Assembly: GCF_002775205.1 (NCBI RefSeq) | Contig: NC_036460.1 | Span: forward strand, 2,238,056 to 2,302,055 | Length of the DNA stretch: 64,000 bases | Reading direction: 5' to 3' | Source: Xiphophorus maculatus | Taxonomy: Eukaryota > Chordata > Actinopteri > Cyprinodontiformes > Poeciliidae | Position numbers and translations under genes: made by a program | The notes under the pieces: generated by a model | Databases searched by the model: none | Told to the model about the DNA's origin: nothing | The model's input: the letters and a program-made list of their open reading frames with translations, nothing else | Part shown: piece by piece, positions 1 through 64,000 of the stretch | Layout of the letters: each line of letters begins with the position of its first letter | How positions within the stretch are numbered: the stretch's first letter is position 1

Positions 1-2246
1 AAAATGTGCTAAGCAACAAAAAAATATTTTGAAAAAAAAAAGATCAGTTTGTTATATTTCTACTAGTTAATAAACACAAGAGAACTACTTTTAAACAATA
101 AATCTAACATAAAACATGAATATAAACAGAATAATCAATCAGTTCTACACTTTCTTCTACATTTTAAATAATAGCATTTTTCAGAATGTGTTTTCCCCTT
201 TTTTAAATGCCATTAAGCCATGTTATTTTTACTCAAGGTTATCAAAATCCTAGAATAACGTGCTGCTCCGTGTTTACTGCTACATCTAACAAGGACAGGA
301 TTTGTTACTTTATATCCAATGTTTTCAAGAACCACCACTGGTACTTTACCTGCTTTCAATTGTACTCAGAGTGATCTGTGATGAGGAGGGTTTGTAAGCA
401 AGTTTTAAATACTTACTAAGTAAATATTACTCAAAATAATTGTAATTTAGAGATAAAAAGCCTAAACAAAACAATGGAGCATATTTACACCCCCCAATAA
501 AACACCAAACCAAGAGACAGAGACCTAATATTAAATGCTGGTGGCTAATGAAGGTTCTTTTCATCCAACTTTAAAGAGGAAACTTGTACGAATTAAATTA
601 CTAAACTAACATATTTGCATATAAAAGCTATCTATGCATTTATCGTGCGGAGATATACTGAAATACAAGCTGCCAGAAGTGCTAATATACTATTTATTGC
701 AGAAGCTAACAATGAATTTGACTTCAGGTGAGCTCCTGGTTTATTAATGGATAAAATGTTTGTTGTTGTTTTGATCTTTTGTGATAAAACAACATACAAT
801 AATAAGCCCAGATCCTGTTTTGTTCTGTTTTAAAACATCTTGATAGTTTGGTGACTTAAAAAGCTTGTTGTTTAGTGATGTGGTCCTTAATTTGAAATGT
901 TTGAGAATCACTGTTTTACATAATTATCACTCTAAAGGTTAGAATACACCTGAATCTGAATCAACTTTATTGGATAAGAATGCGTGCAAGATTATGACTT
1001 TGGTTTTCAAGAGCTCACAAATATAAATATTTAGAAATTCTGAAAAATAAAATAAGGAAAAATTAACATCATGTACATTTGTGAAGCTATTTTATGTTTT
1101 TTGATTTGCTTATTACATGTTATGCTAAATTATTATCGAATATTTTGTTGTGTAGTTTATTTTGAGATTTCTTTAGAATAAATATTTATATTATTTGTCT
1201 TTAGATTAATGTTATTATACATAAATCTACTATTCTTACTTTGACAGTAATAATAACAAAAGGTACAATGTTACAACGTTCCTTAAAAACAAAATAAAAT
1301 TAAAAGGCTACTATGGGTGGTCTGTTGTGAGGATGTCACGGAACATTTAAAATGTCAGGAAACTCCAGTTTTCTCTAATGACACGCTAACCCGTAGTCTA
1401 ATTTCTCAGTTTATTAGCTAAGATTGAGGGCCAAAACTATTAGGTCGAACATCCACATTTATGTATGACTCTGAATAAGGACTTTCTAACTAACTGTGGT
1501 GTTGTAAAACAGCTACAAACCTCTAAAAACGCATTTTACAAATATTCGACAGAAATCCAGCTAGCTTGCTAGCCAGAGGCTAGTGCGCAGGCGCAAATTG
1601 ACTGCCACTTTACCCCTCTTCCAGAAAATAACATCCAATGTTCCGAACGAACATGGCTCTTTAGGGTCTGACAGACACAATAAAATGCCGACCGTGGTGA
1701 GCTGTTGCCCCGCAACACACCGGTTTTCATGTGGTTCAACTGCCTGCGAGACAAGGCCGGTGAAAAATTACACCTGACAAGGCTCCGGAGCTAACCGGTT
1801 GGCTGTGTGTGGTCACTCGGCGGAGCTGCATCATGGCTCCCAGTCCAACTTTAATAGATCAATCTGTTGGCTCTGACAACATTATCCACAGCTCCTCACT
1901 AAATGGACCGAGAAAAACATGGCGCCACATGTTGTGCTCCCTGGTGTGCCCGTTTCCCCCCAAAGTTTAACCTGAACGACACCTCACAAAACTCGGGGTA
2001 AAACTGTCAGACTACCCTGGAAAACTGGCTTCGACCCGGGCCATCCCTGGTAAAATAACGGTCCCGTTAAACGCTAAAGATCCAGCGGTGACGCTGCTCT
2101 GTCGGGTTCAGAGACAAAACCACATTTTCCAACGGAGTCCAACAACATCACGATGATGAAGGTACCAGTGGTGGTACTGGCCCCTTCGGCTTCCAGTGTC
2201 GCAGCTTCCCACCACTTCTTTCTGCCAACCGCTACCGAGCGCTCAC
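1..2246 (-). other. rsf1 intron 1 (start of), no other gene seen
   Basis: AT-rich sequence downstream of the rsf1 exon 1 donor on the minus strand, so it is intronic as far as the window shows. No convincing second exon was found. A short dispersed-repeat remnant with a 'caactttattgg' motif lies at about 945-1020. The stretch 1560-2240 is GC-richer, with scattered CpGs, and looks like the downstream half of the rsf1 CpG-rich promoter region. Short ORFs there have no recognisable domain. Confidence 0.6.
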
Positions 2247-2400
2247 CTGCCGTCGTGTCACGCAGATACCTCTCTATCTGCGGGAAAGTCAGCTCGGGGA
2301 GGTCCAACGCTGCTCCGTAGCGCTCCAGAAACGAACATACCTCCGCGAAGCTCGGGCAAAGCGGCGGGCCGGAGCTTCTCGCCACCGCCGGAGCAGCCAT
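2247..2400 (-). CDS. rsf1: rsf1 exon 1 (partial gene; remodeling and spacing factor 1)
   Basis: First coding exon of RSF1, the histone-binding partner of SNF2H/SMARCA5 in the nuclear RSF chromatin remodelling complex. The minus-strand exon starts with ATG at 2400 in a good Kozak context (A at -3, G at +4) and runs 51 codons plus one base to a gcag/gtgagc donor at 2247/2246. The peptide contains FAEVCSFLERYGAALDLPEL, which closely matches the start of vertebrate RSF1 (recalled). It precedes the WHIM/DDT-like region, and all later exons must lie left of position 1. An in-frame ATG at 2442 would add 14 residues (MANPPLTFLSPPGK). I prefer 2400 because the vertebrate proteins start with a short Ala/Pro-rich leader like the one beginning there. 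Fish often carry rsf1a and rsf1b copies, and which one this is cannot be told from one exon. Confidence 0.85.
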
Positions 2401-2442
2401 CTTTCCAGGCGGAGAGAGAAATGTGAGGGGAGGGTTCGCCAC

Positions 2443-4300
2443 TCGGATGCGACTGTGCGCGAATGAAATGAATGGAAAGGCAATGGAGGATCTACCGGTG
2501 TAAAACTAAACAACGGAGAGCAGAGAAACTTCCGGAATGTACTTTCAAAATAACACCCCATAAGTGGATACAATAAAATAAAATAATATTTAACAATATT
2601 TCAGAAGCTACATAAAGCAGCAAATTAAAAATGAATAAAGATCAAGCAAGTATGATAGAAAAGAAGGTATAAAATGGAAAAATTGGATGTTGTTTTGAGC
2701 TTTCTTGCTTTGAAAAAGTGCAAACTGTCGAGATAACATGTTTTTAACAAAAAGAGCTAATCCAACAACAAAACCAAAAAGCACAATTTCCGAACCACAA
2801 TAAGGACAAAAAATATATCAGAACAAACAGTTATGACAGGAAAGGAAGCATAACCTGAACAACATTACTGTAAAATTGGTATGCAGATCAGGACAAACTT
2901 GACACTGGATGGTTTTTTATTTATTATAATTTAGAATATTTTGTTCTAAGAAAATATATCCAATGATTAATTGTTGATTTTTTTAATTTTACACAAAAAC
3001 ACATATGTTTGGTTGATTTCAAATTAAAACCACAGTTATTTCATTAATTTTAAGCTTTGTTAATAATGTCGACCTGCTTTTAAACTATAAACAACACTCC
3101 TTTATTGCATTTTTCTTGGACTAATCATAACAAATTAGAGGTAGTTTATGGAGCTTTATTTCTAAATCCAATTTCGAAACTTCCGGGAAAAGCGTAGTGA
3201 TTTGTTTCTAACTTGATTGAGGCTCAGAGAAGTTTGGGAGGACCACAGAGGGCACAGCGAGAATGCCCAGAATTCATCGCGACTAACATCAACAACAAAA
3301 TGGTTTTGGTTTTCATTCCTCAGATATTTCCACTCGGAACTTAGTGGCCCTCCATGTTCACAGATTCCCTCTACATCCTGTTGTACGTGTGGACAGCGCA
3401 TGAAAATGCATTTACGAAATATTTCCAGTTAAACTCTAAAGCCAGATGTTGGCATGTTTTATGGGAAGGCAGTCACTCTGCCTAGCAGTATGCTACCTTT
3501 AGGGACTGTAAGAAATATAAATACAGAGGAAAAAATATATTTTTGCTTCAACTACTAGTTAATTATGATTACCGAGTTAATTTATTTTAAAAAGGCGGAT
3601 ATTAGTACTTCACTGATTCGAGTTTATGGGAAATCATTGCAGCTGAAATTTAGCTTGTCTTGGTTATTATTCATATTCATATTATTATCATTATCATTAT
3701 TATTATGGTATTTTCTGCCAATTTTATAATTATCTTACCTAACTGAATTTTATTCTTTGTTTTATCATTTGTCTACCTGTAAGGCTGTGATTGTTGTAAA
3801 GCACTTTGTTCAGAAAGGGTGTTGTAAATGTTTTATGTAAATAAACTTTGACTTGACATGAATTTGAAGGAATTAATTTGAGGATTTCCCCTTCAGCTTT
3901 TATAGTTATTATAACTACCCTAAAAGTTAATAGCTGATGGTAATTTATTGATTATCAGCTCTTAATCAAGAAATTAATTCATATTTAATCAATCAATTTC
4001 TTTACAAAATTTTAACGCATAGTTAATTTTTGTCGGTATTTTTATTCTTAAATCTTAATCTTCAGTGACTCATAAGTTTTAATAATAATAATATCGAGTA
4101 TTATCATTATTATTGACATTTGTTCACAAGTTAAAACCTGATTTCTAACTTAGACAACATTGAAATAAAATTATTAGATGAATTATACAATTTTCATTTT
4201 TGCTTTAACTATTTTTATTTATTTTTTATTAATCAATCAATTAAATATTTGTTTATGTTTCTCTTTTGTAAAAGAGAAATAATTCTTTTATAATTTGTAA
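2443..4300. other. Intergenic rsf1-panx1 spacer with a LINE tail
   Basis: Spacer between the divergent rsf1 and panx1 genes. It is mostly AT-rich. The piece at about 3740-3862 (gtaaagcactttg ... aaataaactttgacttgac) looks like the 3' tail of a vertebrate LINE of the L2/CR1 type, plus orientation. Nothing else with coding potential was seen. Confidence 0.5.
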
Positions 4301-4341
4301 CTCAAGTTATAACTTACCGAGTTGCTGTAAACGCGTCATGG

Positions 4342-4393
4342 TGACGTCAAATCGATATTTTCGGTGTGTCCGTGAACGCAGCTGCCGTATAAG
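4342..4393 (+). promoter_or_regulatory. panx1 promoter: CRE plus TATA box
   Basis: A perfect palindromic cAMP response element TGACGTCA lies at 4342-4349 and a TATA-like tataag at 4388-4393, 46 bp apart start to start. Transcription would start near 4415-4420. A GC-richer 5' UTR exon follows, with a donor g/gtaagt after 4581, and the coding exon begins about 1.3 kb downstream. The arrangement suggests a CREB/ATF-responsive, TATA-driven promoter. Assignment to panx1 rests on position and strand. Confidence 0.55.
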
Positions 4394-5534
4394 ACTGGCG
4401 GAAGGAGTTCGCAGCCTTACAGGAAGACGGTGATTTCGAAAGTTTGTGTTGTTCCTTTAAAGACGCGCCGTGCTGCCACATTTCTCTGTCCTGGAAAACT
4501 AATTAATCTAACTTTTTGAAGCGACCGGCTTCTGAAAACCACAACAATGATTTTTTAATCATTACATAATATTACATATTGGTAAGTTTTTTTTGTTTTT
4601 TTTTCCTAATTTCTTTTTTAAAATCTCAAAGACATGACATTGGATTAGTGGGTATAGTTACAATGTCCAAACCAGGCCTTTGTCTTAAAACGTTATTTTT
4701 TATAAGTATATATATAAAGAAATGCTATTTTACATGTATTTTTTAAAATGTGCTTCTTACTAAAAACATTGCATGTAAACAAAGCAGCCTGTTGATGCTT
4801 CAGTCACGGGTTGTTTTTAGCCTGGACTCATGTTTCACCACTTAACCCCATTAAATTGCTTAACTGGAACATTATTGAGGGAAACCACTGGCCGCTCTTG
4901 GGACTAAATAGTTTTTTTTTTAATGTTTTCTTGGAGGAAAACATAAAACCTTCTTTTCTTCTGACAGCTGCAGGTGAGAAAATAAACCCGTTTTTTCACC
5001 ATAGCTACAAACTAAACATATTTTTATGGATGTTAGTGTCTAAAAAAGGAAAAAATAGATGTGTTATGAAAACTGTTATTTTCATCACACATTTTTATAT
5101 GGATTTGTAAATGTCTGATGAGAACTGTCAATTAGTTTTAGTGCTTAAATCATCCATTCATTCACCGCCTTCTGCCCATCTGAGGTCAGTTATTACAGAA
5201 AAGAGGTCCAGGTATGAAACCCATGAAAATAAAATGCCATATTTAAAGTATGAAAACATTTTTTGGTAGTTTTGAAACAGTATCTTTTTTTAAAAAGACC
5301 ACAGGCTGTCTTTTATTTTTGCACAATTCAGACCAAACTTTAGGAATATTGTGGTGAGAAACTGGCCAGTGTGGCTTTATTAGTCAGACCCAGTCAGACA
5401 TATGATCCCAAAGTGTAAACATTTTTATGAACTGTGCGTAAGCTTTAAGAAAACAAAGATAGAATTTTACAAAATGTTGATATGCTCCACCTGCTGATTA
5501 TCTAACATGTTATCTAACTACTGACATAAGAGAA

Positions 5535-5863
5535 TACAATACAAAATCTTACCAAGTATTTTTGACATGTTTCTAGTGCGAATATCTTAGTGCACTTTAA
5601 ATAAGACAAAACTACTTTACAAGAAACTTTTCAGCAACATATAGGAGCTTATTTTAAGTAAATAATTTCTAAATATTGATAAATAATAACTTAATAATTG
5701 GCAGATTAATTTTTAGCAGTAGATTTTGTCCCATAAGAATTACTGACTTAGAATAAGCTGAAAAGTTGCTTGTAAGTTTTGTCCTATTTCAAGTTTCCTA
5801 AGATATTTTCATTAGAATCCAGAACAGAAATACTCGGTAATGATTTTGTGTTTTTTCAGTGCA
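5535..5863. mobile_element. Palindromic MITE copy in panx1 leader intron
   Basis: AT-rich element with inverted halves: 'caaaatcttaccaagtattttt' style start and 'gattttgtgttttttcagtg' style end, with internal 'acttttcagcaacatata' and its mirror image. The same family recurs at 7828-8172, 11163-11530, 24510-24735, 39230-39611, 41574-41949, 42531-42961 and 58345-58925. Typical copies have complementary ends (cactgcaaaaacac / gtgtttttgcagtg) and a central 'ccactggcagattatt' motif with its mirror image. No protein is encoded. The superfamily is not certain. Confidence 0.6.
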
Positions 5864-5942
5864 AATCTAGAGGGAATTAGTTCAGCCGTCTGGGTCGTGA
5901 CAAATCGGATGTTTTGTGTGCAGATAAGTTCAGAGAGGAGAG

Positions 5943-7571
5943 ATGGCCATCGCTCACGTTGCTACAGAATATGTGTTCAGCGACTTTCGGCTGAAGGAGC
6001 CAAACCAGGCTCGGTACCAGAACATCCGAACGGAGATGGCCGTGGACAAGATGGTGACCTGCGTGGCTGTGGGGCTGCCCCTCCTCTTCATCTCCCTGGC
6101 CTTCGCTCAGGAGGTCTCAGTTGGTGAGTCAGACCAGAGCTAATCCAGTAAAAATCCAGATTATCTGCTTCTAGTCGGGTAAAATGAAGAATCATCAGCT
6201 GATCTGTCTTCAGAGATTCAGTTGAAGAAATGGGAACAAATTGTGTCTCACATTTGGCTTAGGTTAAAAAAATTTACATTTTGAGTTTTAGGATTTTTCG
6301 TAGGCACAAAAATGGTACAAATTTACTAATATATTGATGTCGATAATGTCGATATGGCTGAAAACATCACGATATAAGTGTTTCATATCGGTCAATATTG
6401 ATTTGTTTTAAAATATTGCTAACTGATGTGACTTTAACTCTCATCCACAATTTTCACTTCACACTGTTACTTCTTATTTTGAAGCAGTTATTAGTTAAGC
6501 AGTTACTACCGAGTCACTGCTGCTGCGCCAGTGACTCGGTAGGTTGTTGCTAAGCAACCAAAGAGCGAGCAAGTTGGTGGGTAACCAATGAGTGAGTGAG
6601 TTGTTAGGTAACCAATGAGTGAGTGAGTTGGTGGGTTAAACCAATGAGTGAGTGAGTTGGTGGGTTAAACCAATGAGTGAGTGAGTTGGTGGGTTAAACC
6701 AATGAGTGAGTGAGTTGGTGGGTTAAACCAATCTGCCGGCTGTGAGAGACTATTGAGCAGCTAACGTCTTTTTTCTGACTACATCTCCCAGAATGCTGTG
6801 CAGTTCTGGGTTGGAGTTCAGTGAATATATTGAATATTCTCTCCAGTGTATTATCTATTGATATTGATCACGCGTCTATCGCGATATATATTACTGATTC
6901 ATTGTCCAGCTGAAAATATCAATTAAGGGTGAGCATTTATTGTATTGTTTATCATTTCTAAAAAAAATTATTATAAAACTTTTTATCCATTTTTGCCACA
7001 GTAAATTTCAATTAATGATATTTAAAAAAATAAAGATATAACGGTATTACTGGAAATGTTAATTTAGCTGTTTTCTCCACAGTTTGTTCCATAAGAGCAT
7101 CAATAAATACCAGTAAATTCAAATGTATAATTAAATGTACTTACTGTGCAGTTTAATGACATAAATCTCATTTTTTAAGTTGGAATGTTTGTTTTTATTT
7201 TCAAGAACAATATTTGTGTTTGTGGTGCCACGCAGTCACAGCCATACAGTTACCTAAAAAATAAATAATAGCTGTTTTTGTTGTTTTACATAATTTTTTA
7301 CCACCACAAAATAATGACAGTCAAATTTTAGGTCCGTATCACCACCCCTGATGTTGATAACACATTTGTTTTGGAGTAGATATTTACGTATATTTTATGC
7401 CAAATGCTATATTTAAATTTATTTATCTATTTTTTCATTTCAGGTACTCAGATAAGTTGTTTTTCTCCCACCAACTTCTCCTGGAAACAGGCAGGTTATG
7501 TGGATTCGTACTGCTGGGCGGCTGTTCACAAATACACTCTGGTTCTGGGGCTGCACAAGGTAAACGCACAC

Positions 7572-7627
<56 letters not shown>

Positions 7628-10600
7628 AAAATGCCTCCACTTAGCCTTGCAAAAATATTTACACCATTAAAACCTTTTTACTTTGGTCACATCGGAGCCT
7701 TTAGAGGAGTCAGGTGAGGTGGTTCCGTCATCGGATTGGATGGTTGGATGTTTATGTCAGAGACCAAAACAAAAGTAGCACATAAATAAAAGTCTGAAAA
7801 GTGTGGCATGTTTTTTTTCTTCCATGCACTGCAAAAATGAAATCTTACTAGTTTCTCATGGAAATATATTTGTACACTGGAAAAAAAGAACAAATTGACT
7901 TACATGAAACTGTAAGTAAGTTCTAGTTCCACTGTCAGATTATTGCACTTATGTCAAAAATGTCTTGTTGTAAATTAAATAATCTGCCAGTGGGAACTAG
8001 TTCTCTTGGAAAAATAAATATTATGTAATCAATGACTTAAAACAAGTTCTTATTTCTGGCTAAAATGTTACTTTAAAGTTAGTTTTGTCTTTTTTCAAGC
8101 ATAATAAGATGTTTGCACTAAAAACTAAACCTAAACACTAGGTAATATTTTGTATCTGAGCAGTGTTTTCTTTGTTTCTTTGTTTTAAGGGGCAGTATTA
8201 TGTATTTTCTAATTACCACAATTAAATAACTCTTTCCAACAAACTTATACACAACATTTTACAGGTTTATGGTTTAAATAAAGTTATTTTCATGTCACAT
8301 AAATGTGCCCTATGTTGTGTTGACATTCTCTAATTCAAATAAAAACATTGAGGCTTTTTGGTTTTCAAAATGTGAAATATTTCAAATTGTATGAATATTT
8401 TACTCGTACTATAAGATCTCACATCTGGTTGTATAATTTGCCCAACTGAAAGCAGTGACTTCATTCAGCTTTTGTTGTACTAATTCATTCCCGGGTGTGT
8501 CTGAAAGGTTTTCTAATAACACACATTAAGACAGGAGGCGTGTTTGTTTGTTCACATTCCTGTTTGTTCTTACTGGCATCATGAGGAATTTATATTTATA
8601 TGAAAACGAATTCAGGCTGAACATGTTTTTATTTACATTTTACTCATACTCTAAACTTCTTTTTGCAACCGGTTTGCACTTTAGTCTCACTGCTTTACGT
8701 TTGAAGTCTATAAAAAATACCGGTTTATTTCTTCAGTATTTCAGTTTGTTCCTTGTAAACATCAGGAGACGGCAGTGATTGGTGGTGTGGCAGCAGAGCG
8801 AAGGCTGCTGGTTCTCAGCGCTGCCATCCAGCGCTACGTTCCTAAACTTAAAACCTTTTCTGCTTTTTTCCCCTTTTCTGTCTCATACTGCAAGTAAATA
8901 CCACAAAACATTAAAATAAAAATAGTTCAGTTACACTGAAGAGAAAGATTGTTCATTCATTTGAACAATCTGAATCTGAATTTTTAAAAATGGCAGATTT
9001 TTCCGTTTGTGTATAAATACATTTAAAAATAAATAATTCAGACTAAACATTTCATTTCTTAAATAAAACAGTGTTATATATTCCTTTATTTAACCAGGTA
9101 AACCCCGTTGAGATCCAAATCTCATTTTCAAGAGGGACCAGGGCAAAACATTTGCAATACATAGCAACCTGGTTACAAAATAAAAACAATTAGTACATAT
9201 GCACAAGTATAAAACAATAAAAACAATTTAAAACAATGACACTGTTTCATAGAATCTTGTTGCCTATCTTTAAACTGATCGAAATAAGTCCAGTGAAATC
9301 ATTTCCGACATCTTAAGTTCAGACTGCAGCTGATTCCAGGCTGTGGGGGCAAAACACTGAATGCCTGCTTCCCTTTTTCAGTTCGACAGCGTGGGACATG
9401 CAGAAGAATAATGTTATTGGAGCGAAGAGAACGAGAACCGATAGTTCTGTGTAGGAGAATGGATAAATATGCTGGGGTTAGACCGAGTAAAGATTTATAT
9501 ATCAGGATCATTAAATGATTGTTTCTCCGTACACTTAAAGGAGCCATTCAGCTTTTGTGTACAAATCATGATGATGTGTCAAATGTCGACTACCGGTTAT
9601 AAATCTTAAAGCGCAATGATACACAGTATTTAATGATTAAAGACTTTTGGTCAAAGCATTCATATATAAAACATCTCCATAATCCAAAAGTGGCAGGAAT
9701 GTATCTGCTACCAATTTTCTTCTAGCTTTGAGTGTAAAACAAGATCCATTTCGATAATAAAACCCAATTTTCATTTTCAATGTCAATGCCTGTGATAGTG
9801 ATGCAAATCAATAGTAGATTTGCTATGTGATTTTTAAAAGAGAGTTCATTATCTAGAATAAAACCAAGATATTAATAATTACTGACAAACTTGGTTTGTG
9901 CTCCTGCAGCAGTGGTCAGCAATAGGGACGTTTCTGGTATTTTTCTAGCATGTGAGAAAATCATTGCTTTTGTCTTGTCCACATTCAAAACCAACTTCAG
10001 TTTGTAAACGTGTTTGAACGACATTAAAATCAGACTGCAGATACTGTATTGCCTGTGATAGTGATGCAGAATAGCAGTATATTATTAAATTACTGTTACT
10101 TTAGTGAACCCCTGATCATTTGTAATAAAGAATTAATCTAATAAATACGTCTAACATTAATATGTGGAAAACTATTTAACTAATTAATAAAAGGACAGCA
10201 AAGGTGCTTAATAGATTTATTTTATTTTTTATATGCAGTTTAAATTGGGTGAAGCTGAAACAGCTGGTAGTCGGGTTCTGGGTAGAACATATTTTCCATC
10301 TTAAAAATAAATATTTTTCACACAGTTTTGGTTTAATTTCTCCTTTGAGTGTGTCGTTCCATCCTTTTATTGAGTCTGTATGCTGCAGTTAACGATTAAT
10401 CGATCAAAATTAATTGACGATTATTTCAATTATCAATTAATCCGACGACTGTTTCAGCCCTAGTGCATTCAGTAGCATTAAACATAACATTTTGGTGATA
10501 ATATTCAGGATTGTATGATAAGCATGTTATCGAGCTGCTTCTGATGAAACTAAAAAATGACATTATTGTCCGTTAGTGGAAATCTGACCGAATACAACGG

Positions 10601-13600
10601 TCGGTCGTTACCTCTTCAGGTCATTCTCTGTCCCGTCGACATCAGGTTGGGTCATCTGTGGGTCAGACTTTCTGCTCGACTAAAGCCGGTCACCGTTAAC
10701 CGTTCCTCCTCGCCCGTCTCTGCAGTTCTTCCCCTACATCCTGCTGCTGGTGGCGGTGCTGATGTACTCCCCCGCCTTGTTCTGGAGGTTTTCCGCAGCG
10801 CCGCTCCTGCAGTCGGACCTCGCCTTCATCATGGAGGAGCTGGATCGGTGCTACAACCGCGCCGTCACTCTGGCCAAACGCTTGGCGACCTCTGGACTGC
10901 GGACCTCAGACAGGTACGCTCAGGGATCAAACCCCGACTACAAAACACTGGTGCAGCTTAAGCTTTTGCTTTTTTTTACTTCTAACTAGGACAAAAGAGG
11001 AATTATAATAAATTGCACCATTTTATCATTAAATAAGCTACTGTTTGGAAAATCTGTGCAAAAAAACCAAACACGCTTGGTGTTTGAAAAATATTAAAAA
11101 GGAAGATATTGCAGTAAACTGGCAGAGGAAGGTTGTGTCTTGATTAATGGCAGCAAACATCTACACTGAAAAAACAAGTATTTTTGGTTCTTTAATTATC
11201 TTAATACATTTGCAAATAAGACAAAACAAACTTACAAATAATAATAAGATAGAGGAGTTTGGTTTACGTAAATAGCTCCGTAATACTGAGGAAATAAACT
11301 AATTCCACTGAAAGATTATTTCATTTATAACAAGACATTTTTCCCATCTTTCAAATGAAATAATTTGCTGGAGAATAAATATTAAATGTTATTATAATAT
11401 TTAATCAATATTATTGACTTAGAACCATCTCCAATATCTTGCAAGTTAGTTTTTTTAAGTAAAAACTTTCTACTTGTCAAAAATGTATTTATAACTTGCT
11501 ATATTCTTTAAACTACATCACTTTTGTAATTCTCAAATCGTACAAGACCTGCCAGTTTTAAGCTGCTGTGAGTGAAAATTTGTGACTTTATGTTCCACAG
11601 ACAAGAAGTGATTCACTAAAACTAAATATTTATTAGATTGTTTAGAAGTGAGTGAGAGTTTAAGATAAGGTAATAAATGTTAATGATTTCCAGGGGACAA
11701 CAATAAAAAGGTTTTTCTACGTCAGCGTATTAGGGCCGTTGTAGATTCATAAGGAGCAAATTTCCACCAAAAAAACTCTGACATTTTCTAGAAAAAACAA
11801 GAACATTTCTGAGTTAGAAAAGGGAAAAAATTGTTAGACAAACTCAGAATTTCTTTAGATTAACCTCAGAAAAACATGGAAATTTCAAAAGTTGAACAAT
11901 TTCGACGTTTAAAACAGAAAAATTTCTAAAGTCGATTTTTATTTTCTGGACATTTCTGAGCCTAATCTCAAAATTTCAGTTTTTTTGTGGAAATGTGTTA
12001 CTTCTTTGTTTATCTACAACGGTCCTAATACGCCGCTGTAATTCCCAGTGTAAATAATTATTTAAACTTTTCCCCGCTCCCTGGCCAGCGACCCCACGGA
12101 GGGTTGCTTCAACTACCCGCTGGTGGAGAAGTTCCTGATGACCAAGCGCTGCTCCCGGGTGCTGCTGTCCTACTACCTGCTGTGCCGCGGCCTGACTCTG
12201 GTCACGCTGCTCCTTGCCTGCCTCTACCTGGGCTACTACCTCCACCTGGCCTCCATCACGGACGAGTTCAGCTGCCTGCTGCGGGTCGGGATTCTCGTTA
12301 ACGACACCAACATCCCAGAGAAGGTTCAGTGTAAGCTCATCGCTGTGGGAGTCTTCACTCTGCTCAGGTAACTTTGCTCCTGCAGCAGGGATGCAGACCG
12401 CTGCACTTATAGATGACTAGCAGTGCCCCCTGCTGGATGGTGGCTAAACTAAGCACTAAAACTACGTCTAAATGGATATTAGTGATTTTAATTAATCGTG
12501 TCAATTAATGAATTATTAGTCCAAATCAATTAACTGATCATTTCCGTTTAGTTTTAGTATTGTAGTTTGACTTCCATTCAGAAGAGGGCGCCACTGGCCA
12601 TCCTTAAGCGGAGTCGTAGATAAACAAAGATAAACTGTCGCAAAAAATACAAGCCGCAAAAACCCTTCAGAGATAAAAATGGGAAAAAAACTAATAAAAA
12701 ACTAATAATGTGGAACATCCTTAAGTAGATTTCCTTTAATTGAGCTGACAGACAAACTAATCAACCAGCTTTCTGAAATTAATTAGAGTGATTCAAAGAG
12801 CCTGACACACAATACATCTATAAATTTAATAGCACAACAAAAAATGTCATCTTTGTGACACTTAAATCCAATTTGCATAATAATTTGGAACACAGTGTAA
12901 ACCTCCTGCATGTTATTGTTTATATAAGGAAACTTTATGCATGCGGACAAAGCTGGAGGTCAAAGAGTCTAAACCTTTACTTACCATCCATAGCCGCGCT
13001 GCCGCCGTAGAATAATTCTGTTAACTCAAACTTGGACATTAGATATTAATTTCTTGCTCCACAGCAAAGTGGAAAACCGTTAAAGTAAAACTCAAAACCA
13101 CGTCTTTCTCGCTCTCTGTATCAACGCAGCTACGCTCAGACAGTTGCTATAGCAACTGACAACAACGCCACAAAAAAACAAACATATTTCCCACACAAAG
13201 AGCAGAACATTCAGTCTGTTGCAGTACTTTGGTTTTAGGCTTAATGTTTATTTTGTGATTATTAATAAGTGATTGATGTGGTAAGAGGAGAAAACTATAA
13301 ATATATCGCTGCACTTTACTGTATGGCTAGCTCCCTGGCTAGCTCCATGGCTAGCTCCATGGCTAGCTCCATGGCTAGCTCCATGGCTAGCTCCATGGCT
13401 AGCTCCACGGCTAGCTCGCTGTTACTGTCTCTTACTCTGCAGTTGTGGAGTCACAATGTCTGGGATCATGAGCGCCCCCTGCCATGAGGCAAGAGAACTG
13501 CCTGCCTCACCTCCAATCTGTTCTCTGGTTTCTGATCGCTCCTCAGCACATGAAACATGTTACACACACAGTTAGTGATAAAAAACACTGTACATTATGT

Positions 13601-16600
13601 ACATAAGCTAAATTATGGAAAATCAGTTCATACATTAAATGTTTTTTAACTATTTTATTGGCGACATACAGCCAGGAGGAGCATGCTCTCATAGGATGGC
13701 AGCCAGTGCAGTTAGCCAGAGGTTGATCAATCCCAGGTGAGGCTCAGCTTCCTGCTGATTATGTTTTGGAGAAAAAATAATCAGAATTGCTAAAGCTAAA
13801 TGAAAAATAAATACTTTATAGTACAAACCACAGGGTGAAAATAGCAATATAAATTATTTTATCATCATATATTATTTTTCCATGATGACCTCCCATAACC
13901 GCACTTCAATGATATTTATGTAGATATATAAATGCGTAGATATTATGAATTACATCATCACGAACAGCACTCCATACCAGTAGGTGGCGGTAATGCTGCT
14001 GTAAGTTTTTTGCCAACCACCAATAAAACTAAGAAGAAGAAGAACGAATATGGTGGTGATGGCGAGGCCATTGAAAAGAGAAGGACCTCGCTGCAGCAAA
14101 CAGGAAGGGCGGAACGGACCACTGTCAGTCTCTTACCTTATTTGGAAATGGGACTATTGCGCTCCGGAAGTGAAGGGGGCGCTATCTCCTATATTATCCG
14201 CGGCCTCCAGTTTTTATTTTCTTTTGAAATCTGTGATATACGTATTTTCACCTTTAGGAAGGATTTTCACTCTCAGCATATATTTGAACTTCTCTCTTTT
14301 ATTTACTTCAGCGCAGCTCACAGTTTTTAACCAATTCTTATAACCCACCTTCCGCTCTCTGTCTCTTCATTGTTTGTGTCCAGTGCCGTCAACCTGGCCA
14401 TGTTCATCGCTCTGATCCCGGTGGTGATCTACGCCAGCCTCCGCCCGCTCTTCTGCCAGGGATACGCCCTCTTCCTGGAGACCTACCAGTCCCTTCCCAC
14501 CGTGAGCGTCCTGCCCGCTCCCAGCGGCCAATGGGACGACCTCTCTCTGTACCTGCTCTACCTGGAGGAGAACCTTAGTGAGCTGAAGTCATACAAGTAC
14601 ATGAAGGTGTGTTTGCTTCCTGTACAGTAGAGAGGAGACCCTGGGTCAGACACTAGATGGAAACTCTAAAGCTATTTTACATTTTTAGCTCCGGTTTTCT
14701 AGATAAAGTGGTATCTGTGCTGTATTGACAAACTACTTAAATAAAAAATAAAAAAAATTACTTAAATAAACTAAGGCTGAATATTAAATCAGTAACAGTG
14801 AAAACGCCCCTCCAGCTCTTGAAGTCAAAAGAAATTGGTGTTTATCGACTCTGCTACGATCGTCATTTGTGCCACTAAATTTGCCACAATAAAATAATTA
14901 AACACTTGATAAATAAAATTATGATTTAATATTATCTGAACAGCAGTTTTATTTACAGATATATCACAATTTAATTTATGATTTCAGTTGTATTTTTATT
15001 TATTGTTTTTGGTTGTCTACTTTTTATTATTATTTAAAATATTCTCCAGATAAAGTGTTAACTGTCATCACTGTAGTGTTATCAATAATACTGTTGAATA
15101 ATACAACAATATTATTATTACAATCGTTTCTGGGACAATTTATCATTCAGCAAAATTTGTTATTGTGACAGGTCTGTGTGCCACTATCATTTAAAAAAAC
15201 AAACAACTGAGGTCAAAGGTCAACTAGCCACCCACATTTACAAAATTAAAACAAAATTGGTGTTTGATTCAACTCTGCTACATTTGTGCAGCAAAAATGT
15301 CGACTGTATTCCCTTCCATTAGAAGATATGACTTTGTTTTGGTTTTTATAAAGGTGTGGGGGGCTGATTGACCTTTCATGACCTCTGGAAACATTTATTA
15401 CCTTTAACACGATGGCAGCACAACTGAAAATGTTTGCACCACAAACTTTTGATTGATTTGAAGAAAGCAGTGGGAATCAACTTCACTTGGGTCCACATAT
15501 ATTGAGATAAACAATGTCAATCAATAGATAATAGATACATCTGATAGGCTGTTCAGTAATTTCAATGAACCTCAATCCAGAACCGCACTGCATTCTGGGG
15601 AATGTAGGCAGAGGAAAGACTTTAGCTGCTGATTCTCTTATGGCTAGGTAGGCGGAATCAGCTAACTCACTCTTTGGTTACCTAGCAACTCACTCACTCT
15701 TTGGTTACCTAGCAACAACCTGCCTACTTGCACAGCAGCAGTTTCACGTTTTGCCACTGTTCCTCATCCATCCATCCATTTTCTAACACCCTGGTCCCCA
15801 GTGGGGTCAGGAGGAGCTGCTGCCTCTCCAGCTACGTTCGGGGCGAGAGGCGGGGTCACCTGGACAGGTCACCTGGACAGGTCACCTGTCTGTCGCAGGG
15901 CAACACAGAGGCAGACGGGACACACAACCATGTACACACACACTCACACCTAGGGAGAATTTAGAGAGACCAAATAAACTGACAGTCATGTTTCTGGACT
16001 GTGGGAGGAAGCCGGAGTAACTGGGCCTTACAACAGCTTAAAAATAAAAAAAGATGAAGGTGGAGTGACAGGAAGAAACAGCTTGAGAGGAAACTTATGG
16101 ATAAAGCAAGAACGGTTATGTCACTAGTTGGCCCATATTTCAGATATTTAAAACAAAAAAACAACTAATCAATAATTATTAGCATCGACTTATATGAACT
16201 GCTCATTAATTAAAACTTAGTCGTCTTTTGTAACTCGTCTGTTTTCCATCCGCAGGTGTTGGAGATGTTGAAGAAGCGAGGCGAGTGCGCCGGAGAAAAC
16301 TTTGACACCGTGGGGCTGCTGCAGACGCTCTGCCTGGTCAAGATGGACACCGTGGATTCGAAGAAGGCCCCGGATCCTGAAGACAAACCTCCGTCCGGTT
16401 TGGCTTCAGGATCGGGACCTGTCGCCAATGACGACAAACCCGCAAAGAACAACGTCAGCCGTCCGAACAACACCAAGACGAAAACGGAGATGCAAGGTGA
16501 ACGCTGGATCATAACTGTCAAGTTTAGGACATGAGAATATTGGAAATCTTTATCCGTCCGCTGCTGCGTCGCAGCGTGATAAAGTCAGTTATAGCCAATA

Positions 16601-17021
16601 ATTGATCAATTATAATCCAAAAGTGTTTAGATTAGATTTTTGCAAACAGTTTCCTCTGAAAACGACAGAGGTTGTAGTCTAATTTCTGTCTTCACATGTT
16701 TAATAAACAATTTCCATTTTATGTATTTCTTAAAATAAAAACAATTGATTGAAAAATGAAATTGAACAGATGATGATATGAGATGGCTTTATTATCAATG
16801 TGTGATCAATATTTTAAAGGCATTATAACAACAATAGATAAAAAGGTGTCTAATAAACATGCAGCCAGGCTATAGTAGTGATGAATATGGATCATTTTGA
16901 CTTGATCATGTTAATTTATTTTATTTAATTTTTTTCAGAGCTCTCTCCATTGCTGCCAGGAATCGATGAGACAGGCAGCAAAACCGGAGAGGGCGGGACT
17001 CTTCGTCAGCGAGCGATGTGA
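5943..17021 (+). CDS. panx1: Pannexin-1 channel, complete, 7 coding exons, 436 aa
   Basis: Large-pore plasma-membrane channel that releases ATP and metabolites. Coding exons: 5943-6123, 7444-7559, 10726-10913, 12089-12367, 14384-14606, 16256-16496, 16939-17021. All phases join and give 436 aa (human is 426). The N-terminus [15 protein letters not shown] is the pannexin-1 signature. The extracellular loops carry C66 and C84, and C224 and C243. W74, which lines the outer pore constriction, is kept, while the next residue is K75 where human has Arg, preserving charge. N233-D-T is a likely glycosylation sequon matching the human second-loop site. In the C-tail, DTVD at 360-363 aligns with the human caspase-cleavage motif DVVD, so apoptotic opening is plausible. 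The first coding exon has two possible acceptors (AG at 5858-5859 or 5922-5923), both before the ATG. Teleosts have panx1a and panx1b; I cannot assign which. Confidence 0.93.
6430..6900 (+). repeat. Dispersed repeat copy 1 with internal 29-bp minisatellite
   Basis: Element in panx1 intron 1. Parts such as cagaatgctgtgcagttctg and the 'ttgctaagcaaccaaagag' block recur in inverted orientation near 15490-15730. At 6585-6727 a 27-29 bp unit beginning ccaatgagtgagtgagttgg is repeated about five times in tandem. Confidence 0.6.
7566..7623. repeat. (CA)n microsatellite
   Basis: A run of CA dinucleotides with two early interruptions, starting a few bases after the panx1 exon 2 donor at 7560. Long CA runs next to a donor can act as hnRNP L splicing enhancers or silencers, so length variation could affect exon 2 splicing. 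That effect is inference. Confidence 0.95.
7828..8172. mobile_element. Palindromic MITE copy in panx1 intron 2
   Basis: Degenerate copy of the palindromic family described at 5535-5863. It has a cactgcaaaaatg start, a central pair 'tccactgtcagattattgca' and 'aataatctgccagtggga', and an end near 'ggtaatattttg'. Confidence 0.55.
9075..10090 (-). mobile_element. Degenerate LINE 3' region (minus)
   Basis: The minus-strand peptide at 9299-9547 ([18 protein letters not shown] ... [16 protein letters not shown]) has the pattern found near the C-terminus of L2/Rex1-like reverse transcriptase ORFs. The sequence following it on the minus strand, at 9075-9180, contains the common fish LINE tail motif 'ttatttaaccaggtaaaccc'. 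The region upstream of the ORF, to about 10090, is plausibly older decayed ORF2 sequence. The copy is heavily broken and inactive, and lies in panx1 intron 2. Confidence 0.6.
11163..11530. mobile_element. Palindromic MITE copy in panx1 intron 3
   Basis: Degenerate member of the family at 5535-5863, recognised by acactgaaaaaacaagtatt, 'gacaaaacaaacttacaa' and the central 'ttccactgaaagattatttc' segment. Confidence 0.5.
11723..12038. mobile_element. Fold-back MITE with long terminal inverted repeats
   Basis: The left end starts cagcgtattagggccgttg (11723) and the right end, read on the minus strand from 12038, starts cagcggcgtattaggaccgt. Both continue into a 'tgtagat' block, giving imperfect inverted repeats of about 25 bp. 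The interior is A/T-rich with repeated 'tttctgag' motifs. It ends 50 bp before panx1 exon 4. A related end occurs at about 22764-22792 (gtaagatggtgcattaagac). Confidence 0.6.
13025..13275 (+). repeat. Dispersed repeat, copy 1
   Basis: Contains 'agttgctatagcaactgaca', 'atttcccacacaaagagcag' and 'tgtttattttgtgattatta'. The same blocks in the same order occur at about 47790-48005 in a cul5 intron, so this is an interspersed element. No coding potential was seen and the class is unknown. It is in panx1 intron 4. Confidence 0.6.
13323..13418 (+). repeat. 12-bp minisatellite, 8 units
   Basis: Eight tandem units of atggctagctcc (first bases vary: unit 2 ctg, unit 8 acg with a final g). The unit is a multiple of three and codes for Met-Ala-Ser-Ser in one frame, but the containing ORF is inside panx1 intron 4 with no splice support, so coding is unlikely. 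Confidence 0.95.
13960..14045 (+). repeat. Short fish retroposon-like repeat with GAA-rich tail
   Basis: 'ccagtaggtggcggtaatg', then 'tttgccaaccaccaataaaa' and an aagaagaagaagaa tail. This arrangement is a frequent dispersed repeat of fish genomes as I recall it. It is in panx1 intron 4. Confidence 0.5.
15490..15730 (-). repeat. Dispersed repeat copy 2 (inverted relative to 6430-6900)
   Basis: Holds the reverse complement of several blocks of the element at 6430-6900, including 'agaaccgcactgcattctgg' and two 'tttggttacctagcaac' units. It is in panx1 intron 5, so panx1 carries an inverted pair of this family about 9 kb apart. Confidence 0.6.
15760..16025. repeat. Abundant teleost interspersed repeat (CATCCATCC family)
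   Basis: Starts 'catccatccatccattttct', passes through 'ggcgagaggcggggtcacct' and ends 'ggactgtgggaggaagccgg'. This is the common fish dispersed repeat containing 'cgcagggcaacacagagg'. An 'acctggacaggtc' segment is duplicated in this copy. It is just upstream of panx1 exon 6. Confidence 0.7.
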
Positions 17022-18084
17022 TTGGCTGGAGCTCTCTACTCATGATGGATCCATGAAGGATTCACCAACATGGAGCTGATTTTTTTTTTTCTTTAATTCT
17101 TGAACAAATGTGAAACTGAAGTGAACAAAAAAGGACCTGTTTGCTTTGATTTCATAATTTTACTGTTTATTTTCTTAAACTTTTGATTGTATTTCAGATG
17201 TGGTGGGTTAAAAAAAAAAATCACTACAAAACCAAAAATGAGTCCAGCTTTTCCCCTCGATCGAGCCGACGTCGGAGGGGCTGCACTGACAGCAGAGCTG
17301 CACAATGTTGCTTGAAATTCAATCATTTCAGTCCGAGTTGAACCGTTTACAGATTCCTTTAGTGAGGACAGCTGCTGCGCCTGAATAGGATTATTATTCA
17401 GACTTCATCTGAGTTATTGTTTGAGTCTCTGCTGCAGATTTAATCTCTCATTTCAAACTTGAGGCTTCGGTTGCATCATCTCACCTCTAAAGCCGGTGTT
17501 ACAAATTTCCCTGAGGAGAAACTGGATGTAAAACCTGCTCACTGGATTTTCTGTTAAATGGTACAAAACACAGAAAAAAACACAACACGCATGATGCATG
17601 TATGTCTGTTTGGGAGCGCTTAGTTTTTATGAGATGGTCGATCACATTTCAGGATGCTTTAAAATAAGAATTGCACAATGTGGTTTGTTTACGCTTTTTT
17701 CCCCAGGTTTTTATGCTCATGACTTTCAAAAGAATAATTTGAATCTCTACGTTGATTTTTCCTGCTGAAGTGGTGGGTCGTTTTCTCAAATTTTATTTTA
17801 TTATTTTAGAGATGCAGCTGCATGAGTTTTCCAGTTTAACAAGGTACGGTGTGTTCATTTTTATCTCATTTTAATTTTGTTGACTCTCAGGAACAAACAT
17901 CTGATCTCAGATTTTACTTTATATTGAGTCCGTTTTGCTCACAAAATGGCTTTAATCTCCAGCGTCCTTGATGACGTTTTTATTGAAAATAGTTTTCGTG
18001 GTGACGTCGACAGTGTTTTTGTGAAGAGGGGTTGTTGTAGCGTTTTGTAGAATTAAAGCAGAAGTTTGTTTTTATTTTGTGATG

Positions 18085-18090
18085 AATAAA
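18085..18090 (+). terminator. panx1 poly(A) signal AATAAA
   Basis: AATAAA about 1.06 kb after the panx1 stop, followed by a T-rich region. It gives a 3' UTR of ordinary size. An attaaa at 18051 is an alternative. Confidence 0.5.
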
Positions 18091-18120
18091 GATTGAATCC
18101 TGTTCTTACAGCTGAACTTT

Positions 18121-20640
18121 TGGATATGCTTGATTTATTATGCTATAATTTATTATTATTTATTTGAGACCATATTATTACTTATCACAATAACTTCTGG
18201 GACAATTTATCATCCAGCAAAATTTATCGTGGCAGGTCTAGTCTGAAAAATAAATGTCATTAGAGCTACATGGTAAAGAAAATTGGAATTTTATTATTCC
18301 TGAAAACTGCAATGATAATTTCAGTTACAATTAAATCTTATTTTTCTGACTATTCCAAAGATTAACAGCAAGTGTAGAGCAATCACTGGACAATCACTGG
18401 TGCATTTGGAGAGAGGTATATTTTTATTTTTTGGTAAAATACTTTTATTTTTACAGGTTTTTCCATTTGCTTTAACACTAAGCGCTGCAGTAAGAAAGTT
18501 ATTTTGAGGTTTAACAGACCAAACTTCTAAACCAGGTCACTTTACAGACATGTACCTTATTCCATTGATGAAGGTAATGTTAAATTACTAAAATGTTCCC
18601 TTCTACTATATGAATATATTTTTTTTCTAACACAAAAAAACAGCAAAACATTAACAAGACTAAAAATCACGAAGTCCAAATTCATTAGAATTAGCTAGTT
18701 TATAGTTGCATACAAAATTTTTTAGTTATTTATGGTTTTTATGAGCTTTTACCACAACTAAGAGAGATGTGTGGCATTTCTGGTCCAGTTAGGACATGTA
18801 GTAACAGGCAGAAAACCTGTGGAGTTTATAACATTTATGGGTTGGAAACATTTTTTGTTTTTGCAATTATTTCAACATTTTCAAGGTTTTGTTGCAACTT
18901 GTGACCTAAATTTAGACGGTGGTGTAATCTCCTCGGCACGTTTGGCTCCAGGTGTTTTTAAAGGTAAAAAAGGCAACAAAAAAAACACCATAAACAACTT
19001 AATCCTGTTTTCTAAAGGATGATTCCATCTAATTGTTCACTATCTTGAGCATTTTTATTCTCTTCTAGTTTGTAAACTAAACTACTTACACTTTTCATCT
19101 GGTTTGTTTTACACTTATTGCAGAGTATTTAGAACCAAGTGATCAGTGAAACTTCAGTAAAGAGACATCAGTTCTTTTTTTGCATTGAGACCACATTAGA
19201 AACACTCCAGCTCCAAAACTGCAACACTTTTCAAACCTGGTTTACATGATTCACTAACTGTAAAATATACAAAATCTTATTTTTTGACCTTTAATTTGTT
19301 AGGCTTCAAGAAGGTTTTTTGTTTTTGTATCTAGGTGAGAATAAAACTGGTCCCAGCTCAGAAACAAGACTTTTCAAACCACATTATTCTACACTGGTGG
19401 CTGATTCATTCAAACAATGTGTGCGAGTTGTGAAGGACAGAACATATTAGTTCTGTTTTTGCATCCAGACCAGAAACAACCGAGCATATCCAGGCATATC
19501 CAGACTCTCCAAACCTGGACTAGATTATTCTACATTCATTTATTCAAGCAAAGTGTGTGATTTTTGATACTTAACGTCAAATGAGGTTCTCCTCAGTCCG
19601 GTAGCCATGTCCTCTCTGGAGGAAATGGATTCTGAAGACTCTGAATGATCATTAGAAACAGTCTAGATACGATGATTCAGTGGTGACTTGACTCCACCCA
19701 CAAAGATTCATAATCAGCTAACGAGGTGTTTCATGCCGGCTCTTTAATCCTCAGTAGATAATTAAGTTATTGCAGACAGGTGTGAAGTCTGCTCAGGTAG
19801 ACCACATCCTCCAGCAGAGATCCTTTGTTCAGAAAGGAGTCTCACAAGCACACAAAAAACACAACCCACTGAAACAAAAAAATATATAAAATGTTAATTG
19901 GTACTTGATAAATGATTACTCTATTGAATGTTTAAAAACAAATACTATACTCAAAATTAAATTTGAGTATTTTCACCTGGTTTGACGTTGAAAAAGGTGT
20001 TAAATACAGAGCGGATCTTACTTAGTTTAATAAGAAAGGCCAAAACATAAACTTGGTTTTAAATATTCTGCTATTAGTGTCAAACCTGGATCAGGAGCTT
20101 CTCTGTTCTGGTCTGGATGCATAGAAAGCGCATAAATCGCCCTTTAGTGAAGTTTCACAAATCAAATAAAGCTTTTCCTCTTCTGGTCAGCAGGTGGCAG
20201 CAACATAAAGGAGATCTGAAAAGCACAGAACAGGAAGTGGTTGTCCTGTGAATTTTAAAAGTATGTTTTAAAGTGTGTTTTTCATTCATTCTGACTTTAT
20301 GGTGCTCATTGAAGCGTTCAAATTAAAGGTTTCACATGTTTTCAATCCATATGAACTTTGATGAGTTGTTTATGCTTTGGAGAAGAGTTAAAAAAAGAAA
20401 TAAATTGTTAGCTGAGAGTTAGCTTTTCAGCTATGCTCGTGGGCTATTGCATTGTGGGTAATCAAACGGTATTTTAATAATTAGATCTCATCATTTTCCT
20501 GGTTTGCGGTCTGTTTAGTAAATAGTTGCTTGTAATAGGCGGATGTCTGTTTGAGTCATGATCTCCTGTTTGGTTACTGGGGGTTTACTAGAAGTTAAAT
20601 ACTGTAAAAATGTGTCAGTTGTTTGCTAGCGTTAGCTAGG
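18121..20640. other. Intergenic spacer panx1 to U1
   Basis: No exon or RNA gene recognised here. At about 19160-19560 a loosely conserved unit of roughly 135 bp (tttttgcat... / ...acttttcaaacctgg / ...attattctac) appears three times, suggesting an old tandem duplication. At 20446-20468 there is an extra copy of the U1 distal element. Confidence 0.5.
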
Positions 20641-20650
20641 CTAACACAAC

Positions 20651-20673
20651 ATTGCATTGTGGGTAATCAAACG
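20651..20673 (+). promoter_or_regulatory. U1 distal element, ZNF143/STAF-like (copy 2)
   Basis: On the minus strand the sequence reads ttacccacaatgcaatg, which fits the STAF/ZNF143 consensus (YWCCCANMATGCM). It lies about 205 bp before the U1 start, the expected place for a snRNA distal sequence element. A second copy of the same segment lies at 20446-20468. Confidence 0.6.
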
Positions 20674-20800
20674 TTATTTTAAACATTAAATTCAACATTT
20701 TTCCTGGTTTATTTAACCAAGTTATCCCAGTATGTTTTAGCTCGTGTAATACTGGTCTCCTTCCTCTGTTTTGTTTCGTTTTAACCAAATATTGTGTTTG

Positions 20801-20818
20801 GCACCGTGAGTCATGCGG
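20801..20818 (+). promoter_or_regulatory. U1 proximal sequence element (PSE)
   Basis: gcaccgtgagtcatgcgg matches the vertebrate PSE core TCACCNTNAST at 10 of 11 positions and spans -61 to -44 from the U1 start, the standard position for SNAPc binding. There is no TATA box behind it, as expected for a Pol II snRNA gene. Confidence 0.7.
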
Positions 20819-20861
20819 GTATGTCTGCGAAAGACATCCCGGCGGGAGAGACGAGCAACTC

Positions 20862-21025
20862 ATACTTACCTGGCAGGGGAGATACCATGATCTTGAAGGT
20901 GGTTCACCCAGGGTGAGGCTCAGCCATTGCACTCCGGCTGTGCTGACCCCTGCGAATTCCCCAAATGTGGGAATCTCGACTGCATAATTTCTGGTAGTGG
21001 GGGACTGCGTTCGCGCTCTCCCCTG
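20862..21025 (+). ncRNA. U1 spliceosomal snRNA, 164 nt
   Basis: Full-length U1: the 5' end atacttacctg pairs with 5' splice sites, the loop II motif attgcactcc (U1A site) is present, the Sm site is aatttctgg, and the 3' stem ends gcgctctcccctg. By comparison with human U1 from memory there are about 12 substitutions and no indels. Stem III carries a compensatory pair (attccc opposite gggaat instead of tttccc/gggaaa), evidence of selection on structure. The loop I motif for U1-70K is gatcttgaag where human has gatcacgaag, a possible weakening. With its PSE and distal element it looks like a working, slightly variant U1 gene and not a retropseudogene. Confidence 0.9.
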
Positions 21026-21351
21026 ATTTACTGTTAATGAGAAAATATTTAACTTTTCGATGCATACATTGATAACTTTATCTATGTATGAATTGGTAGC
21101 TGCGCAGACCGCGCTCCTAAAAATTCAAATGTGTACGAAACAAAGTTTGTAATAATTCAGATGTTCTCCAATGTCAGAAGGTTTTTACATTTCCAAGAAG
21201 AATAAAATAAAAATTAAATTTTTATCTCTCTTATTAAAACTACGATTTTCTGACATTGTAAAGTAAGATCCGGTAAGATGGCGCATTACGGCCACCGTAG
21301 GCAGAAAAAAGGATTCCTGTTTAATGTTTTTAAGCTTTTATGAGTCAGAAT

Positions 21352-21720
21352 GTCATGAGGATAAAGTTAAAATAGTGAGAGAATAAAGTTATAATAACAT
21401 GAGAATAAAGTTATAATAAACATCTGAAGAATAAAGACATAATATTATAGTAAAATGTTGTATGAGAACAGCTGTAAAAATGCGACATAATAATACAATA
21501 AAACTATAACATTAAAAGAATAAAATTGTAGCAGTCATAATGTTACAAGAATTAAATTGTATAAGAATAAAGTCAACGTAATATGGAAATAAAGCCACAA
21601 TATTTCAACAATAAATCATTATATTATGAGAAAAATAAATTGTACAAGAATAAAGCAGAAATATTACGAAAATAAAGTCATGAGGCTTTTTTTGTTATTA
21701 TAGGAATTTATTCTCATAAT
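21352..21720. repeat. Degenerate 'gaataaagt' AT-rich tandem repeat
   Basis: Loose reiteration of agaataaagttataata-type units of about 20-30 bp. Similar arrays occur at 36170-36480 and 52560-52990. This kind of sequence is common in fish intergenic DNA and has no coding potential. Confidence 0.65.
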
Positions 21721-21887
21721 TTTATTTCTTTATTTTCTTAATGTGGCCCTACTACTAGGTTGCATAAAATCTTTTCATTCTGCATTAGGCATATAATAAT
21801 AGTCTTCCAATTTATCAAGCAATCTAGTTACTTTCAATTAATCAGTTAAGTAACTAAGTTGCCTTTTGTCTGCTGAGTGGGTGTTAA

Positions 21888-22135
21888 ATAAAATGTGGAA
21901 ACAGTGAAGCGGTGTGTTTTAACGCCACTGATGCAGAGAAACAGCAGCTGATGCTATTAATCTTTAACATCTGCAGAGGAAACATCCCGGCGTCATGTGA
22001 GGAGCTGCACTTTACTCTCATCTGGAGGAAACCGCAACAGAAACACGACTTCGGCCTCAGAGGAACCAGAAACCAGGTGAAGCTCCTGATGGAGCCAAAC
22101 GATGCTAAACTCAAACAGCTCATTCTGGATTAAAC
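21888..22135 (+). other. Unidentified ORF, possible exon or uORF
   Basis: Open frame of about 80 codons ending taa at 22134-22136, GC-richer than its surroundings. Possible acceptor AG at 21902-21903. The peptide includes AEKQQLMLLIFNICRG and HDFGLRGTRNQVKLLMEP; I do not recognise the family. It could be a last exon of an unseen plus-strand gene, a pseudogene, or part of the 5' UTR of the Ig-domain gene that starts 200 bp downstream (that gene's first coding exon has an acceptor, cccgcag, just before its ATG). No companion exon was found. Confidence 0.3.
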
Positions 22136-22338
22136 TTAAAGTTGTGACTTTTTGTTCTACTGAAGGCAGCAGCAGAAAAACCAGAAGCAGGTAAAACCAG
22201 AAGCAGGTAAAACCAATCTGAGCAACATATTCTACATTTAACCTGCCAGTTAATTATGAAGTTTTGTTTCTGTTAGGATCTCGAGTCGATAACGAAGCGT
22301 TAAATAAAAGCGACTGTTTTATCCCGCAGGTCTGAACA

Positions 22339-25300
22339 ATGTGGCTGATTTTCACGGCTCTTCTGGCCGCCTCGTTAAACCCACACAGCCAGGCTTCGGT
22401 GACTTTTGCTTCCACCTGCTGGGTCAAAGGTCAACCAGCCGAAGAGCTGATTTTACTCTGCGGTGATGGAGAACATGGAGGTGAAGAAGACTCTTGAAAA
22501 GCGGTGTTGTTAAATGTTTCTACCGGTTTCTGAAGGTCGCGTTGTCATTTTTTCCAGAGGAATGTTTTTTACTGAGCCATTTAACTCTGAGCTGTGAATC
22601 ACCAGGCATAAAACGGCAATAAAAATATTTCAGCTGCTTTTTCCTATTTAATTCACAGAAATGTTGAAAAATATACAGATAAATATATGTTAGATGATTA
22701 TCAATAACTCTGCTGCCTTTTCTGCAAAGAAATTGTGAAGAAGGTGAAGATGGGATCTGAACAGTAAGATGGTGCATTAAGACCATTGTAGATAAAAAAA
22801 AAAAAAAAAAACAGGTACATTTCCACCAAAAATCTCAGAAATTTTAAGATTAATCTCACATTTTCTGGAAAAAACAAGGAAACTTCTAAGTTCTAAAAGC
22901 TGAAAAAAAAATGTTAAAAATGTTTTTTAAAAAGGCAGAAATTTTTAGATTAATTTCAGACATTTCAGGACACAAATGTCCTCTTTAAATAACCGGTTAG
23001 AATAATCCTGTCCAGGTTTGGTTTTACAATAAACTGTTTTATATTATTATTTGTGGTCATTTATAAGCGATTCTGGTCCACCATCCGGCGTCTCAGGGGG
23101 GGGAAGCAGTACGGCACCAACACTGTTTATAGTGGGGATGGTGTACGGGAGATCGACAGGCGGATTGGCGCAGCGTCTGCTGTCAAGCGGGCGCTGTACC
23201 GGTCCGTCGTGGTGAAGAGAGAGCTGAGCCAAAAAGCGAAGCTCTCGATTTACCAGTCGATCTACGTTCCCACCCTCATCTATGGTCATGAGCTTTGGGT
23301 CATGACCGAAAGAACGAGATCGCGGATACAAGCGGCCGAAATGGGTTTTCTCCGTAGGGTGGCTGGGCTCTCCCTTAGAGATAGGGTGAGAAGCTCAGTC
23401 ATCCGGGAGGGACTCAGAGTAGAGCCGCTGCTCCTTCACATCGAGAGGAGCCAGTTGAGGTGGCTCGGGCATCTGGTCAGGATGCCTCCTGGACGCCTCC
23501 CTGGTGAGGTGTTCCGGGCACGTCCCACCGGGAGGAGGCCCTGGGGAAGACCCAGGACACGCTGGAGGGACTATGTCTCTCGGCTGGCCTGGGAACGCCT
23601 CGGGATTCCCCCGGAGGAGCTAGAAGAAGTGGCCGGGGAGAGGGAAGTCTGGGCCTCCCTTCTGAAGCTGCTACCCCCGCGACCCGACCTCGGATAAGTG
23701 GAAGAAGATGGATGGATGGATGGATGGATGGATGGATGGATGGATGGATGGATGGATGGATGGATGGATGGATGGATGGATGGATGGATGGATGGATGGG
23801 TCATTTATCCAGTGTTGTAACTACTACAGCTGTTGTTTCCATCTTCAACATTATGGCGGATAGAGATTTTATTTGAAGATGTGAACTTTTAAAACTCTTC
23901 ATGTGCATTTCCATGTGTGTTTTTAGGTGTGGTCCAGTTCTGGCACACGCCGTTCGGTGACCTTCAGAGCTCTGGTTCCCAGTCCAAACTGGACCCAGTG
24001 TTTATGCACCACGATGGGAGCCTCGTTATCCCAAACTCCAGCATCCACCATGGTGGGCTGTACTACTGCATCCTGCGGCACGCGGAGGGATCCACGCTGT
24101 GGCCCTTCGAGCTTCATGTGGACCAGAACATGGCGGCTGAGGCTGAGGATGGGCGTGGCGGTGGCGGTGGCGGTGGCGGCGGCGGCTGTGCTGCACGCCG
24201 GTTCAGGAGGAACGCAGCTTTTCTAGGCGAGAGGGAAGCTGTGATTCCGGATGAGATTTTTGCAGGAGCTGTGGCTGCATCGGTGCTCCTGACGTTTGTG
24301 GTGGGATTCAGCGCTGGAGCTCTGTCACGGACTCCTGTCCTCAGGTGGGTGATGAAGTTTAATCGGTATGACAATCCCACACTACAAAAAATACATCTCT
24401 ACTGGATAAGGACTTGATTAAAGGACAGAAGTTGAGTTGAAATCTGCATACTGTGTAGAAAAAACTAAAGAAAGAACCAGATGCTGCTAATGAAGGTATT
24501 TGAATTAACTTCACTGCAAAAACACCAAATCTTACCAAGTATTTTAGTTTGTGGTGAAATATTTTAGTACACTTGAAATAGGACAAAACTAACTTAACAC
24601 TAACTTTTCATGAGCTTGTTTTAAGTCAACTAATCCTTTATATTGATAAAAAATCCAAATTCCATTGGCAGATTATTTAACTTATTGGACATTTTTTCCA
24701 TGTTATGCATACTACTGTAAGCTGCACAAAGAACAATAAAGCTGAACTGAGTAAATGTAAGTAGGGCCAGAACTTTAACATTTTGATTTTGATACAATAA
24801 AGCTTTTAACGCAATTAACCGCATTTTGTTGTTACATATGGGGTTTCAACCGGAACCTTTTTATTCGAGCGTTTCCGGTAGGTCTGTATATTTGATGCAC
24901 CAGTGACATCCCCAACAGCAGCAATGGATTATTTTGACCCAGTTAAGTTTTGCTTCAAAAAGCGATCTGGAAAAGAAAAGATTATTATTCCGTTCAAGTT
25001 CTGCTAAAAGGAGTTAGCCTAACAACAAAGCCATTCAAGGCTAAAGTAGCATCTCAATGCTAACAGGATGCAGCAGCACAGACATGTTCAAGCTAATGTC
25101 AGCATCCACAGTCCAAATAGAAAATAACTTTGCACCAACCGAATGGTTGGATACCAGATTAAAAACAAAAAATATGTTGGGTTTTTTTTAGCTTATTTGT
25201 CTGTTCATTCAATAATTTAGCATCAGGTGTCTCTGAATTGGAAATGTTACTTGTTCCATTAATATATGGCGTTACAGACGCTGCAATTAATCGAATCTCA

Positions 25301-26135
25301 CCACTAAGTCAAACATATTTACCAATTCACACGGATTTATTCACTCAGGTGCTTAAAGTCACTCGCTCCAAAGCAGCGAAGACGTCAACCTGAGGAACCG
25401 GACGGCTCTCAGGTTACCATGACAACCCTGCCACCCATGTACGACAACCAGGCCTGCAGGACGGCAGCGACGCCCCGTGACTCCCGATTCTGGCGAACCA
25501 CGGAGACACAAACTCCGCTTTCAACCCCGTCTCCACCCGCCAAACCCATGCGGAGCTTTCGGCTCAAAGCAGAAGAAAAAGAAGAAGATGGTGAACCGGA
25601 AATAACTGCTTATTTGGAAGGATGTGATTCCAACCTGGCGGAGGAGGAAACCGGAAGCGGAGAGGATGGTGAAGCAAAGGAGGAAGATGAGAGCGCCAAG
25701 CCAGATGAAAAGGAAGACGATGAAGAGAGTGAAGCAGAAGACAGAGAGGAAGATGAGGATGGAGAAGCGAGCGCAGAGGAGGAGGTAAGAGAAGAAGAAG
25801 AACAAAAAACAGACGAGAGTGGAGAGTTGGAGCAGGAATCCGCAGGAACAGACGACGAGAGGAGCGTCAAAGCGGAAGCTGAGCCGGAAGGAGAAGAGCC
25901 GCCGTCCGGTTCTCCTCGGCGCCGCAGCCGCGTTATCCGCCTGTACCAATACGATGAGGACGGCCAGCGATTCGGTCACCTCCCGGACACGGAGGCCCCC
26001 GAACCGGGCCCCAGGCCCAGGCAGCGCTCCCGGTCTCTGACCCGCCTGAACGCCATCATGGCGGCGGCCGCCACGGGGCCGATGGAGGCGACGGAGCCAG
26101 AGGAGGAGAAGCAGCTCTTCCACATGGACATTTAA
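22339..26135 (+). CDS. Single-Ig-domain type I membrane protein with acidic tail, 448 aa, family not recognised
   Basis: Three coding exons, 22339-22480, 23927-24344 and 25349-26135, join in frame to 448 aa. Residues 1-20 form a signal peptide ([20 protein letters not shown]). The Ig fold follows, with C41, W53 (twelve residues later) and the GLYYC motif with C95; an additional C27 may be unpaired. A short linker contains about ten glycines encoded by a GGC-type repeat. The transmembrane helix is at about 158-181 ([20 protein letters not shown]). Exon 3 encodes the cytoplasmic tail of about 260 residues: a basic membrane-proximal piece (PKQRRR), then a long Glu/Asp-rich stretch, then an Arg/Ser-rich piece ([20 protein letters not shown]), ending HMDI. 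The product is probably a surface receptor or adhesion molecule, by architecture only. An AATAAA lies at 26203. The first intron holds a Rex3 LINE. Confidence 0.75.
22764..23000. mobile_element. Fragment of fold-back MITE related to 11723-12038
   Basis: Begins cagtaagatggtgcattaag, continues through a poly-A run (22793-22811) and 'tttccaccaaaaatctcag', the same interior style as the element at 11723-12038. The right end is not clear. It is in intron 1 of the Ig-domain gene. Confidence 0.4.
23053..23800 (+). mobile_element. Rex3-type (RTE clade) LINE, internally deleted, with GATG tail
   Basis: An uninterrupted 214-codon frame (23053-23697) encodes the C-terminal part of a fish RTE-type retrotransposon [60 protein letters not shown]. 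The stop is followed almost at once by a tandem (GATG)n run from 23708 to 23800, and the very short GATG 3' UTR is the known hallmark of Rex3. The first 25 or so residues ([15 protein letters not shown]) belong, as I recall the family, to a point much further upstream. They are joined in frame to the C-terminal part near 'tagtggggatggtgt', which implies an internal deletion of most of the RT domain. It is inactive and sits in intron 1 of the Ig-domain gene. Confidence 0.8.
24510..24735. mobile_element. Partial palindromic MITE copy
   Basis: Left half of the family at 5535-5863: 'cactgcaaaaacaccaaatc', 'acttgaaataggacaaaact', central 'ccattggcagattatttaac'. The right half has been replaced by unrelated sequence. 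It is in intron 2 of the Ig-domain gene. Confidence 0.55.
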
Positions 26136-26202
26136 GACTCCGGTTATTCTGTTTCAATCATTATCACCTTATTTACAACAATGACGTACATAAGAAAAAA
26201 GG

Positions 26203-26208
26203 AATAAA
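26203..26208 (+). terminator. Poly(A) signal of the Ig-domain gene
   Basis: AATAAA 68 bp after the stop codon, giving a very short 3' UTR. Confidence 0.5.
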
Positions 26209-26209
26209 A

Positions 26210-27829
26210 TGACCCTCCCTTTATTAGCATATGCGCAAATTAGCTGATGGCTACTTCCGGAACAGGTCGTGCAAAATGGAGGCGATGTAAAGTTTGAGGC
26301 CTAGACCGCACATAGCCAGAAAAACTATATATATATATAATAAATATAAAAAATCTTAAAATTTCTATATTTGTATGTTTTGGTGTTTCACTCACAAAGA
26401 AGCTGTTTAATATCACAAACATTATTTATGACAAAAGATCAGAATAAAATAGATTGAGAAAATGTTTTTGTGTATGTTCATGGGAAAATGGACAATTAGG
26501 TCCCAATAACCGGCCAATATGCCCACATATTTGCTTCAACATGATTACCAATCATATGATGGCGTATCAGGAGAAATATTTACATTTCTGCCAAAAAACT
26601 CAAATTTTGAGACTATTTTCAGAGAAATTGACTTTTGAAACAGAAAATTTCAGTCTGAAAAGTCAAATTTACTATAATAAAGTAAAATTAAATAAGAGTT
26701 TTAAAATGTGAGAATATTAAAAGTTTTTGGTTTGTTAAAAGCATATTAATATCAGGATGACCATCTAATTTTCTCTTCAGATTCAGGCTTCTGGCTACAG
26801 CTACTGATAAAGTATTCACAGTAAATATTTTCACCAATTATACCTGCTTTTAAATATATTTCTACTCCCTAAACACTTTAACCTAAGTGGTTAAATGAAA
26901 TGAAGTCTAGAAAGTATTAGAACATTTCTGGTCATTTGTATAACAATGTAAGTCGGGCCACAAACATTCAGCAACTTGGGCATCCAGTTATTAAATTTGA
27001 CTCAAAAAGGAATGGATTTAAAGTTTTCATTTATATGAAAACATTTCCTAGACCAAGAAATAAACACCATAAAGTTAGAAAACTGTACACCTTTTTGTTA
27101 GCCATCATAAACATCCAGGACCCTTTTCAGAAACTACAATAAATTCTGTTTTATTCTAAAAAAGTACTGCATGTTTAAATCACAAAAGTGAAATATTTAC
27201 AATAAAATGTATCATTTTTTTAATTGGGGAAATAATATGACTAAAAGCTTCAACTTGGTGATTTTGGCTCACAGAGCAAAAACTTTGGAAACCTTGATCC
27301 AAAAGCTGTAAATAAAGGATTTATAGATCACATAATGAAGTTATTGATATGATTAAACTACATTTCTTCAAGGAGTGTTCTAGTTTAAAATGTAGTTTCC
27401 TAGTAAACCTTGTCTAATTGAAGGATGTAAAATTAGATGAATCGGTATAAAAACCAAAATATGAGACGTTTTCCAGGATGTATTTCAGATTAATGTGCTG
27501 CACAAGCTTGGTTGAGATAAACCTTCATGTTTCAACATTTAGGGAGAAGCATCTTGTTATTTTCATCTCATTTTTAATAACAGTGAAAACATCTAAACAA
27601 GAAAAGCGAAACAATTTCACAACTCCTTCCACTCATTTTGTTTCCACGCGTTCTTCTCCAAATCAACACTAAGAAAACAAAGTAACTTCTACTGAGAGGA
27701 AGGATTCCCAGCAGCAGCTTATCAGTGGCAGACGATGTCTGGAGGTGAGGAGTAAAGAGTCCACAGCGACGATTCTTCAGTCCATGTTTTTGTGTTATGT
27801 ACGGTTTTATTTGTGTTGGTGAGACCATG
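26210..27829. other. Intergenic spacer, no gene recognised
   Basis: Between the convergent 3' ends of the Ig-domain gene and dcun1d5. It is AT-rich. An acttccgg (ETS-like) followed by caaaatggaggcgatg (YY1-like) at about 26253-26287 resembles a housekeeping promoter core, but no exon follows. Possible dcun1d5 poly(A) signals on the minus strand include aataaa at 27812-27807. Confidence 0.4.
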
Positions 27830-30800
27830 TCAGAGCTGCGTCGTCTCTGCAGATAGTTTTCGCTCTCCTTCCCTTTTAGTGGTGACGCCCGGCGGCCGCT
27901 GCGATGCCGGCCGCGACTTCTGCCACTCCACAAACTCATCTAGCAGCACGGGCCCTGCAGGAAACAAACGTCGGCACAGTCACTGCGCTTTGTTTTAAAC
28001 ATCCACATAAAATCAAAAAGGTTCCCAACGGCAATTCAACAAATTAAAATTAAAGTCCTGCGCTTCCAACCTGCTCATTTTCCCCATTTATGGTGGCAGT
28101 AGAGTTTTTAGAAAGTTAACACTTTTCTGTCATCCTACGATTTAAAGTGATTTTATTGATGTTGCAGAAAACATCTCAACTTTCGCGTCGTTTCCTCGTG
28201 TCTCACTGCCAAACAAATCCATGCAGTTTGTTCTTTGGTTTCAAAACGAAACAGAAAAGAAAATAACCGTGTTGTTTTTTTAAATATATTTTTAATAAAG
28301 AAATAATAAAACGTAAAATCAAAATAAAAAAAAAAAAAAACTGTTTGATCTTTGCTTCAGCCATTAAGCAACAATATTGTTTCTCTAACATGCAGCGATA
28401 CCAGAAATGATGAAGGGAGAAGAAAGTACAGGAGATTATAAAATCATATGTATTTTTAATTTTAATAAAAAATTAAACCCTTTTTAGTTGTGGAATTTTT
28501 TTCTAATTTTATTTTAAAACGAGAAAGCCACCCAATTTTTCACCTTTTGTGGTTATTTTGAAACTGAAAACCAAAGAACAAACTGTTGTAATATTACTAC
28601 AACAATATCAGTGAACATGTAAAGATTAATATTTGAATATTTATAGAGTTTTTTAAAAACCCACAATAGATTTGTACAACAACGGTCTGGAAAATTATCA
28701 CCAAATTAGAAACTCAGAATTTGGAGATCTCCATGCCAAATATTAATACTCTTATTTTTTAATATATATTTAAATAGATAGTTTGTTTCCTCCTTTCAGT
28801 CGTTTTCCGTGCTGCAGGTGAGCCTCTCGGATACTCACAGGCTCCGTCTTCGTCGTAGTTACCGAGGTCGCTGTTGATGGTCCTGCTGAACTCCAGAACG
28901 TTGTACCACTGGTCTTTATTCAGGCCTTTGTACTTTGACTGCTGTGGAAGAGAACAAAAGCCGTCATTGTTGAGAAACATATTTTAAGAGTCCAGGTTAA
29001 AAACAAAAGCTAAGCAACTTTTAGAAGCTGAGCCATCTGAAATAATCTGACAATATCTGATTTATCCAACAGGCTGATGTCTTTTCTTGTCCAGTTATGT
29101 TTGCAAAGGAAAGTGGAGCCAAAGTTTCCAGCAGAAACATTTTCTCTCGTCATTATGAGAAGATAAACGATTCATCCTACAAACTACAGGTGGCCGGCAG
29201 GCCCAGGCGTTTGGACTGAGGGTAGTTTACCTCCAGGAACTGGCGGAAGACGGGAAAGAGAGGCCAGGTTCTGCCCAGCAGCAGAGCCAGCATGGATGTA
29301 GCCGTGTCCATGTCCAAACTCCTCTGGTTCGTATCCTAGCAACAGAGACAAATCCGATTAACTGAGTTACAATTAACCCCCCTCACCTGAGCCAACAGGA
29401 TCGCCAAGGTGACGTTTCATTTTAAGAAAACTGAGCACATCACTTCAAAACTAACATTTGCAGGCCTGTCATGATAGAAAAATAGTTAAATTATTGTGAT
29501 AAACAATAATATTTATATATTTAATATATTATTTATAGTAAATGAGACCATTTTCAAGTAATATATTCCATAATAATAATAATAATGCAAGTTCATCCTC
29601 TTTAAAAAAAAATTTATCTGAATTTAAATTATTCAGCTCATTTTAATTAATCATGTAATTAATTTATCAAATGCAGCCGGTTTAAATATTTATAAATTTC
29701 TGCTCCCAAATGTGAAATCAACAATATTGAATTGTTAGAATGACCAAAAATTTATTTAAGTAAAAAAAGAAAATTAAGTAAAATTTACAGTACAAAATGG
29801 TTTTTTTCCATCATTATGGGTATTAGTGAACATAAGTTATAACCCATTTAATCTAAATGCAACATGGCTCCATTTCACCTTTTCAATCAGACGATGTGTG
29901 ATGAACTAAAAGCAGGTGCACTGAACCACTTTTTTCACTTCCGGTACCAATACCGATATCTGCAGTTTAGTATTGACCAGGCCAATGCAGAAAAACAGCT
30001 GAATTAAATTAAAATGGTATTTCTATTAAACACAGACATACATGCACTTAATTACAAACTTATTTGATAACTCTGCACCTGCACATCACATTTAGATTCA
30101 CCAATAAGTTCATTAACTTAGTCAAACATGTAAAAACAACTTTAGTTTGTTCAGTCAGTGTGATGAGGAGTAAAAGAGCCAATTTAAAACAAATAAACTG
30201 AAATGGGCAAAAACAATAGTTTTTCTATCTTGGTTAAAAAAAAACTGCAACAAACTTTTTCAAATGGTTCAGAAAGTGAAATTAGGAATCCTAAATAAAA
30301 TGTAAAATAAATAAATAAAGCATAGAATTAGACTGAATAGATCTGGCTCATTGTCACAGATACTGATATATATACTTTTTAAATACTGGGTCTGATAGAT
30401 ATTAATATCGGAAGAAGAGGTAGAGAAAATTTATTTTAAAATCATGTTTTTGGTTATAAAGACTTAAAGGTTTTATTTAAACAAAGTATTCAGACAAGTG
30501 AATGAAAATGTGCTAAAAGAATCGCCCCGTTCATTTTAACTCTTCTCGCTTTGACTGAAATAACAAATATTATGTAATAAAACCACTAGCAGGTTAAACT
30601 ACAGAATAGTAAACTAAAATCAGTTGGATATAAAATGAGTTGACATAACAAAAACTTACTCTGGCAAAGTCAAAAGCGTATCTGTAGATATTTTTGAAAG
30701 CTGTGGCGTCGCTGAGCTCATTGCGCATGTAATCTAGTTTGCTTTGCAACCTCTCAGTGCAGTCGCATCTGAAACACAAAGCGGCAGCAGCGTCGTTTAT

Positions 30801-32261
30801 CAGATGCCAACCAGAACCAAACCGGTGAATAAAAAGCACCTACTGTAGTACTGTCATCCCACTGAGCCACTCGTCTTTCGTGAAGTATCCCATCTTTGAC
30901 GCTCCTAGATGCCACGCCAAAACCAACATTATAATCTGGAAGGAAGGTGAACGGAGACACAGATGATCCAGCTGTTTTTGGTAAGCAGGATCCACGTCGG
31001 ACAGCCGGACTCACATTCTCTGGTTCCACTCCGATATCGTCACAGAACTTCTCCATGGCTTCCGGGCCGACCATCTTTTCAGGGCCGGCGTACTTGTGGA
31101 ACCAAGCCAGGCACTTTTTACTGGAAAACTGCCTTTCAGCGCCATTTGGCTTCACACCACGGACCTGAGGACGAGGAAAGCTACGACACCCAAAACAAAT
31201 TAAAACCTCACTGTGCTGTCCTCGCCCTGAGGTTTCCAGTTTTCAGCAGCTAGACAGCCAGACAACGACGCTCCAATAACCAAACTTGTTTCTTTTCTAC
31301 TTGTTTATTGAAGAGTGGCCTCTGACCACTGCCATCACTTTGGCCATCATAAACTGAAACATACAAACTGAGTATTAGCCAACGAACATAGCAAATTAGC
31401 TATTCTAGCTGCTAGCTAAAAATAAAAACTTTTCCTAACTGATTCCAGCGTACAATTATTTACGCCAGTTACATAAAACAAAGAGACAATTATTGCTTTT
31501 ACAATTAACCAACACTTACGAACAAATCTTGTCTGAAACACAACGTATTAGGATGATAATCAACTTAAATCGTGAGCTGTTCGGTGACGCGTTCCACCAT
31601 CTTGGATTTTTATTCTTTTTTAGCGTCATCAAAACAAAACAAAATATCCACCAGGGGGCGTTCTAGTGCGGTTTTCAACCTTGCTGGTCTAGCTTAACTT
31701 ACAAAAGGCAGCACACTCACTAAAAAGGTCATTGTATTAATGTAGCACATTTTCAGCAACAAGGCAGTTCAATGGGGCTTCACATGAATCAGAAGGACAT
31801 GCAAACAAAACAACAAAACCAAAAGAAAGACAAGAAGGTAAAAGTACAAGACTAAATATCGGCTCCCCATGTTGAATAAGAAAAGGTAGTCGATATTTTA
31901 TAAAGTAGTAGGAGTTTCTCTGGATCTGAAGTTTGCTTGTTTTATTGCATTTAGCTTTATATAAAGCTAAATGTTGGTTTTCCATGTTTGATTCTTATTC
32001 TGAATAACTATGTAAACCAAAAGGAGTTTTTCTTGCTCCAACATTAAGTATGAAACTAAATGCTGGTTCCAGTGATGATAAACTCTTTATTTGATTAATT
32101 CAGTGAGATTTTCCACCATTATTTCCAAGAACGGCAGGAAAGGAAAGGCATAAAAAAAGATTTCTAAATTCAGACATTATGGGAAATAAATCTTACCTGG
32201 TAATTTTACACTTGTGCCCGTGATCTTCAGAGTCGGGTAGTTTCCTCTTCTTCACAGGCAT
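27830..32261 (-). CDS. dcun1d5: DCN1-like protein 5 (cullin neddylation co-E3), 254 aa from the conventional start
   Basis: Scaffold-type E3 that brings NEDD8-charged UBE2M/UBE2F to cullin-RBX and stimulates neddylation, in nucleus and cytoplasm. Exons in gene order: 32261-32197 (from ATG), 31180-31015, 30935-30844, 30768-30660, 29335-29231, 28941-28839, 27954-27830. All phases join. The start [10 protein letters not shown] matches the basic leader of DCUN1D5. [20 protein letters not shown] opens the PONY/DCUN1 domain, and [15 protein letters not shown] and [18 protein letters not shown] form the cullin-binding C-terminal part. CDCTERLQ and [13 protein letters not shown] favour paralogue 5 over 4. 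The C-terminus runs about 24 residues past the usual end (after EFVEWQK), rich in Arg/Lys/Thr, so it is longer than the 237 aa human protein. Two upstream in-frame exons are listed separately. cul5 lies next upstream on the same strand. Confidence 0.92.
31514..31605 (-). promoter_or_regulatory. Possible internal dcun1d5 promoter and alternative first exon
   Basis: On the minus strand ccaagatggtgg (31605-31594) matches the YY1-type initiator AAGATGG, CpGs follow (gaacgcgtcaccg), and 85 bp later there is a strong donor gttc/gtaagt (exon end 31520). Spliced to the exon at 31180 this would give a transcript without the N-terminal leader; the first in-frame Met would be in [10 protein letters not shown]. 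This is inference from motifs only. Confidence 0.35.
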
Positions 32262-32746
32262 TATGGAACCTTTATTGGGCTTTACTAGCTGAGCTGCACA
32301 GAACAAAACAAAGAAAGTTTGGAAAAACAACCGATTAGATGATTGTTCCAGAAAATTCAAGGTGAATCTCAAATATTTTGAACACAAAGTCTGCAGGGCT
32401 TTCAAATTACAACTCTCCAACTTAATATCCTAAAAAGTCTTCCATGTGTGCAGATTTTACAAATTATGTTATGTTACAACTTAATCTAAAATGTACTTAA
32501 GTTTAAGTCATGCATTTTCAAATAATGAACCATCCTTGACCGTAAGATGTTATATTTTGGTTTTATGTTGGTTAGTGCTTTTATAGTCATTCTGTAAATA
32601 AAATTAATAATATTAGTGATCAATGACTCAATAAAATTACAGTTCTATATTTAGTATTCAAAGGATCACCTGAAAAACTAGCATGAAGCTCAACAAGCGA
32701 TCAATTAATCAATACTTTATCAATAAATCTTTTATCTAGCCCTTAC

Positions 32747-32957
32747 CTGTAAACTTCTGGCTGGTTTGTCCATTCAAATCAACAAGATTCTGAAGTTAAA
32801 AAAGTATAAATTTACTGTGAAAACCTTCAAAATTCAGAATATGAATAGATTAAAAGGCTAAACTTTATTTTGTAGAAACAAAACTGACTTACAAGCTGAT
32901 CCAGCGTTTCTGAAATGTAACTGATGTCTGCCAGACCGCACAAGTCGACCCGATGAT
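32747..32957 (-). CDS. dcun1d5: Probable extra N-terminal dcun1d5 exons, DCUN1D4-like
   Basis: Two minus-strand exons with clean splice sites, 32957-32893 (acceptor ..gacag, donor gtaagt) and 32789-32747 (acceptor ..ttcag, donor gtaagg), join in phase to an extended form of the next exon (32293-32197) and read through into MPVKKRKL without a stop. The added peptide is HRVDLCGLADISYISETLDQ, L, NLVDLNGQTSQKFT, then AQLVKPNKGSI before the usual Met. Human DCUN1D4 has a similar N-terminal segment (L..LA.I..I..TL..LNL....GQ, recalled) before its own basic leader. The first coding exon with the true start was not found; it should end in phase 1 and lie between 32960 and about 35700. A donor (gacaca/gtgagtg) ends near 35602 in what looks like a 5' UTR exon. 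Confidence 0.6.
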
Positions 32958-33074
32958 CTGTCACACAAACCAGCAAAACTTTACTGGCATCGAAAACACT
33001 AAAAAATAAAATAAAACTAGAACTGCAAGCAGCTGTCATGGGTTCCTTGCCCGATCCAGCAGATTTTAATACGA

Positions 33075-33145
33075 GTTTCAACCCGGAATCAAACCTGCAG
33101 TTTCCAATTCAGAGTTCACTGCATTACACACCGAGCTATATAGTT
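33075..33145 (-). repeat. tRNA-derived SINE head
   Basis: On the minus strand tagctcggtg (33138-33129) fits a Pol III A box and ggtttgattcc (33095-33085) fits a B box, with spacing like a tRNA, but no full cloverleaf is visible. This is the pattern of a tRNA-derived SINE. The body probably extends toward 33000, where 'ggaacccatgacagctgctt' lies on the minus strand. Confidence 0.5.
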
Positions 33146-33349
33146 TAATGCACTCGCATACAAAGTCAAACAGAAAGAGGGGATTTGCTTGCATTTGATT
33201 TAGCAACGGTCAAAGCCAAACAAATAACCCGGAAAAATAATTTAAGTCTTTGACGCTGGTTCTGCTCTCACTCTTGGACCGCCGTTACTGGTAGTAATGG
33301 TTCACACCAGTGAACTCTCACACCAAACCTTTGCCTAAAGCTACAGCAT

Positions 33350-33463
33350 GTAACTTAAATAAATAAAAAATTTCAGATATATAAAACTTTTGCTGTCCTA
33401 ACATAAGACAGATAATCTATCTCCTCTGCCTCCTCCTGGCATTGTCAGCTTGGTCAAAAACAA
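33350..33463 (-). repeat. Dispersed repeat related to 60440-60960
   Basis: Contains 'ataagacagataatctat', 'cctcctcctggc' and 'aaaaacaaccaatcag', all found (partly inverted) in slc35f2 intron 3. The minisatellite at 33464 starts exactly where this element's 'ccaatcagagcc' segment begins. Confidence 0.55.
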
Positions 33464-33771
33464 CCAATCAGAGCCATCATTAATCAGCTAGCCAATCAGA
33501 GCCAGCATTAATCAGCTAGCCAATCGGAGCCAGCATTAATCAGCTAGCCAATCGGAGCCAGCATTAATCAGCTAGCCAATCGGAGCCAGCATTAATCAGC
33601 TAGCCAATCGGAGCCAGTATTAATCAGCTAGCCAATCAGAGCCAGTATTAATCAGCTAGCCAATCAGAGCCAGTATTAATCAGCTAGCCAATCAGAGCCA
33701 GTATTAATCAGCTAGCCAATCAGAGCCAGTATTAATCAGCTAGCCAATCAGAGCCAGTATTAATCAGCTAG
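33464..33771. repeat. 28-bp minisatellite, 11 units
   Basis: Eleven exact-length units of ccaatcagagccagtattaa + tcagctag. Variants are ordered along the array: unit 1 ends its variable part in catc, unit 2 has caga/gca, units 3-5 cgga/gca, unit 6 cgga/gta, units 7-11 caga/gta. It lies upstream of the known dcun1d5 exons. Confidence 0.95.
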
Positions 33772-34406
33772 CCGTGCTCTCAGGAAGTTTTGATTAATAA
33801 CTAGATTGTTTATTTTGAAGCAACATGCAATTGACTTTGAATGACTGTCAAATTTTTTCTTGACATTATTTGACATTAATTGATCATTTATAATTTAGAG
33901 AACTGACAGCCTTACTGTTAAATATTTTACTGATTTCAGGTTTTTCAGTCATCCTTTTGACTGAATAGCTGCTGCATTGGGCCTGCAAGTATTTTTGCAT
34001 GTTTTATGTCTAAATTAGGTGAATTTATTGCCAGATAATTTTTCCATTTCGCCAGATAACATAGTACCATTTACACCTAAAGCAAAAAATTGGCAGCCAT
34101 TCCAGGTGATCAGCAGAGATCGGCCTCATGGATGATCAGAAAACCTGATATGAGAATCCCTATTATTATTCAATATTACAAATACATTAAAAATGCAATT
34201 TTTTTTAAATAACACATTTTAATGTCTAATACGCAATAACATTGCTTTCCTTAAGTGAACGCTTTATTTTTGTGACAAAGGATGAATTTGCAGCTAAAAA
34301 GAAAAATACTTTAAACATCAACATGTGAAAAGCTTAATTTTACATCAATAGTGTAGGGCTAATCTGTTGATTATTGTTTTAATAAACTGATTAATAATTG
34401 AATAGG

Positions 34407-34409
<3 letters not shown>

Positions 34410-34470
<61 letters not shown>
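34410..34470. repeat. (TA)n microsatellite
   Basis: About 30 uninterrupted TA dinucleotides flanked by A-rich sequence; potential cruciform or replication slippage site. Confidence 0.95.
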
Positions 34471-34475
<5 letters not shown>

Positions 34476-37400
34476 TTTATTTAAAAAAAATTTTTACAGA
34501 ATTTTAACCAGGTATGCCGCTAGAGGAGTTCTGGGTAGAACATATTTACAATCACAATTCATTGCTTCAGCCCTAATTATTGGTATTTAATACCATAATT
34601 TTGCATATAATCTTAGATTTTTCTCTAATTAGTAACTCTACGCTTGCATAGCCTTTTTAAATGAATACTTTTGTACTCTTACTAACCTTTTACTCTTAAT
34701 TTCACGGACTCCTACTTTTTATTTTTGTGTAAAATATGTTGAAGTATCGCTACTCTTAATTGAGTATCATATTTAGGTACTCTGCTCACTTCTAATCATT
34801 ATTTCATTAGAAACAGCAGAAGCTTTATCGCTGTTCTGCTCATTAATGCCTCTAAGCTGCATTGAAGCAGGTTGATTCAGGTCGCATCACCATCTGTCAT
34901 CACAAATACAGTAACAGCGAACAAGAACTGCGTCACAAGCTGGATCCCCCCTCCAGAACCGTGTCCAGACTTGAAGCTGGTTCGGAAAAGATTTCACACA
35001 CGCCAACCGACAAAAACGAAATCATGTTACTCAAAGCAAAGCACGACAGATTAAAATCAAATCTGTGTCTGTGAAACAGTTTCAAACGTCAAAACAAATA
35101 CGTGTTTGTTAACGTTGAGCCGAAAACGTAACCTAAAACGATGCCTATGGCAAACCTGAATACTTCTACGTCACATAAACAGCCACTTTTGTTAATAGTT
35201 TTCTTAATTTGAATTGTTTGAACGTTAAGGTTTCAACGTTTAATCAAATACGACAGTTAATGCTAACGTTAGCAGCAGCAAATTAGCCAGTCACGGCGGC
35301 TAATACCCAGAATTTCACACCAAATGCTGTCTGAAAATAGTCAGTCAAAGTCTTTTAAAGTTAAATAATATCACACATAAAAAGGCATGCTAAAACCTAA
35401 CAATGTAATGAATATTTTTGACGGTAAGCGCTTCTCTTTTGTTAGCAAGCTAACGCTAACAGCACACAGCGGGTTGCAGAGCTGCTTTAGTGACGTTGGT
35501 TATTAACAGACACTTCATAAAGTATAATATTTTAGACTTTAACGATGTTGAAGAATTACTCATAAATAGTTATTCAAGTTTATAATTCGTGTTGAAACAC
35601 TCACTGTGTCCAGCTTCACACTGCCTGACTAATTAATTCCACCTGCTTGCCACACTGTGCTGAGGCTTCAGCTGTACCGGCGTTTCTTGGGAGAGGGCGA
35701 TACCATCACTGAGCGGGGGAGACAGACAAAAACCTTCTGATCACCGGATTAAACCACCAGGAAGTAGCTGATTTTATTGGTTGTGTTTGGAGATATAACC
35801 TCTAGTAGATAATAAATACTAAAAACATAAAATAATATAGCAGCAAATAATGTGGAAAAAAACACATGTACCCTACGTAGCAGAAGAAGTGGAATCTTCC
35901 ATTAGTTTCTTAAAGGGGCCGTCCTCATTTTTGGCACAAGTGTTAGGAAAACCTTCACACGTTCATTAATGGAACCAAAATACCAGTTCTTAATCATTAT
36001 CGATTCTTTGCATGGTAAATACGAACGATTACTGTGATATCCAGCTACAAAAGTAGCCAACTGACTAAAGTTACAGCTTTACCTGATAACAATTTAATTT
36101 TTCTGCATAGCATAAATTACATAAAAAGAGTAACCCATCAAGTAGAGGTTGTAAAGCACAATTATGCAACTAATTTACTGAGATTCAAGTCTAATTATGA
36201 GAATAAAAGTAATCAATTACACTTTAAACCAATTTTGAGGTTTGAAGTAATAATTGAAAGAATAAAGGTAATAAATTTCAAGATTTAAAGTCATAATTAC
36301 AGAAATAAAAGTCAGAATTTCAAGTGAATTTTTTGAGTTTTAGTCATAATTAGAAAAATAAAAGTTGCAATTTTAATCAATTTAAAATTAAAGTATTAAA
36401 ATAGTTGTAATTTAAGTCTGAGCAGGAATTACATATAAAACTTAGAATTGAAACTTTTATTTTCACAATTAAGACTTCCTGTTGCAACTTTTATTTATTT
36501 TTTATTTCACAGCAGAAATTGTCTTCTATAAGTTGCTGACAGTTATTTAATGGTCATATATATTTTTAAAATGTTGCAACATTTTTACCCCTACTTATTA
36601 AATATTTGTAACATCTTCTGCTAGAATGTAAAAAATTACACATTTAATCGTTTAAATCTCCAGAAAGATGTTTTTTTCTTGAACTGAGTAATCTACTATA
36701 CTTCTCCCCCAGGAAAACACAAAATCTACAATTACTAAAGTTTTTTCAGAATTAAAGCACACTTGACTATTTGAAGTAACTTTTAGAAACTTCAGCAGTT
36801 TTAGTTAAACATAGTACCAATTTTTTAACTTATGAGGATTATTACCCATGCAGAATGACATTTTCTCTCATCTTTCCCATTTTGAGGAGTGCCTACAAGA
36901 AATAGCCCTCTGTTATATCATGCTTAAGGTCAAAAACGTTTTTATTTTTTTTTACTGTGACAGAAAAGGTCCCATTGTAAAAAGTAGATTTAATCAAATT
37001 AAATACCAAAATAAAACCCATTTTTGAAAAACCTAGTTTGTAAGGAAAGCGCTTTAAAAATAAAAACTACATTTTAAAGTTTAGTTTCGGTATGAGATAT
37101 CTAGTTGCAGTGAGATATTCAATCAGCAGGTCATTTAATCTCCACAAAGAATGAAATTATTGTCTTTAATATCAATCTTGGTCATGCACTTTATTTCCTG
37201 CACTGATGTTAATAACTCGAATGAAGAAAACAATTAAAATTGTTATTGTTTCTATGAGTTTATAGCTGAATGTATAAATTAACTCGACTCACATCACAAA
37301 GAAAGGGAAAAGACATCAACACAGATGTTTTAGAAGGACTTTATATGAAAGCAATATGAGCACAGAATAGATCCATGTAAGGAAACGAAGAGCCCTCCTG

Positions 37401-37954
37401 ATTTTTATCACATTAAACCTCAATAAAAAGCATTTCTATGAACAGGTGGGAGTCCAGGTCTAACAGGATGTCTCTCAGAGCTTCATGGTTTAATGAAGTA
37501 AGGATTAACTTCTACACTTGCATGTTGATTCATTTTAATGTTGTTGAAAGGTGGATTTATTTCAGTAATTCAAATTGAAGAAATAAAACTTGTATATTGT
37601 AAAGATTTGTTGCACACAGTGATATATTTCAAGTTATTTCTGATGATTATGGGTTGTAGCTGAAAAAACGTCCCGGAAAATAAAAATATTGAATAAGATC
37701 AATAAAAACAGATTTGATACGGAAATGTTTTTGTCTGTACAGATGTAACAGTTGATCTGCAGACATTGATACTTTCCACAAGCAGAGCCAAAAAGGGTCG
37801 GCTGCTAAGAGTGCAATGGAAAGTTGAGTGGAAGGTAAAAAAAAAAAGGTGCAAAACCAAAAAGTATGAGCATAACAGTTGGATTCCTTGTATCAAACAA
37901 TTCTCAACCACAAACATCAGATATTCTTACTAGAGCAGAGGGAAAAGATGCTAT

Positions 37955-38345
37955 ACTAGCTGCGTTTCCACTGGCCATAAAATTGGGTAAATTGGAACTA
38001 CAAAATTAAATTTGCTTAAAGGAAACAAGGCAATTTTGAAAAAATGTGTTTTTGACAAACACTTCCTGCGCTACAATGAAATGGCTGTTTAGGTTGTATC
38101 AAAATTAGTGTATTTTGCAAAACTGCAATGGAAACGCCTTTTCTGTGTCACATGACCAACAACCATGTTACTACTGGCGGAAATGACGAAGAAGACAAAT
38201 AGGAAGTGGTTGGAGGATGATGGCGCAGGGTCATTTTTAATGATTTATCGCATTACGTAACATATTCGAATGTGATTTTAATTGCATTTCTTATTTAATG
38301 GAAACATCAAAATTGAAAACTTGTGTTTTTTCCCCGCAACATTAG
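37955..38345 (+). repeat. Dispersed repeat 'gcgtttccactggcc', copy 1
   Basis: Starts agctgcgtttccactggcca and includes gcaatggaaacgcctttt, 'ttactactggcggaaatgac', 'gaagaagac', 'gatgatggcgc' and ends near 'aatggaaacatcaaaattg'. A second copy with the same order of blocks is at 40953-41342. This looks like an old non-autonomous element. Confidence 0.65.
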
Positions 38346-38379
38346 CAGGATATCTATAAAGCTTTGCAACCATTTGTAA

Positions 38380-38720
38380 TGGAAAAGCAGCTGGTGAGGA
38401 TTTGGGTCAGCATGTCATCTGCTGGTTCTGGTCCACTGAGTTTTCTGAAGTCCACAGTTAACCAGGAAACTCTAGAGGTCTTCATGCTTCCCTGACCTTT
38501 AACACCATAGAAAATCTGTAGGGCGAGGAAGATGAGAGACTCCAGACCCAAGAAGGCCGATGGTCGGCAGGGAGCTATAAAAGAAATCTGGGTTTCCATT
38601 ACACCTCAACAGAACCACAAGCTGATCTCCTCCATGCCACGCCGCATTGATGCACTAATTTGTGCAAAAACCATCCCGACAATCACTGAGTGTAAAGATG
38701 TGAATACTGACATATATGTT
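38380..38720 (+). mobile_element. Tc1/mariner transposase C-terminal fragment
   Basis: In the plus frame at 38532-38723 the peptide IWVSITPQQNHKLISSMPRR + IDALICAK matches the end of Tc1-like transposases (W..I.....LI.SMPRR..A.I.AKG). The catalytic part is missing or shifted out of frame upstream (38380-38530). It is a dead fragment. Confidence 0.65.
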
Positions 38721-39229
38721 TAAAACTTGTGAAAAAAGTCTCAGACACTGAATTTAGCGTTTTCTTTACCTGTAAGTCATAATCATTAAGAATGGAAAGA
38801 AACAAAGCAGAAATATTTTACTCTTCTGAGATATCTGACAAGAAATACTGCACTTTTATAAAATATTCTAATTTTTTCAGATGTATTAGTTTTAATGTTG
38901 TTGGCATGTTATCAGTTGTGAACAATAAACATCAACAGAAACACTTGAAATAAATAAATAACTGTGTGATGAATCTTTATTGTACACAAGTTTAACTTTT
39001 TCAACTGAATAAATGAAATAAATCATTTGAGGATGATGCATTTGTACAGAAGTGGTCACATTAATGTATGAATCTACTGCTTCATGTGGAAGTGGTAGTT
39101 GCTAATTTTTAAAAAAATATTTCGTCTGTTTTTGCAAACTTAATATCAGCTTCAAGTGACTTTAGATAAGACAGAATATGCCCCAATATGTGAAACTCTA
39201 GAGCTGAGAGAGGGTGTACTTTCTTTTCC

Positions 39230-39611
39230 CACTTGCAAAAACACAAAATCTTTGAGTAATTTTGTTAAAAACTTGAAATAAGACAAAACTAACTTACAAG
39301 TAACTTTTCAATTAGATGTAGGAGCTTGTTTTAGCTCTGTAGATCTTGAATATTGATTTTAAAAACTACTGGTTAGTTCCACATGGAATATTTTTTTACT
39401 TATAACATGGAAAAATGTAATAAGTATAAAAATCTGCCAGTTGAATTAGAACTTTTTCATCAGCATTGAGGAATTATTAAAAACAAGCTCATATATATTG
39501 CTGAAAAGTTGCTTGTACATTAGTTTTGTCCTATTTTAAGTATAATAAGATGTATGCACTAGAAACTAGACATAAAAAATACTTGGTAATATTTAGTGTT
39601 TTTGCAGTGTG
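39230..39611. mobile_element. Palindromic MITE copy downstream of cul5
   Basis: Well-preserved copy of the family at 5535-5863, with start 'cttgcaaaaacacaaaatct', centre 'ttataacatggaaaaatg' flanked by mirror 'atctgccag' blocks and end gtgtttttgcagtg. It lies 1.0 kb past the cul5 stop, possibly inside the 3' UTR. Confidence 0.6.
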
Positions 39612-40210
39612 TATACAAACACCATCAGGCTTACTTATTAACCAGAAATGATAGAAATTATCTTTTTTCCCCTGTTGATCTGATTATTTTGACGCAAAAC
39701 AGTAACCTGGTCATTAATTTCACTTTGTCCGGCTTGGAATTTAATTTCATAATGTCGAGATCATTGGTTCATACACACCAAATAAATAGTTTGCAGTGTG
39801 ATAACGGTTCAGCAATGGACTAAAAATATGAACTGTTTAACTGCAATCACATGGCAGAGTCAGATAATCAAAAATCGACTTTGTAACGGCGGCAGATCCT
39901 CGGTTCGCAATCACCTCCATCACAAAGTGTGATCGTTTTTCCGTTGATGGAAAAAACAAAATAATAACAATAATCATAGAGCAGCATGCTGTTGAAAGTG
40001 CACATAGAGATACACACACATAAAAGAACACGTACACGTCATGCACCCAAACACACGCAACACCCACGCGACACAAACACACACAATTTGGCAAAAAATA
40101 CTCCTCGGTTCTCTGAACTAGTCCTTTCGCAGTCTCCGCTCCTCCCAGTCGGCAACTTTCACTCGCAATTCTTCTGAGTTTCAACAAGAGCGATAGCGAA
40201 TAGGAGGGAT

Positions 40211-40341
40211 GCAAGATGGCCGCCGCAAAGACGGCAGCCGAGGCCTCAAGAGAAAGCGAAAGACTGTCCTCCCTTCGCTGCACACGTCACCCTTCTCTTC
40301 TGCAGCTCTCTGCTGAGGAAAGTAAGGCAGGAAGTATTTAA
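40211..40341 (+). promoter_or_regulatory. Promoter-like YY1 site with short plus-strand ORF
   Basis: gcaagatggccgccgc at 40211-40226 is a strong YY1-type initiator of the kind that overlaps start codons of housekeeping genes. The ATG inside it opens a 41-codon frame (MAAAKTAAEASRESERL...) ending taa at 40339-40341; a possible donor gtaagg lies at 40320. The region 40040-40300 has more CpG than its surroundings. No downstream plus-strand exon was found, and cul5 3' sequence overlaps on the other strand. It may be an antisense or bidirectional start, or an unrecognised first exon. Confidence 0.35.
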
Positions 40342-40655
40342 TTTTTAGTGTGTAACTGTTTTTGTTTTTCTTCTGAGCTGAGCTGCTGGCAAAAAGGCCC
40401 GCCGTGCCGTGCGTTTCCCCCCGTTGGACACTAGAGGGCAGCGAAGACAAACAACGACTCAACGCTACATCTTTAAATGACACACCGGCGTCACACAAAC
40501 AGAAAAAACGTCCACACTTTTGTTGAAAAGGCTCAACCTCGTCCCTCCGTCGACCTTCGTCAGGCCTCTCCCTCCGTTCGGCTCCTCTTCGGGATCACAA
40601 AGCGCCGGTAGCGGCCCCAGCGGTAAAAGAAAAACAGCGGAAATGCACTCGTTGC

Positions 40656-43600
40656 CTAGGCCATGTAGATGAAGGTGTTGATGTCCGATTCGTCCCTCTT
40701 TATATATTTGTGTTCGATGAGCCACTCGATCTGCTCCTTTATCATCTTCTTCTGAGGCAGAAACATATTTTTCAGGATTTCCACCAGCTCCGTTTGCAGC
40801 TGAGCGTTGCTGATGCGCTTCCTCATCTTCATGATTTGGATGATAGCCTCCTGAACACAAAATGCGGATTTTTAATTAAAACTACTTATTTTTTTCCTCA
40901 TTTTATCCACTTAATAACAACAAATTGAAATTTATTTTAACCAGACATACAATAGCCGCGTTTTCATTCACCATATAGCAGCGCAAACTGGAATTACGAA
41001 AATAAATTTGCTTACTGGAAACATATCAATTTTGAAAAAACTCGAGTTTTTCAATAAAAATGTTTTGGCGCTAGTTTGAGGTGGTTTTTCGGCCAAATCG
41101 AAATTAGTATATTCTGCAAAGGTGCAATGGAAACACCTTTCTCACATCACACTAGTCACATGATCAACAGCTGGATGTTAGTACTGGCGGGAAAAACGAA
41201 GAAGACGACAGTAGTAGCTGGGGATGATGGCGCTGCATGTTTTTAATGACCTACTGCGTGAACACGTGAGATTTTTAATTGCGTTTTTTACTGAGTGGAA
41301 ACACCGCAATTGCAAATTTGTGTTGTTTTTTTTACATTAGTGAAATATTGACAAAGTATTGAGCACATTTATAATGTAAAAACAGCCAGAGAAACCCTTA
41401 AAGAAAATGTAATGCAATAAATGTCCTTTGTAAGTCAAATATAATTAGGAAACCAAGCGAAAGCAAAGCTGCTAGAGGCAAACATGAGGGCTTGGCACAG
41501 AAACTTAAACTGATTCTACTGTTCTAGAAACGAGACTAAAATACTTGGTTTTTCTAGAGTATAATGTGTTTCACACTGCAAAAACACAAAATCTCACCAA
41601 GTATTTTTGTCTAGTTACTAGTGTAAATATCTTATTACACTTAAAATAAGACAAAACTAACTCATAAGTAACATGTCGGAAAGATATATAGGAGCTTGTT
41701 ATAAGTCAATAATTCCTTAATATTGATTACAAAATGTAGTGCAGATTATTTAATTTATGGCATTTTTACAATTTTATAAGTGAAATAATCTGCCAGTGGA
41801 ATAAGTGCTTTTTCATCAATATTGGAGGATGGACTAAATACAAGCTGCTACATCTTGCCAAAACGTTACTTTGTCTTATTTCAAGTGTAATAAGATATTA
41901 ACACTAGAAACTAGACTAACATACTTGGTGAAACTGTGATTTTACAGTGCAGTTTCTCCAGTTGCTGTGTGTTTTCATTAGGGTCTTTGAAGTGTAAACA
42001 TTCTCATGTAAATTTGATCTGATGCCACCAACATCCTGGAACTATCAACCATAAAATGAAAGGACTTGTTGACCCGACTCGTTGCCGTCGAGAAAGCAGC
42101 AGCGCAACCCGGCAACATACCTGAGTTCTGAGTATTCTGAGCTGAACGATTCCTTCATTCTCTTCCTCTCTCATTCTCTCCGTTGTGAGCTGCAGCCGAC
42201 CAATCAAATTGATCTTCCCTCTCTTCTGAACTTTGGAGTTTTTGCTGAGAAAAGACACAGAATCCCAAAATATTCAAATGTAATGTGTAAAAAATTGGAC
42301 CGTCGAGTTTTCCTCTCCGAGTCTTCAGCATTTATACCAAGATAAAGGAAATAATTTATTTTCTGTTGCAGTGACCTACATGAGCGAGAACTCCTGGTTA
42401 ACGTAGAAGAGCGTGGCATCTGTAAAGTCTTTGGGTGAGCTAACGGACGGGTCATACGACAGGACTTGCTTCTTCAGTTTAGGAAACGCAACCAGAGACT
42501 GTAAAGACAGAAAACAACAATTCATGTGGTAAAATACCAAGTATATCTGGTGTAGTTTCTGTTGTAAATATCTTATTACACTTGAAATAAGACAAAAGTA
42601 ACTTACAAGCAACTTTTCAGCAGGAAATAGCAGCTTATTTTAATTCCTTAATATATTGAGGAAAAATTCTAGTTCAACTGGCAGAGTATTACATTTCTAA
42701 CAAGACATTTCCCCTTGTTCTTAGTGAAATAATCTGCCAGCGGAACTTGATCTGGGTTGCTAGGTTACGCGCTGAGCTTGGCTGGGGTTGCTAGGTAACG
42801 GTGTAGTGGTACATTCTACTTTATAGTGAGAAAAAATTTCTTCTCCACTGGCAGATTATTTCACTTATAACATAGAAAAAATTGTCTTGCAATAAATTTA
42901 ATAATCTGCCAGTGGAACTAGCAGATTATCTACTTTTTATCAATATTAAGTTGATTATAAGCAGAGGGTAAGAGTACTCAAAAATTGTACTCCAGTAAAA
43001 GTATCAATACTTCAACATATTTTTTACTCAAGTAAAAATGAAAAAAATATTTGGTAAAAAAGTCTACTCAAGTACTGAGAAGTTGATCAAATGATCAATC
43101 ATTTAAAAATGATTGATAATCATCAGATACACCAAATTATAAAATTAAGTGGAAATATTGGTATTTTAAAGACAAAAATGCCAATAATTCATGTAAGTAA
43201 CAAAAAATAACAAAATTGGGCAAAAAAAAGTTTCCAAATCAGTTCCTTTCAATAAAAAACTTATGAAACTTTAACAATAACTGCAGGCGTGTGTCTGTGT
43301 CTGATGAATGTTTGGTTAAAACATGTTTGTTTTTCATTCAGTGGGTACAAAATCCAGACATTTTACTCAAGCAAGAGTAGAAATACTTCACAGTAAAATT
43401 AAAATTAACTAAAAGTAAAAGGTAGTGTAGCAAAAATACTCCTAAAAGTTATTTTTTTCAAAATGTTACTCATGTAAATGTAATTGAGTAAATGTAACTA
43501 GTTACTACCCAACTCTGATTAGAAGGTAACTTTGTTTTATTTCAAGTGTGCTAAGATATTTGCACAAGAAACTAGACCAAAAATACATGGTAAGATTTAG

Positions 43601-46600
43601 TGTTTTTGAAGTGACAGAAATCTCCACAGGTCAGTTATGAGTCTTATTGAAACAAACTTCATGCAGCTGAAAAGAAAAACAGATGTTTTGGTTTTTTTTG
43701 TTTTGTTCTGACCCAAAGCGTTCGGCGCAGCTCGGCGTCAGGAAGCTCCGTGGCCAGTTTGAGGTTCTCAAAGCTGATTTTCTCTCTCGGCCTCTGATTC
43801 CAGGCAAACAGCACGGCGAGCTGGAAGGTCGTGACCTCAAGGTCGTACTGGCCCACCTCGTTCTTAAAGGTGATCTGAACAAACAACAAAAAGATCTGAA
43901 AAAGGTTGAAATGTGGGGGATTAAACTCAGACACATCAGGAGTCTGTTGCACTCACGATGCCGTTGGACATGAGGTGATGCCAGTGGAGTTTCCGACCGC
44001 TGTGGTTCCTCTTGTAGAAGTCCTCAACCTCGGGGATCAGGTCCTCCAGCTCCGTCGGCAGCGAGACGAAAACCTTCTCGCTGCTCCGTGACCACGCCCC
44101 GGCGTTCAGGATTTTAATGTTCACGCTGTCCGCTGCAGAAACACGAACCCATTTGGGTTTTTCATTATGGTTCAGCTTTGTTTCGTTCTGACTTTGTCCA
44201 GTTCAGTTAGTTTAATTAGGTGGCAGTATTTCTCTCTTCTTCTACACTGCTGCCTCAACTTTACTTCATATCAAGTTCTGGAAACGATATGACAACTAAC
44301 AAGTCACATTTATCCTCATACATTGGAGCAAATAATACAAAATTTCTTTCAAATATTTCTAAATTAGCACCACGAAATCAGCGATTTTGACTGGAGGAAA
44401 AAAATCACAAAAACAATCACAACAGTTGAACTGTGTTCATTAGTATTTATCGAATGCAGAGAAAAGCTATTTAACATGGAGGAGCTTCACGGTGTGAAAC
44501 CTATTGACTCACAATTAATACTGAACCTGATTTGTAAGGATGTACAAACTCTGTGTGAACAACAAGGTTCTGCTGGCAGAGTAAGTAACACGTAGGCTAC
44601 ATGTCCGTCTTAGCTAGCAGATAAAAGCTACATTAGCTTAGCTAATTTTGCCAGTTTGGCAGTAACTATTCCAGAAAATATCACTGATATTTATCTTAGT
44701 ATCACACAGGTGGGTAGATTATTCACAAACTGTGACCAAGTAATAGCTGTAATGTACTTATATTGTTTATAGGTTATATAGGAACGTGGCTTGTTTATTG
44801 TTGTCATAGCAACTGCCCGCCAAGGTGGCTCTCAGTTACAAAGTTCACAGAAGTGAAATGTCACCTGAGAACTACGTATGTATTAGGCTTTAACAGAAAT
44901 GTCAAAGTCAGCGTTTAACAACTTTTAAACTACAACACAAAAAAACTAATTTCAGTTTTATTATCATTTCAAACAGAAGTGGCAGCAGAAACTCAGAAAA
45001 CAGCCACTGGATTTGGGTTTATCGACCTGTTTTGTGTTTTTAGTTCAGTTTGCAGTCGTACCTGGTAGAGCCAGCTTGTTGTGTTTGTGCATTTCCTTGA
45101 AGACCTGATTGAGATCCTCTGAAACCTTGATGTCCTGAAACATCCTGGCCAGCTTGTTCACATAGTCAGCAGGCATTCCTACTTCCTACAGAGACATAAT
45201 CATAAGCTCTTTCCAAACACAGAATTGGTTTGGAATTAAAATTCAAGGATTTCCAGCACCTGCACCAGGACCCTGTAATGATGATTATTTCTGTATTCGT
45301 CTGTGAGTGAGACTCACCCTCAGCCACTCCACCATGTTCTCCTCAATCTCGCTGTCGGCTGAAATGTCCAGAATAAGGCGCCTCGTCAGGTGAGCTTTGT
45401 GGTACCGCATGAAGACGTCTTTGTTCTGGACGTACTTCAACACCAAGAGCTGCAGGGACGGAGGAGAAATCACGAAACCGGCGGCAGGAAGGAAACAGGC
45501 GAACGGGTCAGGAAATCCACTCACCACTTCTTTGAGCTTCAGCTCAATTTCTTCAGAGGTAAGTTTCTTGCTGAGGGGCGTTTTCCTCAGCAACATGTCA
45601 CAGTAGTTCGCCAGCAGCTCGGGACATTTGGACTCGGGCTGAGTTTTCATTCCCACCCTGATTAAAAACAAACAGTCGAACGTTGACACTAACGTTACGA
45701 CACAGCGACGGGTTTTAACGGGTTGTTCCAGACTCACCCCTTCTGCTTCAGAGGCAGCTCCAGCTTGAAGATTGTTGCATCGTTGACGACGGCTTTGTAA
45801 GCCTTGGAATGAAAACAACAAAAGGAATTAAAAAATGTAAAGCGAATGTGTAAAAAAAAAAAAAAGAAAAGCAAAGTTGTTGGGTTTTGTCATTATTACT
45901 TTGACTATTTATTTAGGACAGAAACACTATTTCATTTTTTATTTTAGGTTATTTTTTCCATTTTATTTCTTTACTTATTAAATATTTGTTTTAATTTTTG
46001 TTTTTGAAATATTTTATTCATTATCTTATTTATATTAGTTTTTTAATTTTATTTATTAAATATTATCCTGTCATAAACTTTTAATTTATTAATATTTACT
46101 TAAGATTTTATGTTTTATTTTATTTTTTTATTTATTTAGTTTTTGTTTTAAATTTCATTCTTTTTTAAATTTATTTATTTGTTAAATATCTAATTATCCT
46201 GTCATGAATTCAAATATTTTAAATACTGACAGACATTTTTTCAGGTGAAGATGGAAGTCTGTTTTTCAGGTGAATTTTCTGGAATGTTTCCTGGAATAGT
46301 GGCAGCTGTCATAAATATTCATAACTGGATAACAACAGAAATCAAATAGTTTGTAAAAAGGATCTTATGAAGTTTTCCATGCTGATGTGGAGCAACAGTT
46401 GATTTTTTAAAGGCTATCAGTACTAATACATGTCTTCATTGGCACGCCAAAACTACAACTATTATCTATTAAGAGAGCTTTAATTGGAAGCACCTGGCTG
46501 CTACTTTCCATCTTAAATCCTACAAAAAACAAGAGTGTTCTTTATTTTTCCCCACATACAAAGTCTCTCCCTTTGTGCACTTGAGGTTAGATTAAAACAG

Positions 46601-49600
46601 CTTAAAAGCCAGGTAGATACCAATGAGTCCGCTTATTTCTATGAATAACTCTAAGAGCAGAAGGTTGGTTCTGAGGGTGAAACTAAAAACACACCTTATC
46701 TCTTGCTGTGAGGAAGCGCGGGTCATCCTGGAAAGCCTCCTTCACCAGTTTACTGAAGCGATTAAACAACGTCAGCAGCTGCTCCACATACTTCTCAGAA
46801 TCCTGCAACAACATTTAAAAACAATCAGAGTTCGGTAATAACTACTTACATTTACTTAAGTAACTTTTTTGGGGGAAAAAAATACTTTTAGAAGTATTTT
46901 TACTATGCTGTACTTCAAGTAATTTTATTATGAAGTATTTCTACTATTATTTGAGCAAAATTTCTGGATTTTCTTCCCACTGAATGAAAGACAAACAAGT
47001 TTTAACCAGAAATTCACCAGACACACACCTGCAGTTTTTGTTAAAGTTTGTAAGTTATCCACTGAAAGAAACTGATTTGGGAAAAAAATATTTTGCCGGA
47101 TTTGGTTATTTATATGAATTATTGTGAGTTTGTACTTAAAATACCAAAATCTCCACTTAACTTTATATTTTGGTTCGTCTGATTATGTCATTTTTAAATA
47201 TTAATTGATTGATAATTTCCTCAGTTAGTACTTGAGAAGACCTTTTGCCAAATATATTTCCACACTTAAAGGGACACTTTTCACTTTTACTTGAGTAAAA
47301 AGATGTTGAAGTAGTCCTACTTTTACTTGAGTCCAATTTTTGGTTTCTCTACCCGTCACTGAAAACAATGAGCTGTTTCATATTACCCATAGATGATATG
47401 ATCAGAAATGGCAGCTGAAATACTGGAGTCAGTAAACGTACGGTAGTGATCGTCTCAGCGGCAGCGACCATGTCCGCCAGTCCAGCATTAATGATGTGCT
47501 CTTCTAGGTCCTTCAGCATGGGCTCAATCCCACTGGGAACCTTGTCCATTAGTGAAAACATGAGGTGCAGCTCTGCTCAGGGAGGGGAAAAACAAGCAAA
47601 CAAATCAGAGGAACAAAGCATGACGGAGGAAGATCACAAGCAACATTTATTAAATTTTCAGCTGTTGTGGTTCGCAAACGAAGCAAACCCTTTGAAAAAC
47701 CTGTTCCCCTCCTCGCCTGCGGAGGCGCTGCAACAAGAACCAATGAACGGAATGACATAAAAACCTCTGAAGAAAATGAGCGCAACTTTCTACTTTATGA
47801 AACGTAATCAGAACCACGTTTTCCTCGCCCTAAGTGTCGGCTACGCTACACGCAGTCTTGTTGCCATAGCAACTGACAACAACAGGATTCAACACCAAAA
47901 ACACTCAAACATTTCCCACACAAAGAACAAAACATCCAGTCTGTTACAGTTTAATGTTTTCAGTCTTGATGTTTATTTTGTGATTATTAATAAGTGATCT
48001 CTGAGGTAGATTAGCTAACACTGCTCATAGCTAAGCTAACACAGCGGTGGTTGATTATCTAAACGCCTACTGATGATCTGTCGGAGTTGGTGTTTAGGTC
48101 ACTTTTTCATTTTAATTCTTTAACTGAACCAAAACACACCGAATTCTACATCGCATCTAAATGTTAAAGTTGTCATAGTCAAGCTAGCATCACTGACCTA
48201 CTTCCCTCTACCTTGCTATTGTATTCTTAATTAAAACTCTTTCCAGACCTTGTTAGCTAGTTGTCATAGTGTTGACATATAGCAGCAAAGTACTGCATCC
48301 CTTTTCCTTTTAAACATCAGACGCACATTTAAGTTTTAGTGCATTATGTTAACTTAACAGCTAAAACCAATGCTAGTCATCGTTAGCGCGGAGCTTTTTG
48401 CCCTCCAGCAGGGAAACGGGGGCAGGATCTTTACGTCACGCTGTAAGGGGTCCATAATTCCCTTAGTGAAAAATAATTGTCATAATTTACTTTAAAGATT
48501 ACGATTTATTAGAAAATAGTGTTCTGGATACTCACTCTCTGTCTCGTTGCGTTTAATCATTCCTGGACATTCGGCTAGGATGGTCTCCTTGAACGAAGTC
48601 ACCAAAGCGTTAACGCAACACTCCATAAGCTGCAAGGGAAAGAAACAAGACACGTAAACTGGCATCCAACACATATATAAACTTACCTAAACCTAAAAAA
48701 TACTAACTATGAGGGTGATTATGAATAATATTGGTTGTTTTTGTGTGTTTAATGCATGACTTCCCTTTTCAGGAGATAAATAAAAACATGATTTAAAGGA
48801 ACTCATGAAAGACACCTACTGCCTGAACAGAATTACATTCACGTCGTGTCTCTAGATATCGAAGCGCTCTCTTCTCCTCCTCTCTGAGTTTTGCATCAGC
48901 CTGCAGGGGAATAAAAAGAAACAAACAGGAAGCAGAGAAATAATGTCAAACGTGTTGCAACCACAAACTTCTGCTTATTCAGTTGGGATTTTAATGAAAT
49001 TTGGAGAAGTGAAAGAAAAGCGTAACGAGCCTTTTGCCACAAGCAGCGTAGAGCTGTGATCTCCAAACTTTGCAGTTTCTGACCCAGAAAATAAAAATGC
49101 AAGAAGGGTCGTGACCCTCACTCCTGTCTGATATTAAGGCATTTTGACTGGGCATGTAAAATTGGCTTTTTTGAGCTTCACATCATGTTATAATGTTATC
49201 TCATCAAAAACATACATTGAGTGTTGCCCTCCCCCACTCAGCTCCTTCAGACTAGCCAACTGCAATTAGCAAACACTTGGTGGAACTGTGCATGTGCTGA
49301 GCTTTAAGGAGCTGCATCTCAGAGCAACGCTGGTAAAATGTTGTTAAAGGGAGCCATGTTGTGATTACTTCCTGAAGGCGGAGCTTCAGAAAGAGCAGGA
49401 GCTTCTTAAAGACACAGAGGTCCTTTTTCCTCTGCATTCTTTCTTAAGCCATATTTGATATATTCAGCACTTTTCTAACCACTGAAGTTAACATACTCAC
49501 TTGAGTGCATTATAAAAATGGAACTATGTGTCTGGAAAAACACATAATATTACCCCTTTAAATTATTACTTCTAAGACGCGTATGCTTTTTTATTGACAT

Positions 49601-52600
49601 TTTTGGTATTTAGGTTGATTTCAGAACCTAATCAAACTTATTTGTGACCCCAACTTTGAAAGATTCAGATGTAGGAGACAGGAAACAAGTGGAAAAAGTT
49701 GCCATTCATTGTGGTAGAAATCCGGTCCTTGTTCTACGCTTTGCTTTATACAGAGGGTCTGGATCACTGAGAAATGATTGACTCTGTTGCAGTTTTAAAC
49801 AACTAGATCTGATTTTACCCAATCGCTACCTTTTGGCCATGGCATATGTAATGCACAGGCTCGAGGAAACTTACCTGAAATTTCCTGTGAAAGCAATAAA
49901 ATGTCTTGAACGTTTATCTTTTTGCTCCGAGTTTAACTTCTCAATATTTGTAAGCATGACCAACAGAGAGAGAATGGTTTTGTTCACTTCCTCTCCTGCT
50001 ATTGCTAAAACTACAGATAAACTATAATTATAAAACAGCACTTTTTCCACCCACTTTTGTGACATTTTTCAAAATCTGAGGCGGGGCTTCACTTTTAAAG
50101 AGAGCGTCTTTTACCAAGTACTTTTACCAAAAATAGTGGCACAAATTTGGTTCTTATTATTAAGAAAATGTTTTTTCTATATCAATAAAATAGAAAACAA
50201 CTAAGCCCAAAAAAATGGTAAATACTTTCTGTTTAGAGCTAAAATAATTTAGAGATACATTTTTCTCCAAGTCAGACTACTTTGAGTGTTTTATTAAAAT
50301 ACTGCATGCTAATTACACTAATTATCATAATTTTTTTGCATGTATTATTTGTGGTTTTAGACACCAGAAAGAATTGTAAAATCTTACAACTACATAATTA
50401 AAAGACTAACAAGAAGGAAACTTTAAAAAAAACATACATATTTCATGTAGTTTTGGACACCGTTTTGCTGCAGGTAGGACGGTGCCTGTGTTCTGTAGAA
50501 CCTCTCAGTGGAGTCCAGGTAGGCTTTCTCAAAGTTATCCCTGTAGATCTGCAGCTTGTCCTCCGGGTTGGAGCACAGGTTGACTGGAGAGGGAGAGGAA
50601 AACACTTCATGGCGGTCGCATTTCCTCCACAACCACAGGAAATAATTGTCCAAAAAAAGCAACATGACAAACGGAAAAAAGCTATAAACAGAAATCTGCA
50701 AAAAGAAAACAACTGAGATGCTGCATTGCAAAAAAAAAAAATCTAAATAAACTTGTCAATATATTTTAAAATCTCTTCTTCTCTGCAAACTCATTTTCTG
50801 GCTTGTTGTGTTTCTTCACGCTTCAATCCAATCTGCTTATCGTTACGAGTCGACTTCACGGTCTCTCTTACCGTATGATTCCCGGACGCCGATAACGAGC
50901 TGCGAGTCGAAGGCCTCGCCCAGCCTCTCTGCGTGCACCAGCTTCATCGCGCTGTCCTGCAGGCGGCTCTTAATGTTGGAAAATATCGACTCGTTCCACG
51001 TGTCCAGCATCAGCTGCAGAGAGTGAAACACGTTGAATCTACACAAAATGTTTCAATTAAGATGCAAAAGAACTCCTAATAACCTGTTTTTTAACTATTA
51101 GAGATTTTTTCCTCGGTGAGTCATATTTGGAGATGGAAACATATTAATAATCACTTTTTGATAAATGAATTTATAAGGCAGCTGATCAATACTGTCTTTC
51201 TGATGTGTGAGTTTCTATTTTCTCACCATTTCTTTATGTGCTTCCTTTTTATTACTCCTCACTAAAGGTGGGTAGAGTAGCCAAAAATTGTACTGAAGTA
51301 AAAGTAGCACTCCTTCAAAGTAAAAGTAAAAAGTATTTAGTAAAAATTCTGTTGAAGTACTGAGTAACTGATCAAATTGTGGATTTCTACAGGCACTGCT
51401 TGCTTCTGTGCTGACTTCCCTTCCTGCTGCTTCTCCTTTTTCAGCTTCGTCTTCCTTTCCTGTTTTCCCGTCTCACCTTGCGTACGATGCTGTCCTCCAT
51501 GTTTGTTTTCTTGTTGCTGCCCTGCTTCCCCATCAGCGTGATCTCTAGCTGACAGAACGGTTTGGGCAGGATGTCGCACTGAGTAAAGAACTTCCTCCAC
51601 TCCACGATGTACGCCTTCAGCAGCGCCGTGTCGTCTTGGTGGCTCAGCACGCGCTGCCATGGCAACAGATACAGAGGAAAATGTACTTCCTGAAAACTCC
51701 AAGGAATTGAGTTTGTATGCGATAACATACAAACTCAATTTGTATGTTGAGTATGTCTTCTTAATACAAGTTGGTTTTAAAAGACCAACTTGTCTTTTAA
51801 AGTTGGTTCAAAGGACAAAAACAATTTTAACTGGAGATCAAAAATTTTTTTGTAACTGCAAAACAAGAATGTGAAGCTAAAAAAACCTACTTTTCTGATT
51901 CAATGTGTTACCAGTTTGTCAGGTAACATTTCTAAAGTAGCAAAACTAAACCAGCTTTAAAATAGTTTTTCCACCTTCTGGAGATTTCTTTTTATACTAA
52001 CAGTCTGACCGACAGAAAATAAGGTTTAAGCACCAACATGGTGACTGTAAATTGGCTACAAGTGGACAGACAGTAGAAGATCAACTGTAAATGAATAAAG
52101 AAGCAAAGGTTAAACAATAACCTTCAGAAATCCTGGAGAGCTGTAGATCGGAACCACGTAAAAAGTTACAGAAACGTCTGCCTCAAATGGAAACCTGACA
52201 TTAGAGTTACCTAAATAATATAAGAGTGAAAGAGAATTACACTGAAACAAAAACAAACACTGGAGATAAATAAGAAGCTTCTTACGGTTTGTGCTTGTTT
52301 GATGAAGTCGAGGATGTCTTCTTTGAGGGCTTGGTGGATTTTAGCAGGACCTTTATCGTCCCATAAACAGACAGCATGGACGTCACTAGGAAGGAAAAAA
52401 CAAAAAAAACATGTCCAGCCTGTTCATATGTGAGAAAAACAATGATCTTCAAGCAGAAAATAGTATATTTTAGACATTTAAGCAACTAAAAGTTTTCCAT
52501 CTGAGGTCATGATATAGATCAGGTTCTTAAATTATTTAGTTCTTTTATTTAACCTGAAATGTATAACAGAGTATTAGGGCCAAACAAAAAACAAACATAT

Positions 52601-55291
52601 ATTTTACAAGAAAAAGTCATACAAGATTAAATCAAACTATTACTATAATAAAGTTTTATTTTTACAATAAAGTTTTATGACAAAAAGTCACAATACTATA
52701 AGAATAGTCGTAATATCACCAGAATAAAGTTGTACAATAAAAGTCTTCATAAAATGAGAGTAAAGATGAAATAATACAAGAAAAAAAGTAAAAAATAAGT
52801 CATAATATCACCAGAATAATTCCTGCAATAAAGCAGTTTCAGCAAAAAATAATAATATTATGAAAATAAAGTTGGAATAACAAAAATAATTCTGAATGAT
52901 GCAAGAATAAAGTCGTATGACAAAAAGTCATAATATCACCAGAATAAAGTTGTATGAATAAAGTTGTATATGTTTACTGAATGAAGTAGTAATTTTAGGA
53001 TAAGTCCTAAATAAAATGAATAAAAAATGTAAATAAGGAATGTTGAGCCTCCTGTTACTTTAACAAATAATAAATACTAAATCTTTCAACACATCAGCAC
53101 CAAATTATCAGCACCAGGACTTGAAACGACTAAGTATTTAAATAAAACATCACAGGCTATATTAAGCTTTACATAAAAGTAATACTAACAGTAAAGAAGT
53201 CACAATATATAGTTTTTAATGTGTTGTATTAATATGCAAATGGCCCAACAAATTGAAAATAACAGAACTACAAAGCTTGTGTGTTAACAAGAGGTCTCAC
53301 TTTGACATAAACTGTAGGTCTGTATCTTGTAATGGACAGAGTATCCCTACAGATAATTTTACACAAACTGGAAGCTGATCAACTTTAGTCACAGTTTCAT
53401 TTTACCAAAAGCAGGACGTGAGTAAATAAAGTAGTGGCCTTTAACCTTTGACATCTTTAGCATCATATGAAGGAAACTCTGTAGAAAATAATAACCAGCG
53501 ATGGTACAGGACCCTCCGCTTTCGTCCACTCCACATTAAAACTAAAGCAGTTGTTTCTACAGAAGCAGCAGCTCCAACGCGACGGATCAAAGAGAGACTC
53601 TTACGAGAATAAGTCGAACCACTGTTGCTTGGTGACAGCCTCTTGTCTTAGCAGCTTGAGAACGATGGGCCGCATCAGGTCCCACTTGTCCTCAAACTGC
53701 AGGGACCCCTTGTTCTGCCAGAAAGACATGTGGGAAGGGTGGAGGAAAATCTAATATTACAGCACAGAAATGAGAAAATACAGGCTGAGAGTGAGACAAA
53801 CGGTATAACAAAGAGACGCACCGATCAGGGTCGATACCGATTACCGATGCCAAACCTGTCGGCAGTTTTAGTTTCTGTTTCTTAAATCACATAATAAAGA
53901 AGAAAAATGCAATGCAGGTTCTCTGATAGAAACAGCACTGTTGTTACTAGAGCTGAAACGATTGGTTAATCGTGATTAATCGGTTATTTAAATAATCATC
54001 AACTAATTTAGTAACCGATTGGAGGAGGTAGACTCAAAAAAAGAAATTTGTTGAAAATATTCAGAGAATTAATTAACCCAAAACTTTACAAAATAGATAT
54101 TATTTATATTTATATTTAACTCCTCAAGTGCAAACTTTTTGACCTGCTAGCTAGTCTTGTTATTTAGCTGGCTAGAATTTGTTCATCATAACCTCAGCTT
54201 TTGTGTTTGCTTCATTAATATGTCACATGGTAATGAACATGGTGATGACTGACACCAGACATCTAGCAGAGTTTTACAAGCAATCAAAATTAGTATTTTG
54301 TATAGAGTATTGCTGTTTTTGTTATAGTTTTTTTTATATGTTAATTCACCTCAAGATGTGTAATAATGGCTATAATCTGGTTTGGATGTATGTGACATTT
54401 TTGTGAACCATATAAAGAGTTAGTAATCTCTTCATTGTGGTTTGATAGACTACGGGCCCCAAAACAACATCTTCCTTAGGGCCCCCAGAGGGCTAGGACC
54501 GGCCCTGCTACGGATTATCAGGCATGTTTAGACACTAATATCCTGTTAAATGTATAATCTAGGTCAGCAGATTTACACCGGAGCCAACATGAAGCTACCT
54601 AGCAGGTTAGCGGATATTTGGGGGATTAAAGCCTAACTAACCTTATTTGGGATCTGCGTGTCTCTCTGCAGACTAAACTTTTGGCTGAGCTGAATATTAT
54701 TTTTGAAAGGCCTCCCAGGAACAGACGCTAGGTTTAGCAGCCTTATTCAGAGGTTAGCTAGTCAAAATAAAGTCCAAACAGAAGCAGTGTGAAGCGGTTC
54801 TGCTGTGGGCGTGTGGGGGAGTTCGTGGCGTGGAGGTCTGGTTTCCTTCAGAACCGTGTTTCTAGTGTTTTCTCCCTCCAGTGTTTCGGCTGGAACCTGC
54901 TTCTTCTGGTCCATCTCTCGGACTGACCCACGCAGGGATCCGTGACTAGCTAACGGTTTACAGCTCTGTGTTCGGTTCCGAATCTCAGGAAGAAGGCTGG
55001 ATTCGGGGGGCCGGAGGGGAATGAAGAGATTAGAAGAGGTCGACATGATCGGGGAAACGAACCCCGGCATAACACCGGACTTCAACAACGGCAGCGGCCA
55101 CTTCAGGCGCACCTTTCTGGGTTTTTATCACATAAATGCTAACATCAGCGGAGATGCGTGGAGGCTGAAGCACCGAGAACATTTATCAGCAGTTAACCTA
55201 AAAAGACGTAACAGCAACGAACCTAAATGTGCGCAGAAACAGTGAATGTAATTCAGCTGCTTCTTACCTTTAACAAATTAGGCGTCGCCAT
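40656..55291 (-). CDS. cul5: Cullin-5, complete, 19 exons, 780 aa
   Basis: Scaffold of CRL5 ubiquitin ligases: pairs with RBX2/RNF7 and, through Elongin B/C, with SOCS-box receptors. Exons in gene order: 55291-55268, 53714-53605, 52385-52286, 51653-51477, 51013-50872, 50583-50438, 48900-48820, 48629-48536, 47572-47442, 46802-46695, 45802-45738, 45657-45525, 45449-45318, 45185-45062, 44132-43957, 43874-43713, 42498-42380, 42244-42121, 40850-40656. They sum to 2343 nt, 780 aa, the same as human. Start MATPNLLK; cullin repeats contain NYMKYADAKLREEEKRALRY; the cullin-homology part has LDTWNESIFSNIK and VTTFQLAVLFAWNQRPREK; the winged-helix end has IIQIMKMRKRISNAQL, with neddylation lysine K724, and stops at FIYMA. 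Donor of 43874-43713 is a weak gtcaga. The neighbouring dcun1d5 product acts on cullins. Confidence 0.97.
40953..41342 (+). repeat. Dispersed repeat 'gcgtttccactggcc', copy 2
   Basis: Same block order as 37955-38345: gccgcgttttcattcac, gcaatggaaacacctttc, 'gttagtactggcgggaaaa', 'gatgatggcgctg', 'gagtggaaacaccgcaattg'. It is in the last cul5 intron, same orientation as copy 1. Confidence 0.65.
41574..41949. mobile_element. Palindromic MITE copy in last cul5 intron
   Basis: Near-complete copy: cactgcaaaaacacaaaatc at the left, 'gaaataatctgccagtggaa' at the centre, and 'gtgattttacagtg' at the right. Confidence 0.65.
42531..43612. mobile_element. Palindromic MITE split by a nested hAT MITE
   Basis: Left part at 42531-42961 ('accaagtatatctggtg' ... 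'caatattaagttgattataa'), with an internal insertion or duplication near 42750-42840 ('ttgctaggttacgcgctgag'). The right part resumes at 43518 ('attagaaggtaactttgtt') and ends near 43612 ('gtttttgaagtg'). The interval 42962-43517 is a separate element. It is in the cul5 intron between 43713 and 42498. Confidence 0.6.
42962..43517 (+). mobile_element. hAT-type MITE nested in another MITE
   Basis: Ends cagagggtaagagtactc (left) and ctacccaactctg (right), the CAG.G-type termini of hAT elements. Flanking 8-mers attataag and attagaag match at 7 of 8 bases and fit the 8-bp target duplication of this superfamily. The interior is rich in 'caagtaaaaatg' and 'gagtaaatgtaac' motifs. No transposase is encoded. 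Confidence 0.75.
45840..46215. repeat. T-rich low-complexity 'tttatttatt' tract
   Basis: Long run of T/A-rich sequence with reiterated tttatttattaaatatt, in a cul5 intron. No coding or RNA signal. Confidence 0.7.
46826..47361 (-). mobile_element. hAT-type MITE with perfect 8-bp target duplication
   Basis: Ends cagagttcggtaat and ctacccgtcactg, with aaaacaat immediately on both sides (46818-46825 and 47362-47369). Same family as 42962-43517 but in the opposite orientation. It lies in the cul5 intron between exons 47572-47442 and 46802-46695. Confidence 0.85.
47790..48005 (+). repeat. Dispersed repeat, copy 2 of 13025-13275
   Basis: Shares 'gccatagcaactgacaacaa', 'catttcccacacaaagaaca' and 'ttattttgtgattattaata' in order with the element in panx1 intron 4. 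It is in a cul5 intron. Confidence 0.6.
51264..51375 (+). mobile_element. Truncated hAT-type MITE
   Basis: aggtgggtagagtagcc start and 'aagtaaaagtagcactcc' interior match the left end of the 42962 family. The right end is missing. It lies in the cul5 intron after exon 51653-51477. Confidence 0.6.
52560..52990. repeat. Degenerate 'gaataaagt' AT-rich tandem repeat
   Basis: Reiterated 'accagaataaagttgta' and 'aaagtcataatatc' units, similar to 21352-21720. It is in a cul5 intron. Confidence 0.65.
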
Positions 55292-55318
55292 GTTTCTCCA
55301 ACTTATCACCTCGCAGAT

Positions 55319-55328
55319 TCTCGCGAGA
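55319..55328 (-). promoter_or_regulatory. TCTCGCGAGA core promoter element of cul5
   Basis: A perfect palindromic tctcgcgaga (CGCG element, recognised by BANP in mammals) lies 28 bp upstream of the cul5 ATG on the minus strand. It is typical of TATA-less housekeeping promoters and implies a very short 5' UTR or a nearby start. Confidence 0.7.
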
Positions 55329-55329
55329 C

Positions 55330-58005
55330 AGGTATCGGGATTAGGTAATGGTAACCCAGCTCACCGAAATAAACTCTCCTGCTTCTAAAAACAGACCTGG
55401 TCGTTTATTTAATAGTTAATGTCGTTTCAATATGGAACATGTCTGATTACAGCTAAAAATTCATTTTAATTCTATTTAACTAAAGTTAAAACGTCTAAAA
55501 GCAACACCCCTCAAGATTTTTTACTGTTGAATAGAATAGAATAAAATAGAAACAGCCTTTATTGTAATCAGATGTTGTCAGATGTAAAAGTTCACAAAAA
55601 ATCTTAGTGTTTAAAACAATATGTAAAAAACAAGATTAACAATAACATTATTGACACACTGTACACGTACAATGCTTTAACATAAAGAAAATACTGTCTA
55701 GTTTGTAGAAATAGGAATGTGCAACTGAGTGAAATTAGTTTTTATTTAAATGTACATAAAGTACATGTGTATTGTACATTAAAAAAGACAGACTGTTTAA
55801 AATACAGAATATGAGTGCAGAAGAATAGATGAAAAACAGCAGAAAGGTAGTTTAAAGATAAGTAGATTGTGCAAATTATTTTAGTTTTAATTTAATTAAA
55901 TTAATTGATAAACTAAGAACAATTTGAATATAACAAATAAGCTGAGATTGAAAGCTTTCTGGCTCTTAAATCTTAAAATAATACATTTATCTTGAAGCTG
56001 AATAGGGACCTTTATACCTAAGCCAGCCAGTCTAAGATAGTATTTTGATTTAATAAACAAATAAACTGTCATGAATGTTGTTTAAGTTGGAAATTTTTGT
56101 CCTTTCTTCAGGACAAATTACTTCTTAAATGTAACCTGCGATGTCTGAAAAAGCTGATAATAAAATGAAATCATGCATGCAGAGCCGGTCAAAGGTTGCA
56201 TGAGGCCCTGAGCAGAATTTCTCTTGGGGGAACCGCCTGCACTTGGGCCCACTGCAGCATGACCGACTTCCTTTTTATTTATTCATTGGATAATTTTGTA
56301 TTAAGCATTCATAACATATCATATTTACGGTTGATATAAGTATGACAACATGACAGCATTTATTTTGCTCAGCAAACATATTATTAGTTTGTTTTTATCA
56401 CTTTTTTTTAAAAATAGTGATATTTTAAAAATGTCACTATTTTTAAATAGTGATATGTAATATATCATTATATAATATTATTAAAATACTTATATAATTA
56501 TATATATTAATATATAAAATTACATAAGAATTATATATTATTAATATAATTAATAATATAAACTATTTTATTAGTGAAGCTTTAAGTGGGGGATATGTTT
56601 AAAAATGTTTTATTTGGTATAAAAACAGTTTTGCTTTCACACACTGCCCCCTGCTGGTAAGCATTAATATGATTTGATGCAGACAGATTTGATCATTAAC
56701 ATAAAAAATTATATTTAAAGTTTTTAAGTGTGTCGTTGATTTTAAATAGAGGAAAATATTACCATGAGAAAACAGAGCTATATTTTAAAATATGTGAATA
56801 AAAATCTAGACTAAATGGTTTTAGATTTTTTCTGAACAATCATTGTTTAATGTTTCCATATTATCAGCTACAATAAGTCAGTGCAAATCTTTAAAAAAGA
56901 TGTAAACAGATTCGGAAACATTTATTTATATACATTATATAGCAAAGCAAATAAAACAAAATGCTCAGCTCTAAAGTTAATCCTCATTTATTATCACATA
57001 TCTCAAAATGAGTAGGAAGCAGTACATGTTTATTAAATTGCATCCCTGTTGCTTTTACTGATAAATACAATATTCATATTTTTTCTTCCATTTTGAACAA
57101 CAACAGAGCAAATCCAGTAAATTTAACAGTTAGATTTGTAATTTTACTTATGACAAATTTGAGAAAAAATGAACCAAATGGAACTAAGCTCTAAAAGATG
57201 CCAATATTCTCCAGTGAAATAATTAAAAATATACACATGGCCCTTTTAAATTGTTAATTTAATTTAACCCTTTACTGCCATTACACAATGTAGAGTAAAA
57301 TTGTCTTTGTTGAGTTGAATATTATTCTAAATCAGTTTCATTCATTGGGTTTTATGTGTTTATTTTATTTTTACCCATTATAAAACTCTTTGTTAACCTT
57401 GTGGTTATTCTAACAAGTGATACAAATAAATTTATCATGTATTTTTATTATTATTATGTCAGACAAGATAAGAGGACATTAAAATTACAAAAATAAAAAG
57501 GGATGAAGTCATAAAGATAGATTTATGACATTCAGGGACGTAGTAATGATACACACTTAAATAATTTACTACTTCAATTTTATAGATAAAATCGCCCTAG
57601 AAAAAAAATCCTGCTATTCTTAAAGTGTTTTGTGATAGAATACATGCACATATTTTTGTATTTTTTAATGATATGGATAAATTTTGTCTAAAATAAAGAA
57701 TAAGTAAAATTCTTGATATTATAAGCAGTTATAACAAGAGGAAACACAGCGATTACTCCTTTAATTGTCTCACATTTATCAAAGTAAAAGTTTTACTGGC
57801 ATAAAATAAAACTCTCTAATTAGCTCTTATCTCATGCGCTGATTGTGTCCTGCGGGCTTTTTAAGAGCACAGATAAGTGAAGGAATGATCTTTGGCCGCT
57901 CAGACAGTTAATCATTCAGCTCCGAAACAAAGAAAGGAAAAGATTTTTTAAAAAGTCAGTAGCAGCAGAAGCTGTGAGGAGTTTCAGCCGCCACAGTGAG
58001 ACAAC
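55330..58005. other. Intergenic spacer cul5 to slc35f2
   Basis: AT-rich, no exon recognised. It holds a short LINE-type tail at about 55535-55590, a piece of a dispersed 'gagccggtcaaaggttgc' repeat at 56180-56270 and a perfect hairpin at 56410-56444. Immediately before slc35f2, gttaatcattcag at 57907-57919 resembles an HNF1 half-site pair. Confidence 0.5.
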
Positions 58006-61000
58006 ATGGCTGCTAAACAACCCGGTGAGGACTGCATGGACGGGCGCTCCGAGGCCCAGCGGGGGGGATTCCTGCTGAGGATCAGGGAGTTTAAACCAAA
58101 GGAGGTTTTCACTTGGTAAGTAAACAAAACAATTATAATTTATTTCAGGATATAACAGTAACTCTGTAAGGATGTTTGTGGTGATTTCAGCAAAAAGCAA
58201 CGTTGGGAAAGCTATTTCTAATCCAAATTCATACAAAAAAAAAAACTTCAAAACATTCCTTTTCTTTTTTTAAGACCTTCACTTTTAAAAATTAAAAACA
58301 AACAAGGAAAAAATAATAAATAGTTTAAATAAATGAAATAAACTGCAAAAACACAAATTTGTAACAAGAATTTTCATCTAGAAATAAGACAAGACTAACT
58401 TATAAGTAACTCTTCAGCAAAATATAAGAGCTTGCTTTAAGTCATCAATTCTTTAATATTAAAAGTTTTAGTTCAACTGGCAGATTATTTTACTTTATTC
58501 CAACGTTCTAAGTGAAATAATCCAATTTATGGGCGCCTATATCTTACTGAAAAGCTCATTTCTTTTCTTTTGTGTTTGTGATTTTTTTCTTCAGATGAGA
58601 AATTCATATATTGTTTATTTTTCTGTTGTGAATTAATTATTTTCTGGGTATTTTCCAAAATTAAGTCACACATGATCCAAAATCTAGCAGTTTCACTGGC
58701 AGATTATTTCACTAATAGCATGTGAGAAATGTCTTATTTCCAGTGAAATAATCTACCAGTGAAACTAATAGTTGTTGTTTTTTTCATCAACATTAAGGAA
58801 TTGATTACTTAGGCTTCTATATTGTGTTGAAAAGTTACTATTAAGTTAGGTTTCTCTAATTTTAAGCATAATAAGATGCATACAGACAAATTTACTTGGT
58901 AATATTTTGTGTTTTTACAGTGAAATTATATTTTTAATAATCTGCCAGTGGAGCTGGCATATATTGAATCTGGTAAACGTGTGAATACCTCTGACCAGGC
59001 GGTGATGTCTATTTTTCTCAGGCAGCTTCTCAAAACGCTGGCGATGGGTCAGGGTCTGGCCGGGCTCATCTGTGGTACCGCAGTCTCCTCTCAGTACCTG
59101 GCCGCAGAGTTTCACCTGAACACGCCGATGCTGCAGAGCTTCCTGAACTACACGCTGCTGTGCGCCACCTACACCAGCATGATGATCTGCAGGAGAGGTA
59201 ACACTACAGCTAACGGTGTCTAAAGCATGTCTGCTAAATCTCAAACTGCTTCATATTTTATTCAGGCAGACACACTTTCAGACTTTTTCAAGATTTTAAA
59301 CATTCTTCTGCAGACAAGGATTTGAGTCACTGGAAGGAAAAAAAGAATACACATTTTTTATTTTTCTAAAAACTCAAAATTCTGACTTTTCTTTCAGAAT
59401 TGTGACTTTAATCTCAAAATTAGAATTTTGACTTTAATCTCAGTATTTTAAGATATTTTTTTTTTGTCAGAATAAAAAATTTTTTTCATCAGAATTTTTT
59501 TCCAATCCAAATTTGTTTTCTCAGGATTCAGATTTTCTCCTCGTAATGGTGAGTTTGTTTTCTCAGAATTTCGACTTTAACTCATAATTCTAATTCTGTC
59601 AATCTATGTCAAAATCCAAATAAATAACCAAACATTCTTATGTGTATGTCGGTTACGTTGCTAACATGTAAAAATAATGACATAACTATTTCTTCGATGT
59701 TATAGGGTTTATATATGTAAACTCTGTAACAAATGTATTTGCTAGATTTGAGTTTTAAGACTAGATTTGCCAGATAGTGCATAAGCAAATTAAATATTTC
59801 TGATTCTGAGAAAAAATACTTTTTTTTTTCAGTGGCCCTAATCCTCTTCTGTCACCTTCTAAGTTTTGACTTTTTCTTCTTTTTTTTTCCACAATTATGC
59901 AACTGGACACTTTTTGTTCTTCAGTTGACCAGATTTTCAGTTACAACACAGCTTGTTTGCACCATTATTTGCAGAATTACTGCACACATTTCATCTGATC
60001 TACTTATTTTTAATGAACTGTCCTCATGCTTGGTGAAAAAACAAACACGTCAATACTGAAACTCCGGGGTGATCCCCTTTAAAACACAGGGGATGGAAAT
60101 ATCTTGCAGATCCTTAGGAGAAGATGGTGGAGGTACTTACTGCTGGGTCTGGTGGATGTGGAGGCCAACTACACCGTGGTCAAAGCCTATCAGTACACCA
60201 CCCTCACCAGCGTCCAGGTCAGTACATCATGGGGTTTGCAGCTTCAATAAGAAATGTTTGATCTCTTATTGACAAAAATAAATATTTTTATTGAGTGAAA
60301 TGCTCTCCTTTTTATGTAGAGTTTGTCTTTTTGTTTCTTGTTGTCTTTAAATCTCATGGCAAATTTCTTTTTCAGTTATTCTTCATCTGCTTTAACTGAT
60401 TTAAAGCTGTTTTATTTTTAATTTGTTTAAACTGTCTCTATGTTGTAACAGTTTGGTATGAGACAGATAATCTGAGAAAAAAAATCGAGCTCGTCTTCCT
60501 TTTCCTAGTGCTAATTAGAAACAACCAATCAAAGGCAGGAGGCGGGTCTTAGTGCTGTCAATCACCCCTCCATGTGATCTATTATCATCTAACTTTCCTT
60601 TCTGATCAATAAAGTATTTTTGAGTTTGAATTGTTCTCTGCTATGCTGCAGCTAGCACACCCTATCATACATGCTAATATAGCCACCGATAACAGCGGCT
60701 AAGGTTTTCCTGTAACTGTAAGTTGTGTCTCCACCATTAGCACATTTAGCAGCGAGTACATGAAGTGATTGACAGCCCTAAGCCCCTCCTCCTGGCGCTG
60801 ATTGGTTGTTTTTAGTCGAGATGGGTGCTTTTTGGTAATAGCAGCTCGAGGAGGAGGTGAAGGAGAGCGACGTTTTCATAGATTATCTGTCTTATAACAA
60901 ACTATCGCAATAAGGTGACAGTTTTAACAAATATGCAAAGACATTTTTTATAAAAGTTTCATCCTGCAGCTTTAAATAACTTTTAACAACAAAATCATTT

Positions 61001-63589
61001 TTATCATTTCCTAAAGGGTGTGCTTTCTTTCTACTGTGTCTGTATTTAATTGTTTGTCATCCTAAGTTGGTTTGCTTGTGTTCTGTGTCCCAGATGCTGG
61101 ACTGCTTTATCATCCCGGTCCTAATGATTCTGTCCTGGTGGATCCTGAAGACCCGGTACAGACTGATCCACTACGTGGCCGTCTGCCTCTGTCTGCTGGG
61201 AGTCGGGGCCATGGTGGGCGCTGACCTGCTGGCTGGAAGAGACCAAGGCTCCAGTAAGAACTCCTGTGACGTTTGAACCCAGTTTTTGGATAAACGTAGT
61301 GGCTGTACTCAGTTTTTTGGACTCCATTTTTTTTGGTTTTGCATAAATACAAATTATTTGATGAGGTGGTTCAGATTTTAAGCTTTGTTTGGTGAAGTCA
61401 ATTTATTGACAGCATCCATTTGGGTTACTTAGCCTTTCATAAGAGAAAAAAGTTTCACCATTATTCATTCATTTAAAAATGAAAGTTTCAAATTTAATAT
61501 TTAATTAGCAGGCTAAATATTTAGCTTCAAACCATTTTTTTAGATAACAAGCTAAATATTTAGTCAGAAGCCATTTATTTGGATAGCAAGCTAATATATA
61601 TGTAGCTTCAAACAAAAATATTTAATTTAAAAGTTAAATATGTAGATACAAGCTACATATTTACCTACCAAGCTAAATTTATACATTTAAACCAAATATT
61701 TGGTGTACGAGCAAAATATGTAGCTTAAAGCCAACTTTAAGCTAACTTCAAATCAATTATTTAGTTAGCAAATTAAACATGCATCTGCAAACTAAATACT
61801 TAGCTACCAAACTAAATGTATAGAGTCACACCAAATATTTAGTCATATTATTTACTTAGCTTGCTATATAAGCTAAGTATCTAAGCTAAGTTTGAATCAA
61901 AATATTTCGCAAGCTACTGTAATTGTTTAGCGTCAAAATAAGTATTTAGCTCAATCAGATAATATTTAGTTAGCTAAATGTTTAATTTGAAGCTAGGTAC
62001 TTAAATATTTTATTTGAAACTCTGACATTTATAGATTAATAACATGGAGAAAATACGACTTTGAACAATGAATCCCCATTTTCTTCTCTTATGACAGGCT
62101 AAATAACCCAAATTAGTGTTGTCCTGATCCTTCTTAAAGTTGCTTCCCTCTTTCTGCAGCCTCCAACATCTTATTAGGAGACGGTTTGGTTCTGCTCAGT
62201 GCTGCTTTGTACGCGGTGTCTAATGTGTCTCAGGAGTACACAGTGAAGAACCTGAGCAGAGTGGAGTTCCTGGGGATGGTTGGCCTGTTTGGGACCGTCA
62301 TTAGCACCGTCCAGATGTGAGCCGCCATCAGCAACTTGAATTCATTTAACGTCCTATTTAACCTTTTGGCTGTTTGACCTCTTTTTTCCCCTCCGTGCAG
62401 GGTTATCCTGGAGCGTAATGAATTGTCCAATATTATCTGGAGCTGGCAAGTTGGTTAGTATTCATTTTACACTGAATAACTTTGAATGTTAAAAGTGTAA
62501 AAACCTCGACCAAAGCGGGCGGAGCCAAGATACACAGAGGGGCACGGCCAAGTCCGGGCAAGACGACATTAATGTTAATTAATTATCTTTTGACTGTTTC
62601 TAAATATAGCTAACTTACTTCTCTGGCATCGGCCTTTCATTTATTTGTTTAGTTTCACAAATTTGCTGTTGCAGCGACGGTATTAGAGACGTATTAACCT
62701 CTTAGATAAAACAACGGCAGGCACATTGTTTTAGCCGGTCCGACATTAGCTTCTCTTTCCGCCTCGCTTAACACAGACTTCCGGCTAAATTTCAAAATAA
62801 GGGCATTAGCATAAATTATAGTGCTAACTGTAGTGTTTTTTCAGTGATGTTTATAAGCAGAGAGGGATAAATGTTGATACCTTGCTATTACATTAAAAAA
62901 AATCTTGTTTGGTTACCAAAGTAATGGGTAACTAACAGAATTAGTTAAAACCAAATTAATAAAGAAATAAAAATAAATTTGTCACTCAAAAAAATAATGA
63001 AACTGGCCATGAGATAAATGATTGTACCTTTCACTTCTTATTTTCTTGTTCGACGTTTTAAAGCAGCCGCCACTTTAAAAAGTTGAACTTTAAAAGTGAT
63101 TTTGGTCAGTTTTTGTAAGCTTTCTGCTGCTGGAAAGCACTGTTACAAACTTAACGACTTTGTTGCTATATTTAGCAACTTTCCAGAAATCTTTCACTCC
63201 AGCAACTTTATTTTTTTTTATTTTTTATTTTTTTACAAAAAAGCAACTAACAGAAAAACATAGGAAATTTTTTTCTTTGATTTTGGAGACCTGACCTTTG
63301 GGCTGTGACATAGACATCAAAAAAGCTGTACTGTTGTAACCAATAGGAAAATTCAACTGCAGTAGCCATTGTTCGACCTAAAGATACTTTTTTTGTTTTT
63401 ATCTGAATTTACCGTTGCTCTTCTCTCTTCCCAGGGCTTCTGCTTGCAGCTTATGCTCTGTGCATGTACGCTCTGTACAGCTTCATGCCCATAGTGATGA
63501 AGCTGAGCAGCGCCACCTCAGTCAATCTCTCACTGCTCACTGCCGACCTCTTCAGCCTCTTCTGCGGGATCTTCCTCTTCCAGTACAAC
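58006..63589 (+). CDS. slc35f2: Solute carrier family 35 member F2, partial (3' end outside window)
   Basis: Multi-pass drug/metabolite-transporter-superfamily protein; human SLC35F2 imports queuine and the drug YM155. Exons seen: 58006-58115, 59022-59197, 60090-60217, 61094-61253, 62160-62316, 62401-62453, 63435-63589, all in phase, about 313 aa so far. ATG at 58006 starts [18 protein letters not shown]. Family landmarks: [53 protein letters not shown] (the strongly conserved SLC35F block), [16 protein letters not shown] and [20 protein letters not shown]. After FLFQYN the last helices and C-tail lie to the right. Proximity to cul5 matches human 11q22.3 (SLC35F2-RAB39A-CUL5), though no rab39 is seen between them here. 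Donors at 60218 (gtcagt) and 62454 (gttagt) are weaker than usual. Confidence 0.93.
58345..58925. mobile_element. Palindromic MITE copies (one and a half) in slc35f2 intron 1
   Basis: Two adjoining sets of family blocks: 58345-58565 ('gcaaaaacacaaatttgtaa' ... 'ccaacgttctaagtgaaata') and 58655-58925 ('tttcactggcagattatttc' ... 'gtgtttttacagtgaaat'). They end about 100 bp before exon 2. Confidence 0.6.
60440..60960. repeat. Inverted dispersed repeat in slc35f2 intron 3
   Basis: The left part reads 'gagacagataatctgag', 'gaaacaaccaatcaaaggca', 'aggaggcgggtcttagtgct'. The right part carries the mirror image: 'agccctaagcccctcctcct', 'gattggttgtttttagtcga', 'agattatctgtcttataaca'. The two arms enclose unrelated sequence with 'gctagcacaccc'. 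Related to 33350-33463. Confidence 0.6.
61490..62000. repeat. Degenerate tandem repeat 'gctaaatatttagc'
   Basis: Loosely repeated units such as aagctaaatatttagcttca with many partial palindromes, all in slc35f2 intron 4. No coding potential. Confidence 0.7.
62454..63434 (+). other. slc35f2 intron 6, no gene seen
   Basis: AT-rich intron. A short GC-richer patch at 62500-62580 ('aaagcgggcggagccaagat') resembles dispersed repeat sequence. Nothing coding was recognised. Confidence 0.5.
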
Positions 63590-64000
63590 GTGAGCAACAT
63601 TTTTTTATTTTCAGGGTTCATTTGATCAGAAAAAAAGAGAGGAAAAAAAAAGCTGTGTTTTTGTTTTGTGAGCAATTAAAAGACAGAGCTCCTTATCTGT
63701 TAGAATCACAAACTATTTTGGGGGGAGTTTGTACGACAGACCAACAGAAAGTAGAAGATAACTCAAAATCTAAGGAAGTCAAAAAGAGATGCAATAAAAT
63801 AAGAACCAAATCTAAGAACTAAGAGCAAAATAAACAATGAAGCAAGCAGGCTCACACAGAGATATAATATAAAATATATAAAAAGAGAATAAAGAATTTA
63901 AAAAATGGTAAGATATTGTAAAAATTTCAACATAAATATTGTGAAGTTATTAGAAAAGCTACTCCAGACCCAAGGAAGTATGCAACTGTGAATGTGACGT
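63590..64000 (+). other. slc35f2 intron 7 (start of)
   Basis: Follows the gtgagc donor after 63589 and runs off the window. A/T-rich, nothing else recognised. Confidence 0.6.

Follow-up and report, generated by a model that had tools for sequence, protein, structure and literature searches.

The question raised by this locus is whether the coding sequence of dcun1d5 in Xiphophorus maculatus begins at the usual start MPVKKRKL, or whether exons lying upstream of that start supply, or once supplied, an N-terminal extension resembling that of the paralogue DCUN1D4. The window, i.e. the whole stretch of 64,000 nucleotides that was analysed, carries the gene on the minus strand of contig C18, with exons placed at 32957-27830. 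The explanation that we favour, and regard as rather probable from the exon structure and the peptide comparison, is that dcun1d5 has retained an extension that probably still codes, so that two proteins, one long and one short, would be made.

The dcun1d5 gene, its upstream exons and its surroundings

The joined frame of 300 residues contains a Cullin_binding / PONY domain (PF03556), scoring 114.5 bits where the cut-off is 27.9, which identifies the product as a DCN1-like protein, and its best match in the PDB is human DCN1-like protein 4 (5v89). At 40 sites that differ between human DCUN1D4 and DCUN1D5 the window gene is DCUN1D5-like at 19 and DCUN1D4-like at nine, whereas dcun1d4 of this genome, which lies on contig C9, is DCUN1D5-like at four and DCUN1D4-like at 29; this typing by residues compared human DCUN1D4 as in 5v89, human DCUN1D5 and the C9 gene as pieced together by eye. 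Over 188 residues the window gene shares 147 with DCUN1D5 and 137 with DCUN1D4. These residues type it as dcun1d5 rather than a further copy of dcun1d4, by a modest margin.

Three exons on the minus strand, all bordered by AG and GT, make up the 5' part of the gene as placed here: exon A (32957-32893, 65 nt), exon B (32789-32747, 43 nt) and exon C (32293-32197, 97 nt). Exon A starts in phase 1, its first complete codons following an incomplete (x)AT, and ends in phase 0 after HRVDLCGLADISYISETLDQL; exon B runs from phase 0 to phase 1 and encodes NLVDLNGQTSQKFT plus a G, which together with the first two bases of exon C, CT, specifies an alanine across the junction. The joined peptide accordingly reads HRVDLCGLADISYISETLDQL, then NLVDLNGQTSQKFT(A), then the peptide of exon C, in which QLVKPNKGSI is followed by the MPVKK leader (ATG at 32259..32261, minus, with A at -3 and C at +4) and which ends in phase 2. 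Forty-six codons free of stops thus precede MPVKKRKL. The first-pass annotation had given the coordinates and borders of these exons, as well as their in-phase joining, exactly.

From exon C the frame continues into exon D (31015..31180, minus), which starts cgtag/CTTTCC. Its start was placed at 31180; with the alternative AG, which precedes 31164, the frame would meet a stop no more than five codons after exon C ends. Exons E to I (30935-30844, 30768-30660, 29335-29231, 28941-28839 and 27954-27830, minus) encode the remainder of the PONY domain and the stop, and the frame is open to that stop through all nine exons.

The splice borders of the upstream exons are gtgacag/../gtaagt for A, aacttcag/../gtaagg for B and ctgtgcag/../gtaaga for C, with donors of 7.5, 11.6 and 11.3 bits, respectively, according to an approximate donor matrix. 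Pyrimidines occupy 11/21 of the positions -24 to -4 before exon A, 14/21 before B, 17/21 before C and 13/21 before D, and the acceptor of exon A is the weakest among these four. The GC content of exons A and B (0.49 and 0.37) may be set against 0.24 and 0.29 for the introns that follow them. Together, A and B measure 108 nt, a multiple of three.

Upstream of dcun1d5, at about 40.5-52 kb, a cullin gene with a Cullin_Nedd8 domain in its last exon lies on the minus strand as well, and we take it to be cul5; a cullin gene and the gene of a cullin-neddylation factor are thus neighbours on one strand. In human, CUL5 and DCUN1D5 are both located on 11q22. Elsewhere in the window a long open frame on the plus strand (22993-23697), which looks like the terminal part of a LINE reverse transcriptase ORF, is followed by a ATGGATGG-type repeat.

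Comparison with dcun1d4 of the same genome

The resemblance of the extension to the N-terminus of DCUN1D4 had been proposed before; the present comparison uses dcun1d4 of the same genome. When human DCUN1D4 was searched against this genome, five places matched: one is the window gene, and the other four lie on C9, among them an exon equivalent to DCUN1D4 residues 8-32. The C9 gene opens with a coding exon of only 19 coding bases (23374086-23374068), an ATG plus 16 bases that encode MHSDAA plus an A, followed by coding exons 2 (23372809-23372739, 71 nt), 3 (23372627-23372588, 40 nt) and 4 (23371851-23371764). Their borders correspond to those of A, B and C: exon A and dcun1d4 exon 2 each start with AT in phase 1 and finish in phase 0, exon B and dcun1d4 exon 3 each open with AAT and close with a G, and exon C and dcun1d4 exon 4 each open with CT, completing an alanine across the junction, and close with AG. 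The sizes of the first two pairs differ slightly (65 and 43 nt in dcun1d5, 71 and 40 nt in dcun1d4). What pairs exon C with dcun1d4 exon 4 is its border, its phase and the basic leader that it encodes; beyond the common border, its head (AQLVKPNKGSI) has no evident likeness to that exon.

In a gap-free alignment extended to both sides of the A/B junction, A and B share 12 of 34 residues with dcun1d4, and seven of these 12 are encoded by different codons. The score of this splice-anchored alignment was equalled in none of 100,000 codon shuffles. Among 20,000 residue shuffles, 14 scored as high as an unanchored local alignment with the N-terminus of the C9 gene, and 2 of 5,000 reach the score obtained with the human DCUN1D4 N-terminus. 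The paralogues differ at 55 of the 102 bases; when the same number of differences was scattered at random, the stretch stayed both free of stops and as similar in protein in only 154 of 20,000 cases. Freedom from stops by itself was retained in 5,860 of 20,000 copies of the 34-codon stretch with randomly placed differences, and an open frame of such length is by itself not strong evidence. The shared residues concentrate in a core, LA-I--I--TL--LNL, outside of which similarity is low; in dcun1d5 the common segment is LADISYISETLDQL/NL (32893..32934, minus, plus the first residues of exon B). The proposed likeness to DCUN1D4 is therefore borne out for exons A and B.

Unspliced searches do not recover this similarity. 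With the human DCUN1D4 N-terminus as query, exons A and B were absent from the 12 best pieces in a six-frame tblastn of the window and from the eight best of 3,486 stop-to-stop stretches, and we discarded the genomic tblastn as evidence, A and B not being among the best pieces listed. Exons so short are indistinguishable from noise in a genomic scan, and only a spliced, exon-anchored comparison reveals them. The 68 residues of extension and leader, used as a query against the PDB, returned noise only (best E 0.57), a search of the genome for retrocopies of the joined exons A-D found the gene itself alone, in four pieces, and viral and prokaryote contig collections yielded no stray eukaryotic relative.

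The matching exon phases and the likeness of the A and B peptides lead us to conclude that A, B and C derive from the gene ancestral to both DCUN1D4 and DCUN1D5, a conclusion that is well supported by the exon structure, to which A and B add the evidence of their sequence. The three exons would thus be the dcun1d5 copies of dcun1d4 coding exons 2-4, inherited from a single ancestral gene, in agreement with the earlier suggestion that the extension predates the duplication. Mammals are reported to possess both DCUN1D4 and DCUN1D5 (PMC4886823); as both paralogues are present in this fish and in mammals, the duplication is older than the split between fish and mammals.

Start codons and the fate of the extension

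A point omitted by the first-pass annotation is that A, B and C, read in the joined frame, hold no in-frame ATG ahead of MPVKK. Here the paralogues differ: dcun1d4 begins at an ordinary ATG (MHSDAA) in its first coding exon, and no convincing dcun1d5 equivalent of that exon was found. A search for such an exon from 40400 to 32960 gave 19 ATG-to-donor candidates at a loose cut-off, none convincing. Three of them fall within 35.75-34.7 kb (MTD, MQLRGINEQNSDKASAVSNEIMIR and MIR); MQLRGINEQNSDKASAVSNEIMIR bears a faint likeness to the start of DCUN1D4 (..SD..A.AV.N..), which we judged by eye to be due to chance. Exon A extended upstream to an ATG at 33039 was rejected as well, the added peptide being the translated stretch before the acceptor. 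Given that dcun1d4 exon 1 has only 19 coding bases, a dcun1d5 equivalent could be of similar size and easily overlooked.

Over the stretch from 39.6 to 32 kb the CpG observed/expected ratio peaks at 35.6-34.9 kb (0.88-1.27), which suggests a promoter zone there; it is also high at 40.2-39.7 kb, near the end of the cullin gene. A sigma-70 scan of this presumed promoter was set aside, as it has no bearing on a gene from a fish. Among three donors listed from 35900 to 35400, ACA/gtgagt at 35605 scores best (6.4 bits); it is the border of a candidate non-coding first exon (35605..35760, minus; 5' end guessed). Read from this donor into exon A, nine open codons plus the junction codon extend back to a TAA, with no in-frame AUG among them. 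Should transcription start above 35706, the presumed exon 1 would include a 12-codon uORF (35706-35668, minus; G at -3 and at +4), and its basic peptide MVSPSPKKRRYS could be a uORF of dcun1d5. The presumed first intron, upstream of exon A, harbours a 28-base minisatellite (33464-33773, 11.1 copies, 98% match) and a perfect run of the dinucleotide AT (34410-34470, 30.5 copies).

A start other than AUG is conceivable within exon A itself. The in-frame CTG at 32934-32932 (minus; G at -3 and at +4) lies directly ahead of the conserved ADI..I..TL..LNL and is, from its position and context, a reasonable candidate, which would add 39 residues; in a second in-frame CTG, ten codons further in, positions -3 and +4 are A and G, respectively. 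Two features would hinder translation of a long form, namely the uORF of the presumed exon 1 and the out-of-frame ATG of exon B, whose frame (MDKPARSLQLS; spliced B-C, 32773-32285, minus) closes before MPVKK. Inclusion of exon B would therefore give the short form an added uORF.

On the reading that we favour, exons A and B and the head of C probably still code in this fish, as their retained frame and residues indicate. Inclusion of A and B combined with initiation upstream of MPVKK would lengthen DCUN1D5 by up to 46 residues, to which exon 1 might contribute more, whereas initiation at the MPVKK AUG, or skipping of A and B, would give the usual short protein. A living longer DCUN1D5 is predicted as likely, the missing start codon being the chief obstacle to accepting it. 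That the proteins starting at MPVKK are a shortened or alternative form, as had been proposed, is plausible as history and a prediction at the protein level.

The discrepancy between a preserved frame and a missing start codon can have other explanations. The main rival, which we consider possible though rather doubtful, is that A and B were coding in the ancestor and are still spliced, but have become 5' UTR after the loss of an upstream start, leaving the MPVKK protein as the only product. It would account for the lack of an in-frame AUG in A, B, C and the best candidate first exon, for the two out-of-frame upstream AUGs and for the A at -3 of the MPVKK AUG, and it is in keeping with a mammalian DCUN1D5 whose leader is placed in exon 1 (PMC4886823). 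However, 46 codons remain open, and residues shared with DCUN1D4 persist despite changes in their codons. Exons left untranslated since the time of a duplication that predates the fish-mammal split should have drifted, unless, as is conceivable, the loss occurred recently in this fish lineage.

Alternatively, A and B may be fossil exons that are no longer spliced, with transcription beginning just upstream of C, or exon 1 joining C, so that both would be intronic. The weak acceptor of exon A (11/21 pyrimidines) and the fact that skipping a multiple of three costs nothing are compatible with this. A and B have nevertheless kept each of their four splice sites intact, with +5G donors, as would not be expected of unused exons, and we hold this possibility to be very unlikely. 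That A and B are pseudo-exons, in frame and DCUN1D4-like by accident, is scarcely credible: their rank in the genomic scan and the commonness of 34-codon open frames would allow it, but the border phases of A, B and C equal those of dcun1d4 and the anchored score was never reached by shuffling.

Mammalian relatives and the export-like segment

The mammalian DCUN1D5 (DCNL5), which starts at MPVKK, shares with the fish gene the PONY domain, the basic leader and the distinguishing residues. In contrast to the fish gene, its leader is described as exon 1, and no upstream coding exons are described in the available part of PMC4886823. A knock-out guide in that paper targets 'exon 1 in DCNL5' (PMC4886823). 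The guide sequence translates to AAVAEDG. We take this peptide to be part of the leader of human DCUN1D5. With its leader in exon 1, mammalian DCUN1D5 appears to be trimmed relative to the ancestor. An N-terminal exon module inherited by both DCUN1D4 and DCUN1D5 and kept in a fish DCUN1D5 likewise suggests that the human protein is the derived, trimmed one, and directs attention to a short segment, LA[DN]I..I..TL..LNL, conserved in both proteins.

A precedent for multiple forms exists in the sister protein, since forms of DCNL4 of 29, 34 and 38 kDa are predicted and their levels are reported to differ among mouse tissues (PMC4886823). The same source states that the five mammalian DCN-like proteins are told apart by their N-termini, the functions of which are largely unclear (PMC4886823). 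In those parts of the literature on fish dcun1d5, on the isoforms of DCUN1D4/5 and on initiation at codons other than AUG that were available, including PMC4886823 and PMC6025869, no account of the extension was found; gene-prediction databases may already list a transcript containing A and B.

Like the window gene, dcun1d4 combines exon phases e2/e3/e4 equal to those of A/B/C with the motif LA[DN]I..I..TL..LNL....G and a basic leader starting with MP. Within the common segment, ISYISETLDQLNL of dcun1d5 and IHKIHHTLHRLNL of dcun1d4 both show the spacing I-x2-I-x3-L-x2-L-x-L, in both cases ahead of the basic leader. This spacing fits the consensus of CRM1 nuclear-export signals. The hydrophobic spacing of leucine-rich export signals of the CRM1 type is thus alike in both paralogues, as a consensus match that shuffling of the extension also produced in 1,181 of 20,000 trials (about 6%); a looser pattern arises in 4,180 of 20,000. 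The hydrophobic moment of the dcun1d5 segment is ordinary in an amphipathic-helix test, 7,988 of 20,000 shuffles being as high. An export-like motif before an import motif in both paralogues is, on this showing, a weak functional lead.

Human DCNL4 presumably carries an equivalent of this segment. The protein was reported almost exclusively in the nucleus (PMC4886823), which speaks against an export function of the segment, as do the shuffles and the ordinary helical moment. Mutation of the basic leader of human DCNL5 is reported to cause leakage into the cytoplasm (PMC4886823). An export-like segment combined with a leader of this kind makes a switch of localisation between a long and a short form conceivable. 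The extension would place the export-like segment in front of the basic nuclear-import leader, and our guess as to its function is that it might tune the location or the partner of the NEDD8 co-ligase DCUN1D5. A bolder proposal, which we put forward as an unlikely one, is that fish make a second DCUN1D5 from the in-frame CUG of exon A, which has a strong context, or from an unrecognised first exon, that its ancestral export-like segment opposes the neighbouring import signal, that DCUN1D4 and DCUN1D5 share an old long/short switch setting nuclear versus cytoplasmic cullin neddylation, and that mammalian DCUN1D5 has lost the long half.

The fish and human proteins differ at their other end, too: the C-terminus of this fish dcun1d5 is the longer one, exon I running about two dozen residues beyond the end of human DCUN1D5.
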